Positions 1-64,000 of a stretch of 64,000 nucleotides of DNA are shown piece by piece. How positions within the stretch are numbered: position 1 is the first letter of the stretch; the number at the start of each line of letters is the position of its first letter. Position numbers and translations under genes: made by a program. The DNA lies in contig MU004186.1 of the NCBI GenBank assembly GCA_010093605.1, positions 972,616 to 1,036,615 of the forward strand, in the 5' to 3' direction. Below the pieces are notes generated by a model. That model ran no database searches. It saw only the letters and a program-made list of their open reading frames with translations, and was not told where the DNA came from. The DNA comes from Lophium mytilinum (Eukaryota > Ascomycota > Dothideomycetes > Mytilinidiales > Mytilinidiaceae).

Positions 1-1109
1 GCCCTGAGCTTCCTTACGGTCCGCTCTCAGTGTCTTAAGGTACAATTCCTCTTTCTTCATCCTTGCTTTTTCATCAGCGTCCGAATCAACATTCTGTTTC
101 TGAACCTTTAGCGACTCCACCAACTGCAGAGCAAGGAGGAACTTGTCCTCGTCCGTTAAGTTCAATCGATTGAGTTCCTCAAGTGCTGCCTTTGTCTTCT
201 GAGCAGCGGCAAGTACTGCTTTATTTTTAAGATCCTTCTTCTCGAGGTCTTTGTTGGCTAGCGCCGTTATGGTTTGGTTGGCAACTCGCGTTTCATATCG
301 AGACCTCGCGTCCTGAACACCTGCCGTATCCATGAACTCATGCAAGAAGTGGCCCATGACAGACTTGAGGGCATTGACCCCCAGCATAGCGAGCTTCCCG
401 CCAAGCTCTGCGCCCGTCTCATACTGGTCTCCGAAGTACCCAGCCCACTCCGGGAGATCCTCTGAAGCAGCCATAGCGAACTCGACGGTGGAAAGCCCAG
501 TGAATCTATGCTACCAAATATTAGTACAATACACTTTGCATAGTCATCCGCCGGACTCACCTGAAATATCTTTGGCGCTTTCAGCTTTGGTGATATCGGC
601 GGGTGATAGACGATCCATCTGCGAAGCAGTTTCCCAGAGCCATTTTGCCCATAGTGGAAGCACTCATTCAGCCTCAAAGTGATCCACCCCTCTTCCTTTC
701 CAGCAAGGTCCAGAATATGATAGTCTTGCATCGGACCGCCTTGGTAGCCCTTCTCTGCGAACTCGGCGGCAATGAAGATATTCGTTTCGCCTGTAATTTG
801 CCTGCCTCAGCTCCAAAACCCGCACAAATTGTACGAAAACATACCCAAAACCGTAAGCCTTTTGTCCTTTTTAGCGACCACTGGCTTACTCCCGTTCTCC
901 TTTCGGTTCTTGCTTGCCTCTTCCACATCTTTCTTGGTCATCAAGGCAGGAATTTCTATCCCTTTGTCTAAGTAGCCCCAATACGCTTTTGCAAGATAGT
1001 AAACCGCACTGCGGTTGGAGCGCTCTTCCTTCCAAGAAACAGTCGCTTTATCGTCAGGTTCGGTAGGGAATGTGATCCATTGACCCGTTGTCGGCACGTT
1101 CAATGCCAT
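1..1109 (-). CDS. Unknown protein, 3' part beyond the window edge
   Basis: I do not recognise the family. An ATG at 1109 opens a three-exon model with introns at 844-791 (GTATGT..TTACAG) and 560-511 (GTGAGT..GGTAG). Both splice in frame and give at least 335 residues before the window ends. The first 165 residues mix charged and aromatic stretches with no signal peptide. The last 150 or so, from the MAASEDLPEW stretch on, become strongly helical and Lys/Glu/Ala-rich, so a coiled-coil C-terminal half is likely. It lies in tandem with the MACPF-like gene upstream on the same strand. The intron calls are firm because both phases match; the function is open. Confidence 0.65.
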
Positions 1110-1760
1110 TGCGATGTTTGCTCAGTCGACAATCTGCACGACCTTCGTGCCGGGCAGAGCTCACGGAAGAATGCTTCAAGCAGTGCTAAGAGCCGATTTT
1201 GGATAGAGACACACGTGATAAGAGACTACACTCCATACTCAGTTTGAACCCCCACATCTTATCTCTAATCGAGGCACAAATCTATCGCACAAGAGCTTTA
1301 GCGACCTGATGTGGCTCTGGTGTGAAGGCGCTAGGGGTTCAGCTGAAGGCGGGGTACGAAAGTAACTTCGTAGCTAGATTCTCATACCAGATTCTAGACC
1401 AGCAAACTATGAATCCCATGGTTCCCCAGACCGCAAAGAGTAAAGCACTAATGCAGAGTTTGACGGGAAGCATGGGCCACAGTAGAGCCACGCGCTGAGC
1501 CTACCGCTGGCCACCACCACTTACTGCTGAACGTTTCTGCTATGCTAAACGGTGCCCACACTTACTAAGGTATAACGCACCATACTAGCCGCATGGTAGG
1601 CATGCAGATCCAAGATGTCGCATGGCTGAATCTAGAGCCACCTATACCGATCACAGGGAGCTGGTCCTAGGGCAGACATTTTGGGTCTAATATAGCCTCT
1701 TCACTAACTGAATCGTGTCAAGATCTTCCGAATAGCGCACTCCATCTGCAGTTCATACCT
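1110..1760. other. Intergenic, nothing recognised
   Basis: About 650 bases between the two first minus-strand genes. It should hold the promoter of the partial gene and the 3' end of its neighbour. No ORF, repeat or RNA gene seen. Confidence 0.5.
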
Positions 1761-2827
1761 CTAGTAAGACCGATTCGGCATAGACGCATACTCCACATAC
1801 TCAGGCAACCTCGCAAACGGACTCAGAATCAGCTGCGCCACCAATCCAGACTCGCATACCCCAGTGCCAGCTGAAAGCTGGATCTTCTGGCCGTCCTTCA
1901 GCTTTAGCTCCAGTAGCTTCTTCCTTACGTCCCTCTCAAGCGACCGGACCTTGTCAAAATAGGTATTGATAGCTTGCCTGAGTTGGGAATCCTGGCCTTC
2001 TCTAGACGTCTCGTATCTGCGGGATAAGCTCTTGTCTTCGAGCGTGGAATAGCCGCAGAAGTCTAGCTTCGCATGTACATCTGATGATGAACTGGACGAT
2101 GCCCAGGTCTTAGATGCTTCGAAAAATACGACTTTGACTTTGACCGTGATCTCGGTAGCCTCGGATTGCGTGTGCGATTTGGTGTCTGCTGCGAGGAGTG
2201 CACCAGCGTCTGCGCCGAGGACGTAGCCAGAGATGTAGAAGTCTCCGAATTCGTTGCGGAACTGCTGCACCCCGCTTGGACGTGGGCGGCCGGTTCTGGG
2301 ATCCTTGGGGCTGCCTGGGTCGGAGAGCATATCGATGGCGGTCTGGGAGAGGCTAGGAGCTCCCTCCAGTATGATTCGACCAGATCTGCAGGATGCATTC
2401 CTGGAAGCTAGAATGCCCTGCATAAGATTGTTCAGCTAGGCTTTGGGATGCTAGGAGGAATCAGAATCCTGACATTTTGCATGTCCATGACCGTTTTGGT
2501 GTACTTTCCTGATGCCTCCGCTTGCAGGAAGTCTGGACCAACGCTGAGCTGTCCCGCAACGCTCAGGTGATCTGTGCTCGTTTCGGCGTGAGTGCTGAAG
2601 GCGTCTTTGAAGGAGCAAGTGCCGCCGTTTAGTTCGTAGAGGAGTGCTCTCAGATGGATTTTGGTCATGTCGAAAGGGCTGTTGAGCACCCAGGGGCTTT
2701 CTTTGGATAGAATCCGGTTTGATTCGAACCCGGCTGTAACAGTCATGGCTTGGTGTGTCCATGGCATCAAAAAAGTGTGTCCTGCTTCTGCTATTGCAGT
2801 GAGTGACGGCTGGGTTGGGTCGCTCAT
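1761..2827 (-). CDS. Putative MACPF-like protein
   Basis: Two exons joined across an intron at 2473-2418 (GTCAGG..ATGCAG, phase 0) give 336 residues from the ATG at 2827. The frame stays open further upstream to 2887, but only with a TTG start, so 2827 is preferred. Around residue 175 the stretch NEFGDFYISGYVLGADAG resembles the membrane-attack-complex/perforin signature (aromatic-Gly-x-His/x-aromatic, six residues, Gly-Gly/Ala). The usual His is replaced by Phe. The preceding segment with alternating small and polar residues and the following beta-rich stretch fit such a fold. No signal peptide is visible, as in many fungal MACPF-type proteins. The family assignment is an inference from one motif; an unrelated fungal family is possible. 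Confidence 0.45.
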
Positions 2828-3021
2828 CGTTGGGCAATCACCCCAGATCTTCTCGATTTGAGCGTACGGATGGTAAGTTGGGAACAAAGCATACTACAGG
2901 CTGCAACTGAGGCCATTTCATTATCAGGTGCTAAGGCGTATAGACATCCAGCTGCTGCATGCCGCCAAAGCTACCGAGACGTCGGTTTAGCGTGCCCAGC
3001 CGATCTTGCATTAGTCCTGCT

Positions 3022-3029
3022 TCCAGCTG
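3022..3029. repeat. Left target-site duplication of the MITE
   Basis: The 8-mer TCCAGCTG directly precedes the left terminal repeat and recurs exactly at 3532-3539 after the right end. Confidence 0.8.
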
Positions 3030-3531
3030 CAGGGCTACCGTCCATTCAATTCAATCAACCGGGGGGGTCGCCGTTGATTGAATTGACGCCTTAGTCAGCA
3101 GAGCTCTATATTGATTGATTGATTGACGTCAACGGTTGAAGTGATTGATCGATTGACATGTCAAAAGTGGAGATTCTTGGCAAGGTGTATACGCTGTGTA
3201 AAGCTAATAGCCTACTCTTTTCTAAGTCTTTCTTATACCTCCTATCTAGAAAATACTCTTTAGTAGTATGCGGCGGCATAGTAGTAGTAGAATAGTAGTA
3301 GTAATAGAAAAGTTGCTAAAATCTGGCTAAAATATTGCAAATTACCAACATCCGACGGCTAAATTGTAACATTTTAGGACAGCTTCAACGGAACGTCAAC
3401 GAGTCAATCAATTGGCCTCCCGATATTGATTGATTGACCTTTCTCTGACTGGCCCGTTGAATTGAAATGATTGATGAAAACGTCAATCAACTCAATCAAC
3501 GGGGTGATTCGGTGATTGAACGGTAGCCCTG
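3030..3531. mobile_element. Non-autonomous hAT-type MITE, 502 bp
   Basis: The element starts CAGGGCTACCGT and ends with the inverted copy ACGGTAGCCCTG. It is flanked by identical 8-base duplications (TCCAGCTG). An 8-bp duplication with CAGGG ends is the hallmark of the hAT superfamily. Inside each arm TTGATTGA/TCAATCAA words recur, extending the inverted symmetry roughly 60 bases. The centre is AT-rich with TAGTAG runs and has no ORF of useful length, so it depends on a transposase elsewhere. The preserved duplication suggests a fairly recent insertion. Confidence 0.8.
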
Positions 3532-3539
3532 TCCAGCTG
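3532..3539. repeat. Right target-site duplication of the MITE
   Basis: Exact second copy of TCCAGCTG, adjacent to the right terminal inverted repeat. Confidence 0.8.
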
Positions 3540-4014
3540 GGGCCAGACTGGGTACTCCGCAATGTATGGCTTCTCGAATCAGGTATGCTACGTGTCTTCC
3601 TTTCTTCCAGAATCCTCCATCCGATACACATCCAGGTTTGCTGCATAGCTTCGTACCTCTGAACAGACATCTTTGGTGGATGTGTGAAGCTTTCGAGAGT
3701 CGGCACATTGCGTTAATCCCTGACGACTACGCTGGGACCATATAAAAGTATGTTTTCTGGTGACAAGATGCTCATGTCGATAATAGGGCCTAAAGGAGTA
3801 TAGCCCGGGCATTGGTCCTTGATTAAACATTAGAATGCAGGACGTAGGGTGCCTGCTGGTCGTGGTATTCCGGAAAAGGAAAAAAAAATAGGAAGAATGA
3901 GACGAACACGATCACCAAACGGTGACTCAAGTTCATCTACATTGAGATTGAAGGCCCAGGGGTGCCTCTCAAATCTTGTTGAGATGATGGTGGGAACTGA
4001 AAACGAAACGCACG
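3540..4014. other. Intergenic, nothing recognised
   Basis: Short overlapping ORFs only, with no conserved motif and no repeat seen. Confidence 0.5.
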
Positions 4015-4261
4015 TGTTAGATCTGGTGCGAAGAGCATTTCGCTCTAGTCAGCTGGCAATGTAGGAGTCGCTCAATGGACGCTTTCCCATACTCTCCCAC
4101 GTACCTCTTGTTCGTACTATAAAAGCTCTGTAGCTGGCCGAGTCTTGTCGTGAGCTCGAGCTCCTTGTCGCTCTTCGCTCTCAAATAAATATCTTTTGCC
4201 TACAGCTTGTCATCGAGCTTTGCTTTCACGTGCTTGGATAGGTCGCCTAGACTTAGTAACA
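4015..4261 (+). mobile_element. Possible solo or truncated LTR
   Basis: The segment begins TGTTA and ends TAACA, a 5-base inverted terminus as in LTRs. It holds a TATAAAAG box at 4118-4125 and an AATAAA signal at 4184-4189 in the right order for a U3-R-U5 layout. No second LTR, gag or pol is visible, and the five bases flanking each end do not match. It could be the 5' end of a truncated Copia-like element or an ordinary promoter-like sequence. Confidence 0.35.
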
Positions 4262-4469
4262 ACTAGGACTCCAAGAGGTTATAAAGCTAAAGCAGCTGAG
4301 CAAACTTGCATCCTTCGCTTACATCTAGACTCTACGCTTTATTACAGCTCTGCAGAACATCCACAGACTCAGGCAAGCTCTCATGTCATGACTGATTACA
4401 TTGATAGATACGGAAGGGCAGCGCTCCCGCCATCCCTCCCGCCCCCCCTTCCCCACGCTTGCTGGGCTG

Positions 4470-4875
4470 ATAAAAGTACCAGGTGATGGACTCGGTAACG
4501 CTGGTAGCAACACCAGGGCGAGTACTTCGATAAGAACACCGAAGGGGCTGATCAGAATACCAGCCGAGGTCATAGGACTCCGATATGGACACCGAAGGAG
4601 AGCTGATGAATGTACCAGTTGATTGACTCGGCAAAGCTGATACGACACCAGCGCGTGGACTTCGGTATAGTCACCGAAGATGTAGATACAAATACTAGCT
4701 GGGGCCTTGACCTCGTGAGGACTTCGATAGGAACACCGAAAGCTGATAGCACATCAGGGCGAGGACTACAATATGGTCACCGGAGGCGCTAAAGTATAAG
4801 CTGAGGCCATGAGCCTGTGATGAATTCGATAGGAACACCGAATGGGCTGATCAGAATACCAGCTGATGCGAGTCT
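4470..4875. repeat. Degenerate tandem array
   Basis: A core like TTCGATAGGAACACCGAA, followed by GGGCTGATCAGAATACCAG, recurs in diverged form at least six times, spaced roughly 50-75 bases. The best-preserved pair is near 4527-4565 and 4828-4862. Short ORFs across it are by-products of the repetition. It begins shortly after the LTR candidate and may be part of the same dead element. Confidence 0.6.
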
Positions 4876-5078
4876 GACTGAAGATTTCTATTTGTGAACT
4901 TGCAGCATTCGCAGTGCGCTAATGTTGGTTTTGTGACTGCAAGGATCTGAGGAGGAGGAGGCTGTTTTGTGGCTGCTGGGTGTCATAGCGAGGGTCACTC
5001 CTCCGACTTATTAGTATTCTCAGTCTGTACGAATGCGCCAGTGCCATCGCGGCCTACGGCAAAGCAGCAGTGCCTTAC

Positions 5079-5857
5079 CTAGCCCTCTGGCGGAATCGCG
5101 TCGATGTACAGCTTCTTCCTGTCTTCGTTGAGGTTCTGGATGGAAATCCGCTCTAGCTTCCCTATCTCGCCTGGAAATAACGCTTCGATGGCGTCAATGA
5201 GGCCTTCCGGTGGCGATAGGACGACTGTGTGCTGTAAAGATGTTCCTACGGTATATTTCATGTAGTCGTCGAATTCAGCGTTGAACAACCTAGCCTTGTA
5301 CGAATCTAAGGATGACCGGACAAAAGTCCGCCACTTCTCGTTCTCGGCGGCTTGATCTAATGTAAATCGTTAGTACAGTAGCTTCATTCCGGGCTATATC
5401 ACTTGCCTGACTGAGGCTGCTGCTGGGTGAGACCTGGATGAGACTGCTGCGGCATGACGCCTGGCTGGGACTGTTGCGGATTGAAACTGGGAGGCGGCTG
5501 CTGCGGAGTGAACGCCTGCGGAGGCACGAAGGCCTGTGGCATGTATGTTGCATTCTGAAGTGGTTGTGCACCAACCCATTGCCAATGGCCCTGCTGTTGC
5601 TGGGGAAAAGACTGCTGCTGAGGAGGCCCCTGGTAGGATGCTTGTTGCATTGGCTGAGGAGTGTACTGTAGGTAAACCATCATTGGTCCTGCTGTAAATA
5701 TGTTAGCACGTGTCGTTCTTTTATCGCGTTGGGAAGACCTGCCCATTGGCTGCTGCTGCTGCAGTTGGGAATACTGCTGGGGGTACTGCTGGGAGTGCTG
5801 TTGCTGTTGCGCGTACTGGGGCGGCCAAAAGCCTGGTGGCGTTCCGTTGGGATTCAT
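5079..5857 (-). CDS. Gln/Pro-rich protein of unknown function, GC-AG intron
   Basis: From the ATG at 5857 the first about 150 residues are dominated by Gln, Pro and Tyr (repeats such as PQQQ and QQYPQQYSQ), a low-complexity, probably disordered region. The frame then ends in an intron at 5406-5357 whose donor reads CAG|GCAAGT, a GC-AG intron, with branch site ACTAAC and acceptor TTAG. Only this GC donor restores the frame of the last exon, which encodes an acidic, folded-looking segment beginning NEKWRTFVRSSLD and ending at 5079. The model gives 242 residues. No domain recognised. A CTAAC..ACAG pair near 5710-5692 looks like another intron end, but splicing it would break the Gln-rich frame. 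Confidence 0.6.
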
Positions 5858-6281
5858 CTGAGACAGCAGTCAGTTACGGGATGTAGTCTGCATGCGTGTT
5901 GGATGGCAGCGTACCAGTACTCTGATGTATACGGATGAAGATCTGATAGTTGTGGTGTGGGTGGATGGTGAGAGGAAGAGGGACGGTGAGCTGGTCAGCG
6001 TTGACTGCTTCGAATTTTTTCGCTGCAACCCACGTGCTCTAGCCATGTCTACCAGCGCGATAGCCGTTCACCTCATTTCACTCACACTCACCTCACTCAC
6101 TGCCATGGACTCAGCTGCTGCTACGGAGCCACCTCCTCGTCGGGATCATGTCTTGGACCTGCTCCCCCTTTTTCGCCGCGCTCACCCTTTTCCCTCTCTC
6201 GCTCTGCCCGGGCAGTTGCATATGGGGACGACATTGAAGAAAGGAAGGCAAAAAAATTCTTCTCGTTATTCACCTACTCTA
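5858..6281. other. Intergenic, nothing recognised
   Basis: Contains the presumed promoter of the Gln-rich gene, with CT-rich stretches near 6060-6210 and no supported gene. Confidence 0.5.
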
Positions 6282-7970
6282 CTACTTCGCCCCATAAGCT
6301 TTGACCTCTCTAATCGGCGTCATCTTGCACTTCAAGGGATGCTTCTGCCAAAGCGTATACACCTCCTGATCCGTCCAATCCTCGCACTCCGGCAGCATCT
6401 CGAGATCAAAATTCCAAAGAACCTTCGACAGGATGATGCGCATTTCGTGATAAGCTAAGCTAGATCGCCCCACCGTTAGCGGAAGCTCAACGCGTACAGA
6501 ACGGTGCACTTACTTCTTGCCGAGACAATTCCTCGGCCCGTATGAGAATGGCTGCAAAGCGAACTTGTCATCGGTTTCGAAGCGCTGGTCTCCAAGCCAG
6601 CGCTCAGGGATGAACGAGTTCGCGTCACGGAAGACCTTCTCGCAAGAGTACATGGCGAATTGAGACACGGAGACGACAGTCTTCTATCAGTCAGTCGCGA
6701 GCGAGAACTGGGTAGGCATGAAGCTTACACCTCCGGGGATCCAATCTCCACATATTGCTGCGCCCTGCGGTGGAACGAGTTGAGGTAGACCGACCGGAAC
6801 AGGTGGATACATACGCAACCCTTCCTCCATACAAGCTTGCAAATATGGTAGACGTTGAAGCCCTTCGATTGTGATTTCGGCGTCTGTCTTGAACGCGCTT
6901 CGAATTTCTTCGTTCAGCTTCTTGAGCACAGAAGGATGCTTCAGCAAGTAGTAGGTCAGGCCGCTGAGCAACGACGCAGTAGTCTCGGTCCCCGCAATCA
7001 TGAACACAGTCGCGTTGGCATACATCTCCCCTCGGGAGAGTCCTCGCCCTTCTTTCGCATTCAGGACTAGATTCCATATGTCAGGCTCGTTGGAACCTCG
7101 GTCAAGACGACGATCGACGCGGCTGGCGGAGTACTCGAAGTGCTTGACGCGCTTTGATTGGAAGGTATTGCCAGTAAGCCACTTCGCAAAGGCGTAGAGC
7201 CTCGGCCAGTAGCGGATGATCCCTATCTTTGAGCCAGTTCGTATGGATTGGAAGATATTCTTAACCCAGGGGACGTAGTCCGAGTTCGTGAGCAAGGAGA
7301 GTGGCTCGCCAAACGCCAGCTCGCTCATGATATCAAAGGTAGTAAAGTTGTACATGCGTACGAGATCACTAACTTGGTCCGGCGCCTCTCCCAGCTTCGA
7401 CACGAGCAGATCAGTATATCTTGCGAAGAGTGACTCCTGCAGCTTCAGCGCGCGGTCAGAGAACGCGTTAGAAAAGATGCGACGGGTCCGGGCGTGGTCA
7501 ACGTCGTTCGCAGAGATGATGGAGTGCACGTTGTTGATTGCTGGCACGAACCAGTCGGGATGCTTGATGATGTTTGGCTTGCCAGGCTTTTGGTGACCGT
7601 GGACGTCTTTCCACGCCTGCGAGCTGTTGAAGCTGAGTTCGTGTGGGGAGACGCGGACAACGTGGCCGTATTTCTCGTGAAGCTCGCAGACCATGGCGAC
7701 TTGCCTACCACGGTATATGTTCACCACATTTGGGATCTGAGTGATAGCGTGTAGCTTGGGGCCGGGGAAGTCCTTGAGGGGATGGAAGTAGAGGCGGTAG
7801 ACGGCAACTCCAAAGAAGCGAATAAGGATCTAAACGTTTAAGTTAGAATGATCAATCGAGGTTGGAAGAGAGTGAATCACGAATACTACGATACCAAGAA
7901 CTGCCCTACCAACTGTTAGGTTTCGTAGAAGATGCGAGGGAACGAAGAGAAGAGCGGATACGGTAGACAT
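6282..7970 (-). CDS. Cytochrome P450 monooxygenase
   Basis: Four exons, with introns at 7880-7830, 6728-about 6681 and 6513-6460, give about 511 residues. The N-terminus has one membrane anchor (from MSTVSALLF), then the fungal linker YFHPLKDFPGPKL. The oxygen-activation motif AGTETT lies near residue 309. The ExxR motif EGLR is near 366 and a PERW motif follows. The haem-binding loop FSYGPRNCLG has its Cys near 449. All catalytic landmarks are intact. The linker and length resemble isotrichodermin C-15 hydroxylase-like/CYP65-type fungal P450s of secondary metabolism, but the substrate cannot be read from sequence. An SDR lies 0.9 kb upstream on the same strand. The acceptor of the second intron is ambiguous by one codon (TAG or AAG). 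Confidence 0.92.
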
Positions 7971-8830
7971 TGCGGGACTGGATCTATGAATCGCGATTGA
8001 TTGAGAGAACTGACACGAACACGGGAGGATGCCTTATCAAATACAAACATTGCAACGAGGAAGATATCAAGCAAGGCTTGCTTCGGGACTCTGTAGTGGC
8101 TCAGCCCCAATTCTTCGCTTTTAGGTCTGGAGATCCTGATCGCTAGAGAAAGAGGCGGTGACCGTCGACGCATTTGATCCACTATGGTGTATCTTACTTT
8201 AGAAGTGCCATAATTAGTACCTGTTCCTCCTTTCATTGGGTGCAGTCACTTACCTCAAGAGCTTCCGACGCTGCACCGAGTGTTGAGCCTCCATCACTGT
8301 GCACACCCCTCATGCTAGTGCGCATAAGAGATATACTCTGACACAGGTGTACAACAACACTGCGCGCTAGCTGCGGCGAGGAGGGTCAGACATGTAACTC
8401 TACGTGAGGCTGGATCGAGTTGTCAGATGTTAGCGCTATGCGTTAGATCGGAGCGGGGATAGATTCGATGAGGAAAGCATATCGATGCGGCCCTCAGTCA
8501 CAAGAGTGAGACTTTAGTGATGTACAGCTCACAACTCTAGCCGAAACATGAAATAGATTAAGCATTTTCTGAGTGCTTGATTCGAAGCTAAGAAGATCGT
8601 CGTCTCGAAGTAGCAATCGCTCATAGCAAAGTACCGACCCTAGCACCACGACCGGCGCTTTCTACCTACCTAAGGCCACACGTTTTGAAAGTTCAGTAGA
8701 CTACTTCGTATTTTTAGATCTTGTACCCAGGAAAGGTGATGTTCTCTCTTTTTCAGTCGGTAAAGGTCGGTAAGGGTAGAGCTACGATTTCTTCCTCGGA
8801 TTCTTGCGAAATACCCTCTCAACTCCCAAG
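7971..8830. other. Intergenic, nothing recognised
   Basis: Lies between the P450 start and the SDR stop. Short ORFs only; no repeat or RNA gene seen. Confidence 0.5.
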
Positions 8831-9672
8831 CTACTTGAACTCAACGTAACCTTTGCCGTCGATGAACGTGTAGTCCCATGGTCCTTGCTCCGGATTCTCT
8901 GCAAGTTCGACATACATCTTTCCAGCGGCCGGGCCATTCACTGGAATTGTAGGGCCCCCATCAGGTTGTCTCTCATCAGCATAGTAGAATCTGGCCAGCG
9001 TTAGCACGATACTAATCTCTAGTATCAACTTGGGTGGTATGCACTCACTTAAAGCCCTTCCGCTTGTACCCAACACTGGCGGAACGGATCATGTGAGCGG
9101 CCGCAGACTTGGTCATTCCAAAAGTCAAAACATTTGGCAAGACAATTACGTTCAAGGCGTTTCCTGTCTGAATGAAAGTCCGCGATGCCGAGCTAGGTAG
9201 TTGCTTGAAGCCTTTGACGGCTTCTTGTGCGGCAAACAAGGGGCTAATCGAGTTGACTGCAAACTCGCTCTTTATGTCTTCGAGGGAGATTGAGGCGAGG
9301 GGGTCTTGCAAATCTCGCGGATTTCGCAGCGCGGCTGTTGTAGATGTCAGGACATGTGCTCTTCAAAAAGACGCGTTGTAAGAGACAGAGTAGCCTGGAG
9401 AGACGCGATGGGGATGAGAACGCGAAAGACGCACCATTATACACGACGACGTGCGGTATGCCTAATGATTCCGTCACTTTCGCGAACACCTTTTCGATCT
9501 CGGTTGTTTGTTCTAGATCGACCTGTACACGAAGGAATCCGTCTTCATCCACGCCATCTTGCAGACTTCTTGCTGCAATGGCGACCTTATATCCTTTCGC
9601 GGCGAATGCTTTGGCGACGGAGAGTCCAATCTTGGGACCAGCGCCAAGAACGAGAAGTACAGGAGTAGACAT
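8831..9672 (-). CDS. Atypical short-chain dehydrogenase/reductase
   Basis: Three exons with introns 9434-9335 (100 bases, GTGCGT..ACAG) and 9048-8991 (GTGAGT..CCAG) give 227 residues. The N-terminal beta-alpha-beta shows the cofactor loop LVLGAGPKIGLSVAKAF, the glycine motif of NAD(P)-binding SDRs. VVYNAA corresponds to the NNAG motif of the family. The catalytic YxxxK motif appears as FGMTK, so the usual Tyr is Phe while the Lys remains. That is common in fungal atypical SDRs and may mean altered or absent oxidoreductase activity. It shares strand and neighbourhood with the P450, which would suit a small metabolic unit, but there is no other support for a cluster. Confidence 0.85.
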
Positions 9673-10660
9673 GGCGAGAACAGTTACTGATTTAGTTCGA
9701 AGCTAAGGCAAAAGTTAAGAAACCGATGGCGAGAATGGTGAAAATGAAATAGCCGTGCGCGTGGCTTGCCTTTCTATCTCGGCCACCTCCCCCGTTGGAG
9801 CTATTCGGGCGTTCGAAGAGTCCGACGAGCGAGCGTGATACTGGCTGCTTAGAAATGCAGGGTCGCGACATCGTCAGATCTGGGAAGGAAATGCAACTTT
9901 ATTGGTCGACGCTGGAGACAACGACTAAGCTTTCGATCCTTAACTGCGAATGCCAGAACACTCGCAACGATACCCAGTCAAGTGCCAAGATATACGGAAC
10001 TTCCAGCTAGGTATAAGCTATACCCCTGCTATGGCTGCTGCGTCTAAGTGGCGGATAGCCCATGGGACCTGCATCGTTCAGTAATCATTTCTCAAGCTAA
10101 CGCCCTTCTACACCTTATGCAGAAGTAGGTCTACTCACTCGGCATTAGACCTAGAAATCGTCGCTTTTTCTACCGGGTCTTTCGGCCACGGAGAAACTCA
10201 CATCTATGTCCAACCTCGAACAGATATTGCAACTCGATGCCTCCTACCATAATCATGGACAAGGCCATCGCCGCAGGACAGATTGACCTGTCCAGACTGT
10301 TTGCTGGATTGGTAGTCTACACGGTGCGTCTACAGCCAGTCTCAGGGGCCATGAAAGAAATTTGGTGCGCATCTAATTTAGGAGGGTCGCCGCCAAAGTA
10401 AAGCTGACGGCTGGGAGGAGGCATCGAACCAAGGGCGATAAGAGAGAATTTGACCCTAGGCGATGCTAGATTACCCAAATGGAGTCCAGTAGGAAGCGAG
10501 ATGTAAAAAGCGAAAGTGTGATGAGAGAGCTGTGGACGCGATTCTTGCGAGCGTAGTGGCATCCTAAAGCGTGGGGTATTCTAAATTGCAGGGCATCTCG
10601 AACCTGCCCCTCTCTCACTTGGCAGCCAGCTCTTTCGTCGCTCCCCTCAAAACACTTACC
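9673..10660. other. Intergenic, nothing supported
   Basis: No conserved ORF. Two overlapping ATG-led short frames near 10207-10330 lead nowhere. Confidence 0.45.
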
Positions 10661-10960
10661 TATTCACGCGCACTCGGCCCTTCAATTCTTCCGCCTGCTT
10701 GACACCTCGCAGAATTGACACGTCGCCGCATTCCGCGCCACACGTGACCTCCCCCTTTTCACTTCCCTCCTCACCAATTCCATCCATTCACGCACGTCCG
10801 GCCCTTCAATCATCCGGCTGCTCGACACCTCGCAGAATCTACATATCACCGGAATCTGCGCACCACGTGATTCCCCAATGTTCCTCTCCATTCACCATCC
10901 ACCTTCTTGGGACTCTCCTCAAGCCGTCCATTCACGCATCCTCGGCCTTTCAGTTCCCCC
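10661..10960. repeat. Diverged tandem duplication
   Basis: Units begin with a CATTCACGC-like word followed by a CGGCCCTTCAAT-like word at about 10661, 10785 and 10928 (the last partial). The first two also share CGACACCTCGCAGAAT-type and CCACGTGA words. Unit length is about 124-143 bases. Confidence 0.55.
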
Positions 10961-11871
10961 GCCATACCTCCCTCTCCATGTCCCTCCGACTCTCTCTTGC
11001 ACTTTGAGACGAGTGCCCCTCACGGTTCCAAAAAAGATAATGCCGAAGCTGCCTAACGACCCTCTAAGCTTTTAATCTCGTCCTAGGGATTCACTGCTGG
11101 CAAATTGCTGAAATGACTTGGTCCCCAAATCGACGATTCGCCTCTTGGACCTCGACATTTGTATAGTGAAAGGTTTTCTTCAGCATGATCATGAAAGCGG
11201 GGTGGTAGATGGAGGGAAATGGCAATCGCCTCGTTATTCCGCGGATGTAAAGGCAGGAATGCTCTCCCAGCCTCATACATCTTTCCTTCAGTTGAATGAA
11301 GGAATCCATTTGCGCGCCTTGTCCTGCGATCTTCACCACCTTTACTACCAAGGTCTCGGCTAACTCAAAGCCGCCTTGTTGTCAGCAAGATGCGCTAGTC
11401 CGGGGCGCTGGATATGTCCTCTTCCGGTTAGCGCTATTCGGTTCCTCGCGCAGCATGGTTCAAATTTGAGCGGCGATGCGCGGTGTATTGGTACCTGATT
11501 TCTATGCCAGCTTTCTAACCTTCTTGGAGCCTCTCAGCCCCATCGGACATGATGATCTTCACGTCAGACTTGCACCCGGGCGCCAGATGCCTCCCAATTT
11601 GTCCGTATTGCGCAGTTGTCTATACGCGTATAAGCCGCCAAGCCTCAAAGTCGTCCACCCCACTCAAATCTTGACGGAGACCGTACCTGTATTCAGATCG
11701 AGTAGGTTATTTCTGCGTGGCAGGGCTGCGGGCTGACATGACCTCCGACGTCATTGTAGTTTAGATAGTCAAGGTCTGAAGGCTTCATTTCCAAGCTGAG
11801 AGATATAAGTATGGCCTTAGCCCTCACATCCCGAGCATCATACCTCCTCACAGTTGAAACACACACTCAAA
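10961..11871. other. Intergenic upstream of the beta-lactamase-like gene
   Basis: No gene seen. An AGATATAAGTATGG stretch near 11801 is a plausible TATA element for the downstream gene. Confidence 0.4.
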
Positions 11872-13632
11872 ATGCGTCTCTCATTGCAAAGTCTTAGCAT
11901 TGTCTCATTATGTACCACGCGGGCCTACTCCACCCTCCTAGGACCCAGATATCCAGTTCCAACCGACTTGACCAGCGATGACAGCGTGGTCACCGCTGGG
12001 TGGAAGAATGTCACGTCGCTCTTCGACACATACCTCCACGGCGACCGATCGTCAATTCCAAACCCTCCCACCGGATTGGAAAACCTCACTTTCTCTATTG
12101 GCATGTTCTCTATCCATGATCCTGCTGCCCAATCTTTACAATACCACTACACGTCCAAAGAAGTCGAAACCGGTCCCGGCGTCCACAAAGTAGACGGCGA
12201 CAGTATCTACAAGGTTGCGAGCATCTCCAAACTCATCACAGTCTTCACGGCCATGCTGTCCTTTGACGTTGATCAGTGGGCACGCCCAATCACTGATTTT
12301 GTCCCCAGTCTCTCCAAGTCGGCTCTGGACAAAGTTGGACATGACCGCATTAGCCATACGCAGTGGGAGGACGTCTCTCTGCGTGCGCTTGCGGCTCAAA
12401 TTGCAGGAGTATCTGCTGCAGACCTGCCAGCGGGCGAGGATGCTGCCTTGGTCGTCGATACGACGACAGGCGTACCGCCTCTTAACCTAAGCGACCTAGA
12501 AGCCCTGTACCCTTGCTCGAAATATGCGAATCCTCTCGCAGATTGCCCTCCAGAGTTATGGTTTGAGGGTGAACTGGAACGCGCTCCAGCATTCGAGGCC
12601 TGGACGACTCCCGCGTATGCCAACAATGGATTCATGCTCCTTGGTATCGCCCTCGCGAACATTACCGGAAAGCCTCTCACTCAGGTGTATCGCGATCTAG
12701 TGTTTGATCCACTTGGAATGGCCCATTCGAGTGCTACTCCCCCGCCTGTATCAGAATTCTCCCAGTATGTTTCTCCTGGAAACACGACCGATATGACCCA
12801 GGGGGGCGGCTTTACCGTCTCCAGCGGTGGTCTCTTCCTCTCTTTGAACGACCTCGCAACATTCGGCACCGCCCTGTTGAACTCTACCCTCCTCCCTGCG
12901 AACAAAACCCGGGAGTGGATGAAGCCTATCTCTCACACGGCCGACCTGTCTTTCTCCGTCGGCGCGCCCTGGGAGATATACCGCTACACACACGCAAACT
13001 CGGGCGCCGTCACTGACATGTACACAAAAGCTGGCGACTCAGGCAACTTCACCGGTTACGCTGTGATGCTACCAGACTACGACGCAGGCTTCAACGTCAT
13101 CAGTGCGGGGAATCAGCAAGTAACCTCACTTCAGAAGAGTGTCCTGGCGCGGAAGATCGCCGATTTCATCACGGCTACGATGGTGCCCGCGCTCGAAGCG
13201 CAAGCTATTGCGGAAGTGAAGCGTAACTTCGCCGGGACATACGCCTCGAAGAACCCAGCTCTGAACTCCTCTTTGACACTCACGTTCAACGAATCATCTG
13301 AGGACCCCGGTTTGTACATGTCGTCATGGATTAGCAACGGGACCGATATGATTCCGGAGAATTGGTTTGGGGCATGGCCCGCCGTGACGCTGCAGCCGTC
13401 GACGAGGCAGCCGGGCCAGCAGGCGTTCAGGGCGATTGGCGTGGAGCCGAAGTTACCTCCTGGAGCTGGACCGTTTGCGACCATGTTCAATACGAATAGC
13501 TGGATTTCTGTCTATGTTAATGTGTATGGAGGAGAGGACATGGGGCTGTTTGTGTTTGATGTGGGGGCAGATGGGAGAGCCACGTCCGTGGAGCTTAGGG
13601 CTATCAAGGTGAAGTTGGAGCGAATAAATTAG
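11872..13632 (+). CDS. Secreted beta-lactamase/DD-peptidase-fold serine hydrolase
   Basis: A single uninterrupted exon of 586 residues from the ATG at 11872; the frame opens 18 bases earlier but only with TTG. The N-terminus MRLSLQSLSIVSLC looks like a signal peptide and many NxS/T sites follow, so it is probably secreted and glycosylated. The serine-hydrolase motif SISK (S117-K120) sits in YKVASISKLITVF and the second motif YAN is near 249-251. These are the SxxK and YxN motifs of class C beta-lactamase/penicillin-binding-like proteins. Fungal members are esterase- or peptidase-like; some sit in secondary-metabolite clusters, but most are orphan secreted enzymes. The substrate is unknown. 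Reading frame and motifs are intact. Confidence 0.88.
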   Translation: MRLSLQSLSIVSLCTTRAYSTLLGPRYPVPTDLTSDDSVVTAGWKNVTSLFDTYLHGDRSSIPNPPTGLENLTFSIGMFSIHDPAAQSLQYHYTSKEVETGPGVHKVDGDSIYKVASISKLITVFTAMLSFDVDQWARPITDFVPSLSKSALDKVGHDRISHTQWEDVSLRALAAQIAGVSAADLPAGEDAALVVDTTTGVPPLNLSDLEALYPCSKYANPLADCPPELWFEGELERAPAFEAWTTPAYANNGFMLLGIALANITGKPLTQVYRDLVFDPLGMAHSSATPPPVSEFSQYVSPGNTTDMTQGGGFTVSSGGLFLSLNDLATFGTALLNSTLLPANKTREWMKPISHTADLSFSVGAPWEIYRYTHANSGAVTDMYTKAGDSGNFTGYAVMLPDYDAGFNVISAGNQQVTSLQKSVLARKIADFITATMVPALEAQAIAEVKRNFAGTYASKNPALNSSLTLTFNESSEDPGLYMSSWISNGTDMIPENWFGAWPAVTLQPSTRQPGQQAFRAIGVEPKLPPGAGPFATMFNTNSWISVYVNVYGGEDMGLFVFDVGADGRATSVELRAIKVKLERIN

Positions 13633-14413
13633 GAAGTGAAGGGGTTGCAATGGCCATGATGGATTGTTTTAATACTGCGCATTGTGGCTGTCCTTGTTGC
13701 TTCGTTCTGGTACCTAGTTGCATAGATAGTAATTCGATGGAAAGTTGAGCTTCAAGCTGTATCACCACGGCCGTTTTATGTGTCGAGTCTTGACTTTTTA
13801 GGCGCACTATCGTCACGCCTCCTCAGAATATTGGCGAATAATGATAATCGTGCCTTCGCATGACAGAGCTGTGATGTTCGCGAAGGAAACTTGATGTTCC
13901 GCAAGCAACGATTCCACCCGGGCAAACGTCACACTACCTAAGTCGTAAAGGTGAACGTCGGCTTACGTGCCAAGGGTTGGTGGCGGGTTCTTGCATATAC
14001 GTATACTATCATCCACTATGCTACGTATGGGGGCTATACTGTAAAAGCCGGAGTAGAAGCTATTTCTGAGGGGCACACGGATTACCTGGATTACTGTTCC
14101 TGAAATCGAACAACACCCACCCCCTTCAACAATGCTGCTATGACCACGAATACCAATACGAGCCGCCCCATTTACAGCTTTGAAACTATCTCGAAAAACG
14201 CCCTCAAACCTCTTGGTTACACGCGCGTTGACTACCACCTTTAAAGATCTAGATAGCTCCTTCGCCCTGAAACCTTCTACTCTTCTCTACCCGAACTCCT
14301 TCGAACCACCGGGAGAAACTAAAGTATTTGCATAGAGCAAATTAAGCTCTTGAGCTTGCGAAAGAGAAATGAGGAGAGAAAATATATGGTGTAGAGTCCA
14401 ATGGCATCACTGC
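13633..14413. other. Intergenic with a dispersed repeat
   Basis: No gene seen. It holds one copy of a 50-base sequence repeated at 19648. Confidence 0.45.
13952..14001 (+). repeat. 50-bp dispersed direct repeat, copy 1
   Basis: The 50 bases from TGAACGTCGGCTTACG to GCATATACG are identical to 19648-19697. A related CGTAAAG word precedes both copies, and both are followed by variants of a GTATA-rich palindrome. Confidence 0.8.
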
Positions 14414-16476
14414 CTACTTGTAGTCGACGGTTCGGCGGTTATGATATCGTGAATTTTTCCTACACATGACTCTTAATCCTGCGTCAATAAGACTATTAGA
14501 TCCTTGCTCACTATTCAAGTTCAGTGTGTATGTCGTGATCGCCGATCCATACCTCGCTTCGACGAAGCCTTGCACATCGTAGTACAAGCGCCCGTTTGCG
14601 TGGCGTTTGATTTCGCATTTAATGAGCTCCGAGTGTGGTAAATAATCCAGATCGAAACTTAGATTCACCAAAACCGTAGTGTTAGAATTTCGATGGATTG
14701 GCGCGGTACTGTCACCGTCGTTTGCGAAGATCGTGCACTTTTGGACTTTTACGCCCTCCTGGATATCGGCGTAGACATGAAAGTCAATCTTGCAAGTTTG
14801 ATTTTCTTGAATTGAGTTGCCCTGTGAAACGCGTTATTTCTGTCGATCAGTACGGCTACCAGGATAAATAGTCTTCCCACCTTGTTAATGAACCACGTCA
14901 TCGCGTTAACCACATAACGTTGCCAATCCTTCTCCCACCATCTTGCGACAATCAGTATTGCCCAGGAGTTTGAGATTTTGAGCAGAGTTGCTTACGCTAT
15001 CCTACTATCGTGTCTCGAGTGTTCGAAGAGGGTCATCAACTCTACGCCGTAATGCTTCCGCGCGATCCGGCTTACGACACCAACCGTTCCTAATCCCCCA
15101 CTCGCCCTGCTGATTCCCATCATCGCTGCTCCTCGCACGACTGCTGTCCAGCCATCGGCAGGCTGCAGCACATAAATGGAGGAGGACACTGCGGCTTGAA
15201 CCCGGTTCTTCAAATACTCGCTCTGGCCAAATCCGCCAACCATGAGGATCGCACTCACGCCAGTGGAAATACTAGAAAGTTGTTCTTTGACCAAGTTGAT
15301 TATATCTTGGATAATGGGTTCAAATATTCTCGACTGCATCTCCTCTTGGCTCATCGTGTACCTGTTTCTTCGAACGCCGAGCTCGACGTTCGTATCCATT
15401 TCGACGCGGAGGGTCAAGGGCTCGCCGCTTGGTTTGAATGTCTTCTTGAACTAAATCGTCATTATCAGGAAAATTTTTCAATTTAAATGTGGAGCACGTA
15501 CCAGTTCAAAGTCTTCGTTCGCTTCTGTGAGCCGCTCATCAGTCCAGTAGTCGTTGCCGAAATGGGACTTAAGATGGCTTTGGAAGTTTTTATTGAGCAT
15601 GGATGAGCCGCACATGGCACCTGTCCCTGCCGTAGCCTCCATACTGTCCAGTCGTGGGTGTACCTGGACTACAGTGTACGAAATCAAGTCCACTGTACCG
15701 CCACGAGCATCGCACACTGTGACGCTATTTCCGATTCCTAATTTGGAAAGCTGAGGTTATGAAGGGTATAGCGGGCGGCAGCTTCCTACAGCAAGGTCAG
15801 TACTGAATTTCTTCTTATTGAATAAGAAAGCTGGCCTACTGGTTCTGTGACTACATTCGTCGGGTTGATAGGCCTAAATCCAGCGTTTTCGGCAGCCGTA
15901 AGGGTCTTGTGCTTCGCGGCTTCAGACCATATTGCTGGCACTGTCAAGATGTAGTCAATCGGAGTACTCTTTACAACAGAAGAGGTGAGGCGGCTGTTCA
16001 GCATGTACATCAGGTGGGCATGCATGTGTTTCATGTAACGTTCCGTAAGGTTCTCCGTAGAAAAGCCGTCGGTGGTTACCCCAATCTCAAGGTTCCTAAA
16101 ATCCTGGTCAACTGCATCCATGTAGGGCAGCCTGACTGAGCGTACAGCTTGAAGTATTTGATCTTCTTCGCCGTGTTCGGAATCTGGAACCCCCACTGCC
16201 ATCTCGTATAAGTATCACGCAACTCTGTTGGTACCTTCGGGCTAGTCGTCCATTCCTGCAAGCTATTTGGCCAATGATGGATGACGTTTTGGTAGTCTGG
16301 CTACGATTTCTGTAAGCTTTTGCTCAGGTAGAGGTTGCTAGTATCCGTACGTGTGTTGTTTCAGCCCACGCAAGACCGGAATATGTGGTCCCGAAATCGA
16401 TGGCAACAATTAGCTTTCGCGGATGCGAATTTCCTCCGAGGCTTAGATTCTGGAAGGTATTCTCCATCCCCGCCAT
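14414..16476 (-). pseudogene. HSPA12-type Hsp70-like ATPase gene, one base short
   Basis: Seven exons from the ATG at 16476. Introns lie at 16350-16301, 16145-16096, 15839-15786, 15501-15451, 14995-14942 and 14880-14822. The Hsp70 phosphate-1 motif VAIDFGTTYSGLAW opens the ATPase domain. Then come a DYILTVPAIWS segment, the phosphate-2 region CDARGGTVDLISY (normally DAGGGT) and the adenosine motif ILMVGGFGQSEYL. This is the HSPA12-like family that is expanded in filamentous fungi; clients are unknown. The summed exons are one base short of a multiple of three. The frame jumps near 15745, between the EAAARYTL stretch and SKLGIGNSV, with no GT available for an intron. Otherwise the protein would be about 581 residues and looks intact, so this is either a young pseudogene or a sequence error. 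Confidence 0.8.
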
Positions 16477-17515
16477 TATCTACAAATGGTTCCTAGGATA
16501 TGTAAAGCGAAGATTGGAGAGCTTGGTGTTCGTCCGAAGAGGATCTTCTGCCTATGCGAAGCATTCAACCCAGGCTTTAAGTCCACAACCGTGGCTCAGG
16601 GTTTCAGTCTACGGCCCCTTTGCGCATTCTGGGATTAGAGTGCGGGGAACTGAAGGGCAAGTGACGGTATTGGAAATGCTGAGAGATATTTCGTTGGCCG
16701 TAACAGCCTTTGCAGGGTTAAGAATCCTTTCTTATGCACTGTGGACGAGACACACTTCCACAAGAAGCGCAATGACGTTGTATGATGGATTTGTTAGCCC
16801 AAGGTATCAGTCTCTCGTGTACTCGTTCAAAATCGCTGCTGGTGTTCGGGCGGACTACACACGCATTGCGTCTCCACCCCTGCTCGTTCGTGGCTGTTTG
16901 CGATAGGTTCGTGATGCAGGATGTTAGCAGCACGTTGGGCCGTTTCTAGGCAGACATTCAGCGAATCAAAACGTTCTCTTGGTTGCAGGACGAGGCAGCA
17001 TCGCATATGCAGCTTCTGAATTAGGCCATTTCCGGAGACCAGCCGTGCGCCCTGCGAACGGTGAACTACCCCAGATTTGAAGCCAGGATGGAAATGGTGG
17101 CCTTGAAGCGGAAGAAGCCCTTTTCTGGACCATATCTTGACGAGGCTGAGACTATCGGCAAAGTCGGCTTCCGCTTCTAGTGCACATGCGCCTCCAAATC
17201 AGTCGTGAGCGTATGAAATATACATGGCACCCGCGACACCAGGACGTTCGGGCAACAAGATATACCGAAATCATTGCAAGGGGCGACGTAGCCCGGTAGA
17301 AGTGAGTCACGAGTCCATATTCTGCGTCCGACCTGGACGCAAAAGAGTCCGCGCAGCTAGTGCTTTTAGTCTCATCAATATTATCTGCCCATGGAGCCTT
17401 CCTCGATGTATTGCTTTTAAACTAGAATGTTCATAATCTACAAGTGACGCAGGTCTGGAGAGCCCTAGCTGATCTCCTTAGAATTCCTCTTACAACCTCG
17501 GCGAGAAAGCAAACA
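16477..17515. other. Intergenic, nothing recognised
   Basis: Divergent spacer between the Hsp70-like gene and the coiled-coil gene. Short ORFs without motifs. Confidence 0.45.
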
Positions 17516-18777
17516 ATGGACGACAGAGCGGACACACTGGACGAAAAGCTGAACAAGCTGGAGCACACTTGCAAAGCTCTGCAAGATAGCCTCATGATTC
17601 GTGACAGGACGATCACTACACGCAACGCAGATATCAAGAAGCTCGAAGCAGAACTCCGCGCAGCGAACAGAAGAACTGCTGAATTACAGCGCCAATTGAA
17701 AGACCGGCAGGCTCACGAAAAGGAAACTGAACGAGACCTTAACGAGGCACGTGATCATATCTTCCGACTTCAACCACGACGTCGATCAATAACGGAGACC
17801 GAAGCGCAAGAAGCGTTTCAGAATCTTGTTTCCTCAGTCCAACGATGGGTTGAGAACCGTTTAAACACCATCCTAGATGACCTGGACAGTGACGTCTTGG
17901 ATGCGCGACGATGCGACCCTAAGCTAGCAGAGCGATTCTTGAGCCTGACCCGCCCGAGAGCAGAGAAGTACTTTACTTGCGCCGATGCGGACGAGTTCCA
18001 TGTTACTGCTGCTATCATGCAGTATCTTTGTCAGCATTTCTTCGACAAAGATTTCTATGCTCCGTTAGATGATGGACTAGTTGATGGCAAAGGTACTTTG
18101 AAGCTCATCGAAGAGATTGGAATAAGCATGCGCCAACTTCCCAGAGGTAAATGACCACCAAATTATGAGGGTATCCCAAGCTAACGTTCAGCCCAGAAAT
18201 CTCTCAATGCAGATCTTGGAGAAGCGAGACACTAGCAGCTCTCGTCCGTCAACCGGAGTTCGACAAACGGCGCTCAGCATATCTAGAAAACCACACCAAT
18301 ACCCTAACCCAGCTGCTGACTGTGGTGGTTACGGGCACAAGTGCAAGAGGGCTGCCTGAGTCCGTCTGGAACAGCATGATTAAGCCAGCCATGGAATTGG
18401 CACACGAGCTGCAGCTGTCAACCGATATGTTCTCCGTCAAATGGACACCGATTAATTCGGCCAATGGACAGACTGACTACGAGAAACAAGACGACCTTGG
18501 GAAGTACATATGTGTGAACGTGCTACAATTCGGTAAAGTCCTCAAGTTGCCGCGAGGCCAGTCCTCACCTGATGAGACGCGGATCATGTACTTATTCGAT
18601 ATTTGCCCGGGCCTGTTTTGTCAGAGCGTCAAGGATGATTCTCACCCCCCAGAGAGAATCCTTTGCAAGCCAAGGGTGCTGGTGGCTGCTTCGGAAGGTA
18701 AGCAGAAGCTTGCACCGAAAGGTCCTACGGTCATGGAGTGGATACTCGATGCAACCAAGGACGGCATGGCCGTGTAA
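17516..18777 (+). CDS. Unknown protein with N-terminal coiled coil
   Basis: ATG at 17516 (the frame continues upstream only through a GTG). One intron at 18147-18196 (GTAAAT..CCCAG, branch GCTAAC, phase 1) gives 403 residues. Residues about 5-110 are rich in Lys, Glu, Arg and Leu with heptad-like spacing, for example DEKLNKLEHTCKALQDSL, a convincing coiled coil. The remaining 290 residues look globular with a few Cys and Trp and no recognised motif. Uncharacterised fungal proteins with this layout are common. It stands divergent to the Hsp70-like gene, about 1 kb away, with no evidence of a functional link. Confidence 0.7.
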
Positions 18778-20052
18778 CCTTATGATAGATTGTATGTCTT
18801 TTGAGAAGCTATATCAAAGGATGAAGTTTTATCGGAAGCGATATCACCCATGCTGCATGCAACTACAAGTCAAATCGGTTCATCATTCTGGCGAGTAAAG
18901 ATTGGTCCGACTAAACTTTAGGAAAGCGATGAAGGGTAGAAAGAGGAAACAAATCTCAGCCTTGTTGCCTACGAGGCTGAATGTTCACACCTTTGACTCG
19001 TCAGCCGCACCATCTCGCAGGGATCATGCAACCCGCGCATGACCCATCTGCCAAACTGTATCACAGCTCAAGTTATCACATCTATAGCTCGATTCATGGG
19101 CCAATGCGTCTTGTGAACGCTGCGAAACAAACAGCTTCATGGCCCTGCAAAAGCTACCATTGGAATATCGTCCGGAAGACCTTTCTCTCAACCGCCTTCT
19201 TTTGGCCGAAATGGTTCGCAGCGTCTGTAACCAGGCGCTTTAGGGATCGGACGGTACCCTCGGGCAGGCTGAATATATTCTCCCGCAGTTCATCGGTCTC
19301 CTTTTCGTTCCGCGTTTGACTGCCCTGTTCAGCCTTGTCTCTCCGAAAGCATCACCTTGCGCTTCTTTCTTCTTCCTCTCCATCATAGCACATGACTCGG
19401 CACAGTAGTTCCAACTTCGGCGTGGAATTCGAGTCTATCGTGAGACCAGATGCCAATCGCCAGTCCTGTACCGAGAGCGAGGGGTACAGAAATTGGTCGA
19501 CAAACTCACAAACCGGCACATACCCACTGTGGCCGACAACCTAACGTCTTCTTATCGTAAGCATCCAGAGTATCAAGGCAGGAGGTGGTTCATCGCCGGG
19601 GACGGCTCATAGTAGATCAAGCGCGAAGGTCTTCGTAAAGTGAAGGATGAACGTCGGCTTACGTGCCAAGGGTTGGTGGCGGGTTCTTGCATATACGCGT
19701 ATTTACGGCGCGCAGCGTATAACCTCTTAGGGTTAGCGTCACCCCATTCTTTGTCTACTACGGTTTAGGGTACAAGGCTGAGCACTGCGCAAAGCTTAAA
19801 TCTTCGTGAAAGATCTATACGCGTAGAAAAGCTGTCCAATGATGGCTGCCGAGAGGAGCATAGCCTCGCAGATGTCCGATGACGCAGCTTTAGCCGCAAG
19901 GCCGTCTCCTCTCTTTTGAAGTTATATAACAGTCCCACATCGCCAGGCTTTCGAGCAATCGCAATCGGCGCAAGACCCTACACTCATACACTCATACAGC
20001 ACTCAAGCACACTTCAAGCTACCCTCAAAATACCCACAAGCTATCAATCAAC
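18778..20052. other. Intergenic with a dispersed repeat
   Basis: No supported gene. An ORF at 18981-19319 shows no conserved feature. The second copy of the 50-base repeat lies at 19648. Confidence 0.45.
19648..19697 (+). repeat. 50-bp dispersed direct repeat, copy 2
   Basis: Identical to 13952-14001 and in the same orientation, 5.7 kb apart. It is followed by CGTATTTACGG and preceded by a CGTAAAGTGAAGG variant. Confidence 0.8.
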
Positions 20053-20784
20053 ATGTCCTCCGCAACCGCCGTCCCCCTCGCCCAATACCCAAAAACCATG
20101 GACCCTTTCTCAGATCCAACCACCGCACACACCCCAACCGACACCGACACCTCACCCTCCCAACAAATATACTCTCCGACATCTGGCGCCCACAGCACCT
20201 ACCTAATCGACTTCTCCTGGGGCAAGTTCAAATCCCTCATCACGGACAAAAACGACCCGGCCTCCACCCCCCTCTACATCGTGAACTACAAAGCCTTCTC
20301 CCCCAACCTCGTCTTCAAATCCGCCGCCACAGACACCGTCCTCGGCACCGGCACCATCCACGCCATCTCCATCAACGCCAAATGCACCGTGCACGACCGC
20401 CCCATCAAGCTCAAGGCCCTGAAACACTTCGAAACTTCCTACGAGCACCAATCCCTCGCGTTCTCGGACACGGATCAGCCGGTGCCGATGACGTGGACGG
20501 GTAGCCTGGGGCTGAGGACGTGGGACTTCGTGTGTCTGGATGAGGCGCAGATGCCGGTTGCGAAGTGTGTGATTAATAATTGGGGGATTACGCGGGTGGG
20601 GTGGATTGAGTTTCTGGGGGAGAGGGCGGCGGAGAGTGAGAAGGCGCGGGAGGAGATTATGGTGACGGGGATCACGTTGATGTATTGTATGGCGCTGCGG
20701 TTTAGTAACTTTTTTTCGTTGTTTGGGGCTGTGTTTGCAAGGCCAGGGAGGGAGAAGGATGCGACGAAGACGCATGCGGAGTGA
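20053..20784 (+). CDS. Unknown protein, possibly LURP-one/tubby-like fold
   Basis: One exon of 243 residues from the ATG at 20053. The first 45 residues are a Pro/Thr/Ser-rich tail. The rest alternates beta-strand-like stretches, with the segment MTWTGSLGLRTWDFVCLDE followed by a Val/Ile-rich strand and a hydrophobic helix IMVTGITLMYCMALR near residues 213-227. This layout (small beta-barrel closing around one C-terminal hydrophobic helix) recalls fungal LURP-one/tubby C-terminal-like proteins, but no diagnostic motif was identified. The gene is markedly G+C-rich compared with its flanks, typical of a translated region here. Confidence 0.6.
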   Translation: MSSATAVPLAQYPKTMDPFSDPTTAHTPTDTDTSPSQQIYSPTSGAHSTYLIDFSWGKFKSLITDKNDPASTPLYIVNYKAFSPNLVFKSAATDTVLGTGTIHAISINAKCTVHDRPIKLKALKHFETSYEHQSLAFSDTDQPVPMTWTGSLGLRTWDFVCLDEAQMPVAKCVINNWGITRVGWIEFLGERAAESEKAREEIMVTGITLMYCMALRFSNFFSLFGAVFARPGREKDATKTHAE

Positions 20785-21921
20785 GGGTTTGGACGCGGAG
20801 GGTATCTGGCTTTTGGTACGAGGAGTCGTGGTGTTCTATGGCTTTTATAGGAGGTTCATGACAATTTCCAGGTTATATTTGCCGGTGTTTGAGGTAGGCT
20901 GCGAGGGTTACGCGGGCTTCAGATAGTTCAAGATCGTGATATTGCATCGCTCATGATTTGCGAAAGTGCATTGAAGCATTGCAAGAGTCTTGCACAAGCA
21001 CGTAGACTAGAAGAAAAGATACCCTCTCTTACAAGGCTCGAACTACGACTCTCTCCCAAGTCTCTTAGACTCCACAGTCTTTGACGTAGCCATCTATGAC
21101 TTCTAGCCTTACCCTCGAGGCATTAGATAGTGACGAGTTTGAGCGACATGAGGACGGCAAATATGTTGTGCTTGTGAAGGCCTTCTAAAACTGCTCTTCG
21201 GGAAGCGCAAGCTCACACGTCCAAGATCCAATCCGAAAGTGGAGAATCGACATTGAGGTCGGAGCTTTTCGTTTTTGGAGAGTTTGATTCAGATTCGCGA
21301 AGAGAAAAGGCCTATCTTCTCAGAGTTTGATATCGGATGTAAAGGGTGGTAATACTGACATTGAGATCCGGGCTCCCACAACCGTCTAGATTTCTCCTGA
21401 TATTTTTTGAAGGAGGAGCGATCCGTTCCACGGTGGACATAGCGGAGATGATTGGTTACGGTTCTACTCGGATGATACGTGACTTAATGCTATGAAGGAT
21501 ACCTAGTGATACATTATCGCTGAGTTCTTGCTCGACTTAGACTGCTCGGACTTGAAGATTTGCGTTGTTGATATGTCACGTCTTTGTGTCTCTGATCAAA
21601 GACCTTGGTTGAGAGTCCTGTTTCACGCTATCATGACACTACACCAGACTTCAAATTGGCGAAATGAAAATTTGAGAAAGACGGATTTGGTTGATTCAAA
21701 TAGGAAAGTCGAAGGCTTCTCTGCTCTCCGCGACTATGGCGATAAGAACTTCAACCCACGCCGATGATGTAGCCTCCATTCAAGTCCATGTGACCCAGCT
21801 GATTCTCATCGCAAGAACGCCCATGGGTATACTGATAGGCCTGACCCTCTAGCCTCTTCGATCCATCTTCAGAAACAGCCCCCTGGCTACAACACCGTCG
21901 AGCGAATGAGATAAGCCGGAT
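20785..21921. other. Intergenic, nothing recognised
   Basis: Convergent spacer. A 30-codon ATG frame near 21097-21188 and an ORF at 21528-21767 have no recognisable feature. Confidence 0.4.
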
Positions 21922-22392
21922 TCAACCAGCAAGCTTCTCGAGATCGTCATCGCCAACAAGAACGCGGCACTTGGGGCACTGAGGGTGACCGAACTTCTTC
22001 GTATCCTGGTAGAACTCGCTCAAGCAGAATTTGCCAAAGACATGGCCGCAGTTGAGCAGCATGAAGGGACGATGATTGACGCCTCGTTCCTGCGCAAGGC
22101 CCTTGGGATGGTCGTAATCCTTTCGGCAGATGTAGCATTTGCTCTGTGAATCTTCGGAGGATACGTCGACAGTGCTGGCTTCGCCCCCGAAGTAGTTGTC
22201 GTCAAAATCACCCTCATCGAAATCGAACATGTCGTCATCATCAGACTGCTCCATGTCCTCGTCAGAGTCGATGAGCACGGGCTGCGATCGGTTGCCGGAT
22301 GGTTCGCCGTTCTTGGAGTTGGTCGAGGCAGAGGTCTGGCCTTGGCGGGCGGCTCCGGCGGGGGTCTGAGCGCGACGGACGGGGTTCGACAT
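21922..22392 (-). CDS. Small RING-finger protein
   Basis: 156 residues from the ATG at 22392; a longer frame to 22401 starts with TTG. The N-terminal half is Ser/Gln-rich and then strongly acidic (SDEDMEQSDDDDMFDF). The C-terminal half holds Cys/His ligands in RING order: CYIC, then after a long loop CGHVFGKFC, then CPKC. That makes a C3HC4-like RING of the ubiquitin E3 ligase type that would recruit an E2. The substrate is unknown. The protein is short and may act as an adaptor. No intron is needed. Confidence 0.8.
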   Translation of the reverse strand: MSNPVRRAQTPAGAARQGQTSASTNSKNGEPSGNRSQPVLIDSDEDMEQSDDDDMFDFDEGDFDDNYFGGEASTVDVSSEDSQSKCYICRKDYDHPKGLAQERGVNHRPFMLLNCGHVFGKFCLSEFYQDTKKFGHPQCPKCRVLVGDDDLEKLAG

Positions 22393-24142
22393 GGCGGTCA
22401 AGGCGGGGGCGCTGGTGTTTGTTGGTTGATGTGATTCTGGTAGTGGTTATGAAGGGTGTGGTTGGAATAGTTCCAGTGGTGTCGTGGGAAAGAAGCTAGA
22501 TTTCATGAGCCTGCGATTCTCGACCTGTGAATCTAGAGGAAGCTGGGCTTTCACGATTTCCCGCTCTGTTGCGACCGCAGCTCGGTGGTCCACTCAAATC
22601 CTCGGTGAAAGCTGGATCGTTTTGGAAGTTCATCCACAATCACGTGCCTCGATAGTGACTAGCACCCAACAGAAGACAAGTGGTCGATGTGCGTGCTGTA
22701 ATTGACGTGGATGGTGATGCAGAGAAGAGGGAGAAAGTGAGGAAGGTGAGGTTGTTAGGGCACGGCTGACGGTACGTAGCCTTCACCATTCCACTCAGGT
22801 GGCGCGTGAGTGAAAAGCAAAAGCGGTGGGAGCGGTCCGCATTGAAGATGAGCCTCTTCCCAAGATCTTTAGCCATCGCAGCCGTGAGATTTGGAGTGAA
22901 TGACACGACTGAGACTGTTCCAGTGAGCTTTGTTGAACTTCATGGGGTAGAAACAACGAAAAGGGTTGGGAGCTGGACAACGAAAAATAGTCATCGGCGC
23001 GATGCAAATATGGCATGTTGAACGTATCTTCAAGGAGTAACCCGCATGATGAAATGGATACTCAGCATCGGTTTTCATTGGCGAGCTGATGTGGGTTATC
23101 TATCATCACGTGATGGTCCAAGGGATCGCTGAGGAGCCGAGACGTCGCGGTAGGGTTAATAGACAAGCCGGGAACAATCGGCAAGCTGCAACAAATTGGT
23201 GGCGCTGACAATTCGCATCTGACAGCTGAAGCTAGGCATGGGCACAGCGGTGGCTAACAGGACCTTGCTATGAGGTGATCGTCCGGTGCTATTATGAGAG
23301 TTTGTGGTGTTGAGGGGTGCGTCTTCAGGTCCTTTCTCCTGATCCCACGCACTGGCACGCTGTAGGAACCCGCTGGTGCATTCATCGTACAAAAGGTTGT
23401 TTCTTCGGTTGATGCTGGATCGTTGGCCCCATTCGCGGTGTTTCTGTTGCTGCAGTGCACAGGGAGGTGTGAGGCATGGGAGGCTGGTGGTGGTGATGCC
23501 GATCCTCTTAGCCCCTGAGGAAATCGTTCCAAGCTTCGGCAACTCCCAACGCTGGGCTCCATCGAGTTAGACGACAGCAATCGTTATCAAGCGCCCGGGC
23601 CGTTGCGACGGCTCTCCGTGGTTCAGCGCTGGAGACAACTCCACCAACCCATACGGCCTTACGACGCTTCCTTGCAAAACAATATTCAACGCTTCTCGGC
23701 CAGCAAACAGCAGCACGCCGGCGACATGTCCGGACGCGGGGTCCCTTGCACGACCAGGAAACGGCCGCCCTGAAGTCCCACATACCCCTCGCGCGTTGGG
23801 ACCTGCTTGACGTCTTCTACCCACGGCACAGCACTCGACCCATGCCGATCACCTATGAGACGAGCCACTATCAGATGTAAATTCAGATCGGCCGCCAGAA
23901 GTGCCTCATCAGACCGCTGCCGGGGTGGTGGACTACTGCTCTGGGAGCTTGACGTCCCCATCCATCCATGCTGCCGTTTTCTGGGACGGCCCATGTCCAG
24001 AAGGCTCTCGAGCTGCGCGAGCTGCGTGTAAATAGATACCGGTCTTGTCTGTCGATTGTGGTTCTCCGCTTGTCCTGCGTTTTTCTTCTCTGTACCAGAT
24101 TTGCTGTCCGATTTGCCGTCTGATTTGCACTGTACCGCCGCC
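22393..24142. other. Long intergenic region, no supported gene
   Basis: Divergent spacer of 1.75 kb between the RING gene and the acyl-CoA ligase-like gene. Several minus-strand frames lie between 23156 and 23994 (the longest from an ATG at 23994 to 23686). None shows a motif and no convincing intron joins them, so I leave them uncalled. Confidence 0.4.
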
Positions 24143-26386
24143 ATGCCTACCGAATCCACATATCCAACCATCGATATCCCCGGCCTCGATCTCTGGGACT
24201 TCCTTTTTAATCGCAAAGACAAGGCTTTCCCGGATGACAAGGGTAAACCATCCACTTTTCTGGCCTTCGTTGGTACGCCAGCTCACACGACCACCCAACA
24301 GTCATTTACCGCGATCCCGAAACCTCCCGCTTCTACACCTATGCCCAAACCCGCGATGCAGCCATCACTTTCGGCAGAGGCCTCAGAGCCCAGTGGCGCT
24401 GGAAGAAGGGTGACGTCCTCGCATTGTACACTCCCAATTGCATCGACACTCCTGCTGTGACATGGGGACTGCATTGGGCCGGTGGCATCCTGACGCCTGC
24501 GAATCCTGGCTATACTGTCGATGAATTGGCGTTCCAGCTGCACGACTCGAAAGCGAGTGCTATTGTCACTCAGAAACCTTTTCTCAAGCAGGCATGTGCA
24601 GCAGCGAGAAAGGCCGGCATATCGGAAACGCGGGTCATCTTGATGGGTGACGAGCGTGACGAGACCGGTCGCTTCAAGCACTTCACGGACATCAGGTGCA
24701 CCAGGGGCATGAGTCGGTATCGAAAGTGCAAGATCGATCCCAAGAAGGACTTGGCATTCTTGGTCTACAGCTCTGGTACCACAGGGTGAGTTGCTTTTTA
24801 GAACCTAATACGTCTATGCTTGAGCTTCTCGTGGTACTGTGCAGGCACCGCAATTGCGGATTGGCCTTCCGAAAGTTTTGACGAGCCTGCGCGGTTGCTG
24901 ATTTGATTTATTCCAACACAGACTCCCCAAAGGCGTCATGCTCTCGCACGAGAACATAGTCGCGAATACCATGATGAATCAAGTTGGCGAGGGAAAGAAC
25001 CTTAGCTGGACAGGTGGATTCAACAATGGCGGGGATAAAATCCTAGCGTTCATCCCGTTCTTTCATATATACGTAAGACTACTCCTACTTTTCCCTTTGC
25101 TCTTGCAAGTCTATGTACGGGTCATCTATAGTCCAATTGCTAACAAAGTACTAGGGCCTAACCTGCCTAATCCACCACAGCCTCTACTCCGGCCTCGAGC
25201 TTGTCGTCATGGCCAAATTTGACCTCGACCGCTTCTGCCTCCACGTTCAAACTCACAAAATCACCTACACCTACGCTGTACCCCCCGTGATCCTCATGCT
25301 CGGCAAGTCCCCTGTTGTCGACAAATACGACCTTTCTAGTCTACGTATGCTCAAATCGGGGGCTGCTCCGTTGACAAAAGACCTCACGGACGCCGTCTAT
25401 AGACGTCTCGGGATCCCCATCAAGCAGGGCTACGGCCTCAGCGAGACCAGTCCTACCACGCATACGCAACGGTGGGAGGACTGGCACGTGCACATTGGCT
25501 CGGTGGGGAGGCTGCTGCCCAACCAGACGGCGAAGTATATCGATGATTTTGAGATTGAAGTACCGTTTGGGGAGACTGGTGAACTCTGCATCAAAGGGCC
25601 GAACGTTTTCCAAGGGTATCTCAACAATCCAGGCAGCACAAAGAACGCTTTCACTCGCGATGGCTACTTCAAGACCGGGGATGTTGGACACCAGGACACA
25701 GAGGGGAACTTCTACATCACCGACCGTGTCAAGGAACTCATCAAATACAAAGGCTTTCAAGTCCCGCCCGCTGAACTGGAAGGCATCCTTCTTGGTAACG
25801 AGGACGTCGAGGACGTGGCTGTGATTGGTATCTACGAGGAAGAGCGCGCGACCGAGGTATGCTCCGTTCCCTCTTGACGCCCTTCATTCAACCTAACAAC
25901 AGCCAGGTCCCCCGCGCCTACATCGTCCCCAAAGCCTCCCTACCCCCTTCCCCAGAAAGCGCCACCCGCATTAGCGACTGGCTGACCGCGCGCGTCGCGA
26001 ATCACAAACGCCTGCGCGGCGGCGTACGCTTCGTCTCCGAAATCCCAAAATCCACCTCTGGTAAAATCCTCCGGCGCGTGCTGAAAGACAGCCACGCCAA
26101 GGAAATCGAATCCGCGTTGTCCCAAAACAAGAAAGTTAACATGAATTTGGAACGATACCTGGAGCCAGCAGATGGGACGAGGTTGCGCAGTAGCAGTGTA
26201 ACGGTGAGACCGACACCGAGGCCGGTGTACGGAAGGCTGAGGAGCAGTTCCTTGGTCGTGCGACGGACGACGCAGAGCGTGGCTGGCCCCACCCCGACTG
26301 GGAGGGTCCAGGGCGAGTTGGCCGCAATGAAGTTGGAAAGAAGTAGGAGTTTGGCTGCTAGAAGGCCGGCTTTGGTTGAGACTTGA
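24143..26386 (+). CDS. AMP-dependent CoA ligase (4-coumarate/acyl-CoA ligase-like)
   Basis: Five exons with introns at 24243-24301, 24786-24921, 25073-25154 and 25857-25906. All phases agree and yield 638 residues. The adenylation signature YSSGTTGLPKGVMLSH spans the second intron. FFHIYGL spans the third. GYGLSETSP (A5 region), the YFKTGDVG motif, DRVKELIKYKGFQVPPAELE and PKSTSGKILRRVL (with the catalytic Lys) follow in order. This is the ANL superfamily arrangement of plant-type 4-coumarate-CoA ligases and fungal acyl/aryl-CoA ligases: carboxylate plus ATP plus CoA gives acyl-CoA. The C-terminus runs about 85 residues past the catalytic Lys in a basic Arg/Ser/Thr-rich tail without an SKL-type peroxisomal signal, which is unusual for fungal members. 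The substrate is not predictable. Confidence 0.92.
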
Positions 26387-26981
26387 AGGGTCTAGTGAGT
26401 TCACGGGGAAGTGTTGAGCCGGTATATATAATTGGAAAGGGGTTGCGTTAAGACCTTTAATGTTCCATTCGTGTTTAATGTGTATTGTTTTATCGTTTTA
26501 TTAGGAGGAGAGCAGAGGGCTGCGAGGTATATTTCGGTTGCTTAATGGGCGACACCGAATGTGTCATGCACGGCTAGAATCCGAGTACTGTAACGGGTTG
26601 CACTTGGTAGCGTTGAGATGTACTAGATTGTAATGAGCGATTGAAAGAGAGTTGAAATTGAAATGATAGCGAATCTTCTTGCTCGGTATCTAACTTTTGA
26701 AGGTTGCTTCGTAAGGTGAGCGAAAGAGAGGGCACGTGACATCAGGAAAGCATCAAACGGGAGCTCATCGCACAGCTCAAATATTGTGACAGCACTTCCA
26801 CAGTGGTTTTTGCGATATCTTTCTTTTGAAGAAGAGAGGCGATTAAGTATGTAGCGGAGACTTTCAAATGAGATATCACGTGCGGTTCAGTTTCTGGACC
26901 GCGAGTTCGTTCAACCATGCCCATCCACTATCCAACATCCATCCAGCATCCGTCCAACATCCATCCATCGTGCATCAACCT
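26387..26981. other. Intergenic, convergent 3' regions
   Basis: Lies between the ligase stop and the HeLo-like gene stop. No gene seen. Short CATCCATCCA-type runs lie near 26915-26965. Confidence 0.45.
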
Positions 26982-26984
26982 TTA

Positions 26985-27038
26985 CCGGATTCCAACCTCG
27001 GACTTGCTCTCATCCCCCACTGTCACATTTCCGATATG
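26985..27038 (-). repeat. IGNV motif copy 2 at the HeLo-like C-terminus
   Basis: Encodes HIGNVTVGDESKSEVG plus two residues, the last of the protein. Related to the copy at 27081-27128 and to the NLR N-terminal motif at 28568-28636. Confidence 0.55.
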
Positions 27039-27080
27039 CTGCCTGCTCACAAGCTGCAGCTCCAGCACACTCTTCGGCAT

Positions 27081-27128
27081 GCCCACATGCGAAACTGCGC
27101 CTTTCCCCACATTAACGTTACCAATCTG
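27081..27128 (-). repeat. IGNV motif copy 1
   Basis: Encodes QIGNVNVGKGAVSHVG, separated from copy 2 by about 14 residues. Confidence 0.55.
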
Positions 27129-27931
27129 CTGGTCCAGTTTCACGGACTCCAGTGTCTCTGACGCTCGATCGGATGCAGCCACGAAGTCAGCGCAGATTTC
27201 GGCTTGCAAGCGAAGCTCTTTCGCGGTTGCGTCCGCAATATCGGGATCAAGATCCACGTTCTCATCCACCTCTTGAGCTTCTGCTAGAACGTTCTCTCGC
27301 TCCTTCTGCGCATTGTCTTTCCACGCAGATAGTGTGCTTTTGATCTGGGCCATTTCCGTGGCTTTATTGGACTCAGATTTTTGCGGGTCATGGCGCCATA
27401 GAGATTTCCTAGTCACCCCGTTAGCATTCTTCACTTATGAAAGTATGGCTAACAAGCGATTACTCACACCGTGAGAATACTAAGAGCAAACTCAAGTAGC
27501 TTTTGCGTTGTCCGTATCTGCGAGACGTGTCGTTCGATCTTTGCCTTGTTATGACGGACGGTCATCCTGCTTCGCCAACTCCCTATACCTCTCTTCATCT
27601 ACTGCTCAAAGTTTGATACAAGGCTCTTGCAAGCTGCGTCGCAATCGTTGAGGGCCTTCGCTAGGCCAATATCGTTGAGGTCTTTCTGGGTAGCCTCGTC
27701 TGCACTTTTCAAGACAGAGAGGCTTCTCAAGCACGGTTCCAATCTTTCCAGTTCGGTTCGAATATCTCCAACTTGCTGTGGCACATCTTGTAAATCCTTG
27801 ATGTACTGGTACAGCGCGTTGATGCCTTTTAGACCCACATCCGCAGTTCCGATAATCGCTAAAGCTTCTCCAATCCCCGCCATTGAGAGTTTTGCGAGGA
27901 TTCTATACAGCACCGGGGTTAGACTCTTCAT

Positions 27932-28530
27932 ACTTTCTTTCCACCTCTACAGGTGGATGCTCTTGCGAGGTAGAGGTCAATGAACACCACCAACTTACGT
28001 CCTCTTCTCAGACCCGGGGTCACAGCAACGACTCTGCGTCGTTGGGAAGCGCCGGGACAAGAGTCTCTGTGATCCTGGACGCCAATGTTTGAGGTCCTTG
28101 TTGCGTCTTCAGGAATCCAGTCGAGGTGTAATAACCAAGACAACGCAAATAAGATCGGCCTCGAAGAAACTTGATCGACTTGCGTTTGGGTGCTCGTAAG
28201 GACAATACTATGATCAAGCGATCTTTCCCAGTAGAACTAAGCCGAGCTTTTTCCGGCACTTGAAGAAGCTGCTTCCGCCTGATGTGGCCGCTCCGCCTGT
28301 GGATTCAGCTCAGCCCCGAGTCGCGAAATGTGTAAAGTGGTTTCTGCTGATACGCTCGATGCCTGTTCTTCATGCCGATCCATGTGCTAGCGTCCTTTAT
28401 ATGAGCCACCTCACAACAGCTTTCCCGCCCTAGACGAACGACCCTACCTACAACCCCCTCGCTGTGGTGAAGCTCGACCATTATATCTCCGCCCGAGTGT
28501 TCCTATCCAGAAGCGGAGTTTTGGCAAACC
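27932..28530. other. Divergent spacer between HeLo-like and NLR genes
   Basis: About 600 bases expected to hold both promoters. One plus-strand frame is open from 28391 into the NLR motif exon but lacks an in-frame ATG. Confidence 0.4.
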
Positions 28531-31524
28531 ATGTCGGCAGATCAAAAGGGCACATGAGCCGATAAGTCAGACGGTAGGCAACGTGACAACTATTAGTGCA
28601 GGTGCACACACGGAGATTAAGTTAACACTGGGCGACCAGAGTAAGGCCATTCACTCGCCTCTGCTGCGAATCGCGCTGAAAATGGCTAATTCTCATAGCT
28701 GCGAAACGTCAGACTCTTCAGAAATGGTTTGCACCTTGGCTATTCGATGGTGATAGTACGAGTCGGACACAACCGGATATCCTGGAAGAGCGTCGAAGTC
28801 TATCCGCTTCAGGGTGCGGTACTTGGCTCACGGAAGGCGTTCTGCCTGAATGGCTAAGATCTAGCAATGATTCTCTCTGGCTACACGGGAGTGTGGGATG
28901 CGGCAAAAGCATACTATGCTCTCAAGTAATTGGATACTTTCAAGAACGTCTGGGATCTGATATCACACCTACGCACCATCTTGTGGTACCGGCCTTTTTT
29001 GCATTTGACTTGAAATACACGCATCTCTCGGGTTTTCTAGCCCGAACACTGCTCGCAAAGCTATGCGCACTTGAGCATGTCCCCCTCGAGATCGAAGAAG
29101 CGTACCAATCTACTACATCTGCCTCGAATCTTGTCAATATCGCCGCAATAGTCAGGAATATATTGGCTGAACTCAACGAGGACGCCGTACAGAAGACATC
29201 AAGCCTAAGCACTATCAAGAAGAAGCCTATCAATCTCGTTCTCATCCTCGATGCTATTAACGAGATACCGGAGGAGCGACAGCAAAGAAATCTTCACTTC
29301 ATAAACCAGCTTGTTCGTATGAACGGCGATGGCCAGCAGATTCGTTTACGCATGTTGCTATTGAGCCGTAAAAATCCCATCATACAGCATCATTGTGCGC
29401 CAGAGCAAGGATGGCAGCATACGTGCATTCCGAAAAGGGAAGTTCATGGTGATATACGGACAGCGGTGCAAAGTCGGCTTCGTCGTCACCGGAGCTTGCG
29501 CGAAGACAGCAGGGCAAAGGCAGGAGATGCCGTCAATTCTGAAATCTTGGAAAAGGCAGGCGGAATACAAGTAATACTCATCTTTTGGATGCTCATTGGC
29601 TAACGAATACAGATTTCGCCTTGCGGGCTTGTACTTGGACGAGATAGACCACAAAATACAACAGTAGAATGTAGTCATCGACGAGTTCCGTTCCTTGATT
29701 GAGAGCATGCCTACCGGTCTCGACCAGTTCTTGTTGGATGAAAAAGCACACCCCGCCTAAGATTAGGGGGACCGGAAAATAAGCGATATTATAACACTCC
29801 AACAGTTCTACCATAGTATCCTGAGCAAGATTGAAGACGAGACCTTGCGCCGACATATCGCCCATGCGCTTCGCTGGGTGCTGTGTGCAGCCAGACCTCT
29901 GCTGACGGAAGAATTGGTCGAGGCCTGTGCGATGCTTCATCAGCCTCACGAGCGTCTGGCGCTAAGGCTGAGTCACGACGATATCTTCGATCCTCTTAGT
30001 GGACTGCTCACAATTTAATCGTCATTGAAGGGCAAACGTGCTGTGCGCTTAGCACACGCTTCTGTTGGCGATTACCTGGGTAGGTTGTACCAGATGGAGC
30101 AAAACATCTTGAAAGACTGGAGCATGGAGGCTTCTTTCTTCTCGCGACACGAGGCGCACTTCCAGCTCACCAAATATTGCTTCGCCTATCTTGTATATGC
30201 CTTCGAGGCTCGAAATGAAGACATAGTAGTCGATGAAGGCGATGGGCGCGCCGCCGTAGATCTGGATGGTCACAGCGATCTGATATCTAGGTTTCCAATG
30301 CTGGAGTATGTGCTATCCTGTTGGTCCTACCATGCGGCATCTCATATTCAGGATTCTGCGCAAACCTGGCGGCAACGCCTCATCTCGTCCGACATTAAGG
30401 AATCGATCCAAAGTCGAAAGACGGTGCTCAGAAACGGGGGCTTCGATCTTTCGTTTCTTTGGAATTTTATCGTGCTCTTGATGCTATGGTCTTTTCGGCT
30501 CATAGCGGGTAAACTCTTGCAAAGCGCAATCTACACAGAGCTCGACTCAGTCTCCCTGCTCGCATTGGAGCGTAGGACATCAAACTCATCCAGGGCAGGC
30601 CTAACTTATCGCAAATGCCCTCAGCTTAATAGTTTCCTACTCTCACAAGTGAAACGTATCGCAGATTCTGCGTTGACTCGTGGGCAGCAAGATGCTCTCT
30701 TTGCAAAGGCATTACGCTCTCCGAATGCTGCCTTCGAGTCAGTCTTTGGCGATCAACTTCACTTTGGTATCGGATTTGACCAGTACCCCAGAGCTTCAAG
30801 ACTCCTCGCTATCCATCCCTCGCAAGACCCACGCTCACACGTTTCATGCAGCTTAGTCACCGACTCCCTAGAAAATTTGGCACAGTACGAGTTCGTTTCC
30901 TCCGAATAGGACAACCTGGATCAACACGAACTAAGTTACGTCAACGGTCGAGCTATAGAGATCAGGACGAAGACGCCTGCTAAAGCCTTGCGCCGCTTAC
31001 GTCGAGCCTCCGATACTCGCGTGGTCTGGTTCGGTCCAATCTGTAAGAGCGATGAAAAGACTTCGCTGCTCAATTCGATGGCGATCGTGAAGAGGCTTAA
31101 TGACGACCGATTAGCACTTGCAGAGGAGTTTGAGGACTACTTCGCAATCACAAGGAGGCTTTGGGACTACTTACCATTCGGTGAACTGACAGTGACAATG
31201 AGTGTCACTGAACCCATCAAGATGTCGGACGACTTGGAACTTTTCGAACTAATAAAGTATGCCACTAGAACCATCATGTGGAAGGATCAAGATCAAATGA
31301 TGCGCCTTGAAGATCACTCTGAGTCTACAGTCACGAAATCTATAGAGCCTAGGCAGTCATCCGCAATGGACTTTCCAGTGGGCTTTACAGACAGATCCCC
31401 GCCTGTCGAGAAACCTCGACCTAGCAGAAAGGCGCCGTACAGCTTACGCAACACACTCCTAAGCCTCCTCTTATATACCGCCTTTCTGACTATGGTCTAT
31501 GTATTCGTAAACGCACTCTCTTGA
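28531..31524 (+). pseudogene. NACHT-type NLR (STAND) gene, multiply disrupted
   Basis: An N-terminal exon carries VGNVTTISAGAHTEIKL (28568-28636 with flanks). A 58-base intron (28640-28697, GTAAGG..CATAG, phase 1, branch GCTAAT) joins it to KRQTLQKWFAPWL, the usual linker before fungal NACHT domains. The P-loop GSVGCGKS is at 28887-28910 and Walker B LVLILDAINEIP near 29235. The winged-helix region LRWVLCAARPLLTEELVEAC is near 29870. The frame is broken by TAG 29664, TAA 29758, TAG 29764, TAA 30016 and TAG 30907, and by a one-base shift at the intron near 29571-29612. Between the breaks the sequence stays family-like and even ends with a hydrophobic segment, LSLLLYTAFLTMVYVFV. No intact ATG is in frame with the motif; 28531 is the nearest, out of frame. 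NLRs of this kind sense non-self and trigger partner effectors. Confidence 0.8.
28568..28636 (+). other. Candidate amyloid-type signalling motif of the NLR
   Basis: The frame QTVGNVTTISAGAHTEIKL then LTLGD lies directly before the NACHT linker. It shares (I/V)GNV(T/N) and an alternating polar/aliphatic pattern with the two C-terminal motifs of the HeLo-like protein. The role is inferred from architecture. Confidence 0.45.
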
Positions 31525-31697
31525 TGACGGCGTAGAACCTGATTTTAGTGCTGGCCTTCTCCAGTCATTTTCTCATATAGCTACTCCAGAGATGTTGAAC
31601 TGATGCTTTAATGCTAGTTCTCGATACCAAATCACTATGGATACAGTACTCATCCTTATCCCTTCTCGCCCCTCAAACACCACCCCAGAACACGACC

Positions 31698-33673
31698 TCA
31701 CCTACCCTCTAAAATATCATCCGCAATCTTCTCCCCAAGCGCATAGCACGTGCTCTGGGGATGTCCTGGCGGCAGGAACGGGAAAATACTCGCATCCACC
31801 ACCCTCAAGCCCTTAACCCCAAAAACCTTCGCCGTCGAATCCACCACCGCCTTCGGATCCCCAGCCTTCCCCATCGCACACGTTGCAGACGCATGCCAGA
31901 CCTGGAGCGCGCTGTTGCGGATGAAATCGATAATATCGGCGTCGCTCGTCACGTTCGAGCCGGGAAGATACTCGGTGCCGCGAACCGCGATGTTATTCCA
32001 GACCTCACGCGTGCGCTTGAAAGCCGCAAGGGCCACTTCGACGTCTGCAGGGTGGGTCAGCCAATTGGGGTTGATGACAGGCGCGTCGTTTGTGTCTGCG
32101 CTGGTGATGGTGACGTTGCCGCGGGAAAGGGGCGCGACGAGAGCCGCGCCTACGGAACCGTACTGAGAACTGTCGACGAACTGGTCCAGTGCGTTGCGCC
32201 AGTATCCGAGGACGCCGTCTAAGCCCATGTATTCGATTTCGGGCCAATCGGAGGGGAAGCTGTTCAAAGCGGCAATCGTATCCTTGCTGAGACTGCGACG
32301 AACGTTGTCGGGGAGCTTCTCCCAGCCAATGACTCCGACACCGTTTGCAGTCAGCATGCCGGTGCCGGAGGCGTAGTCTACGACGGCCTCCGCGGCGAAA
32401 GCGACGTCGTTGGTGAGGCGAGAGGCCGTCGTGACGCCAATGCGACTGACGGTGCCGAAGAAGACGTGGTCCCACATGTTTTGGCCGACACCAGCAAGAT
32501 CTGAAATGAGTGGAATACTCAGTCCTTCGAGGGTTGCCCGCGGTCCAATTCCAGACACCATAAGAAGTTGGGGTGATTGGAAAGCGCCGGCAGAGATGAT
32601 GACCTCCTTGCGGGCAGTAAGTGTCCACTTGGCACCGGCTTGCTCGACCTGTACGCCACTAGCGACGGTGGTGTTCTTGAATAGAATTTTCTTGGCCATA
32701 GTCAGGGGGTAGACTGTGATTTTAGTGTTTGCCATCGCTTGTTTGAGGAAACTTGTTTCCGAAGAGTCGCGTGCTTCGCCATTAGGATTGATTGTGCTCG
32801 CGATCCATGACGATCCGGTCAAACTCCCGCTGTTATGGTCGTTGCCTGGTTTGACGCCGATTGCTATGAGACCAAGTTCAACCCATGATGATAACGGTGA
32901 TGCCCAGTTTGGCCAAGAAATCTGGAGTGGACCGCCTAAGGAGTTGTCGAATACGTTGGCATTGTACGTTACGGTGGCATTCGCGAATCGCTCGGTGGTG
33001 TTCGGAGGCGTGAGCGTGCAGCTCTTCTCAAAGTACGGCAGGAGGTTGTCCCAGGCGTAGCTGTCATCTCCAACTTGGTCCGCCCATTTCTGATACGAGC
33101 CTTTCGTGCCTCTGGATTCAATTAGCACGAATGAAAGACCAGTAAACGATCGAATTCGAAGAAAATAGCCTCAACAGTCGCCATCATACATAGGGTCGAG
33201 TTTGAAACCTTGCTTACCTATGATATACCAGGAAATGGCGTGCAGAGCTTCCACCCAGACACTTCCCTCGAGCATAATGCATCTTTCGATTCGCAGCGCC
33301 CTAATATGTTGTCAGTCAAAGCGAAAATGGCAAGCTCTCAGCATGTATCTCATACAGCTTGAGGTGTCGTCACAAACCCCCAGTCAATCAAATCAGTATC
33401 AGATGGATCCGTTCCAGTCGCTTGGATTGCAGCAAACCCTGGGATGATGCTGAGTGGGTTGAGCGTCTCGTAGGATCCACCAGCTTCCACGACTGCGACC
33501 GAAATGGAGGAATTAGCAGCTAGCCTCGCAGCTAGGGTAAGTCCTGACGTTCCACCACCAACGACGACATAATCGTATGTCGCAGACACAAAAGGAACTC
33601 CGTATGAGCCAGAGAGAACACCAGGAACGAGAATGAGCAACGCCAAAGCGAAGGAAAACACCAATGGAAACAT
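31698..33673 (-). CDS. GMC (glucose-methanol-choline) oxidoreductase, secreted
   Basis: Three exons with introns 33355-33301 and 33217-33112 give 604 residues. A hydrophobic signal peptide (MFPLVFSFALALLILVPGVLSG) precedes the FAD-binding dinucleotide loop VVVGGGTSGLTLAARL. The GMC signature 1 region, RGKCLGGSSARHF, is split close to intron 2. A second FAD-binding segment, AGAFQSPQLLMVSGIGP, is the GMC signature 2. The C-terminal domain shows the catalytic His pair in WHASATCAMG and PPGHPQSTCYALGEKIA. It would oxidise an alcohol using FAD and oxygen, like aryl-alcohol oxidases and related dehydrogenases. The exact substrate is unknown. All landmarks are present and the frame is intact. Confidence 0.92.
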
Positions 33674-35290
33674 GGCGAGACACTAGAACTGATGGAAACG
33701 AGTGATGATTTCTGGGAGGTGATCTTGCAACGCTGCGCAATGATGATATACAGCTCTGATATGAAGTCTAGGAGGTGGGCGACCTCACATGCCTACCGCG
33801 GGTTTCCGCTTGAGATTGGACCGATGCCAGTCGAGTGTCAAGCCTGCACAAAAGCCATCTCCGCGTAGCCCTTGAGAGAACCATATTTGTTGGACTATAG
33901 CCTGCAATTCAACCACATTCATGGGCTCAGAACAGCTAATGCACTCTTCTGAAGATGTATAATTAGCATAAGAGGCTGGCGGAGCGGGACCCGATGCAGG
34001 GGCGCAACCGCTGGCCACTGGCTTGCTGAGCATGATCGGAAATTGCAAAGGTCGGCAGCTGGTTTAGAGACATATCCCCGGTTGAAGACTACCATGTCAG
34101 AAGCACGTGAATGCTGCAGGTACATTATGACTCGCGACCCGTGTGAATGATGGGCATCGCGGGGATGCACTCCAAATGCTCCACATACACACGGTCTAAT
34201 TCAACGTGCCCTCGGCAACTACTAGATCCCCACCTGGAGTTACCCGGGTGATTGCATGTATAGGGTGACCTGTGCTTCAGCGGTAGTGCTGTGCTTTCCA
34301 TGGCTACGGGGCCGAGTTGCTGGAAAAGGCCAACTTTTAGACGACATTTCTGGCCCCGGTGCGTCGGTTTGAACACGACCGAGCAGCATGTGAGAGAGGC
34401 AAGATTCCGATGAGAATATTATTTGAGTTTGCGCAATGCGTTTGGTGATGGATGGTAGTTGAAGATACTGTAGCTGTGTACATAGGTAGTGCTATTAGGG
34501 GCCCGGGCCGCTTCCGTCCCGTTCCGACCTCGGACGAGGAGACGCTTGGGGCATCATCCATTCCCTCCTTTCTTTCCATCCTCCTCATTGCCCTATCTTT
34601 CGGAGACTTCGAGGGGCATGGGCCTGACATCCTCGAGATGCCATACTTCGCCTTTCGTACGCGGAGATCATGGTGAGTAAAAGTAGACGGTATCTGTTAG
34701 AACATCAGCGTACGCACCTTTCATGAGCTCGCAGCGCTTCCGCCATGGGACTCCAATGTACGAAAACTTTTCGTGCTACAGAAAATTCCTTCACTGATTT
34801 TCACTTTGAACTTCAGAGGTTCGGGCGATAGAATCAGCGAATAGAGCTTCCAATTGCTGCCAGGCAACCAAGATGCTTCGTATGTACGACCCTCGCGCAC
34901 GAGTCCTTGAAAAGCAATATCTCTAGGTCTTTGGATAAGGCTTAGAATCTAGAGACTCATCATTCGAGGACCTCAAGCAGTGGTAGACGAGTATGCAAAT
35001 ATCTGTATCGCAGTCTTCTATCGTTCTTGCTCCCAAAAATACTCGCTCTCGAAGCGTACTGCCTTAATTTCGGTCTCCAGAAGGTTACTGCCCACTGAAC
35101 TCATGCCGCCGAGCCCGGACACTCAATCTACCTCTTCTGCCCTTCCTCGCCATTTTCAACCTCATCATCAATCGTCAGCAACCATCTTCCAATCGCTATA
35201 AAAACCTGCAATCGCTATCCAAGCTATCAGTTGCTATCCGAGCTATTAACTCGCATCCTGATCCATCATTTACTCATTAAACCACACATC
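33674..35290. other. Long intergenic region, nothing recognised
   Basis: 1.6 kb divergent spacer. A minus-strand frame at 34033-33785 (82 codons, Cys-containing) and several others have no recognisable motif. Confidence 0.45.
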
Positions 35291-36328
35291 ATGGTCACCA
35301 CACCGTCCATCACCACTATTCGTAGCCGAAGAGCGGTTTCTTTGCTTGTCGATGACCTCACCCATACGCGGAACAGGAAGCCAGAGCTCTTTCTCGACGT
35401 CCAAGGCACCGATTTCTGCATTTACGATGTCGGCGTCATAACTATCTTCTTGCCTGCGAGGGACCACGTATACACTATTTTTGTCGACGGCCCTGCGACT
35501 TTCTCATACCCCGGCAAAGACGGCACAACGATCAAAGGTCTTCTTGAAGATCCCACTCTCTGCAAAGGCTTCTTCGATGTTCGCAAAGCTGCCAACGCCC
35601 TCTATCGTCATTTCGGCATCACCCTCCAAGGCGTCATGGATATCCAACTAATGCAATGCTCGCTGCAAAAGTGGAAAAATAATTCGCTAAGAACCTTGCT
35701 CAGTCTAGGGGACTGTGTCGAACGACAACTCCCAATAGTGGGGCCCGACGTGAAGCAGATGTGGAGAGAGACAGCAATCAAGGCGAGCCATGAGCTGATT
35801 CGGGACAAAGGAGGCATGGAGATGGCGTGGTTCACTGCTCGCCCACTACCAGTTGAAATGCGGAAATACACGATGCAGCAGGTGCAGATCTTGGCGATGC
35901 TCTGCGAAGACTATTGGCAAAGAATGGACGACAAACAGAAGGATTTTGTGTTCGTCAGGTCTTCGGAGGTAGTGATGAAGAGCCTGAAAATAGAACGCAA
36001 TGTTGCCGAGGAGGTGGAAAGGTTGTTACCGTGGTGGGAGAGTGGGAAAGCCGAAAGTGACGTCGCCGAATTGCAGGCTAAACCTCCACGCACGATGAAC
36101 TGGACGGAGACCGAATACAAAACGGACCTGTTTACTAACAGGGCTACGGAGATTGAAGTGCCTGACTCAAAGCTGATTAAAAGATTCAAGAGTGGTGTAT
36201 TTCGACCAAATGAAATGGTCGATACTCCACAGAAGCCGATTCCACCCAGCGATCCAGGCTCAAGTGGTGGAAAGAGTGTTCAGTTCTCGACGCCTTCGTC
36301 ATCGACAGACATTCAGACTCCTTTGTAG
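35291..36328 (+). CDS. EXD1-like 3'-5' exonuclease-fold protein, catalytic residues lost
   Basis: A single exon of 345 residues from the ATG at 35291; the upstream frame to 35231 starts without a good ATG context. The stretches ELFLDVQGTD (about residue 32), KGLLEDPTLCKGFFDVRKAANALYRHFGI (given here only by its ends, residues about 82-110) and LQGVMDIQLMQ match fungal RNase D-like/EXD1-like proteins, usually written LDLEG and FFDVRNDSDAL. Here the first acidic pair reads D-V-Q instead of D-x-E, and the second Asp-containing motif reads RKAANAL instead of RNDSDAL. Two of the expected metal ligands are therefore missing and the protein is probably a binding scaffold rather than a nuclease. The C-terminal about 60 residues are Pro/Ser-rich. 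Confidence 0.65.
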   Translation: MVTTPSITTIRSRRAVSLLVDDLTHTRNRKPELFLDVQGTDFCIYDVGVITIFLPARDHVYTIFVDGPATFSYPGKDGTTIKGLLEDPTLCKGFFDVRKAANALYRHFGITLQGVMDIQLMQCSLQKWKNNSLRTLLSLGDCVERQLPIVGPDVKQMWRETAIKASHELIRDKGGMEMAWFTARPLPVEMRKYTMQQVQILAMLCEDYWQRMDDKQKDFVFVRSSEVVMKSLKIERNVAEEVERLLPWWESGKAESDVAELQAKPPRTMNWTETEYKTDLFTNRATEIEVPDSKLIKRFKSGVFRPNEMVDTPQKPIPPSDPGSSGGKSVQFSTPSSSTDIQTPL

Positions 36329-36938
36329 GCTCTAAGGTGCCAATTTGTGCTCACAGCATTCCATCATTGATCTTGAGTTTCCAACTGTGCACACCAATTT
36401 ACCACCGTATATGGCCTGGTAAGCTATTAGGCGTTCCAATTCATTCCATTCCCACACATCATCATAGACTTGTGCACATTGTTCTGCCACTGCTTGTAGT
36501 GCCTCATGATATGATGCGGTCCCTGGATCAGATCGAGTCCAAAGATTTTGGACAAAGGGTAAACTTGCGAGGCCACCCCGACAGTGGCAGAGTAACGTAC
36601 ACAACTGGGAGCTGTGATTTCCGTGCTATTCACTAAACCGAAGCGCTACATGCCCTGGCTGCAAAGCGAGCACGAATTCAAGACGAGGCATTCTACTATC
36701 TCTATCTCCCTACACTCACTACCATAGAAAACATTTCCCGTCCGTTGAACTACTCCGACCCGTGACCATTTTCGGCTAGGCGCGTCTGTTTGCGTATCCA
36801 CAGCGACGTGTCGACACGTCTTCTACTTTCCTCGTAACTTCACTCCTACCTTTATGGGTCCCGCTAGACTGTTCTACGCTTAGCTCTGACAATAAGAACT
36901 CCGCCACTACCTCACCACAAGCCTCAAAGCTCTGCAGC
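36329..36938. other. Intergenic, nothing supported
   Basis: A minus-strand frame of 90 codons (36604-36332) lacks an ATG at its start and any motif. Confidence 0.45.
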
Positions 36939-38453
36939 ATGTCCAACCGCTTTTCGCCTCCTGGTCGCGGTAGCAAACGCCTGCGCCACACCAACTCTAC
37001 GGCCGACATCGACGACAGAGATCTCGACTACGGCCGCCTGTCGCGCCCGTCTAGTGTCGACAGCTTCAAGCCGCGCTCCGAGCCGCTACTATCAAGGGAA
37101 TGGTCAGCGCCATCGGCGCTGGAGTCACTCGTCGAGCAGGAGGATTCGTACGAGATCGAGGACATGTCCTCTCAAGAGCTTCATGCGGCGCCAAGATCGC
37201 ATGGGCAGGCTGAATCCGGGACGATGCCGTATGACCATGACGAGCTTGCGTCGACTGGGCTGACGAACGAGGAATATCAGAACCCTTCCACTCCGACCGC
37301 GCTGAGCCCACAACACCAGAACACCTTCGCGCCAGCGACGGCGAGTCCAGGATATCCAATTGCCATGATGGGAATGTCACCAAACGTCAGCCATCGCCGG
37401 TACACTTCACAGGAAAAAGCCGCCACCCCTGTGATCCAACACCGTCAACCCGCGTACTGGTCCGGATACCGCCAGCCAACCCACCCCTATCCATCACAAC
37501 CACCACCCATAGCAGTCCAGCACGGCTTCCGCCTCCCCTTCCAAACCCCCCAACCAACCCACCCCGACGACCCTTCCCTCCCGAAGAACTTCAACTTCCA
37601 GCCCCTCACCTGCTTCTTCTGGAAGACGCGCGCCCACGGCTGCAAGTTCACCGCCGGGGAGTGCCAATTCGCGCACTGGGACACAGGCGCGCTTGCGCCC
37701 GCGCCCAAAGACTTCGATCTGGGGCTGTCCAAACGCGAGCTGAAGAAAGAGCGGCCGGCGATCGCGAACCGGAGGGGCGGCGACGAAGAGCAGCGTAAGA
37801 AGCGTCCCCCTTTTCGCGTTCCCAGCGGAAACAACCTACTCACAAAACCCGTACTCACAAAACCCGTACTCACAAAACCCGTACTCACAAAACCCGTACT
37901 CACAAAACCCGTACTCACAAAACCCGTACTCACAAAACCCTCTCTAGACGCCCCATCACCAAACTCTCCATACGCCCATTCCACCCAACAACCGCACCCA
38001 CACACCCCGAATCCGCACCACCCGCTCCAGCAACCCCAACCCTTCAGCGGCGGCCCGGGTGTGGGGGTGGGTGGGGGGGTGGCAGCGTACCAGCACGCCA
38101 GGGGCTACCAGGTCCCTTACCAGCAGCACCTCAACAGCCCGCCATATGGGTACGGGGGCGGACTGCAGAGCCCGTACCTCTCGCCGCGGCAGCAGGCGCA
38201 CCGCCGACCTCACCAACCGTCGCCGTTCAGCCCGTTCCATACCCCGTACTCCTCTCCGCCGCAGAATCCCCCACTGCCCCCCGGAGCCCCGCAAGGACCG
38301 CAGCAACAGCGCCGGCAGAAACTCCCTCCGGCGGAAGAAGCGCTGGCGGGGCGCGAGCGCGCGATTGAGGAGAAGGAGAGGCAGTTGCGGATGTGGGAGA
38401 CGCGGTTGAGGCAGTGGGAAGAGGGTTTGTGTGAGAGGGAGAGGAGGATGTAG
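36939..38453 (+). CDS. CCCH-type zinc-finger protein with low-complexity regions
   Basis: A single exon of 504 residues from the ATG at 36939. The first about 215 residues are disordered (Ser, Pro, His, Tyr-rich). At about residues 225-250 the stretch LTCFFWKTRAHGCKFTAGEC, followed by QFAH, arranges three Cys and one His as a CCCH finger of the kind seen in fungal RNA- or chromatin-associated proteins. After a basic stretch comes a perfect pentapeptide repeat, LTKPV. A Pro/Gln/Tyr/Gly-rich region and a C-terminal charged coiled coil (REREIEEKERQL-like) follow. A role in RNA binding is a family guess. The frame is intact and the G+C is high. Confidence 0.75.
   Translation: MSNRFSPPGRGSKRLRHTNSTADIDDRDLDYGRLSRPSSVDSFKPRSEPLLSREWSAPSALESLVEQEDSYEIEDMSSQELHAAPRSHGQAESGTMPYDHDELASTGLTNEEYQNPSTPTALSPQHQNTFAPATASPGYPIAMMGMSPNVSHRRYTSQEKAATPVIQHRQPAYWSGYRQPTHPYPSQPPPIAVQHGFRLPFQTPQPTHPDDPSLPKNFNFQPLTCFFWKTRAHGCKFTAGECQFAHWDTGALAPAPKDFDLGLSKRELKKERPAIANRRGGDEEQRKKRPPFRVPSGNNLLTKPVLTKPVLTKPVLTKPVLTKPVLTKPVLTKPSLDAPSPNSPYAHSTQQPHPHTPNPHHPLQQPQPFSGGPGVGVGGGVAAYQHARGYQVPYQQHLNSPPYGYGGGLQSPYLSPRQQAHRRPHQPSPFSPFHTPYSSPPQNPPLPPGAPQGPQQQRRQKLPPAEEALAGRERAIEEKERQLRMWETRLRQWEEGLCERERRM
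37839..37943 (+). repeat. 15-bp coding minisatellite, 7 units
   Basis: The unit CTCACAAAACCCGTA is repeated seven times without interruption, the last ending in TCT instead of GTA. It encodes LTKPV six times and LTKPS once, and stays in frame because the unit is a multiple of three. Confidence 0.95.
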
Positions 38454-38795
38454 GGGAGGGTGGTAGGGGATGTCTGTGGGGATTTGGGGAGGGAGGTAGG
38501 ATGGAGGCGGGAGATGGCAGCGGTCAGGAATCCGGTGGCTCGTGGACGTGTGACGGGGTTCGTGTTACAGGCTGTTGGATTCGAGAGGTGGTGTACGAGA
38601 ATGGGAAGGGTAATGGGAATCGGTAGTTAAACGGCACTGTCCGGCGTGCTGCAAAGGGTAATGGGTAATGGGACACTCGACTCGAATGAGATGTAGGATT
38701 ACGGGGCGTAGGTAATGAATTTCGTTTTCTCTTTTAACAAGATCGAGACGACCGTAATACGTAACGGACGTCGCCACCCGTAACCACAACCATCC
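38454..38795. other. Convergent 3' spacer
   Basis: 342 bases between the CCCH gene and the carboxypeptidase gene stops. Short GGGTAATGGG-like repeats near 38606-38670; nothing else. Confidence 0.5.
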
Positions 38796-40521
38796 TTACA
38801 ACTCCTCAATCCTCCCCAACACCCAGCTCAAATGCCGGTAGCTCGTCCGCGGCTGAAACTGCGGCTGCATATGCCCACTCTGATACGTCTCCGCCCACAT
38901 CAACCCGCGCTCATGATGCTGCACCCCCATAATCCCCTGCCCGGGCCCATCCCACCCCTCAAACCCGCTGTCCACATACACCTGCGCGTACTGTAGATCC
39001 GGCAGCTTGATGTTGATCGGTTTCGACGGCTGCGCCACGAACCCCAGCGCGCCGTTCCACGTCATGTTCTGGATACCGAGTAGGGTACCGACGACCGGCA
39101 GCTCCATGTCGTAGTCGCCGCCGGCAATGAGCACGCGGTTGGTGGTCTCGATGACGCGCGGGAGGACGTGCTGGATGGGGTCGGCCGAGAGGTCGCCGTA
39201 GCCGGCTGGGCCGGAGGAGCCGTTGAAAGCGAGGCCGTTGCATTCGCTCCAGGTGGTGTTCGGGGCGTGGATCGCGGCCTTGACGTCGGGGCGGTCGAAG
39301 TAGGCGTACTCGCCAAATGCAGGGTACAGGTACACGAGATCGGAGGGGAAGCCGAGGGGGTCGGAAGGGAGAGGGCACATCAGGCTGATTTCGTAGACGT
39401 TGAAGCAGGGGTTGATGCGGTACGCTTCCTTGTACACTTCGTTCCAGAGGTCGCAGCCGTCGGCGGTGGTGTTGGGCTCGAAGGCGGGCTGGACGCCCGA
39501 GGCGGGGTAGGTGAGGTAGGTGTCGGTGTAGTTGCGGTAGCCGCAGCTTTCGTAGGCGTAGGAGAGATGGTCCATGTAGGTTTTGTTGAAGTTGAAGAAC
39601 TTGGCGTGGTCTTCGACGAAGGGCACGATGGGGATGGCGGTCTCCTGGCGGTCGAGCTGGCCAATGACGGGGTCGTAGATGAGAATGCCCGAGAGGTTGT
39701 AGTAGCATGGGTCCGCAGCCTCGATCATGGCGTCGGCGATGTATGGCACATATCTGCCGGCGTAGGACTCGCCGGTGACGTAGATCTTGTAGTTCTTGAT
39801 GCCGAACTTGGTTTGGAAGTTCTTGAAGAACTTGAGGAAGTCGGCAGCGATTTCTTCCTCGGAGGTAGCTACGGGGGTGTAGTTGGCTGAAAATCCAACG
39901 CCGAGAGGGTATTCGACCCTAGACTCAGTCAGTTTGTGTTGAGTTGAGACTTCTTCCTCATGTCAAACTTACCATAGCATATTCGTCAGGTTGGCCCAGG
40001 CATACATGTTCTGCTGTGCATTCGCCATGCCCCACGACCAGATGAAGGTTCCCGTTTCTTGCAAGAAGCCCTCCAAGGACGAGCAGCCAGGTCCGCCATT
40101 CAACCAGATGGTGATTTCGTCTACAGGATCACCACCGATGCGCGGCTCGAAGAAGAAGAACATGGCACTATCAGGATCAGACTCATCCACGGGCATGAAG
40201 CCGCTGTACAGCTCGCCGACATCAATGTCGATGTCGGGGAGAGCATCGACGCGGTACTCTAGTATGCGTCAGAGCTTATTGAAGAGGAGGGAGCTATCAA
40301 TGCAATTGGAGATTCTCACCAGCAGTAGTATCCGTCAGATAACGGAAGCTGGACGTATTCGTAGTCCTCGACTCTATTCCACGCCGTGCAGGCTGCGCAT
40401 GCTTTTGAAATCGCTCCTTCTGGTCTGCTTGGGTATTGTAGAGTTTGGCTTCAACACCAGCATTATTTAGCAACAAGAAAAAGGCAGCAAGAAGCGCCGG
40501 AATCAACAATTGACGAGCCAT
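38796..40521 (-). CDS. Serine carboxypeptidase, peptidase family S10
   Basis: Three exons with introns 40319-40259 and 39972-39919 give 536 residues. A signal peptide MARQLLIPALLAAFFLLL opens the protein. The oxyanion-hole region WLNGGPGCSSLEG is near residue 117. The catalytic Ser lies in GESYAGRYVP (S214). The catalytic Asp is in GGDYDMELP and the catalytic His in SGHMQPQFQP. The S10 family cleaves C-terminal residues at acid pH in vacuoles or outside the cell; the signal peptide and numerous NxS/T sites point to secretion or the vacuole. Lengths and motifs are normal for fungal secreted S10 enzymes and the frame is intact. Confidence 0.94.
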
Positions 40522-41171
40522 GGTCAGAGGATTGCGTTGCAGGCACGGAAGGAAACCCAGGTACGGGGAAGCAAGCATTTAAACAGAACGAGCAAGGGTA
40601 GCTCCGTCGAGCTTGCGAGCTCAAGGTGCGGGCATCGACCCATCGCAGGCCGTTATCCCGGAACCCGGGATGGCCGGCGTGGGTTTTCTCGTGTGGCAAG
40701 GCTTCCAGCACCACGTCGGAGGGTTAGTGTTGGTGGTCTTGGCTGGATGAGGAAGCTCGCATGTTCGCGGTCAGATCCGGTCGTCATACTGCAGGAGCTT
40801 GGGCCAGGGACGAGAGATAAGCTCCAGATAGCGAAGAGGAAGCTTTGCGGAGGATGGATAATGACGACCTTGATTCCAGGCGCGCCATTGAAAGCTTCTT
40901 ACAACAGCGACGCGCAATTGGGACGTGGAGAGGGTGATGCAAGGGAACTATGAGGGATGCTAGTGGGCTTGTCCCTGCGCAAGGGCAGGAACTCGCCTCC
41001 ACACGAGCCAGCAAGATAAGCACGCTAGGCAGGGTATATGCGGGGTAAAGAATCAAGCTTCGGATTCTCACTCACCTTTTTCGATATGTACAGTAGCGTC
41101 GAATGCATCGAATGATGCCTTCTGGTTTGGTTCAAGACTCTTGGTGATGCCCCGAGAATGATACACCACTT
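40522..41171. other. Intergenic, nothing recognised
   Basis: 650 bases upstream of the carboxypeptidase and downstream of the desaturase gene. Only short frames. Confidence 0.5.
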
Positions 41172-42696
41172 CTACAGCCCCTTCCCAAACTTAGCCGCAA
41201 TCTCCTCTTCGGAAAACTTCCTCGTCTTACGCCTTAGCATCTCTGCCCTCTCTTCCAAGCTCATAGTTCCCTGGTCCCCGATCGGCACCATACATTTCGC
41301 CAAATATGCATAATCTTTCTGCAAGATCTTGATCGTCATCATTACATAATCGATGTTCGTAAACACGAGAGCTTGCTCTTTTGCGTACGTTTCTTTCTGC
41401 TTGATGAAGGAGACAGGGTGCTCACGCCAGTGGCGCAGCGGGTTTAGGTGGTGCGACGTGTGGTAGCCGTCGTTGTAGCAGAACCGATTAGACTGGGGAA
41501 GAATGGTCAGACTGGCATCAACCAAATAGATGAGACTTCGCTTTCGAGGAGCGAAATAAACTTACCGCAACGTCGACGAGCGTAATGCTGGATCTGAAAT
41601 CAGAGTTTGGGTCCACGTCGTCCACCAGCGCATGCTGGCCCCAGTTCCCGACCATCAGCCCTATCCGGATCACCAACAACGGCAGCAAGAACACAAAGAC
41701 GGTGGCTCTGGTGTTGACGTAGCGAGCGAGAAAGAATAGCGTCGCATAGTTCCCAAGTTCAAAGAACAGAACTTTGCACGCCATGCTGTTCTTTCCTTTG
41801 CGGAAGAAATAGATCGGTAGGTCCAGCCACACGAAAAAGAAGAAGCGCCCGACGTAGTGCAAGAAGTCCGGAACGCTATCGCGCTGGTAGCGGAGCGTAG
41901 ATGAGAGATCATCGGGGCCGTTGCCTTCAACGTGGTGGTGCTTAACGTGGTGGAAGAAGTACGAGTTCCACGTGTGCCCCATCAGCGGGTCGGTGATGTA
42001 AGGAAAGACGTAGTCAATCCAAGAATACTTTTTCGCAAGAATTCCGCGCATATGGATGTGCTGATGCATCATAAGGGTGTACGTGCCGACATACCACGAC
42101 TGCATCAGCCAGTGGAGCACCCCATGGATCCACGTGAAGTGGTAGTAGAGCATGCAAGCGCTGGGAATCGACGTCGTGAGGTACAGCAGGAGGTGGGTCA
42201 GCATGACGACGTCGGTGTCTACCCGAACAACGCTACGGGCCCATTTGATGTACGGTTGGAGGAATCTCTGGTAGGAAATGGGATGCTGCGCTTTGATGTA
42301 TCGAACGTCCCACGTGACAGCCACCGTGGGCTCGAAGTTTTCGGAGGAAGGGTTGCTGAGGGATTGCAGCGTTTCAATCGTGAATTCATCGGAGTACTGC
42401 TCTGGTCTATTGTCTTTCTCGGCGCGGGCTCCATTCAGTTGCCCGTTTCCATTCGCGTGGCCGTTCATCTGACGTTGTATGGGCGCCTTCGCATGCCCAT
42501 TCGCGTCACCATTCGAGTATCCATTCGATTGAGATGTTGGACCTCCGTTCGCTGTCGGCTCCAGCCGCGTCAAATTCCGGAGAACTAGGTAGTCCTGGGG
42601 CGTGAGATTGGGATCAAGATGAAGTTCTGAGGCCATAGTCCTCGTGGATACGTCGGGCTCTCTGCAGACTTCATGCTCGACAGCGGTGGTAGACAT
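41172..42696 (-). CDS. Membrane fatty-acid desaturase-like protein
   Basis: Two exons joined across an intron at 41565-41493 (GTAAGT..CCCCAG) give 483 residues from the ATG at 42696; the frame before it lacks an ATG. The first 110 residues are hydrophilic, with an Asn/Gly-rich low-complexity stretch. The membrane part holds three His clusters: HQHIHMRG, HHVKHHHVEGN and YHTSHHLNP. These are the di-iron ligands of the membrane desaturase/hydroxylase superfamily (PF00487 type). Hydrophobic segments flank them. The enzyme would act on a lipid acyl chain in the ER membrane. It lacks a cytochrome b5 domain. The lipid substrate and regiochemistry cannot be told. Confidence 0.88.
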
Positions 42697-43731
42697 CTCA
42701 ACTGGATGATTCTGCGGATGAAAGAGGTGCCTAAACAGCGTCGTTCTTATCAAGGTGGCAAGTCGAGTGGCGCAAAATCAGAACGTATGGTAGTCTGTTT
42801 GCAGCCGCGTCCGCAAAACCACAGAGCTCTTGCTGTCCAAATGAATGGCAGGTACTACGTTGTGGCTCCGAACCGACGAGGCTCTCCAACGCGCTCAAGA
42901 GAAGTCGTTAAATCGGGCAAGACGCGTGCAGGTACAAACAGTTTTTTTAATAATAATATTACTCCATGAATGGCGAAGAGGACGGGATTCACAGTCTGCT
43001 ACTCGATTTTGGAGAAGCACATTGAAAACTCACCGCAGGTTTCAAAGCTTGTATCGGCGGAATAAATTCCGGGTCTAGGCTACATTGCGAGTAGCTTGGC
43101 ACTTAAAAGCAGCTGGTCTTCTAGCGGCAGAATAATCGTCTGTGCATAAATATTCTATGGGTTTATCCATGTCTCACGCGTTGGACGCGTGTTCGTCACT
43201 TGTTCCCTTTCTTTCATCAAGCAATCCATCTTCTCAGATCCTGCAAAATTCACCTTCTCTCATCCGTCTCATTCTCTTTTCCATGAATCCACTCTTCACT
43301 TTCAGCGTACCATATATTCGGCAACTTGTTCGGTGTTTGTTTTGCTAAATGTCTCGTGCGGTCGTCGGTGCACCTGTCTGCCACTGCTTGAAGTGCTTCA
43401 ACAAATTTCTATAGCCCAAAGCTAAGAGGATCTAGCTCGTTCATACGGTTCAAAATGCATTAAAGCACTATAAGCACCGGCAGACGAGGCAGAATGCTTG
43501 CTGAGTGCGCCACCTTATTCATGACCATCATGCTAAGTCAATATAAAGACCCATGGACGCGCATTTACCACCAAGGCATCGCGGACCCCAAAGGAGTCGA
43601 AACCTTGTATCGGCCGAAGGCTATGTTGAGGAATAGTGTAAACCTGACTCTTGGGGATGTGATTGGTCCACTCGCTTATTCGTCAAACTGCTTTGAGTTC
43701 CACGACAGGTGGCATGGGAAGGGAGACTGCC
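42697..43731. other. Intergenic, nothing supported
   Basis: Short frames at 43142-43425 and 43494-43850 have no recognised motif. AT-rich around 42940-42965. Confidence 0.4.
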
Positions 43732-43929
43732 ATGGCGGGTGGCTACTATGCGGAGATGGGAGAAGGTCTTCCGTATGGGGACGAGGGCTTACCGAGCCAC
43801 GAGGCGGGTGGTTCCGAGGAGGGGGAGTTGCGAGCTGCAGGGACTACTGAAGAGGAGAAAGAGCGGATGAAGTTGCGAGAGGCCGAAGATGCGCTAAACA
43901 AGATTGTTGGATTAGGACAATCACCATAG
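43732..43929 (+). pseudogene. Duplicated C-terminal fragment of the 44832 gene
   Basis: A 65-codon frame encodes MGEGLPYGDEGLPSHE and then GTTEEEKERMKLREAED. This mirrors the C-terminus of the full gene 2 kb downstream (GEGLPYGDEG, then GTVEEEKERKKLRETEK). No counterpart of the N-terminal two thirds is seen upstream, so this looks like a truncated paralogue or partial-duplication relic. The copies have diverged substantially, so it is not recent. It could also be the last exon of a separate small gene. Confidence 0.5.
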
Positions 43930-44831
43930 CAAGCGATCACGGTAGCAAACTTGGGTCCATTCCTGTATATTAACTAGCCTTCCACCTAATATCAGACGCT
44001 ACGGCCTGCAATCTACAAAGTTGAACCTGGGCTAGGTAGAGTGAGGGAGGCTGGGTGGCGTCGACGTCCGAAAGAAAAGCGGGAAGATGATGGAGAGAGC
44101 AGGATGAGTGCTTACTTTTGTTCTTTCAACACTACAGTCCGCTACTCCGGGACTTTTATGATAATTCTACCAAATCCAGCGGTTCCTGCACTGCAAGCTT
44201 TTACCCTTTGAGATTATTCTTCTATAATTTGACCTCTATCATACTACTACTTTATACCTCTTTATGCACTTCTACAATCGAAATTTCTATAGATCTAGCT
44301 GTAGACACGTGTTGCTTTTCTAACTTCCGCGCTTTCATACTGTTAAGGTGTCTTATTGAATTTCTATGCTATACATTACTGGGTCATAAATATACGCACG
44401 TGGATATATCATTTGTCCGGTCGCAGTCTTGTTTAATCGAAACCACTGTCAGGAGCGCCCCGGGTGGTAGATGATAGCTTTGTCAAAAGGTAGTCTAATT
44501 TCCGCGGCGTTGGCGTTTACATCCTCTTAAGATTTATAACAGCTTATCGGGGTGCCCCAAGCAGTGGCAAGGAGTGTCCAAACCTGTCTTTGGTACTGTA
44601 CTATCTCTCTATTCACTACAAATCGGCGCGAGTTTGCGGATACCTTCGGCACACACTCGGGCCCTGCATTATTGAGATATAATTTCGCCTTCCGCAGAGC
44701 TGATTTCCTCTTTTGAACACACACAGCCGTCAATCCAAGTCTTCTCTTTCTTGTGCTGCAACCACGACTTCTGATACTGCCACTCCTTTCTCTTTTTGCC
44801 TATTATCAAGACTACTAGCAGACTGTTAGAG
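43930..44831. other. Intergenic, nothing recognised
   Basis: 900 bases, AT-rich in 44160-44420, presumably promoter of the next gene. Confidence 0.45.
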
Positions 44832-46084
44832 ATGGCATCCTTTCTCGGTTCCACACAGGGGCCTGCTACGGCCTCGCACACCGTGCTGGGTGCACAGTCT
44901 CGCATCAACTACGATGCGATAAAGCAACTCCTGGTCACCAAGAAGGATAACGGAGAGTGGGAGACGATGGTTCTTCTTGACAGCACCGAGACGCAGTCTG
45001 ACGAGAATCGACTCTGCCACCAGCCGGCTACAAAGCTTCATAAGCTTGTATGCGGACACTGGGTCTTCACCAAGGAGCCCGAAAAATGCGCCCCAAATTG
45101 CCTGGTCGTCAATGTATGTATACAGTTCTACTATCATTGGGTTAATTTATCAAACACTCACATCATTAGACCGGCAAGGTTCCTACTACCGCCTCCCTGG
45201 CCCCTGATTTCGGCTGCCGTCTCTGCGAGCGTCGCAACAACACGAACGACCCCTCGATTCTACAAGATCCAACGAGCTGGCCTGAACTTCTGTTGGAGAA
45301 GTATCATCTCAACGTCTTTACCGAAGCCTCCAGTCTTGGTAGCCGCGCCTGCATGATCGTCTACCTCGCAGTGGACGGCACATTGATTCCATGCGTGGAC
45401 AATGTGGACGCAGCGGTGATACGCGTCCTGATGAGCAAGCATGATGACCGCGGCAACCTCGTCATGCTCCAAGCCCGGCCAGACGTCTTGTCTCTTTTGA
45501 ACAGCCAGCGTACTACCACTTCTTCTTCCACTACCAATCAGGCCCCTGGTATGGCCTCGGACGATCCACTCCTACGCAACGTCCCCACAGGTCCTAGGTC
45601 TCGCAGTGGAACCACAAGCTATACAGCAACTCGTCCGAGAGCGTCCACCGGCTCCAGCATGAAGGCCAGCTTCACCGGCTCCCAGACCACACCGACTAAA
45701 ACTAAGGCTATGAGGAGCCCACATACGTCCCCCACGACCGCCAAGAGAGGAAAAGATCTCACGGGTCCGAAGCGTGGACAAGGTGTCACGAAGTCACCAA
45801 CCAGCATGAAGACCCACAGGGGTAGCCAGAAGACACGTGGGCTCGAGAGAGGCTTGGGTGCCCGCGGAGAGGGGCAGTACAGCATGAAGGGCAGTCAGAG
45901 GCACAGCCGTGGTGGCGACGAAATGGAAGTTGGCGAGGGCTTGCCGTACGGAGACGAGGGTGTAAAGTATATCGAGGGCGAAGAGGAAGGGGAAATGATA
46001 CCCCAAGGAACGGTAGAGGAGGAAAAGGAGCGTAAGAAGCTCCGGGAGACTGAGAAGATCTTTGGCAATATGGCCTTGGATTAG
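44832..46084 (+). CDS. Unknown protein, Cys-containing N-terminus, basic repeat-like middle
   Basis: Two exons joined over an intron at 45114-45169 (GTATGT..ATTAG) give 398 residues from the ATG at 44832. The N-terminal 150 residues contain a CGHWVFTKEPEKCAPNC cluster and a CRLCERR pair, spaced like possible zinc ligands. The middle, about residues 215-340, is Ser/Thr/Arg/Lys/Gly-rich and probably disordered. The acidic C-terminus carries the GEGLPYGDEG and EEEKERKKLRE motifs also found in the fragment at 43732. I do not recognise the family. Frame and splice phases are clean. Confidence 0.65.
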
Positions 46085-46419
46085 TCTGGTAAAAGCTGGC
46101 GGGAAGGGCTGCTTGGTCTGCTGCAAGTGTGGTGGTTGCGTGGCTTTGGTATACAAAAGGGGAGATCAGGACAGTGGAGGGGGTAGACGGGTTGCGAAGA
46201 TTCAGAAGATAAACTATCAGAAATGCTAAATACAAAGAAGACACGGGACGTCTCAACCTGTGCCCCATCGCGTGAAGACATGATGAACAGTATTGAAATC
46301 GTATCGGTGGCGTATGAGTTTTGACTATCCTAGCGCGACTGTGGAGTCCCTCAGGACCATCTCCATCGGGCGAGCGTAGGATGTAAGTTATTTTCGGCGT
46401 GGAAGTAGCACGATTATAC

Positions 46420-46538
46420 TGCCTCATTAGGGGACGATTAAAGGACCTAGCGCTGATGAGTCATTCCGCGTTGGCACAATTTAAACCTTTATATTGCCTT
46501 AGCAGGACCGACTAAAGTGCGTAGCGCTGATGAGTCAT
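46420..46538 (+). repeat. Two direct repeats ending in TGAGTCA
   Basis: 46420-46464 and 46494-46538 are diverged copies of a 45-base unit, best conserved in AGCGCTGATGAGTCAT. TGAGTCA is the palindromic core bound by Gcn4/CpcA-type bZIP factors. A further half-like ACTCA word follows at about 46551. They lie in the convergent spacer between two genes, so a regulatory role is unsure. Confidence 0.5.
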
Positions 46539-46674
46539 CGTTTCAGTAGCGACTCATAGTACGAATCACACAGTACGCTAGTAATCATCTTTCGCAGATT
46601 ATCTGGGAAGCATATGATAGCCGGCAGTCCGCGGAGTACATGAGTAGGAAATGACGGTAGGTTGCCTGCCAGCA

Positions 46675-47043
46675 TCAATTCCCCGGCAAGTCAACGACCC
46701 CACTCGTATACTCCATCTGGAGTGCTTTCCGCTTCCGGGGTGCGACAGTCGCAGCTTTTGCGCTGATAGCCCTTGAAATTTCCAACATAGACGGCCTGTT
46801 TATCCGCGCAGCTTCTTCCAATTTCCGCTGTTGCTGCACATGTTCTTGATACTGCTCCCATTCTTTCTGAGCCTGGCCCCGGCGGACTTCATCCTCCCTG
46901 TCTCTCTTCTCCCTCGCAGCACGAGCGACATTGTCTTTTCGCACTTGCTCCAGCCTCTCTTCTTCCGCTCTCCTTGACCTCTCCGCTCGCTCGTGCTCGG
47001 CTCTCGCCTTGTGCTCCTCATCCTGTCGTGTCAACTCTGCCCG
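46675..47043 (-). CDS. Highly charged coiled-coil protein, 5' end unresolved
   Basis: The frame from the AG acceptor at 47044 to the stop at 46675 encodes about 122 residues, mostly Arg, Glu, Lys, Ala and Gln in heptad-like order (for example RREDRERDE-type runs), predicting one long helix. The C-terminus becomes ordinary (ALQMEYTSGVVDLPGN). No ATG starts the frame. A 37-base GT..AG stretch (47080-47044) could be an intron leading to an upstream exon, but I found no ATG there. It may be a 3' gene remnant. Confidence 0.4.
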   Translation of the reverse strand, partial: RAELTRQDEEHKARAEHERAERSRRAEEERLEQVRKDNVARAAREKRDREDEVRRGQAQKEWEQYQEHVQQQRKLEEAARINRPSMLEISRAISAKAATVAPRKRKALQMEYTSGVVDLPGN

Positions 47044-48609
47044 CTGATCAGACGCGTCCTACTAGTTGGCCCAAGCTTACTCTTTCACGAGCAGGCTAGA
47101 GAACTAAAGAACACTAAGACGGAGTTAAGTTGAATGCTATGATGCCTTGGGCTTGCTCAGTGAAACATGGATGGATTTCGTAGGGATGACTTGTGACGTG
47201 AAGGTACCTAGGTATAATGGCACGTGATCGAAACCAGAATGAACTGGTCTTATGTCGATATAGTGATGGCCAAACCGATATATGTTCCTACAATCAGCAA
47301 TGTAAGTTCCTCTGCTTGTGTGCCTCTATGCTATCTTTAAGTTGGGGTGCGTGTACTACTACTACTATTTATATCTCGCACGTGACACCCCACTCTACTT
47401 CAACGACTCACGGCTTCACTCCGAACTCTTCCATCAACCACCCTCGAAAATTCTTCTGTTACTCTTCAATGATATATGGCTCTGCTAAGTTGGCTGCTGG
47501 GCACATTGATGCGCACTTTCTTCAAGCAATTTCTTTTTAAGTTACCTGTTCCTTTCTAGCTTGCAAGAACAGGATCACAGCCTTCCCCTGATACCAAAAG
47601 ATGGCATACCATCAATTGTTTCAATCCAGCATTTTCGTTATCACTCCGCATGACTTTGAGCCTAGACATTAGCAAGTACTTCAGCTAGTAAGCGGCTTGG
47701 GAGATATTCATCTAGCTCGGAGATGCCCGAACCTGTATTCTACTATCTATGCCCAGTCTCGGGAACCCCAGAGTCGAAAAGTCAGAAAGCGAATCACTAC
47801 ACTTGCGGCCGAATGCTCCGGTCCATACCTTTACGTCCATTTCGTGATCGGTTCTCGGCTTGATGATCCCAAAAACCGTCGGATGAAACCCTTGGCATCC
47901 CCGCGCCGCATCCTTGGAGTATTTGATAGAGGGCTTGGCAGCATACTCTTGCGGACAACTTCGCACGATAACGGCCTGGGAAGCCGACGACTTTCTCTAC
48001 TTTATCCCCTTTGATCGTCTTCATGCACCCCACTTCAGATCATGACTTGTCTCTTTGATAACGGCTTGTCACCTCGATGAGCAACCAGTTGACCTTCCTC
48101 TTACGTAGGGATGCCCAGCTCAAGCAAACCAAGCCTCTTCCGACTCCACGGTTGATGGGATGCCTTATAAGGGCATTTTCGCTTGCTAATAGTAGCAGAG
48201 AACAGGCACCTGGTTACGTCACATGCTTGCCAAACGAGCAAGACGAGGACCCCATGGCCTACGGCGAACTCCCACGTCCCTCCCACGTTTATAATGGGTC
48301 CAACAGCTCGATCGAAGTAACGAGGAATGTTCCAAGCGGCGTCGCGTCTTAGCATAGTAGAGTAGCGTAGCCAAAAGGCACGACAAACCGGCCTTTCCCC
48401 CGATTCCTATCTAACTTCCATTAGATTGCTTCCTATCCGCTTATCATGTCGGCCAAGTACAACCAGACGAGCTGGTTCACTAGGTGGAGTGTATTCCTCA
48501 AACCTAGGGAGGATCAATCAGCTGTGCACGACTACCGAGACTATAAAGCTGCCCCGGTCTGCTCCTATCATTTCTCCTCTCTCCAGGCACTTTGAACACA
48601 TCATCAATC
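47044..48609. other. Long intergenic region, nothing recognised
   Basis: 1.5 kb with only short, motif-free frames on both strands. A CTATAAAG stretch at about 48541-48548 could be the TATA element of the amine oxidase gene. Confidence 0.45.
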
Positions 48610-51025
48610 ATGCTTCTCCAATGCCTTACGCTGGTCACTCTTGGACTTGGTCTTGTGGCCAGTTCTGCCCTTCCACCTCTGGGGTACGAACGGAGACTGC
48701 TACGTAGCGCGTTCGACAAGCGTACAAATGACTCCACCACGAAGGCATGTCCGTCCACTGAAGCGCCTGCCACCTTTGCACCTAAGGAGAACATATGGGC
48801 GCCAATTTCCGCCGACGACAATCTCGCTGTCTGGAACCTACTTCACGATTCTGCGTCTGGCTTGAACCTCACTTTGCCTGATGATGCCGTCCTGACTAAC
48901 AATTACGTTTCGTGGATCGATACCCTCCATACCAACAAGTCAGATGCAATCCCATACTTGGACGGCGATGGCCCCGCTCCTCCAAAGTACGCCCGAGCCA
49001 TCATCTTTGAGGGAGGCAAAGAGGTGCCAGTGTCGCAGGAGTACATGATAGGCCCCCTACCAGTTGGACCAGAGTCCACAATAGAGAAGCTTGATTACAT
49101 GTACAATGGAGGGATGGGAGGTGCCGTTCCATTCAACGGACGATACTTCGATTCCCAGCGCTCGGCTGCAACGGAGCCCCTCATCGTGTTGGTCATGACG
49201 GAGCTTGCAGACATCACCTCAGCACTATTTCAAGGCGCTGTGTACTACGGTTCTTCTGACGAGCGGACCAATCTTTCGTTAACATCGGGTACGCCAGCAT
49301 CCTACGATGGCACGCAGGCATTCCGCAATATCATGTTCCGCTTTCCTGGCCCGACTACGTACATGACCCCAATTGACTTCTTCTTGCTGATTGACTGTAC
49401 TGGGACGGACAGCTCGCTTTATTTTTTGAAGGGGATTGTCACGAACGAGCGCTTTTTCAAGACGACAGAAGAGCTCCGAGCAGCTTTTGAAGCAGGGGAG
49501 CTTGGGTATGACTACGACCAGACACTGGACGCCGACTGGGCTCTAGTGGATTACAAGCCCGAACTTGGTGTCCGAGCGCTTGAAGAACGCTTTGCTCCTA
49601 GCAGCTTGGAGCTTGGTGGGAAACGCTACAAGCTGGACAAAGAAAGAAAGTACATTGAGTACATGGGATGGAGTTTCTACCTTAGTTTCACGCGTACGCT
49701 TGGAATCATGTTCTACGACATCAAGTTCAAGGGCGAGCGTATTCTCTACGAGCTCTCACTCCAGGAAGCAACCGCTCAGTATGGTGGTTTTCAGCCAAAG
49801 GCCGCGGGTACAGTGTATCATGACACATACTACAGCCTTGGCACCGACATGGGCGTGCTCGTAGAAGGTTTTGACTGCCCTTTCGGTAGTACGCTCTGGA
49901 ACGTTACTTATCACGAGGCCAACACGACTGTCGTCAATCCTGAAGCCATCTGCATTTTTGAAGCTGACTCCGGATTTCCCCTCTCCCGCCATCGCACTGG
50001 GGGCGGTGATAGCGAATACGGCTTCCAGAACCTAGGTATGAACCATTTCGCTCATTCAAAATTATCGTATTTATGTAACTCAACTACCTAGGTACCGTCA
50101 AAGGCGCGCAGCTGACAGTTCGCGCCGTTGCAACTGTCGGTAATTACGACTACATGTTCGACTACAGCTTCCACGTTGACGGCTCACTCGAGACGATTGT
50201 CCGGGCAAGCGGATATCTCCAGTCCAGCTTCTACTTCGCCGACCAAGGCAAATGGGGCCCCCGCATCCAAGCCGGCACGCAAGGATCCCTGCATTCACAC
50301 ATCTTGACCTACAAGGCCGACTTCGACATCGTAAACTCTTCTAACAGCCTTGAAGTTTCCGACCTCGTAGTCGTCAATCAAACCCAACCATGGTTCCCTG
50401 AGCTCGGCTCCTTCGCCCAGATGGAGTTAAACATCAGCACGATGACTGAGGAGCAGCAATTCAACTGGACCCCAAACAACCAAGCCATGTACTGCGTGAT
50501 CAACAAAAACGAGACGAACAAGTGGGGTCAAGCCCGCGGCTACCGCATCGTCCCCGGCCGCTCAATATTCATCTCCCCATCCTCAACTCGCCCTTTAGCG
50601 CGCACCAGACACCGTTCTCGAAATCGCATCTTGCGGTCACTCGCCAGCATGATAACGAACCCTATGCCAACAGCGTCCAGAACATCAACATGCCATTCAA
50701 GCCACAGCAGGACTTTTTGAAGTTCTTTGACGGGGAGAGTATTGAGCAGGAGGATATCGTGGTGTGGTTTAATCTTGGAATGCATCATTTCACGCGTGCG
50801 GAGGACGTGCCTGTCACGCTGTATACGGAGGCGTTTTCAAGTATCACGTTCAGCCCGCAGAATTTCTTTGATCGGGCGCAGGATGGAGATTTGCGGAATC
50901 GGAGGTGGGTTGTGCCGAATGAGGAGGGAGAGTTAGAGTATGATGCGTATGGTGTTGAGCTCCCGACGTGTGAGGTCACTTTTGAGGAGCCCGTGGATGA
51001 GATCCTTACTGTGCAGGAGACCTAG
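48610..51025 (+). pseudogene. Copper amine oxidase gene, one base short
   Basis: From the ATG at 48610 a signal peptide (MLLQCLTLVTLGLGLVASS) leads into a copper/topaquinone amine oxidase. The intron is at 50036-50091. The cofactor motif VGNYDYMF carries the Tyr that becomes topaquinone (about residue 494), and the copper-ligand pair HSH follows near 543-545. A third ligand region reads LGMHHFTRAEDVP. These enzymes oxidise primary amines to aldehydes plus ammonia and hydrogen peroxide. The total exon length is one base short. After VPGRS at about 50564 the frame jumps to the one encoding IHLPILNSPF through LTVQET, with no intron possible in between. Without the lost base it would be 786 residues. 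Recent inactivation or a sequencing error are both possible. Confidence 0.85.
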
Positions 51026-51271
51026 AGGCCGTGAAGTGGACACCGCTCAGGAGGCTACAGCTGCGTCGTGGAGGTACGAAAGAAACGCTAGACTTCGTCG
51101 GTAAAGTCTTTCATTTCGTATTTAGGCAGGGTTGACGCAGTATACGAAAGATGATAACGACTAGCAATAACGATAAACATGATGGTTCGGTTAAGGAACT
51201 CGCTATTGAATTCTTATATGCATGTCAAAAAAATGTTGGCGACGTTCATTCCCTCGCCAGATCAGCTCCAC

Positions 51272-52138
51272 TCAGCAATACGGCAAATCCAGATTCAAAC
51301 AACTCCCTGCAATAAACTCCTGGCCTATTTGCGGCTGATCCAGCTCGTAGACTTGTGCGGAAGGGTCCAGGATTCGATCGATCACGTGAACGATACCCTG
51401 CTTTAGGTTAGCCGATCCTTCAAGTACCATCGATGTATAAACTTGCACTAGTCACTGGAATATTCCCTTCGACAACTTTGGCGATATTATTAAGCGTAAG
51501 CGTGCCAGAGACAGATTGCGTGGAGATGTAGAGGTAGCTGCCGGTCTGAATAATGATGAGTGGTCAGCTCGACGTTTCCCAAGGATGATGGGGGTACAGG
51601 GAAAACAAACCTGGATCCGAGTCAACGTGCTATTGAAGTTTGACGTAGTGAGAGCTGAATTGGGGATATAGTGATGGTTCAGCAGATTCCCGAGCCACAT
51701 TTTCCCTTTCCTGATCACGTGACTTGATTAGCTTATTTGATATCTAAAGATTCTACCCGGGATAGACATAGTGCTTACGGCGTAGAAGCGTAGGTCTCGT
51801 AGTACTGCCCTGTGTGGTTGAAGGCCTCATTGCTTGGAGCGAAATACGTAAAAGGCCATGTTGGAGCTGTGTCGAATGCTTTGTCGAAACCTGAGATCGT
51901 TAAGAAATGAGATAGGCTACGATTCAGCTTGACTGTTTCTACCGGCAGGTATCTGAATTGTGTCTGCTAGTTGGCTGAGCTCCGGTCGAGACTTGATCAG
52001 ATCTAGAAGTGTGGTCACTCCAGAAGGCTTAGCGGCCGTGTAGAGACCTGGAGGGTCTGGGACATAGCTTAATGGGTCTCTTGCGATGACAGCGGTGATA
52101 CAAACGGGTAGGAAAAGAAGGGCTGATATGAGCTTCAT
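51272..52138 (-). CDS. Secreted fasciclin (FAS1) domain protein
   Basis: Five exons from the ATG at 52138. Introns are 51942-51891, 51778-51711, 51610-51546 and most likely 51455-51398 (branch GGCTAACC, acceptor AAGCAG). With the last intron the frame closes at 207 residues; without it there is a one-base clash. A signal peptide (MKLISALLFLPVCITAVIA) precedes a FAS1 domain. The first half shows FTYFAPSNEAFNH, the H1-type motif. LLNHHYIP is in the middle and GIVHVIDRIL is the H2-type motif near the end. FAS1 proteins act in adhesion and cell-wall association. No GPI-signal tail is visible; the protein ends shortly after a Cys-containing segment. Confidence 0.75.
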
Positions 52139-52527
52139 GGTGCTACTAATTTGAACGATGAATACGGACCAAATGGAGAGTAAAAAGAGACCGCAGAATT
52201 ATACCAGAAGTCACGGATCCACACTGACTCCTTCCATAAACAAGGAATCGATGTAACTCAAGCTTCCCCATATACTTAGCCTCCCGTCCCAGGGTTTATC
52301 TAATCTCCGTTGTGGAGCTACCCCGGACAGAGTCATGGGAAGCCCGAGGCTTCCTCCGCCTCCGGATACTCATCTCTCGTACTTTCAACCCCTGCAAAAA
52401 AGCGCGGGGTAATTCGAAGTGTACTGCAGGTACGCTTTCCAGCTGCGAATAAAGGTAAAGAGACCTGGAGCCGCAAAGACAACGAAACAGTGCCTGCCTC
52501 CCGCCATCACGTGACTAATCAGCAGTC
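52139..52527. other. Divergent promoter region FAS1/alpha-galactosidase
   Basis: 389 bases that must hold both promoters. A long open frame reads through it but lacks an ATG and motifs. Confidence 0.5.
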
Positions 52528-54048
52528 ATGCGATCACTTGCACATACCGTTACTCTCGCCCTGCTACGGGTGGGGCTTGTACATAGCCTCTCTGCCCAGA
52601 CTCCACAAATGGGTTGGAACAGGTTCGTCGAGTTCCAGTATTTTTCATCTTCACCCTGCTGATAGCATATGCAATAGCTGGAACACCTTCAAGACGAACT
52701 TCGATCAATCGACTCTACAGACAACCGCAGACCTCCTCGCTTCAACCGGTCTGAAAGATGCCGGCTACACCTACCTCATTATGGACGAAGGCTGGCAAGA
52801 TCTTGAGCGAGACAGCAGCGGACGCCAGCAGCCAAACTTGACAAAGCTCCCTGACGGCGTTCCAGGAATTGCGAAATACGTCCATGGGAAGGGACTGAAG
52901 CTTGGGATATACAGTGACGCTGGGTAAGCTTATATCCTACCTTGTTAGCATCTTCTTCCTCTTCTTCCTCTTCTTCCTCTTCTTCCTCTTCTTCCTCTTC
53001 TTCCTCTTCTTCCTCTTCTTACTCTTCTTCCTCTTCTTCCTCTTCTTCCTCTTCTTCCTCTTCTTCCTCTTCTTCCTCTTCTTAACCACCATTCATACAC
53101 ATTTAGGATCTACGACTGCGGCTTCTACCCCGGCAGCTACGGCAACGAAGAACTCGACGCCGCCACCTACGCCTCCTGGGGCGTCGACTACCTCAAAGAC
53201 GACAACTGCGGCGGCTTCTACGCCAACACCGAGAGCCCCTACACCCGCTTCGCAGTCATGCGCGACGCCCTAAAGACAAGCGGCCGCGAAATTTTCTGCT
53301 CGCTGTGCCAATGGGGCCACCAGTTCCCGTGGTACTGGGCAGACCTTGTGGGGCAGTCGTACCGGATGAGCGGGGACATCACGAGTATTTACAGTGATAC
53401 GGGGAAAGATTGTCCGGTGAGTGGGTTGATAGGAGTGTCCTGTAAACAGGTGAAGCGGTCGTGGCTAATCACGAAGTGGCAGTGCAAAACAGCTTATTGT
53501 CTAGACATGGGCTAGCGGGCTGCAGCGTCCTCACGATCATCCGGAAGATGCGCGAGCTGTCGCGGTTTCAGAAGAAGGGTGCGTGGGCCGATATGGACAT
53601 GCTAGAGATTGGGAACGGGAACATGACGCTGCGGCAGCAGCAGACGCATTTTTCGTTCTGGGCGGCGTTGAAGTCGCCGCTTATTATCGGCGCGGATGTG
53701 AGTAAGTTGGCAGCGGATAGTTTGAGTGTTTTGAAGAATGAGGAGATGATTGCGGTTAATCAGGACAGTGAGGGGGAGGCGATGCATTATCTGCCGGAGC
53801 TGAGCGTGGAGAAGCAGAGCCAGGTTTGGGCGGGAGCTTTGAGTCGGGGAAGGACGGTCGTGTTGGTGCTGAACGAGGGTAATGTTACTAGTGCTATTGA
53901 AGTAGAGCTGGCTAAAATCCCTGGATTGAATGCTTGGAAGTTGTATCAAGTTAGAGACGTATGGGGTGTGAAGAGCGTAAGGAACATTAAAGGGGTTGTG
54001 AATGTAACCGTGGAAGTGGATGAGACGAAAGTGTTGGTTTTTAGTTGA
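52528..54048 (+). pseudogene. GH27 alpha-galactosidase gene, one base short
   Basis: ATG at 52528 and a signal peptide (MRSLAHTVTLALLRVGLVHSLSA). Introns are at 52623-52677, 52924-53106 and 53417-53482. Motifs in order are TPQMGWNSWNTF, MDEGWQ, the nucleophile region YLKDDNCGGFY, RMSGDI with the acid/base Asp, and DMDMLEIGNGNMT. Glycoside hydrolase family 27 removes terminal alpha-galactose, for example from raffinose-type sugars or galactomannan. A base appears to be missing near 53514: the frame runs through CKTAYCLDMG into a TAG, while the following AGCSVLTIIRKM continues in the next frame. Total exon length is one base short of 406 codons. Apart from this the protein looks complete. Confidence 0.85.
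52951..53083 (+). repeat. 9-bp polypyrimidine minisatellite inside an intron
   Basis: About 15 copies of TCTTCTTCC with one substituted unit (TTCTTACTC) fill the middle of intron 2 of the alpha-galactosidase gene. They expand it to 183 bases, while other introns here are mostly 50-65. The tract lies upstream of the normal-looking end CACATTTAG. Confidence 0.95.
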
Positions 54049-54082
54049 AGAAATAGATCAGATAAATAAGATATCGTTCACT

Positions 54083-54773
54083 TCAACCGTAGCCTGAGAA
54101 GACATTGACCCGTGTTATGTCTGCAAGGAGATCTGCGCAACGGATCCAGCTTGACACGGCATTTCGGAAGTCTGTGTCGAAGCTATTTGATGACCAGAGC
54201 ATCTTCAGATAATCAGGTTGCGGCCAACGCAATCCCTGGATTTCATGTGGCAGAGAAAAGGCCAATTCTCTGTGATCAGATTCGAGCGAGGTTCCGAGCC
54301 ACACATGAACAGTGTCGGCTCTCCGATATTCTGGATGGTTTGCATCCGTCTAACTTGCCGATTGCGCTCTTGAATATCCTGCTGATTGATAAATAGGGCG
54401 TCAATCCACCATAGATTCCTTGGGCCCTCATCGATCACATGCTGAAGGTGTCAAAGTGTCTAAGAGACGTTCTTTCTAATGTCTCCGCTCTATTCCGTTG
54501 ATCACAATATGCTCTGACTCGGCTTGATCTCCCCATGCCGTAAGACAGAGCATCTTACTTCAAACAGTTATCTAGTGACACCATGATGAGGTTGTCTGTC
54601 AATTTTGCGCAGTCCTCATCGGATTTAACGATCTCTACGACTCCGATCTCGTTCTTTTCGGGGTTCGATGACTGGTACGGCGAGCCTGGCCATATGTTGC
54701 GATCTTGACGGTCGGAGTGGACGGCATCCGGGCTGTGCTTAAAAGGCTTTAGGAATGGGAGCTCTGTTGGCAT
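54083..54773 (-). pseudogene. HET-domain (heterokaryon incompatibility) gene relic
   Basis: Read on the minus strand, DALSYG is followed one frame on by WGDQAESEHIVINGIE. Then LWWIDALFINQQDIQERN and QVRRM appear. These are the three landmark motifs of the fungal HET domain (YxALSYxWG, LWIDxxCINQ and ERxxQVxxM). A stop precedes the first motif, at least one frameshift lies inside it, and another stop lies between motifs. The frame from an ATG at 54773 supplies a plausible N-terminus. After about 54083 nothing further of the gene is seen. It is a dead fragment; intact HET proteins trigger cell death on non-self fusion. Confidence 0.7.
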
Positions 54774-55209
54774 CGTATGATGACAATGGCACGCCCATGA
54801 CTTTTTTCGCGATTACTGATGATTGTCAGAAGTGGATGTCGGAGTCCTCCGGAGATGCGAATACGACGTTGGCCAGCGATCTAGCCTAATTGGGAAAATC
54901 ACATGACAAAAGAGAGAGATGGGCGTTGCTTTGCCTGGCTGGAGGAATTCGGTCATGTCTCTTGATAAACATAATATGTAGCTGCTGTCGCAAAACTGTG
55001 TTATTTTCATTCATTAATGTTCTGACACGGTGAATTTAAAAGCGGTTAGAAGATAAGTATGACCTCATACGAAACCTCGTCGGACCTAAGGCTTCCCCGC
55101 ACACCGCAATGGAAGCCAGCCTCCCTCCATCCTTTCCTCAATTAGAAGTTTACAAGTAGTAGAGAGCGTAGATTGGTAAAAAGTAACGTCAACCTCTGTT
55201 GCTCTACTT
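54774..55209. other. Intergenic, nothing recognised
   Basis: 436 bases between the HET relic and the permease stop. Confidence 0.5.
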
Positions 55210-57137
55210 CTAAGCGTTCAGGTTAAGTGGTGACCGGCAGGAGAACGTATTCAACTGATGAACCTTGAATGCGTTGATCATTCCTATCGGAACATGTTAG
55301 CACGTTGTGAAAACTGCGAATACACAATACTCACCAACAATCGCGGCATACATTCCCAAGCCACACATAGACAAGGAGCACAAGAAGTAAAGCACATGCC
55401 AGACATTGATGGCAGTTTGGAACATACCACCGCCGGTGAAGCCGCGCATCAATCGCTTGACAGTACTCTCTTGCCTCAGCGTCTGCCCTGTCAAGGGATC
55501 AAAACCTTCGCCTGCAACGGCATGTCTCTGAATGTCGTATCCCAGAGCAAAGAACGGGGGCAGCGTGTAGGTCAGGTTCAGCAACATGGATGAGGAAATG
55601 ATGGCGACGAAACCGAAGTAGTCCGGTATGGCTCCTGCAATTATGAACGCAATAGCCCACCAAACCGGGACAATGGAAGCGTATAAGAATTTTCCACGCT
55701 TGGTAGTGAGGGGCGGCGTGTGAAAAATATCCATGAGGACATTGTTGTAAAGGACTTTGACGCCGATGTTGCCGTAAAGCCCAGCAGCGATGAGGGCAGC
55801 GACCAAGGAGATCATGTTACCAGCAGTCTGCCATCCGTAGGGACTAACACCTTGGTAGCTTGGCTGGAAGCTATACTGGCCTTGGTAGTGATACACGAAG
55901 CATCCGTACACGAGGTAGACAGTGTATATGAAGAGCTGCGCCCCCCACATCGCTTTGAGAAAGTCGCGAGGTCGTCTCATCTCAGCCAAAAACTCGACAA
56001 AAAGTTGGGCGCCAGAATAAGCCAATACACCAGACAACAAGCCATTGATTGACCCGACCAATGAGCTTGCAGGGAGACCAGCATAGTGGAAGATCGGAGG
56101 GTAGTTGCCTTGGTCGTCGGGTGTGATGCTGTCAGGGTCCACGGCGCTACCAGCTGAGCCCAACGTAGAGATGGCGAAATTTGGGGGCGAATTTGCGATT
56201 ACACCCATGGTGATGAAAATGACCAACATGTTCAGCCACACTGCGAAGTTTGCTATCAGTCCGTAGGCTTTGAGGGTCCGGATCTGTGACAACATAAAGC
56301 CGACGCAGATAAAGATGACTGGGCAAACAACGTAGCACAGCTTGAACTTGGACACTTGGGAAATGTTCTCGCCGAATTGAATGGTGACCTGACCGAGGAG
56401 CAAGAGTAAACCGATTGCCTGCATAACGTTGGTCACATGTCGAGCTGTTGTGCCCCAGGTTCTGAACCCGAGATCGCCGTAGTTTCTGGCCGGGAATTCG
56501 TAACTGTCAACGCCTAGGAAGACGCGCCAAATGAGATATCCAGAGTAGCCAGCCATGAAACCGAATACAGTGTACAACGCAATGCCTGTACACGATTAGC
56601 GACGCCAATTGCAAAAGTGCACGACTAAGAACATCTCGCCTACCTGGTCCCCAGCCCAAAGTTCCCATGGCAAACCCTACTCCATATGGCCCTAAGACAT
56701 CTGTGGTGATCAAGTAGAAACCTTTGCAAGGTTATTAGCTCTAAGTTGACTACTCTTCTATTGTGATATTTTCACTCACAAGCCCCGCCTGATGCCGTTC
56801 TGAATGCACGACTCGCATTTGTCCACTCCTCGTCTGATATCACAAGATGGTCTGAAGCTTGTTGGACCTCTGAAGCCCTTTCTGCAGAAGCCTGAAAATC
56901 AGCATGGGTTGCGGATTCATGCGCATTCTTCTTTCGGAGCACGATCTCCCTCCAAGTAGCTTTTGGAGCTGGGGCGGCGTCTTCCTCTTCTCTCGTTCTT
57001 ATCGCATAATAGTTGTACTCTTCAAAGGTGACCTGCGAATCATGCGGCTTGCGCTGCTGTGGTTTGATCAGGGTGCTCGATGCCGCCGGGTGTTGGGTGT
57101 AAGGCGGGGCGGCAATGGGTTCATCCTTTTCGGCCAT
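55210..57137 (-). CDS. Amino-acid transporter, AAAP/MTR-like permease
   Basis: Four exons with introns 56779-56722, 56643-56586 and 55334-55284 (all phase-matched) give 586 residues. The ATG at 57137 is preferred; the frame runs further upstream only through GTG. A hydrophilic N-terminal tail of about 120 residues precedes about ten or eleven hydrophobic segments, starting with DVLGPYGVGFAMGTLGWGPG. Typical features include VLAYSGAQLFVEFLAEMRRP and YHYQGQY in the middle. The C-terminus ends FSCRSPLNLNA, as in fungal neutral amino-acid permeases of the AAAP family (Neurospora MTR type). It would import neutral amino acids across the plasma membrane by proton symport. The frame is intact. Confidence 0.9.
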
Positions 57138-57970
57138 TGTGTCTTGTTGAACGCAGGATGATGGATGGAAGTCTTTTCGTGGGCGAGACGACCAGACGAT
57201 TAAATCATAGGCGTCCACTGGACCCTCATAAGCTTTGACTACTCGATAATGGCGGAAGCTTGGCTCCCTTGGTCCCTTGGAAAGGAAGCTTGTCTCCGGA
57301 AAGGAAGCTTGTTTTTCGGCATGGGCCTGGTCGGAGCTTTATTCCTGGGGTCTACCAATCTCGTGTCAGGCCACGTAATAGATAAGGCGTCCGAACTGAT
57401 CCGGCTTATTCGACCTTCCTTATCAAGAAGCAGCTCGCAGACGCCACATCGAAGTATCAACACGCGATAATGTGGGTAAGCACGGCGTTGACTGCAACTA
57501 GCAAGGCGGGAGAACGACATGGCAAAGCCGACGACAGGCGCCACAGTCTCTCCACACAAAAGATATGCCGGATACCACAGTAGCAGCGGTACGTTCCAGA
57601 GACCGAGATGGCGGGCACTGTAGCTCGCGAAGAGGACCAGAAAGACCAGCATCACGCTATGCCGCCCGTCTGCGCGGGATGGAAAAGCGACCAGGTAGGG
57701 AGGGTAGCCCACACTCTATATGCACCCTCCACTCCTCTCAATTGGCAAGAGGGTCGATAGAGTAGACAGCCGCAGTGGTAAAGTCAGCTCCGCGATCTCC
57801 TAATATCACTATTGAGGTTCAATACGAGAACGAACATTGGTGATGTCATTGTGGGGAAGTATGAAGATGAAGACTGCGACTTCTGAATAGCACCACGAAA
57901 CTACCATTACGACTGATGTTTATAAAAGATTTAACCTTTAGTCAAACCAGTACAACGCGTATCACTAGTC
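57138..57970. other. Intergenic, nothing supported
   Basis: 833 bases. A hydrophobic minus-strand frame (57712-57239) has no recognised motif. A short GGAAAGGAAGCTTG direct repeat lies near 57278-57311. Confidence 0.4.
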
Positions 57971-59769
57971 TCAAGACCTCAACTTGCTCCAGTGTGCATT
58001 CCACCAGCGCAGCTGCGGCTGCCGAAAGTCGTCGTCTTCGACATAACTACCTCCTTGGTTATCCTGAGCCCGAAAGACAACATTCTTAGCGCATTTGGTA
58101 TCATAAGCAGGCCAAATCGGCACCTTGGCTATCCCATGATGGTTGGGATCACGGTCATGGACGAAAGAGACCCATGAGCGCGACATATATTGCGATAGCT
58201 CGTGATAAGATGGGTAGGTCCGATGTAGTTTGAAAGCGTCGACGAAGGATTACTAAAGACGAAGATGAGCTCCGAGTAATGCGTGCTGAAGACCGGTGCC
58301 ACCGTCGCGATGACTTCCTCCGTTCCATTCCACGGCGGCTGATCGAACCGATAACTGTAGACAGGCAATGCCTTCTTCTTGGACGCGAAGTGCTTGGCCA
58401 CCCCTCTTCGGCCGGCATGGACGTTGATGTCTCCTGAAATCGCCGCACCACGCTTATACATCCATCCTTGGTCCGCAAATCGTTCGGATCCAGTGTTGTA
58501 CGGGCATCCTTGGGCAGGGTCATCGGGATAGAGCTGCAAAAGCTCTTCGACATCGCCTGCACTCAGACCACCCCCGTTTAGGCTTTGAACAAATTCGCGG
58601 ACATCTTCGGTGGTGTTTAAAGTTCCCCGTGGACCCCAGAAAGACGCAGTTCCTTCATCTGTATTTGCTCCCGCCATAATTGCGACATTTGAGGTCAATC
58701 CTTTTGCAACACTCTCATGCGGCGGACGAGAGATAATAGTGCCGTCCACAATAGGAGTGTAGACTTGGGGCTCGAATGCCTTAAAGAGCGTGGCGTATGG
58801 CACTTCACGAAGGCATTGAAGGCTATCCTTCGCAGTGTCACATCCGACTGTCTTGGTGACGTTATCGTATTGCTCCTGAAAACCACCTTTATCTTGTAGA
58901 GTGTTGGCGTCTTGGACGGGCTGTCCAAGCATGGTCCCACTGTCCATGATAGCTGCGCGGAAAAGCCTCTCTTTCCTAATAGTCTTTTTGCCACCCCGGG
59001 GATTGTGCGAGTTGTCACCGTTGAACGCGGTAAGGTGATATCCGATACTGAAGGCGCCAGCGGACTCACCCCAAATGGTAACCTTGGCCTTGTCACCCCC
59101 GAACCGATCGATGTTGTCTTGGATCCAGGCCATGGCCATTCTCTGATCGTAGAGTCCGATGTTTGCACTTCCGTCTTTCAGCACTTCTTTAGACGCTAGG
59201 AATCCCCAACCACCAACGCGATAATTTATAGCGACGGCGATGATAGACTTACCTATGGAAACCGAGTTCGAGACAATGTACGACATGTTGTATCTTGGAT
59301 CTGCAATACCGCCAGCATCGAAACCGCCCCCATAAATCCAAACCAGAACCGGGAGCTTCTGGTTTTTGGCTTCTGAAAACTTTCCGCCCTTGGCCACATC
59401 TGGGACGATTACATTGAGGCAAAGAGAGTCTTCGCTAAGTGGTCCAATGCCTACTTCGAACCCGGCATATCCTGGACAGTTTGGTGGCTGCTTGGTAGCA
59501 TCACGTGGTCCTCCATAGTTGCCGGTGAATGGTTCCGGATGGCGGAGCCTCAAGTTCCCAACTGGAGGCTGCGCGAAAGGAATGCCTAGGTATGCCGACT
59601 GGGAGAACTGTGGGAGTGCTTCTCCGCATAATGCTCCGTTCTGTAAAGTCACAGTAGGAGCATTCTTGGGACATTGATGTTTACTCCCGGCAGTTGCGAA
59701 ACCTGCCGTAAGTGCAGGAATAAACGAGACAACAATATAGAGCAGCCTGCGAGAGGCATAATTAAACAT
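57971..59769 (-). pseudogene. Type-B carboxylesterase/lipase gene, one base short near the C-terminus
   Basis: An intronless frame from the ATG at 59769 (upstream sequence opens only with TTG). It has a signal peptide, then LGIPFAQPPVGNLR and the EDSLCLNV motif. The oxyanion-hole Gly run is in VWIYGGGFDAGG and the nucleophile in TIWGESAGAFSIG (S236). Type-B carboxylesterases hydrolyse carboxyl esters, including lipids; here probably secreted. Total length is 1799 bases, one short of 600 codons. Near 58216, after NYIGPT, the frame shifts so that SYHELSQYMSRSW and the last 70 residues are in the next frame. The local CCTACCCATC run is compatible with a lost C. The catalytic His region lies before the break. 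A mutation or an assembly error are both possible. Confidence 0.85.
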
Positions 59770-60409
59770 GGTGTAGCTATGTCGTCGAAAAGGGAAGGAT
59801 TGGCGGAGCAATTGGATCTGCTGCTGTGAGGAGAATGGCTATTATGGGTGAGTGGATCTTTAAGCCAATCCTTGCGCGGAACAGTCCCCCACAATGTTCC
59901 GTCTGATGTTGAAACCACCGATCAACTGTTTCTCTATCCAAGTGACCGTAATTTCGCTAGCACTAGACCCGCGGAGGTTGCCCGGTACTTCTCCCGGAGC
60001 GTCGTCTCCACGTCCCAAAGACCCGTCACCAGGGCGCCATCTCACTAGGAATCCGGAGACCCTGGAAACATGTAGAGACTCCGGGGTAAATCTGGGGTAC
60101 GTAGCCGCAAGGAACCATGTGCAAAAGTAGGCAAGGGTTTCTCTGGGAGCCGGAACCTCAGCCGACCCCGGAAATCTACCAAACCCAACCCCTGCAAAAT
60201 TCCCACCAGTCACTTTCACCATGTCTCTTTTCAATCTCCGATACACCCATGCACTACACTGTTGTCAAATTTGAGGATTCTGTGAGGTGGAATTATGGCA
60301 AGCTTCACAGTCTTACCCAGGTGGAATTGAGAGACGGGGGCAGGATCGTCGTAAAGGAGACATGAGGGTTTAGAATGGTGATATAAAAGGACAGTGTTGT
60401 GTCGATATC
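59770..60409. other. Divergent promoter region
   Basis: 640 bases between the esterase and the alginate-lyase-like gene. A GATATAAAAGG stretch near 60380 is a likely TATA element of the rightward gene. Confidence 0.5.
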
Positions 60410-61780
60410 ATGTCTGTAGCGCAAACAAGCCTCGAGCGAGTCCTACTTCCTACCTACGCAATGCAGTTTTCAATCATGAGCAAGCTGCCATTGAGCGGTA
60501 GAGTTTTCCATATCTTCCTGCTCCTCAACATCGCATTCTCCCAAGCTCGCTCTCATCAAGAAGCTCATGCACTCTCTGCTTCCCCAGAGAATGACTCCAG
60601 AGCCACCTTCGTGCACCCAGGCCTCCTCCACGCCGCCGCAGATTTCACCCGCATAACTTCCAAAGTCAACGCCGGAGCCGAACCATGGCTAACGGGCTGG
60701 AACAAACTCATCGCGCACGCCGACGCCTCCTACACCGCCGCCCCCGTCGCCACCGTCTTCCGCGGCGACGGCACATCCGAGAACTACCCAAACCTGTACC
60801 GCCACGCTGCGGCCGCCTACGCCCTCTCCATCCGCTGGAAAGTGACCGGCAACACCTCGTACGCGACCACCGCCGGCGCCATCCTCGACGGCTGGAGCAA
60901 CACGCTGAAAGAGATCAACGGCACATCTGACCGCTTCCTCGCGAGCGGCCTCTACGGGTACCAGCTCGCCAATGCGGCGGAAATCTTACGTGGGTACAAC
61001 GGCTGGACGGGCCTGTCCGCCACGGTCTCAATGCTCAACACCGTGTTTTACCCCATGAACCATGACTTCCACGTGAACCACAATGGCGCAAAGATAGACC
61101 ATTACTGGGCGAACTGGGACCTCTGTAACCTGATTACCATGCAAGCGATCGGCATTCTCTCAGACAACGCGACAATGTACAACGAGGCAGTCACGTACTT
61201 CAAGAGCGGCGCGGGCAACGGCGCGATCCACAAAGCTATCTGGAAACTGTACACGGAAACCGGATCTACCAAGCCGCTGGGCCAGAGCCAGGAGGCTGGG
61301 CGGGATCAGGGGCACACGACGCTGAATATCGCGATGTTGGGCGTTTTGGCGCAGCAGGCCTTGAATCAAGGAAACGACCTGTTCGAGTATTCCGACAACC
61401 TGATTTTAGCCGGGTAAGCTAGGCTCCTATATCCAATTGCGTGGTGGTGCTGTGGGGGTTGCTAATGTTCGCATAGATCTGAGTACGCTTTGAAGTATAA
61501 TCTTGGCTACGATGTGCCGTACACGACGTATACGAATAGCGATGTCACGCAGACAGTGATTAGTAACTCGTCGCGTGGGACTATTCGGCCGATGGGGGAG
61601 CTGCTGTATGCGCATTATGGGGTCTTGAAGGGACTGAATGCGTCTTGGACAGAGCGGTATCGTGATTTTGTCGTTAACAATGGGTCGGGTGCCGAGGGTG
61701 GTGGGGGGGATTATGGGCCGAATAGTGGGGGGTATGATCAGTTGGGTTTTGGGACGCTTTTGTATCGGCTTGATGCTTGA
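60410..61780 (+). CDS. Secreted alginate-lyase-like (alpha/alpha barrel) protein
   Basis: Two exons joined over an intron at 61414-61476 (GTAAGC..GCATAG) give 435 residues from the ATG at 60410. In-frame ATGs at 60461 and 60476 are alternatives, the last leading straight into a signal peptide (KLPLSGRVFHIFLLLNIAFS). The mature part has the alginate_lyase fold pattern (PF05426) with helical repeats. Candidate catalytic stretches are FHVNHNGAKIDHYWANWDLCN (given by its ends, residues about 221-241) and SQEAGRDQGHTTLNIAML, rich in His, Asn, Arg and Tyr. Fungal members are polysaccharide lyases or close relatives; the true substrate is unknown. Many NxS/T sites fit secretion. Confidence 0.75.
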
Positions 61781-62436
61781 TAGGGTGGGAGGATTGATGA
61801 GGGCGGGAGGCTCTGACGTTTGTCGTTCTTTTTGGCAGATCGGGATGTTTAAAATGGTACTAAAGAAGTGGTTCAAGTAGCAGATGGTTGTTAGCTAGTA
61901 AAACCATATTAGGTGATATATCACAGATATAGTCTTTGGTAGCGTATATACCTCCCCATCTTACATCCACACCAAAAGATTCAATGGAACTTTGATACGT
62001 CTCTGTGTCTGATGAAGCTTTTGAAAAGTCACTCCCATGTCTAAGAAACCTCGATAAGGAAGTTGAGGGTCTGCAATTTTAGAGAAATGACTACGTAAAT
62101 AGTAATAGGATCAGCCCCACTATCAAGCACTCACTAGCATTCCGCTCTACGCTAGCTTTAGGAAATTCTGTAAAACGAGGACCTGCATTACTTCGAAAGA
62201 AGAGCGTGTTATACGACCTGGTGTTGTTAATGAGAATATACGCGTGATGACGGATCACGTCGACATTGTACATACAAGCCCCGAGGCCCCCCAATAAAAG
62301 TAGGAGTGAGGTTGGAGAATTACAATAGGTTCGCAGAGATTGGTTAAGCGATGTCGGTCCGAAGAGTTGCCGAGCAACCTTAAGAATTCAGAAGCTCGAT
62401 TTGAGTCACCTCGTCTTACTTCAACCGCAGAAAATC
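61781..62436. other. Intergenic, nothing recognised
   Basis: 656 bases upstream of the dihydroxy-acid dehydratase gene. Short frames only. Confidence 0.5.
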
Positions 62437-64000
62437 ATGTTGCTTCCACGATTTGGGGCCTCTTTGGCTCGTCCGGCACGCTGCCAGAGCCTCCAATGGC
62501 GGCAAATGTATGTCTATCGCTGCAATTGCCTCCAAATTCCCAGAGAAACTCATTAATGTGTTTGCAGGCGGACATTGTCGAGCTCATCACCCCTCCGAAA
62601 ACTATCCGACGATGAAATCAACAGCATCAGCAAGCACATTACCCAGCCAAAGTCCCAGGGAGCTTCGCAAGCCATGTTATACGCGACTGGAATGAATGAC
62701 GAGGACCTGAACAAGGCCCAAGTTGGGGTATCATCGGTGTGGTATTCAGGAAATCCCTGTAATATGCACTTGATGCAATTGAACAATAAAGTCACTGAGG
62801 GGGTGGAAAGGGCGGGGCTCAAGGGGATGCAATTCAACACCATTGGTGTGAGTGACGGCATCTCAATGGGAACCAAGGGAATGCGCTATTCCCTCCAGTC
62901 CCGAGATCTTATTGCAGACTCGATTGAGACTGTAATGGGTGGACAATGGTATGATGCGAATATCTCCATTCCTGGATGCGACAAGAACATGCCCGGAGTT
63001 ATAATGGCAATGGGTAGAGTGAATCGGCCATCCCTAATGGTGTATGGAGGTACCATCCAGCCTGGATGCGGAAAGGTCCAGGGCAATTCCTCGATCGACA
63101 TTGTGTCGGCTTTCCAGGCCTATGGTCAGTTCATTACCGGAGAAATAACCGAAGAAAAGAGGAACGATATCATCCACCATGCTTGCCCCGGGCAAGGTGC
63201 CTGCGGAGGCATGTACACCGCCAATACCATGGCCACGGCAATTGAAGTCCTGGGCATGTCTCTTCCGGGATCTTCGTCCAACCCCGCAGACTCAAAGGCT
63301 AAGCAACTAGAGTGCCTTGCTGCTGGTGGCGCAATCAAGAATCTCCTCCGAGAGGACATTCGGCCCAGCGATATTCTTACTCGCCAGGCATTCGAAGATG
63401 CCATGGTCCTTGTCAACATCACTGGAGGTTCAACAAATGCCGTCCTCCATCTGATAGCTATAGCGGATTCTGTTGGCGTCAAGCTCACAATTGACGACTT
63501 CCAAAGTGTTAGCGACAGAATTCCGCTACTCGCAGATCTTAAACCATCCGGGAAGTACGTCATGGCGGATATTTTCGACATTGGTGGAACGCCGGCGCTT
63601 CTGAAATTCCTCCTGAAAGAAGGCCTATTAGACGGAAGCCGTATCACCGTCACTGGAAAGACATTGAAAGAGAATTTGGAAAAGGCTCCAGAGTTCCCAG
63701 CCGACCAACAAATCATCCGACCCCTCAGCAACCCGCTCAAGGAGACTGGCCACATTCAGATTCTCCGCGGTAACCTCGCACCAGGCGGATGTGTTGGGAA
63801 GATCACCGGAAAGGAAGGCCTCCGCTTCGTCGGCAAAGCCAAGGTTTACGATGCCGAAGACGACTTCATCACCGCACTCGAACAGGGTGAGATCAAAAAG
63901 GGCGAGAAGACCGTCGTTGTCATCCGCTACGAGGGTCCAAAGGGCGGCCCGGGCATGCCCGAGATGCTGAAGCCCAGCTCCGCCATCATGGGAGCTGGTC
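62437..64000 (+). CDS. ILV3: Dihydroxy-acid dehydratase, mitochondrial (5' part)
   Basis: From the ATG at 62437 a 71-base first exon is joined across the intron 62508-62567 (GTATGT..TTTGCAG) to an open frame that runs to the window end. The first about 35 residues are rich in Arg, Ser and Leu without acidic residues (for example [19 protein letters not shown]), a mitochondrial presequence. The ILVD/EDD motifs are all present: the cluster-binding region [31 protein letters not shown], and [13 protein letters not shown]. The enzyme dehydrates 2,3-dihydroxy acids to 2-keto acids in valine, isoleucine and leucine synthesis and carries an Fe-S cluster. About 490 residues are covered; the C-terminal part is missing only because the window ends. 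Confidence 0.95.

Follow-up and report, generated by a model that had tools for sequence, protein, structure and literature searches.

The window that we analysed, 64,000 nt of Lophium mytilinum contig MU004186.1 (GCA_010093605.1, positions 972,616-1,036,615), carries at 26,982-31,524 a minus-strand gene for a HeLo-like effector and a plus-strand gene for a NACHT-type NLR, transcribed divergently across a gap of about 0.68 kb. The effector tail consists of two copies of a short motif (r1 and r2) in a register of 30, and the NLR has one copy (r0) just before its NACHT linker. A sequence-only reading had described a divergent HeLo-like/NLR pair with a common motif, and the matches to PF17111 and NPHP3_N, with two C-terminal copies on one protein and one N-terminal copy on the other, bear this out. 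The copies that it named are present, QIGNVNVGKG and HIGNVTVGDE at the effector end (frame 27408-26982, minus strand) and VGNVTTISAG on the NLR (from 28574, plus strand), as is the phase-matched 58-base intron, complete with a branch-like site, said to join the NLR motif to the NACHT linker. What it had not mentioned is that both reading frames are interrupted. The features, with motif copies scored against the eight HRAM features set out below, are:

27468..27883, minus: effector exon 1, HeLo-like domain from ATG 27883 (PF17111, E 6.5e-7, over cut-off)
27601-27599, minus: in-frame TAG at effector codon 95, beyond which the same frame still reads as family-like sequence
27409..27467, minus: effector intron, 59 nt, GTGAGT...GCTAAC...TAG, phase-matched, with a branch-like site
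26982..27408, minus: effector exon 2 with the tandem motif, from translation; stop TAA at 26984-26982
27075..27137, minus: motif r1 LDQQIGNVNVGKGAVSHVGMP, 6/8 HRAM features
26985..27047, minus: motif r2 SRQHIGNVTVGDESKSEVGIR, ending at the C-terminus, 7/8 HRAM features
28391..28640, plus: open frame of the NLR 5' exon, starting after the upstream stop 28388
28562..28639, plus: NLR motif r0 ISQTVGNVTTISAGAHTEIKLTLGDQ, 8/8 HRAM features, with a 5-residue insertion
28641..28698, plus: NLR intron 1, 58 nt
28699..29570, plus: NLR exon 2, linker and NACHT domain (NPHP3_N, E 9.4e-18)
29571..29613, plus: intron-like stretch GTAATA...ACAG (29571-29612), probable frame break
29614..31524, plus: NLR 3' part in one frame, final TGA 31522, with a sub-threshold winged-helix match

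The effector reads as 280 codons, TAG included, and in a PF17111 search of the genome it is again matched (E 1.7e-6, with 1 TAG inside). Its intron sits at the end of the PF17111 region, like the intron of a second effector gene, on contig 5 of the same genome. The self-similarity of the tail (7/10 identical) was matched by 8/20,000 shuffles; an AlphaFold2 model built from just the 59 residues of the tail was not usable (mean pLDDT 50.4). Pfam also gave Orbi_VP5 for exon 2, below cut-off (E 4.7e-4), which was set aside as a coiled-coil-like chance match.

In the NLR gene, the stretch from the stop at 28388 to r0 has no ATG in frame with the motif; the ATGs at 28401, 28531 and 28554 lie in other frames. 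Exon 2 also gave below-cut-off matches to NACHT (E 8.1e-4) and AAA_16. If the intron-like stretch after exon 2 is removed, the NLR-like segment that follows falls out of frame; we call this break probable rather than certain because in-phase alternatives across the region exist. Eleven were found (for example 29571-29643, with a branch-like site); among the 8 listed, 2 have a branch-like site, and all 8 delete the NLR-like segment 29614-29664 partly or wholly. The 3' part holds in-frame stops at 29665, 29758, 29764, 30016 and 30907 and ends in a hydrophobic stretch; no repeat family was found within 29614..31524.

To which family does the motif belong? The sequence-only reading had placed it outside HRAM. 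That is unsupported: the residues at 3, 5, 8, 10, 18 and 19 and the distance between the repeats agree with the HRAM rules, although position 16 of the effector copies does not, and judged by its residues the motif most likely belongs to this already named family. As worded in PMC4518210, an HRAM has 21 residues, with N, Q or H at position 3 (Q being the HRAM2 residue), hydrophobic residues 'in general' at 5, 8, 10 (T allowed), 16 and 18, preferably K or R at 15 and G at 19; our subfamily-relevant scoring rested on the statements of that text for positions 3, 15, 16 and 18. All three copies have Q3, the G6-N7-V8 core, hydrophobic residues at 5, 8, 10 and 18 (T10 in r0) and G19, the last ungapped in r1 and r2 and reached in r0 with the 5-residue insertion, which the score of 8/8 allows. 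K15 occurs in r2 and r0 and is absent from r1, at position 16 r1 and r2 have S where r0 has L, and T9 is common to r0 and r2. The register of 30 breaks down into 21 + 9, a 9-residue loop within the 6 to 18 residues reported for 154/155 HRAM repeat pairs, and the charges at position 12, one of the positions at which charge complementarity between repeats is reported, are opposite, K in r1 and D in r2 (PMC4518210).

The gene pair agrees with the same description. HRAM effectors are HeLo, HeLo-like or sesA proteins of < 310 aa with two C-terminal repeats, and in 98/155 cases the neighbouring gene encodes an NLR with one N-terminal copy (PMC4518210); here the effector combines a PF17111 domain, a length within that limit and C-terminal repeats, and the adjacent NLR has one N-terminal copy, in a gene that is broken and whose start was not found. 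The aromatic or diglycine segment often found after the motif is absent, r2 being the C-terminus itself. The proteins of the locus did not match PF11558, and PF11558 matched nothing across the genome, where control genomes likewise gave no match, so that absence is not established. Neither a sequence search nor a three-row profile search of the PDB returned a match.

The het-s/nwd2-like architecture claimed by the sequence-only reading is indeed the published arrangement of HRAM gene pairs (PMC3321046, PMC4518210). HET-S/NWD2 of Podospora anserina (HRAM1) are, as here, divergently transcribed neighbours with a tandem on the effector and a single copy at the NLR N-terminus, and nwd2 is reported to be transposon-inactivated in every het-s isolate studied (PMC3321046), which sets a precedent for an effector gene whose neighbouring receptor has decayed. 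The loci differ in the effector domain, HeLo in HET-S and HeLo-like (PF17111, no PF11558 match) here, and in the mode of decay, a transposon in nwd2 (PMC3321046) against stops and a probable frame break here. HELLF/FNT1 of the same fungus (HRAM5) is like our locus in its HeLo-like effector with two C-terminal pseudo-repeats, in the adjoining NLR gene and in effector length, 277 aa against 280 codons (PMC7889193). HELLF is intact, however, and its solenoid and prion behaviour have been shown by experiment (PMC7889193), whereas here both genes are broken; the motif here also differs in having Q3 with a G-N-V core, and S16 in r1 and r2.

PP systems such as HELLP/PNT1 likewise consist of an effector and an NLR with a common amyloid motif, but the motif stands in single copy on the HeLo protein (PMC7889193), an arrangement not seen at this locus, and its core NxGxQxGxN (PMC9815663) is absent from the effector tail and the NLR N-terminus as translated. 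The sigma motif, described as about 40 residues with threefold repeats of two submotifs (PMC5485727), is unlike our tandem of 21-residue units, compared by description only. PUASM is defined by the pattern FxGxGxQxxGxGxF and a PNP_UDP effector (PMC9815663); in the same translations that pattern is absent from tail and N-terminus, and the effector is PF17111, not PNP_UDP.

How specific is the motif to this locus? A strict tandem rule picks out 1 place in 215,123 aa (83 sources), namely this locus, and the core Q-x-[IV]-G-N-V has 3 matches in 158,311 aa of stop-free six-frame segments (55 sources), all of them here. A protein search of the genome with the tail returned only itself. At the DNA level, a degenerate pattern built to fit all three copies is no commoner than chance, because it has 33 genome-wide matches, 17 of them forward and 16 reverse, while its reversed control has 34 (24 and 10); three of the 33 are the motif copies of the locus, one lies inside the PF17111 exon, and among the 30 whose context was inspected none apart from the locus copies resembles an effector tail or an NLR N-terminus. 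Nor does the motif appear to be a common linker of PF17111 proteins, a possibility that the sequence-only reading had raised against itself and which we can answer for this genome only: among the 30 PF17111 matches listed, each inspected with ~1.5 kb of flank, the tandem was found at two, both divergent from an NLR gene.

The second of these lies on contig 5, where relaxing the tandem rule, to admit alanine in the core while requiring position 3, adds one place, a HeLo-like effector divergent from a NACHT-WD40 NLR; this relaxation was settled on with the contig-5 tail already in view, and the hit is therefore not independent evidence. The effector is uninterrupted, with 295 or 296 aa, a PF17111 domain and a tandem spaced 29, and the NLR, with NPHP3_N/NACHT and WD40 repeats, is uninterrupted over the stretch read, given one 48-base intron. 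The pair resembles our locus in having Q3 and G19 in both effector copies, in repeat spacing (29 against 30), in the intron at the end of the PF17111 region and in the divergence of effector and NLR genes, and differs in its uninterrupted frames, the WD40 repeats on its NLR and its alanine-rich core. The two effector tails are alike to a degree reached by 2/400 shuffles, or 21/2,000 by gapped score. Between the contig-5 effector and its own NLR there is no clear common motif (gapped score reached by 694/2,000 shuffles): the NLR-side copy fits poorly, with 4/8 HRAM features, its best unguided score was reached by 57/400 shuffles, and the 18/20,000 of a fixed-register test is post hoc.

Does the pair at our locus still work? 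In this assembly it most likely does not, because translation would run into several stops in the NLR and into one at codon 95 of the effector. We think it quite unlikely that the genes remain functional, whether because unrecognised introns, RNA editing or readthrough take out the stops or because the stops are assembly errors. Such a reading would draw on the single TAG in an otherwise intact effector frame with a canonical intron, on the long NLR-like stretches kept in the NLR, and on the GT-AG in-phase stretches that can be listed across every stop, with the frame break as a possible unrecognised splice variant. However, when all in-phase candidate introns of 40-160 nt around the six stops were counted and scored for a branch-like site, none had one, neither at the effector TAG (0/12) nor at the five NLR stops (0/6, 0/22, 0/20, 0/8 and 0/15), whereas both accepted introns have one, and the same test was positive on the contig-5 NLR, where it found a good 48-base intron for the single stop. 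Five NLR stops and a missing start are, moreover, too many for one-codon readthrough or scattered errors. RIP-like mutation was rejected as the source of the stops, as neither gene departs in TpA/ApT or in the composite index from the range of the rest of the window. Of the amyloid-signalling module proposed in the sequence-only reading, then, the architecture stands, and a working module in this assembly is unlikely with both genes interrupted.

Two further readings concern the motif itself. It may stand apart from HRAM, sigma and PP as a family that seeds with a specificity of its own within the same effector/receptor architecture, and the G6-N7-V8 core of all three copies, S16 in r1 and r2, the insertion in r0 and the missing PF11558 match speak for this. 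We nonetheless consider it unlikely: G19, Q3, the hydrophobic residues at 5, 8, 10 and 18 and a tandem with a loop of 9 are retained, and divergence does not exclude HRAM, because PF11558, which is not required, matches only 38/155 HRAM proteins and many HRAMs have < 10-15% identity to HET-s (PMC4518210). Alternatively, the resemblance of the effector and NLR motifs may be fortuitous, if the tail is a linker with no relation to the NLR motif and the NLR just a decayed NACHT protein of the ordinary kind. Both genes are decayed, r0 requires an insertion, and the plain identity of r0 to the tail (5/8) is weak alone, matched by 131/5,000 shuffles and by 53/1,410 window segments, a few of which are the locus itself; the gapped score was reached by 50/2,000 shuffles. 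Against chance, the core occurs three times at this locus and nowhere else in the segments searched, r0 is located N-terminally, before the NACHT linker, and 1 of the 38,039 positions scanned across the 64 kb has 8/8 HRAM features, the score of r0; elsewhere in the genome another HeLo-like effector, its gene divergent from that of an NLR, bears a similarly built tandem. We consider fortuitous resemblance very unlikely.

The locus is, in our view, quite probably a decayed HRAM-type HeLo-like/NLR amyloid-signalling pair. With stop codons in both genes, it looks less like a new system than like the remains of a known one. By likeness to HET-S/NWD2 and HELLF/FNT1, an intact NLR would sense a ligand and oligomerise via its NACHT domain, upon which its N-terminal r0 motifs would stack into a beta-solenoid seed; this seed would template the tandem r1/r2 of the neighbouring HeLo-like protein, releasing that protein's HeLo-like helical bundle, which would then attack the membrane of the producing cell, with cell death as the presumed outcome.

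It is also improbable, if conceivable, that Q-x-I-G-N-V is the mark of an additional HRAM subclass that seeds with a specificity of its own, which would make the locus a HeLo-like counterpart of het-s/nwd2. If so, loss of one partner may have orphaned the other gene, or the assembly may carry the null allele of an incompatibility locus that is polymorphic, other strains keeping intact alleles. As a decayed HRAM-type pair, the locus alone leaves the picture of fungal amyloid signalling unchanged. A pseudogenised pair and an uninterrupted relative in one genome do, however, offer a natural case for asking which partner is lost first, an order that was left open for het-s/nwd2 in the account of PMC3321046, and an HRAM rule derived from text can find divergent candidate tails that PF11558 misses.

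Two other places in the genome deserve mention. On contig 1, a PF17111 match and the best NLR match after the query itself lie 1.4 kb apart; considered as a paralogous amyloid pair, they proved to belong to two NLR genes that diverge from each other and each encode a HeLo-like domain. On contig 20, a PP-like pair is probably present.

The window lies at positions 972616-1036615 of contig 6 in a genome of 43.2 Mb (24 contigs). Judging by its spliceosomal introns and its set of PF17111 and NACHT proteins, the genome is probably that of a filamentous fungus. The sequence-only reading is borne out in its account of the motifs and where they lie, in the divergent layout of effector and NLR, and in the 58-base intron. 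The flanking genes on either side (AMP-binding, GMC oxidoreductase) have family matches well over cut-offs, and an open frame of 409 codons at 35099-36328 (plus) has a sub-threshold match to DNA_pol_A_exo1, a 3'-5' exonuclease family (E 1.4e-4). The effector's family, PF17111, is PigL_N in current Pfam and HeLo-like in PMC9815663. The features of the two genes are as follows.

27883-26982, minus: effector, from ATG to end, PF17111 match (E 6.5e-7)
27601-27599, minus: in-frame TAG at effector codon 95, inside the HeLo-like domain
27467-27409, minus: effector intron, 59 bases, canonical, with a branch-like site
29571-29612, plus: intron-like stretch of 42 bases in the NLR, whose removal breaks the frame to the NLR-like segment that follows
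29614-31524, plus: NLR 3' frame with five internal stops (TAG 29665, TAA 29758, TAG 29764, TAA 30016, TAG 30907)

Could the resemblance among the motif copies, r1 and r2 in the effector tail and r0 before the NACHT linker of the NLR, be due to chance? Among 55 sources totalling 158,311 aa, a set that excludes 30 loci retrieved with the motif's own DNA pattern, the core Q-x-[IV]-G-N-V has three occurrences, all at the window locus; the internal repeat of the tail was equalled in 8 of 20,000 shuffles. Between NLR and tail, plain identity was equalled in 131 of 5,000 shuffles and the gapped score in 50 of 2,000, and the degenerate DNA pattern of the motif showed no enrichment genome-wide (33 matches vs 34 for the reversed control). 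The argument for r0 is accordingly not one of overall identity: it combines the core, the placement ahead of the NACHT linker and the fit to the HRAM rules.

Those rules, drawn from the text of PMC4518210, describe HRAM as a 21-residue motif with glycine at position 19, R or K preferred at 15, and N, Q or H at 3 by subfamily. Positions 5, 8, 10, 16 and 18 are in general hydrophobic, although position 10 is sometimes T, HRAM4 has Q at 18 and HRAM5 has Q at 16; the inter-repeat loop spans 6 to 18 residues, and an adjacent NLR with one HRAM copy is reported in 98 of 155 cases. On eight such features r1 scores 6, r2 scores 7 and r0 scores 8, the last only with a 5-residue insertion. When the open six-frame segments of the 64 kb are scored with gaps of -2 to +6 allowed, a single window out of 38,039 attains 8, the score of r0. 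Across 83 sources (215,123 aa), the strict tandem rule picks out the effector tail and nothing else; in this tail, position 12, listed in PMC4518210 among positions with opposite charges, is K in r1 and D in r2. Counting against HRAM, position 16 is S in both r1 and r2, no segment lies C-terminal of r2, and there is no match to PF11558, although this last point weighs little because only 38 of 155 HRAM proteins match that family (PMC4518210). Low identity is itself to be expected for HRAM, since HELLF, an HRAM5 HeLo-like protein, shares 17% identity with HET-s yet has an almost identical solenoid (PMC7889193).

Both genes are interrupted in the assembly, and the pair is therefore best read as a fossil or null allele. 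The effector frame as read has 280 codons; downstream of its TAG the sequence stays family-like in an unchanged frame, and a branch-like site is absent from all 12 in-phase intron candidates around the stop. In the NLR, the stretch from the upstream stop (28388) to r0 has no ATG in r0's frame. This frame joins the next exon by an in-phase splice (plus strand), and the exon matches NPHP3_N (E 9.4e-18), its NACHT match being below cut-off. The frame break near 29571-29612 is probably real rather than a splice variant, and only probably, because 11 in-phase alternatives were found; the eight of these that were listed all cut some or all of the NLR-like segment, and two of the eight have a branch-like site. 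For the five stops, same-frame candidate introns (40-160 nt) include a branch-like site in 0/6, 0/22, 0/20, 0/8 and 0/15 cases. As a control, the contig-5 NLR, which has one in-frame stop, was put through the identical test, and there a canonical intron of 48 bases with a branch site was found. No RIP signature shows in the dinucleotide indices. Stops per codon are about equal in the effector (1 in 280) and the NLR (5 in roughly 950) and thus do not give the order of loss. According to PMC3321046, every het-s isolate that was analysed has an inactivated nwd2, and the paper proposes that when one partner is lost the other becomes an orphan; PMC10197012 places such losses within a pseudogenisation model of allorecognition.

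Within the decayed NLR, the stretch 29725-29809 (plus), which holds two stops between two CAGTTCT copies 78 bases apart, breaks an otherwise NLR-like segment; it could be inserted sequence or an intron that went unrecognised. The C-terminal part (30019-31524, plus) matches no Pfam family at E values up to 1, and 30019-30909 as a genome query matches only itself. Near the middle of this C-terminal part and right at its end are hydrophobic stretches that resemble membrane anchors.

By analogy with NWD2/HET-S and FNT1/HELLF, an intact NLR would seed a beta-solenoid via r0, this seed would convert r1 and r2 of the effector, and the conversion would activate the HeLo-like domain. For the window pair, such amyloid seeding, and any cell death that would follow, are inferred.

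The closest relative of the effector's HeLo-like domain in the genome (29% identity, E 0.0016) belongs to a divergent pair on contig 5.

Contig 5, 1499300-1505500 (L084); in L011, 1084-2022 (minus) and from about 2328 on (plus): divergent pair, open frames

The open frame of this second effector encodes 295 or 296 aa, depending on the choice between two adjacent splice sites, and the two stops counted inside its PF17111 match both fall within its intron. Its tail carries two HRAM-like units, QKIKGIKASQNSSALAG and QDISNVTADNRSFAAAG, at a spacing of 29 residues, and its divergent partner is an NLR with NPHP3_N/NACHT and WD40 repeats (E 8.7e-94). A tandem rule relaxed post hoc, with alanine allowed in the core, matches only the window and contig-5 tails in 217,313 aa from 84 sources. 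Shuffling gave no clear motif common to the contig-5 effector and NLR (694 of 2,000; 57 of 400), and a weak copy, with 4 of the 8 features, may be present at the NLR N-terminus, IHNTSATEGSQTFAGI. For experiments, the contig-5 pair is better suited than the window pair.

A further pair, probably of the PP-motif type, lies on contig 20.

Contig 20, about 746-751 kb; in L077, 1321-2274 (plus) and 417-28 (minus); in L083, 739-2901 (minus): HeLo and TPR genes

The HeLo protein (PF14479, E 1.1e-51) has a PP-like tail, NNTGFQLGSNSG, and its gene adjoins that of a divergent TPR protein of NLR type; upstream of the latter lies a PP-like frame, SGSSNQGLQVGHNPG, whose joining to the TPR frame is putative. 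On contig 1 (about 637-642 kb; L029 and L041), two divergent NLR genes each have their own N-terminal HeLo-like domain, and the plus-strand gene encodes ankyrin repeats.
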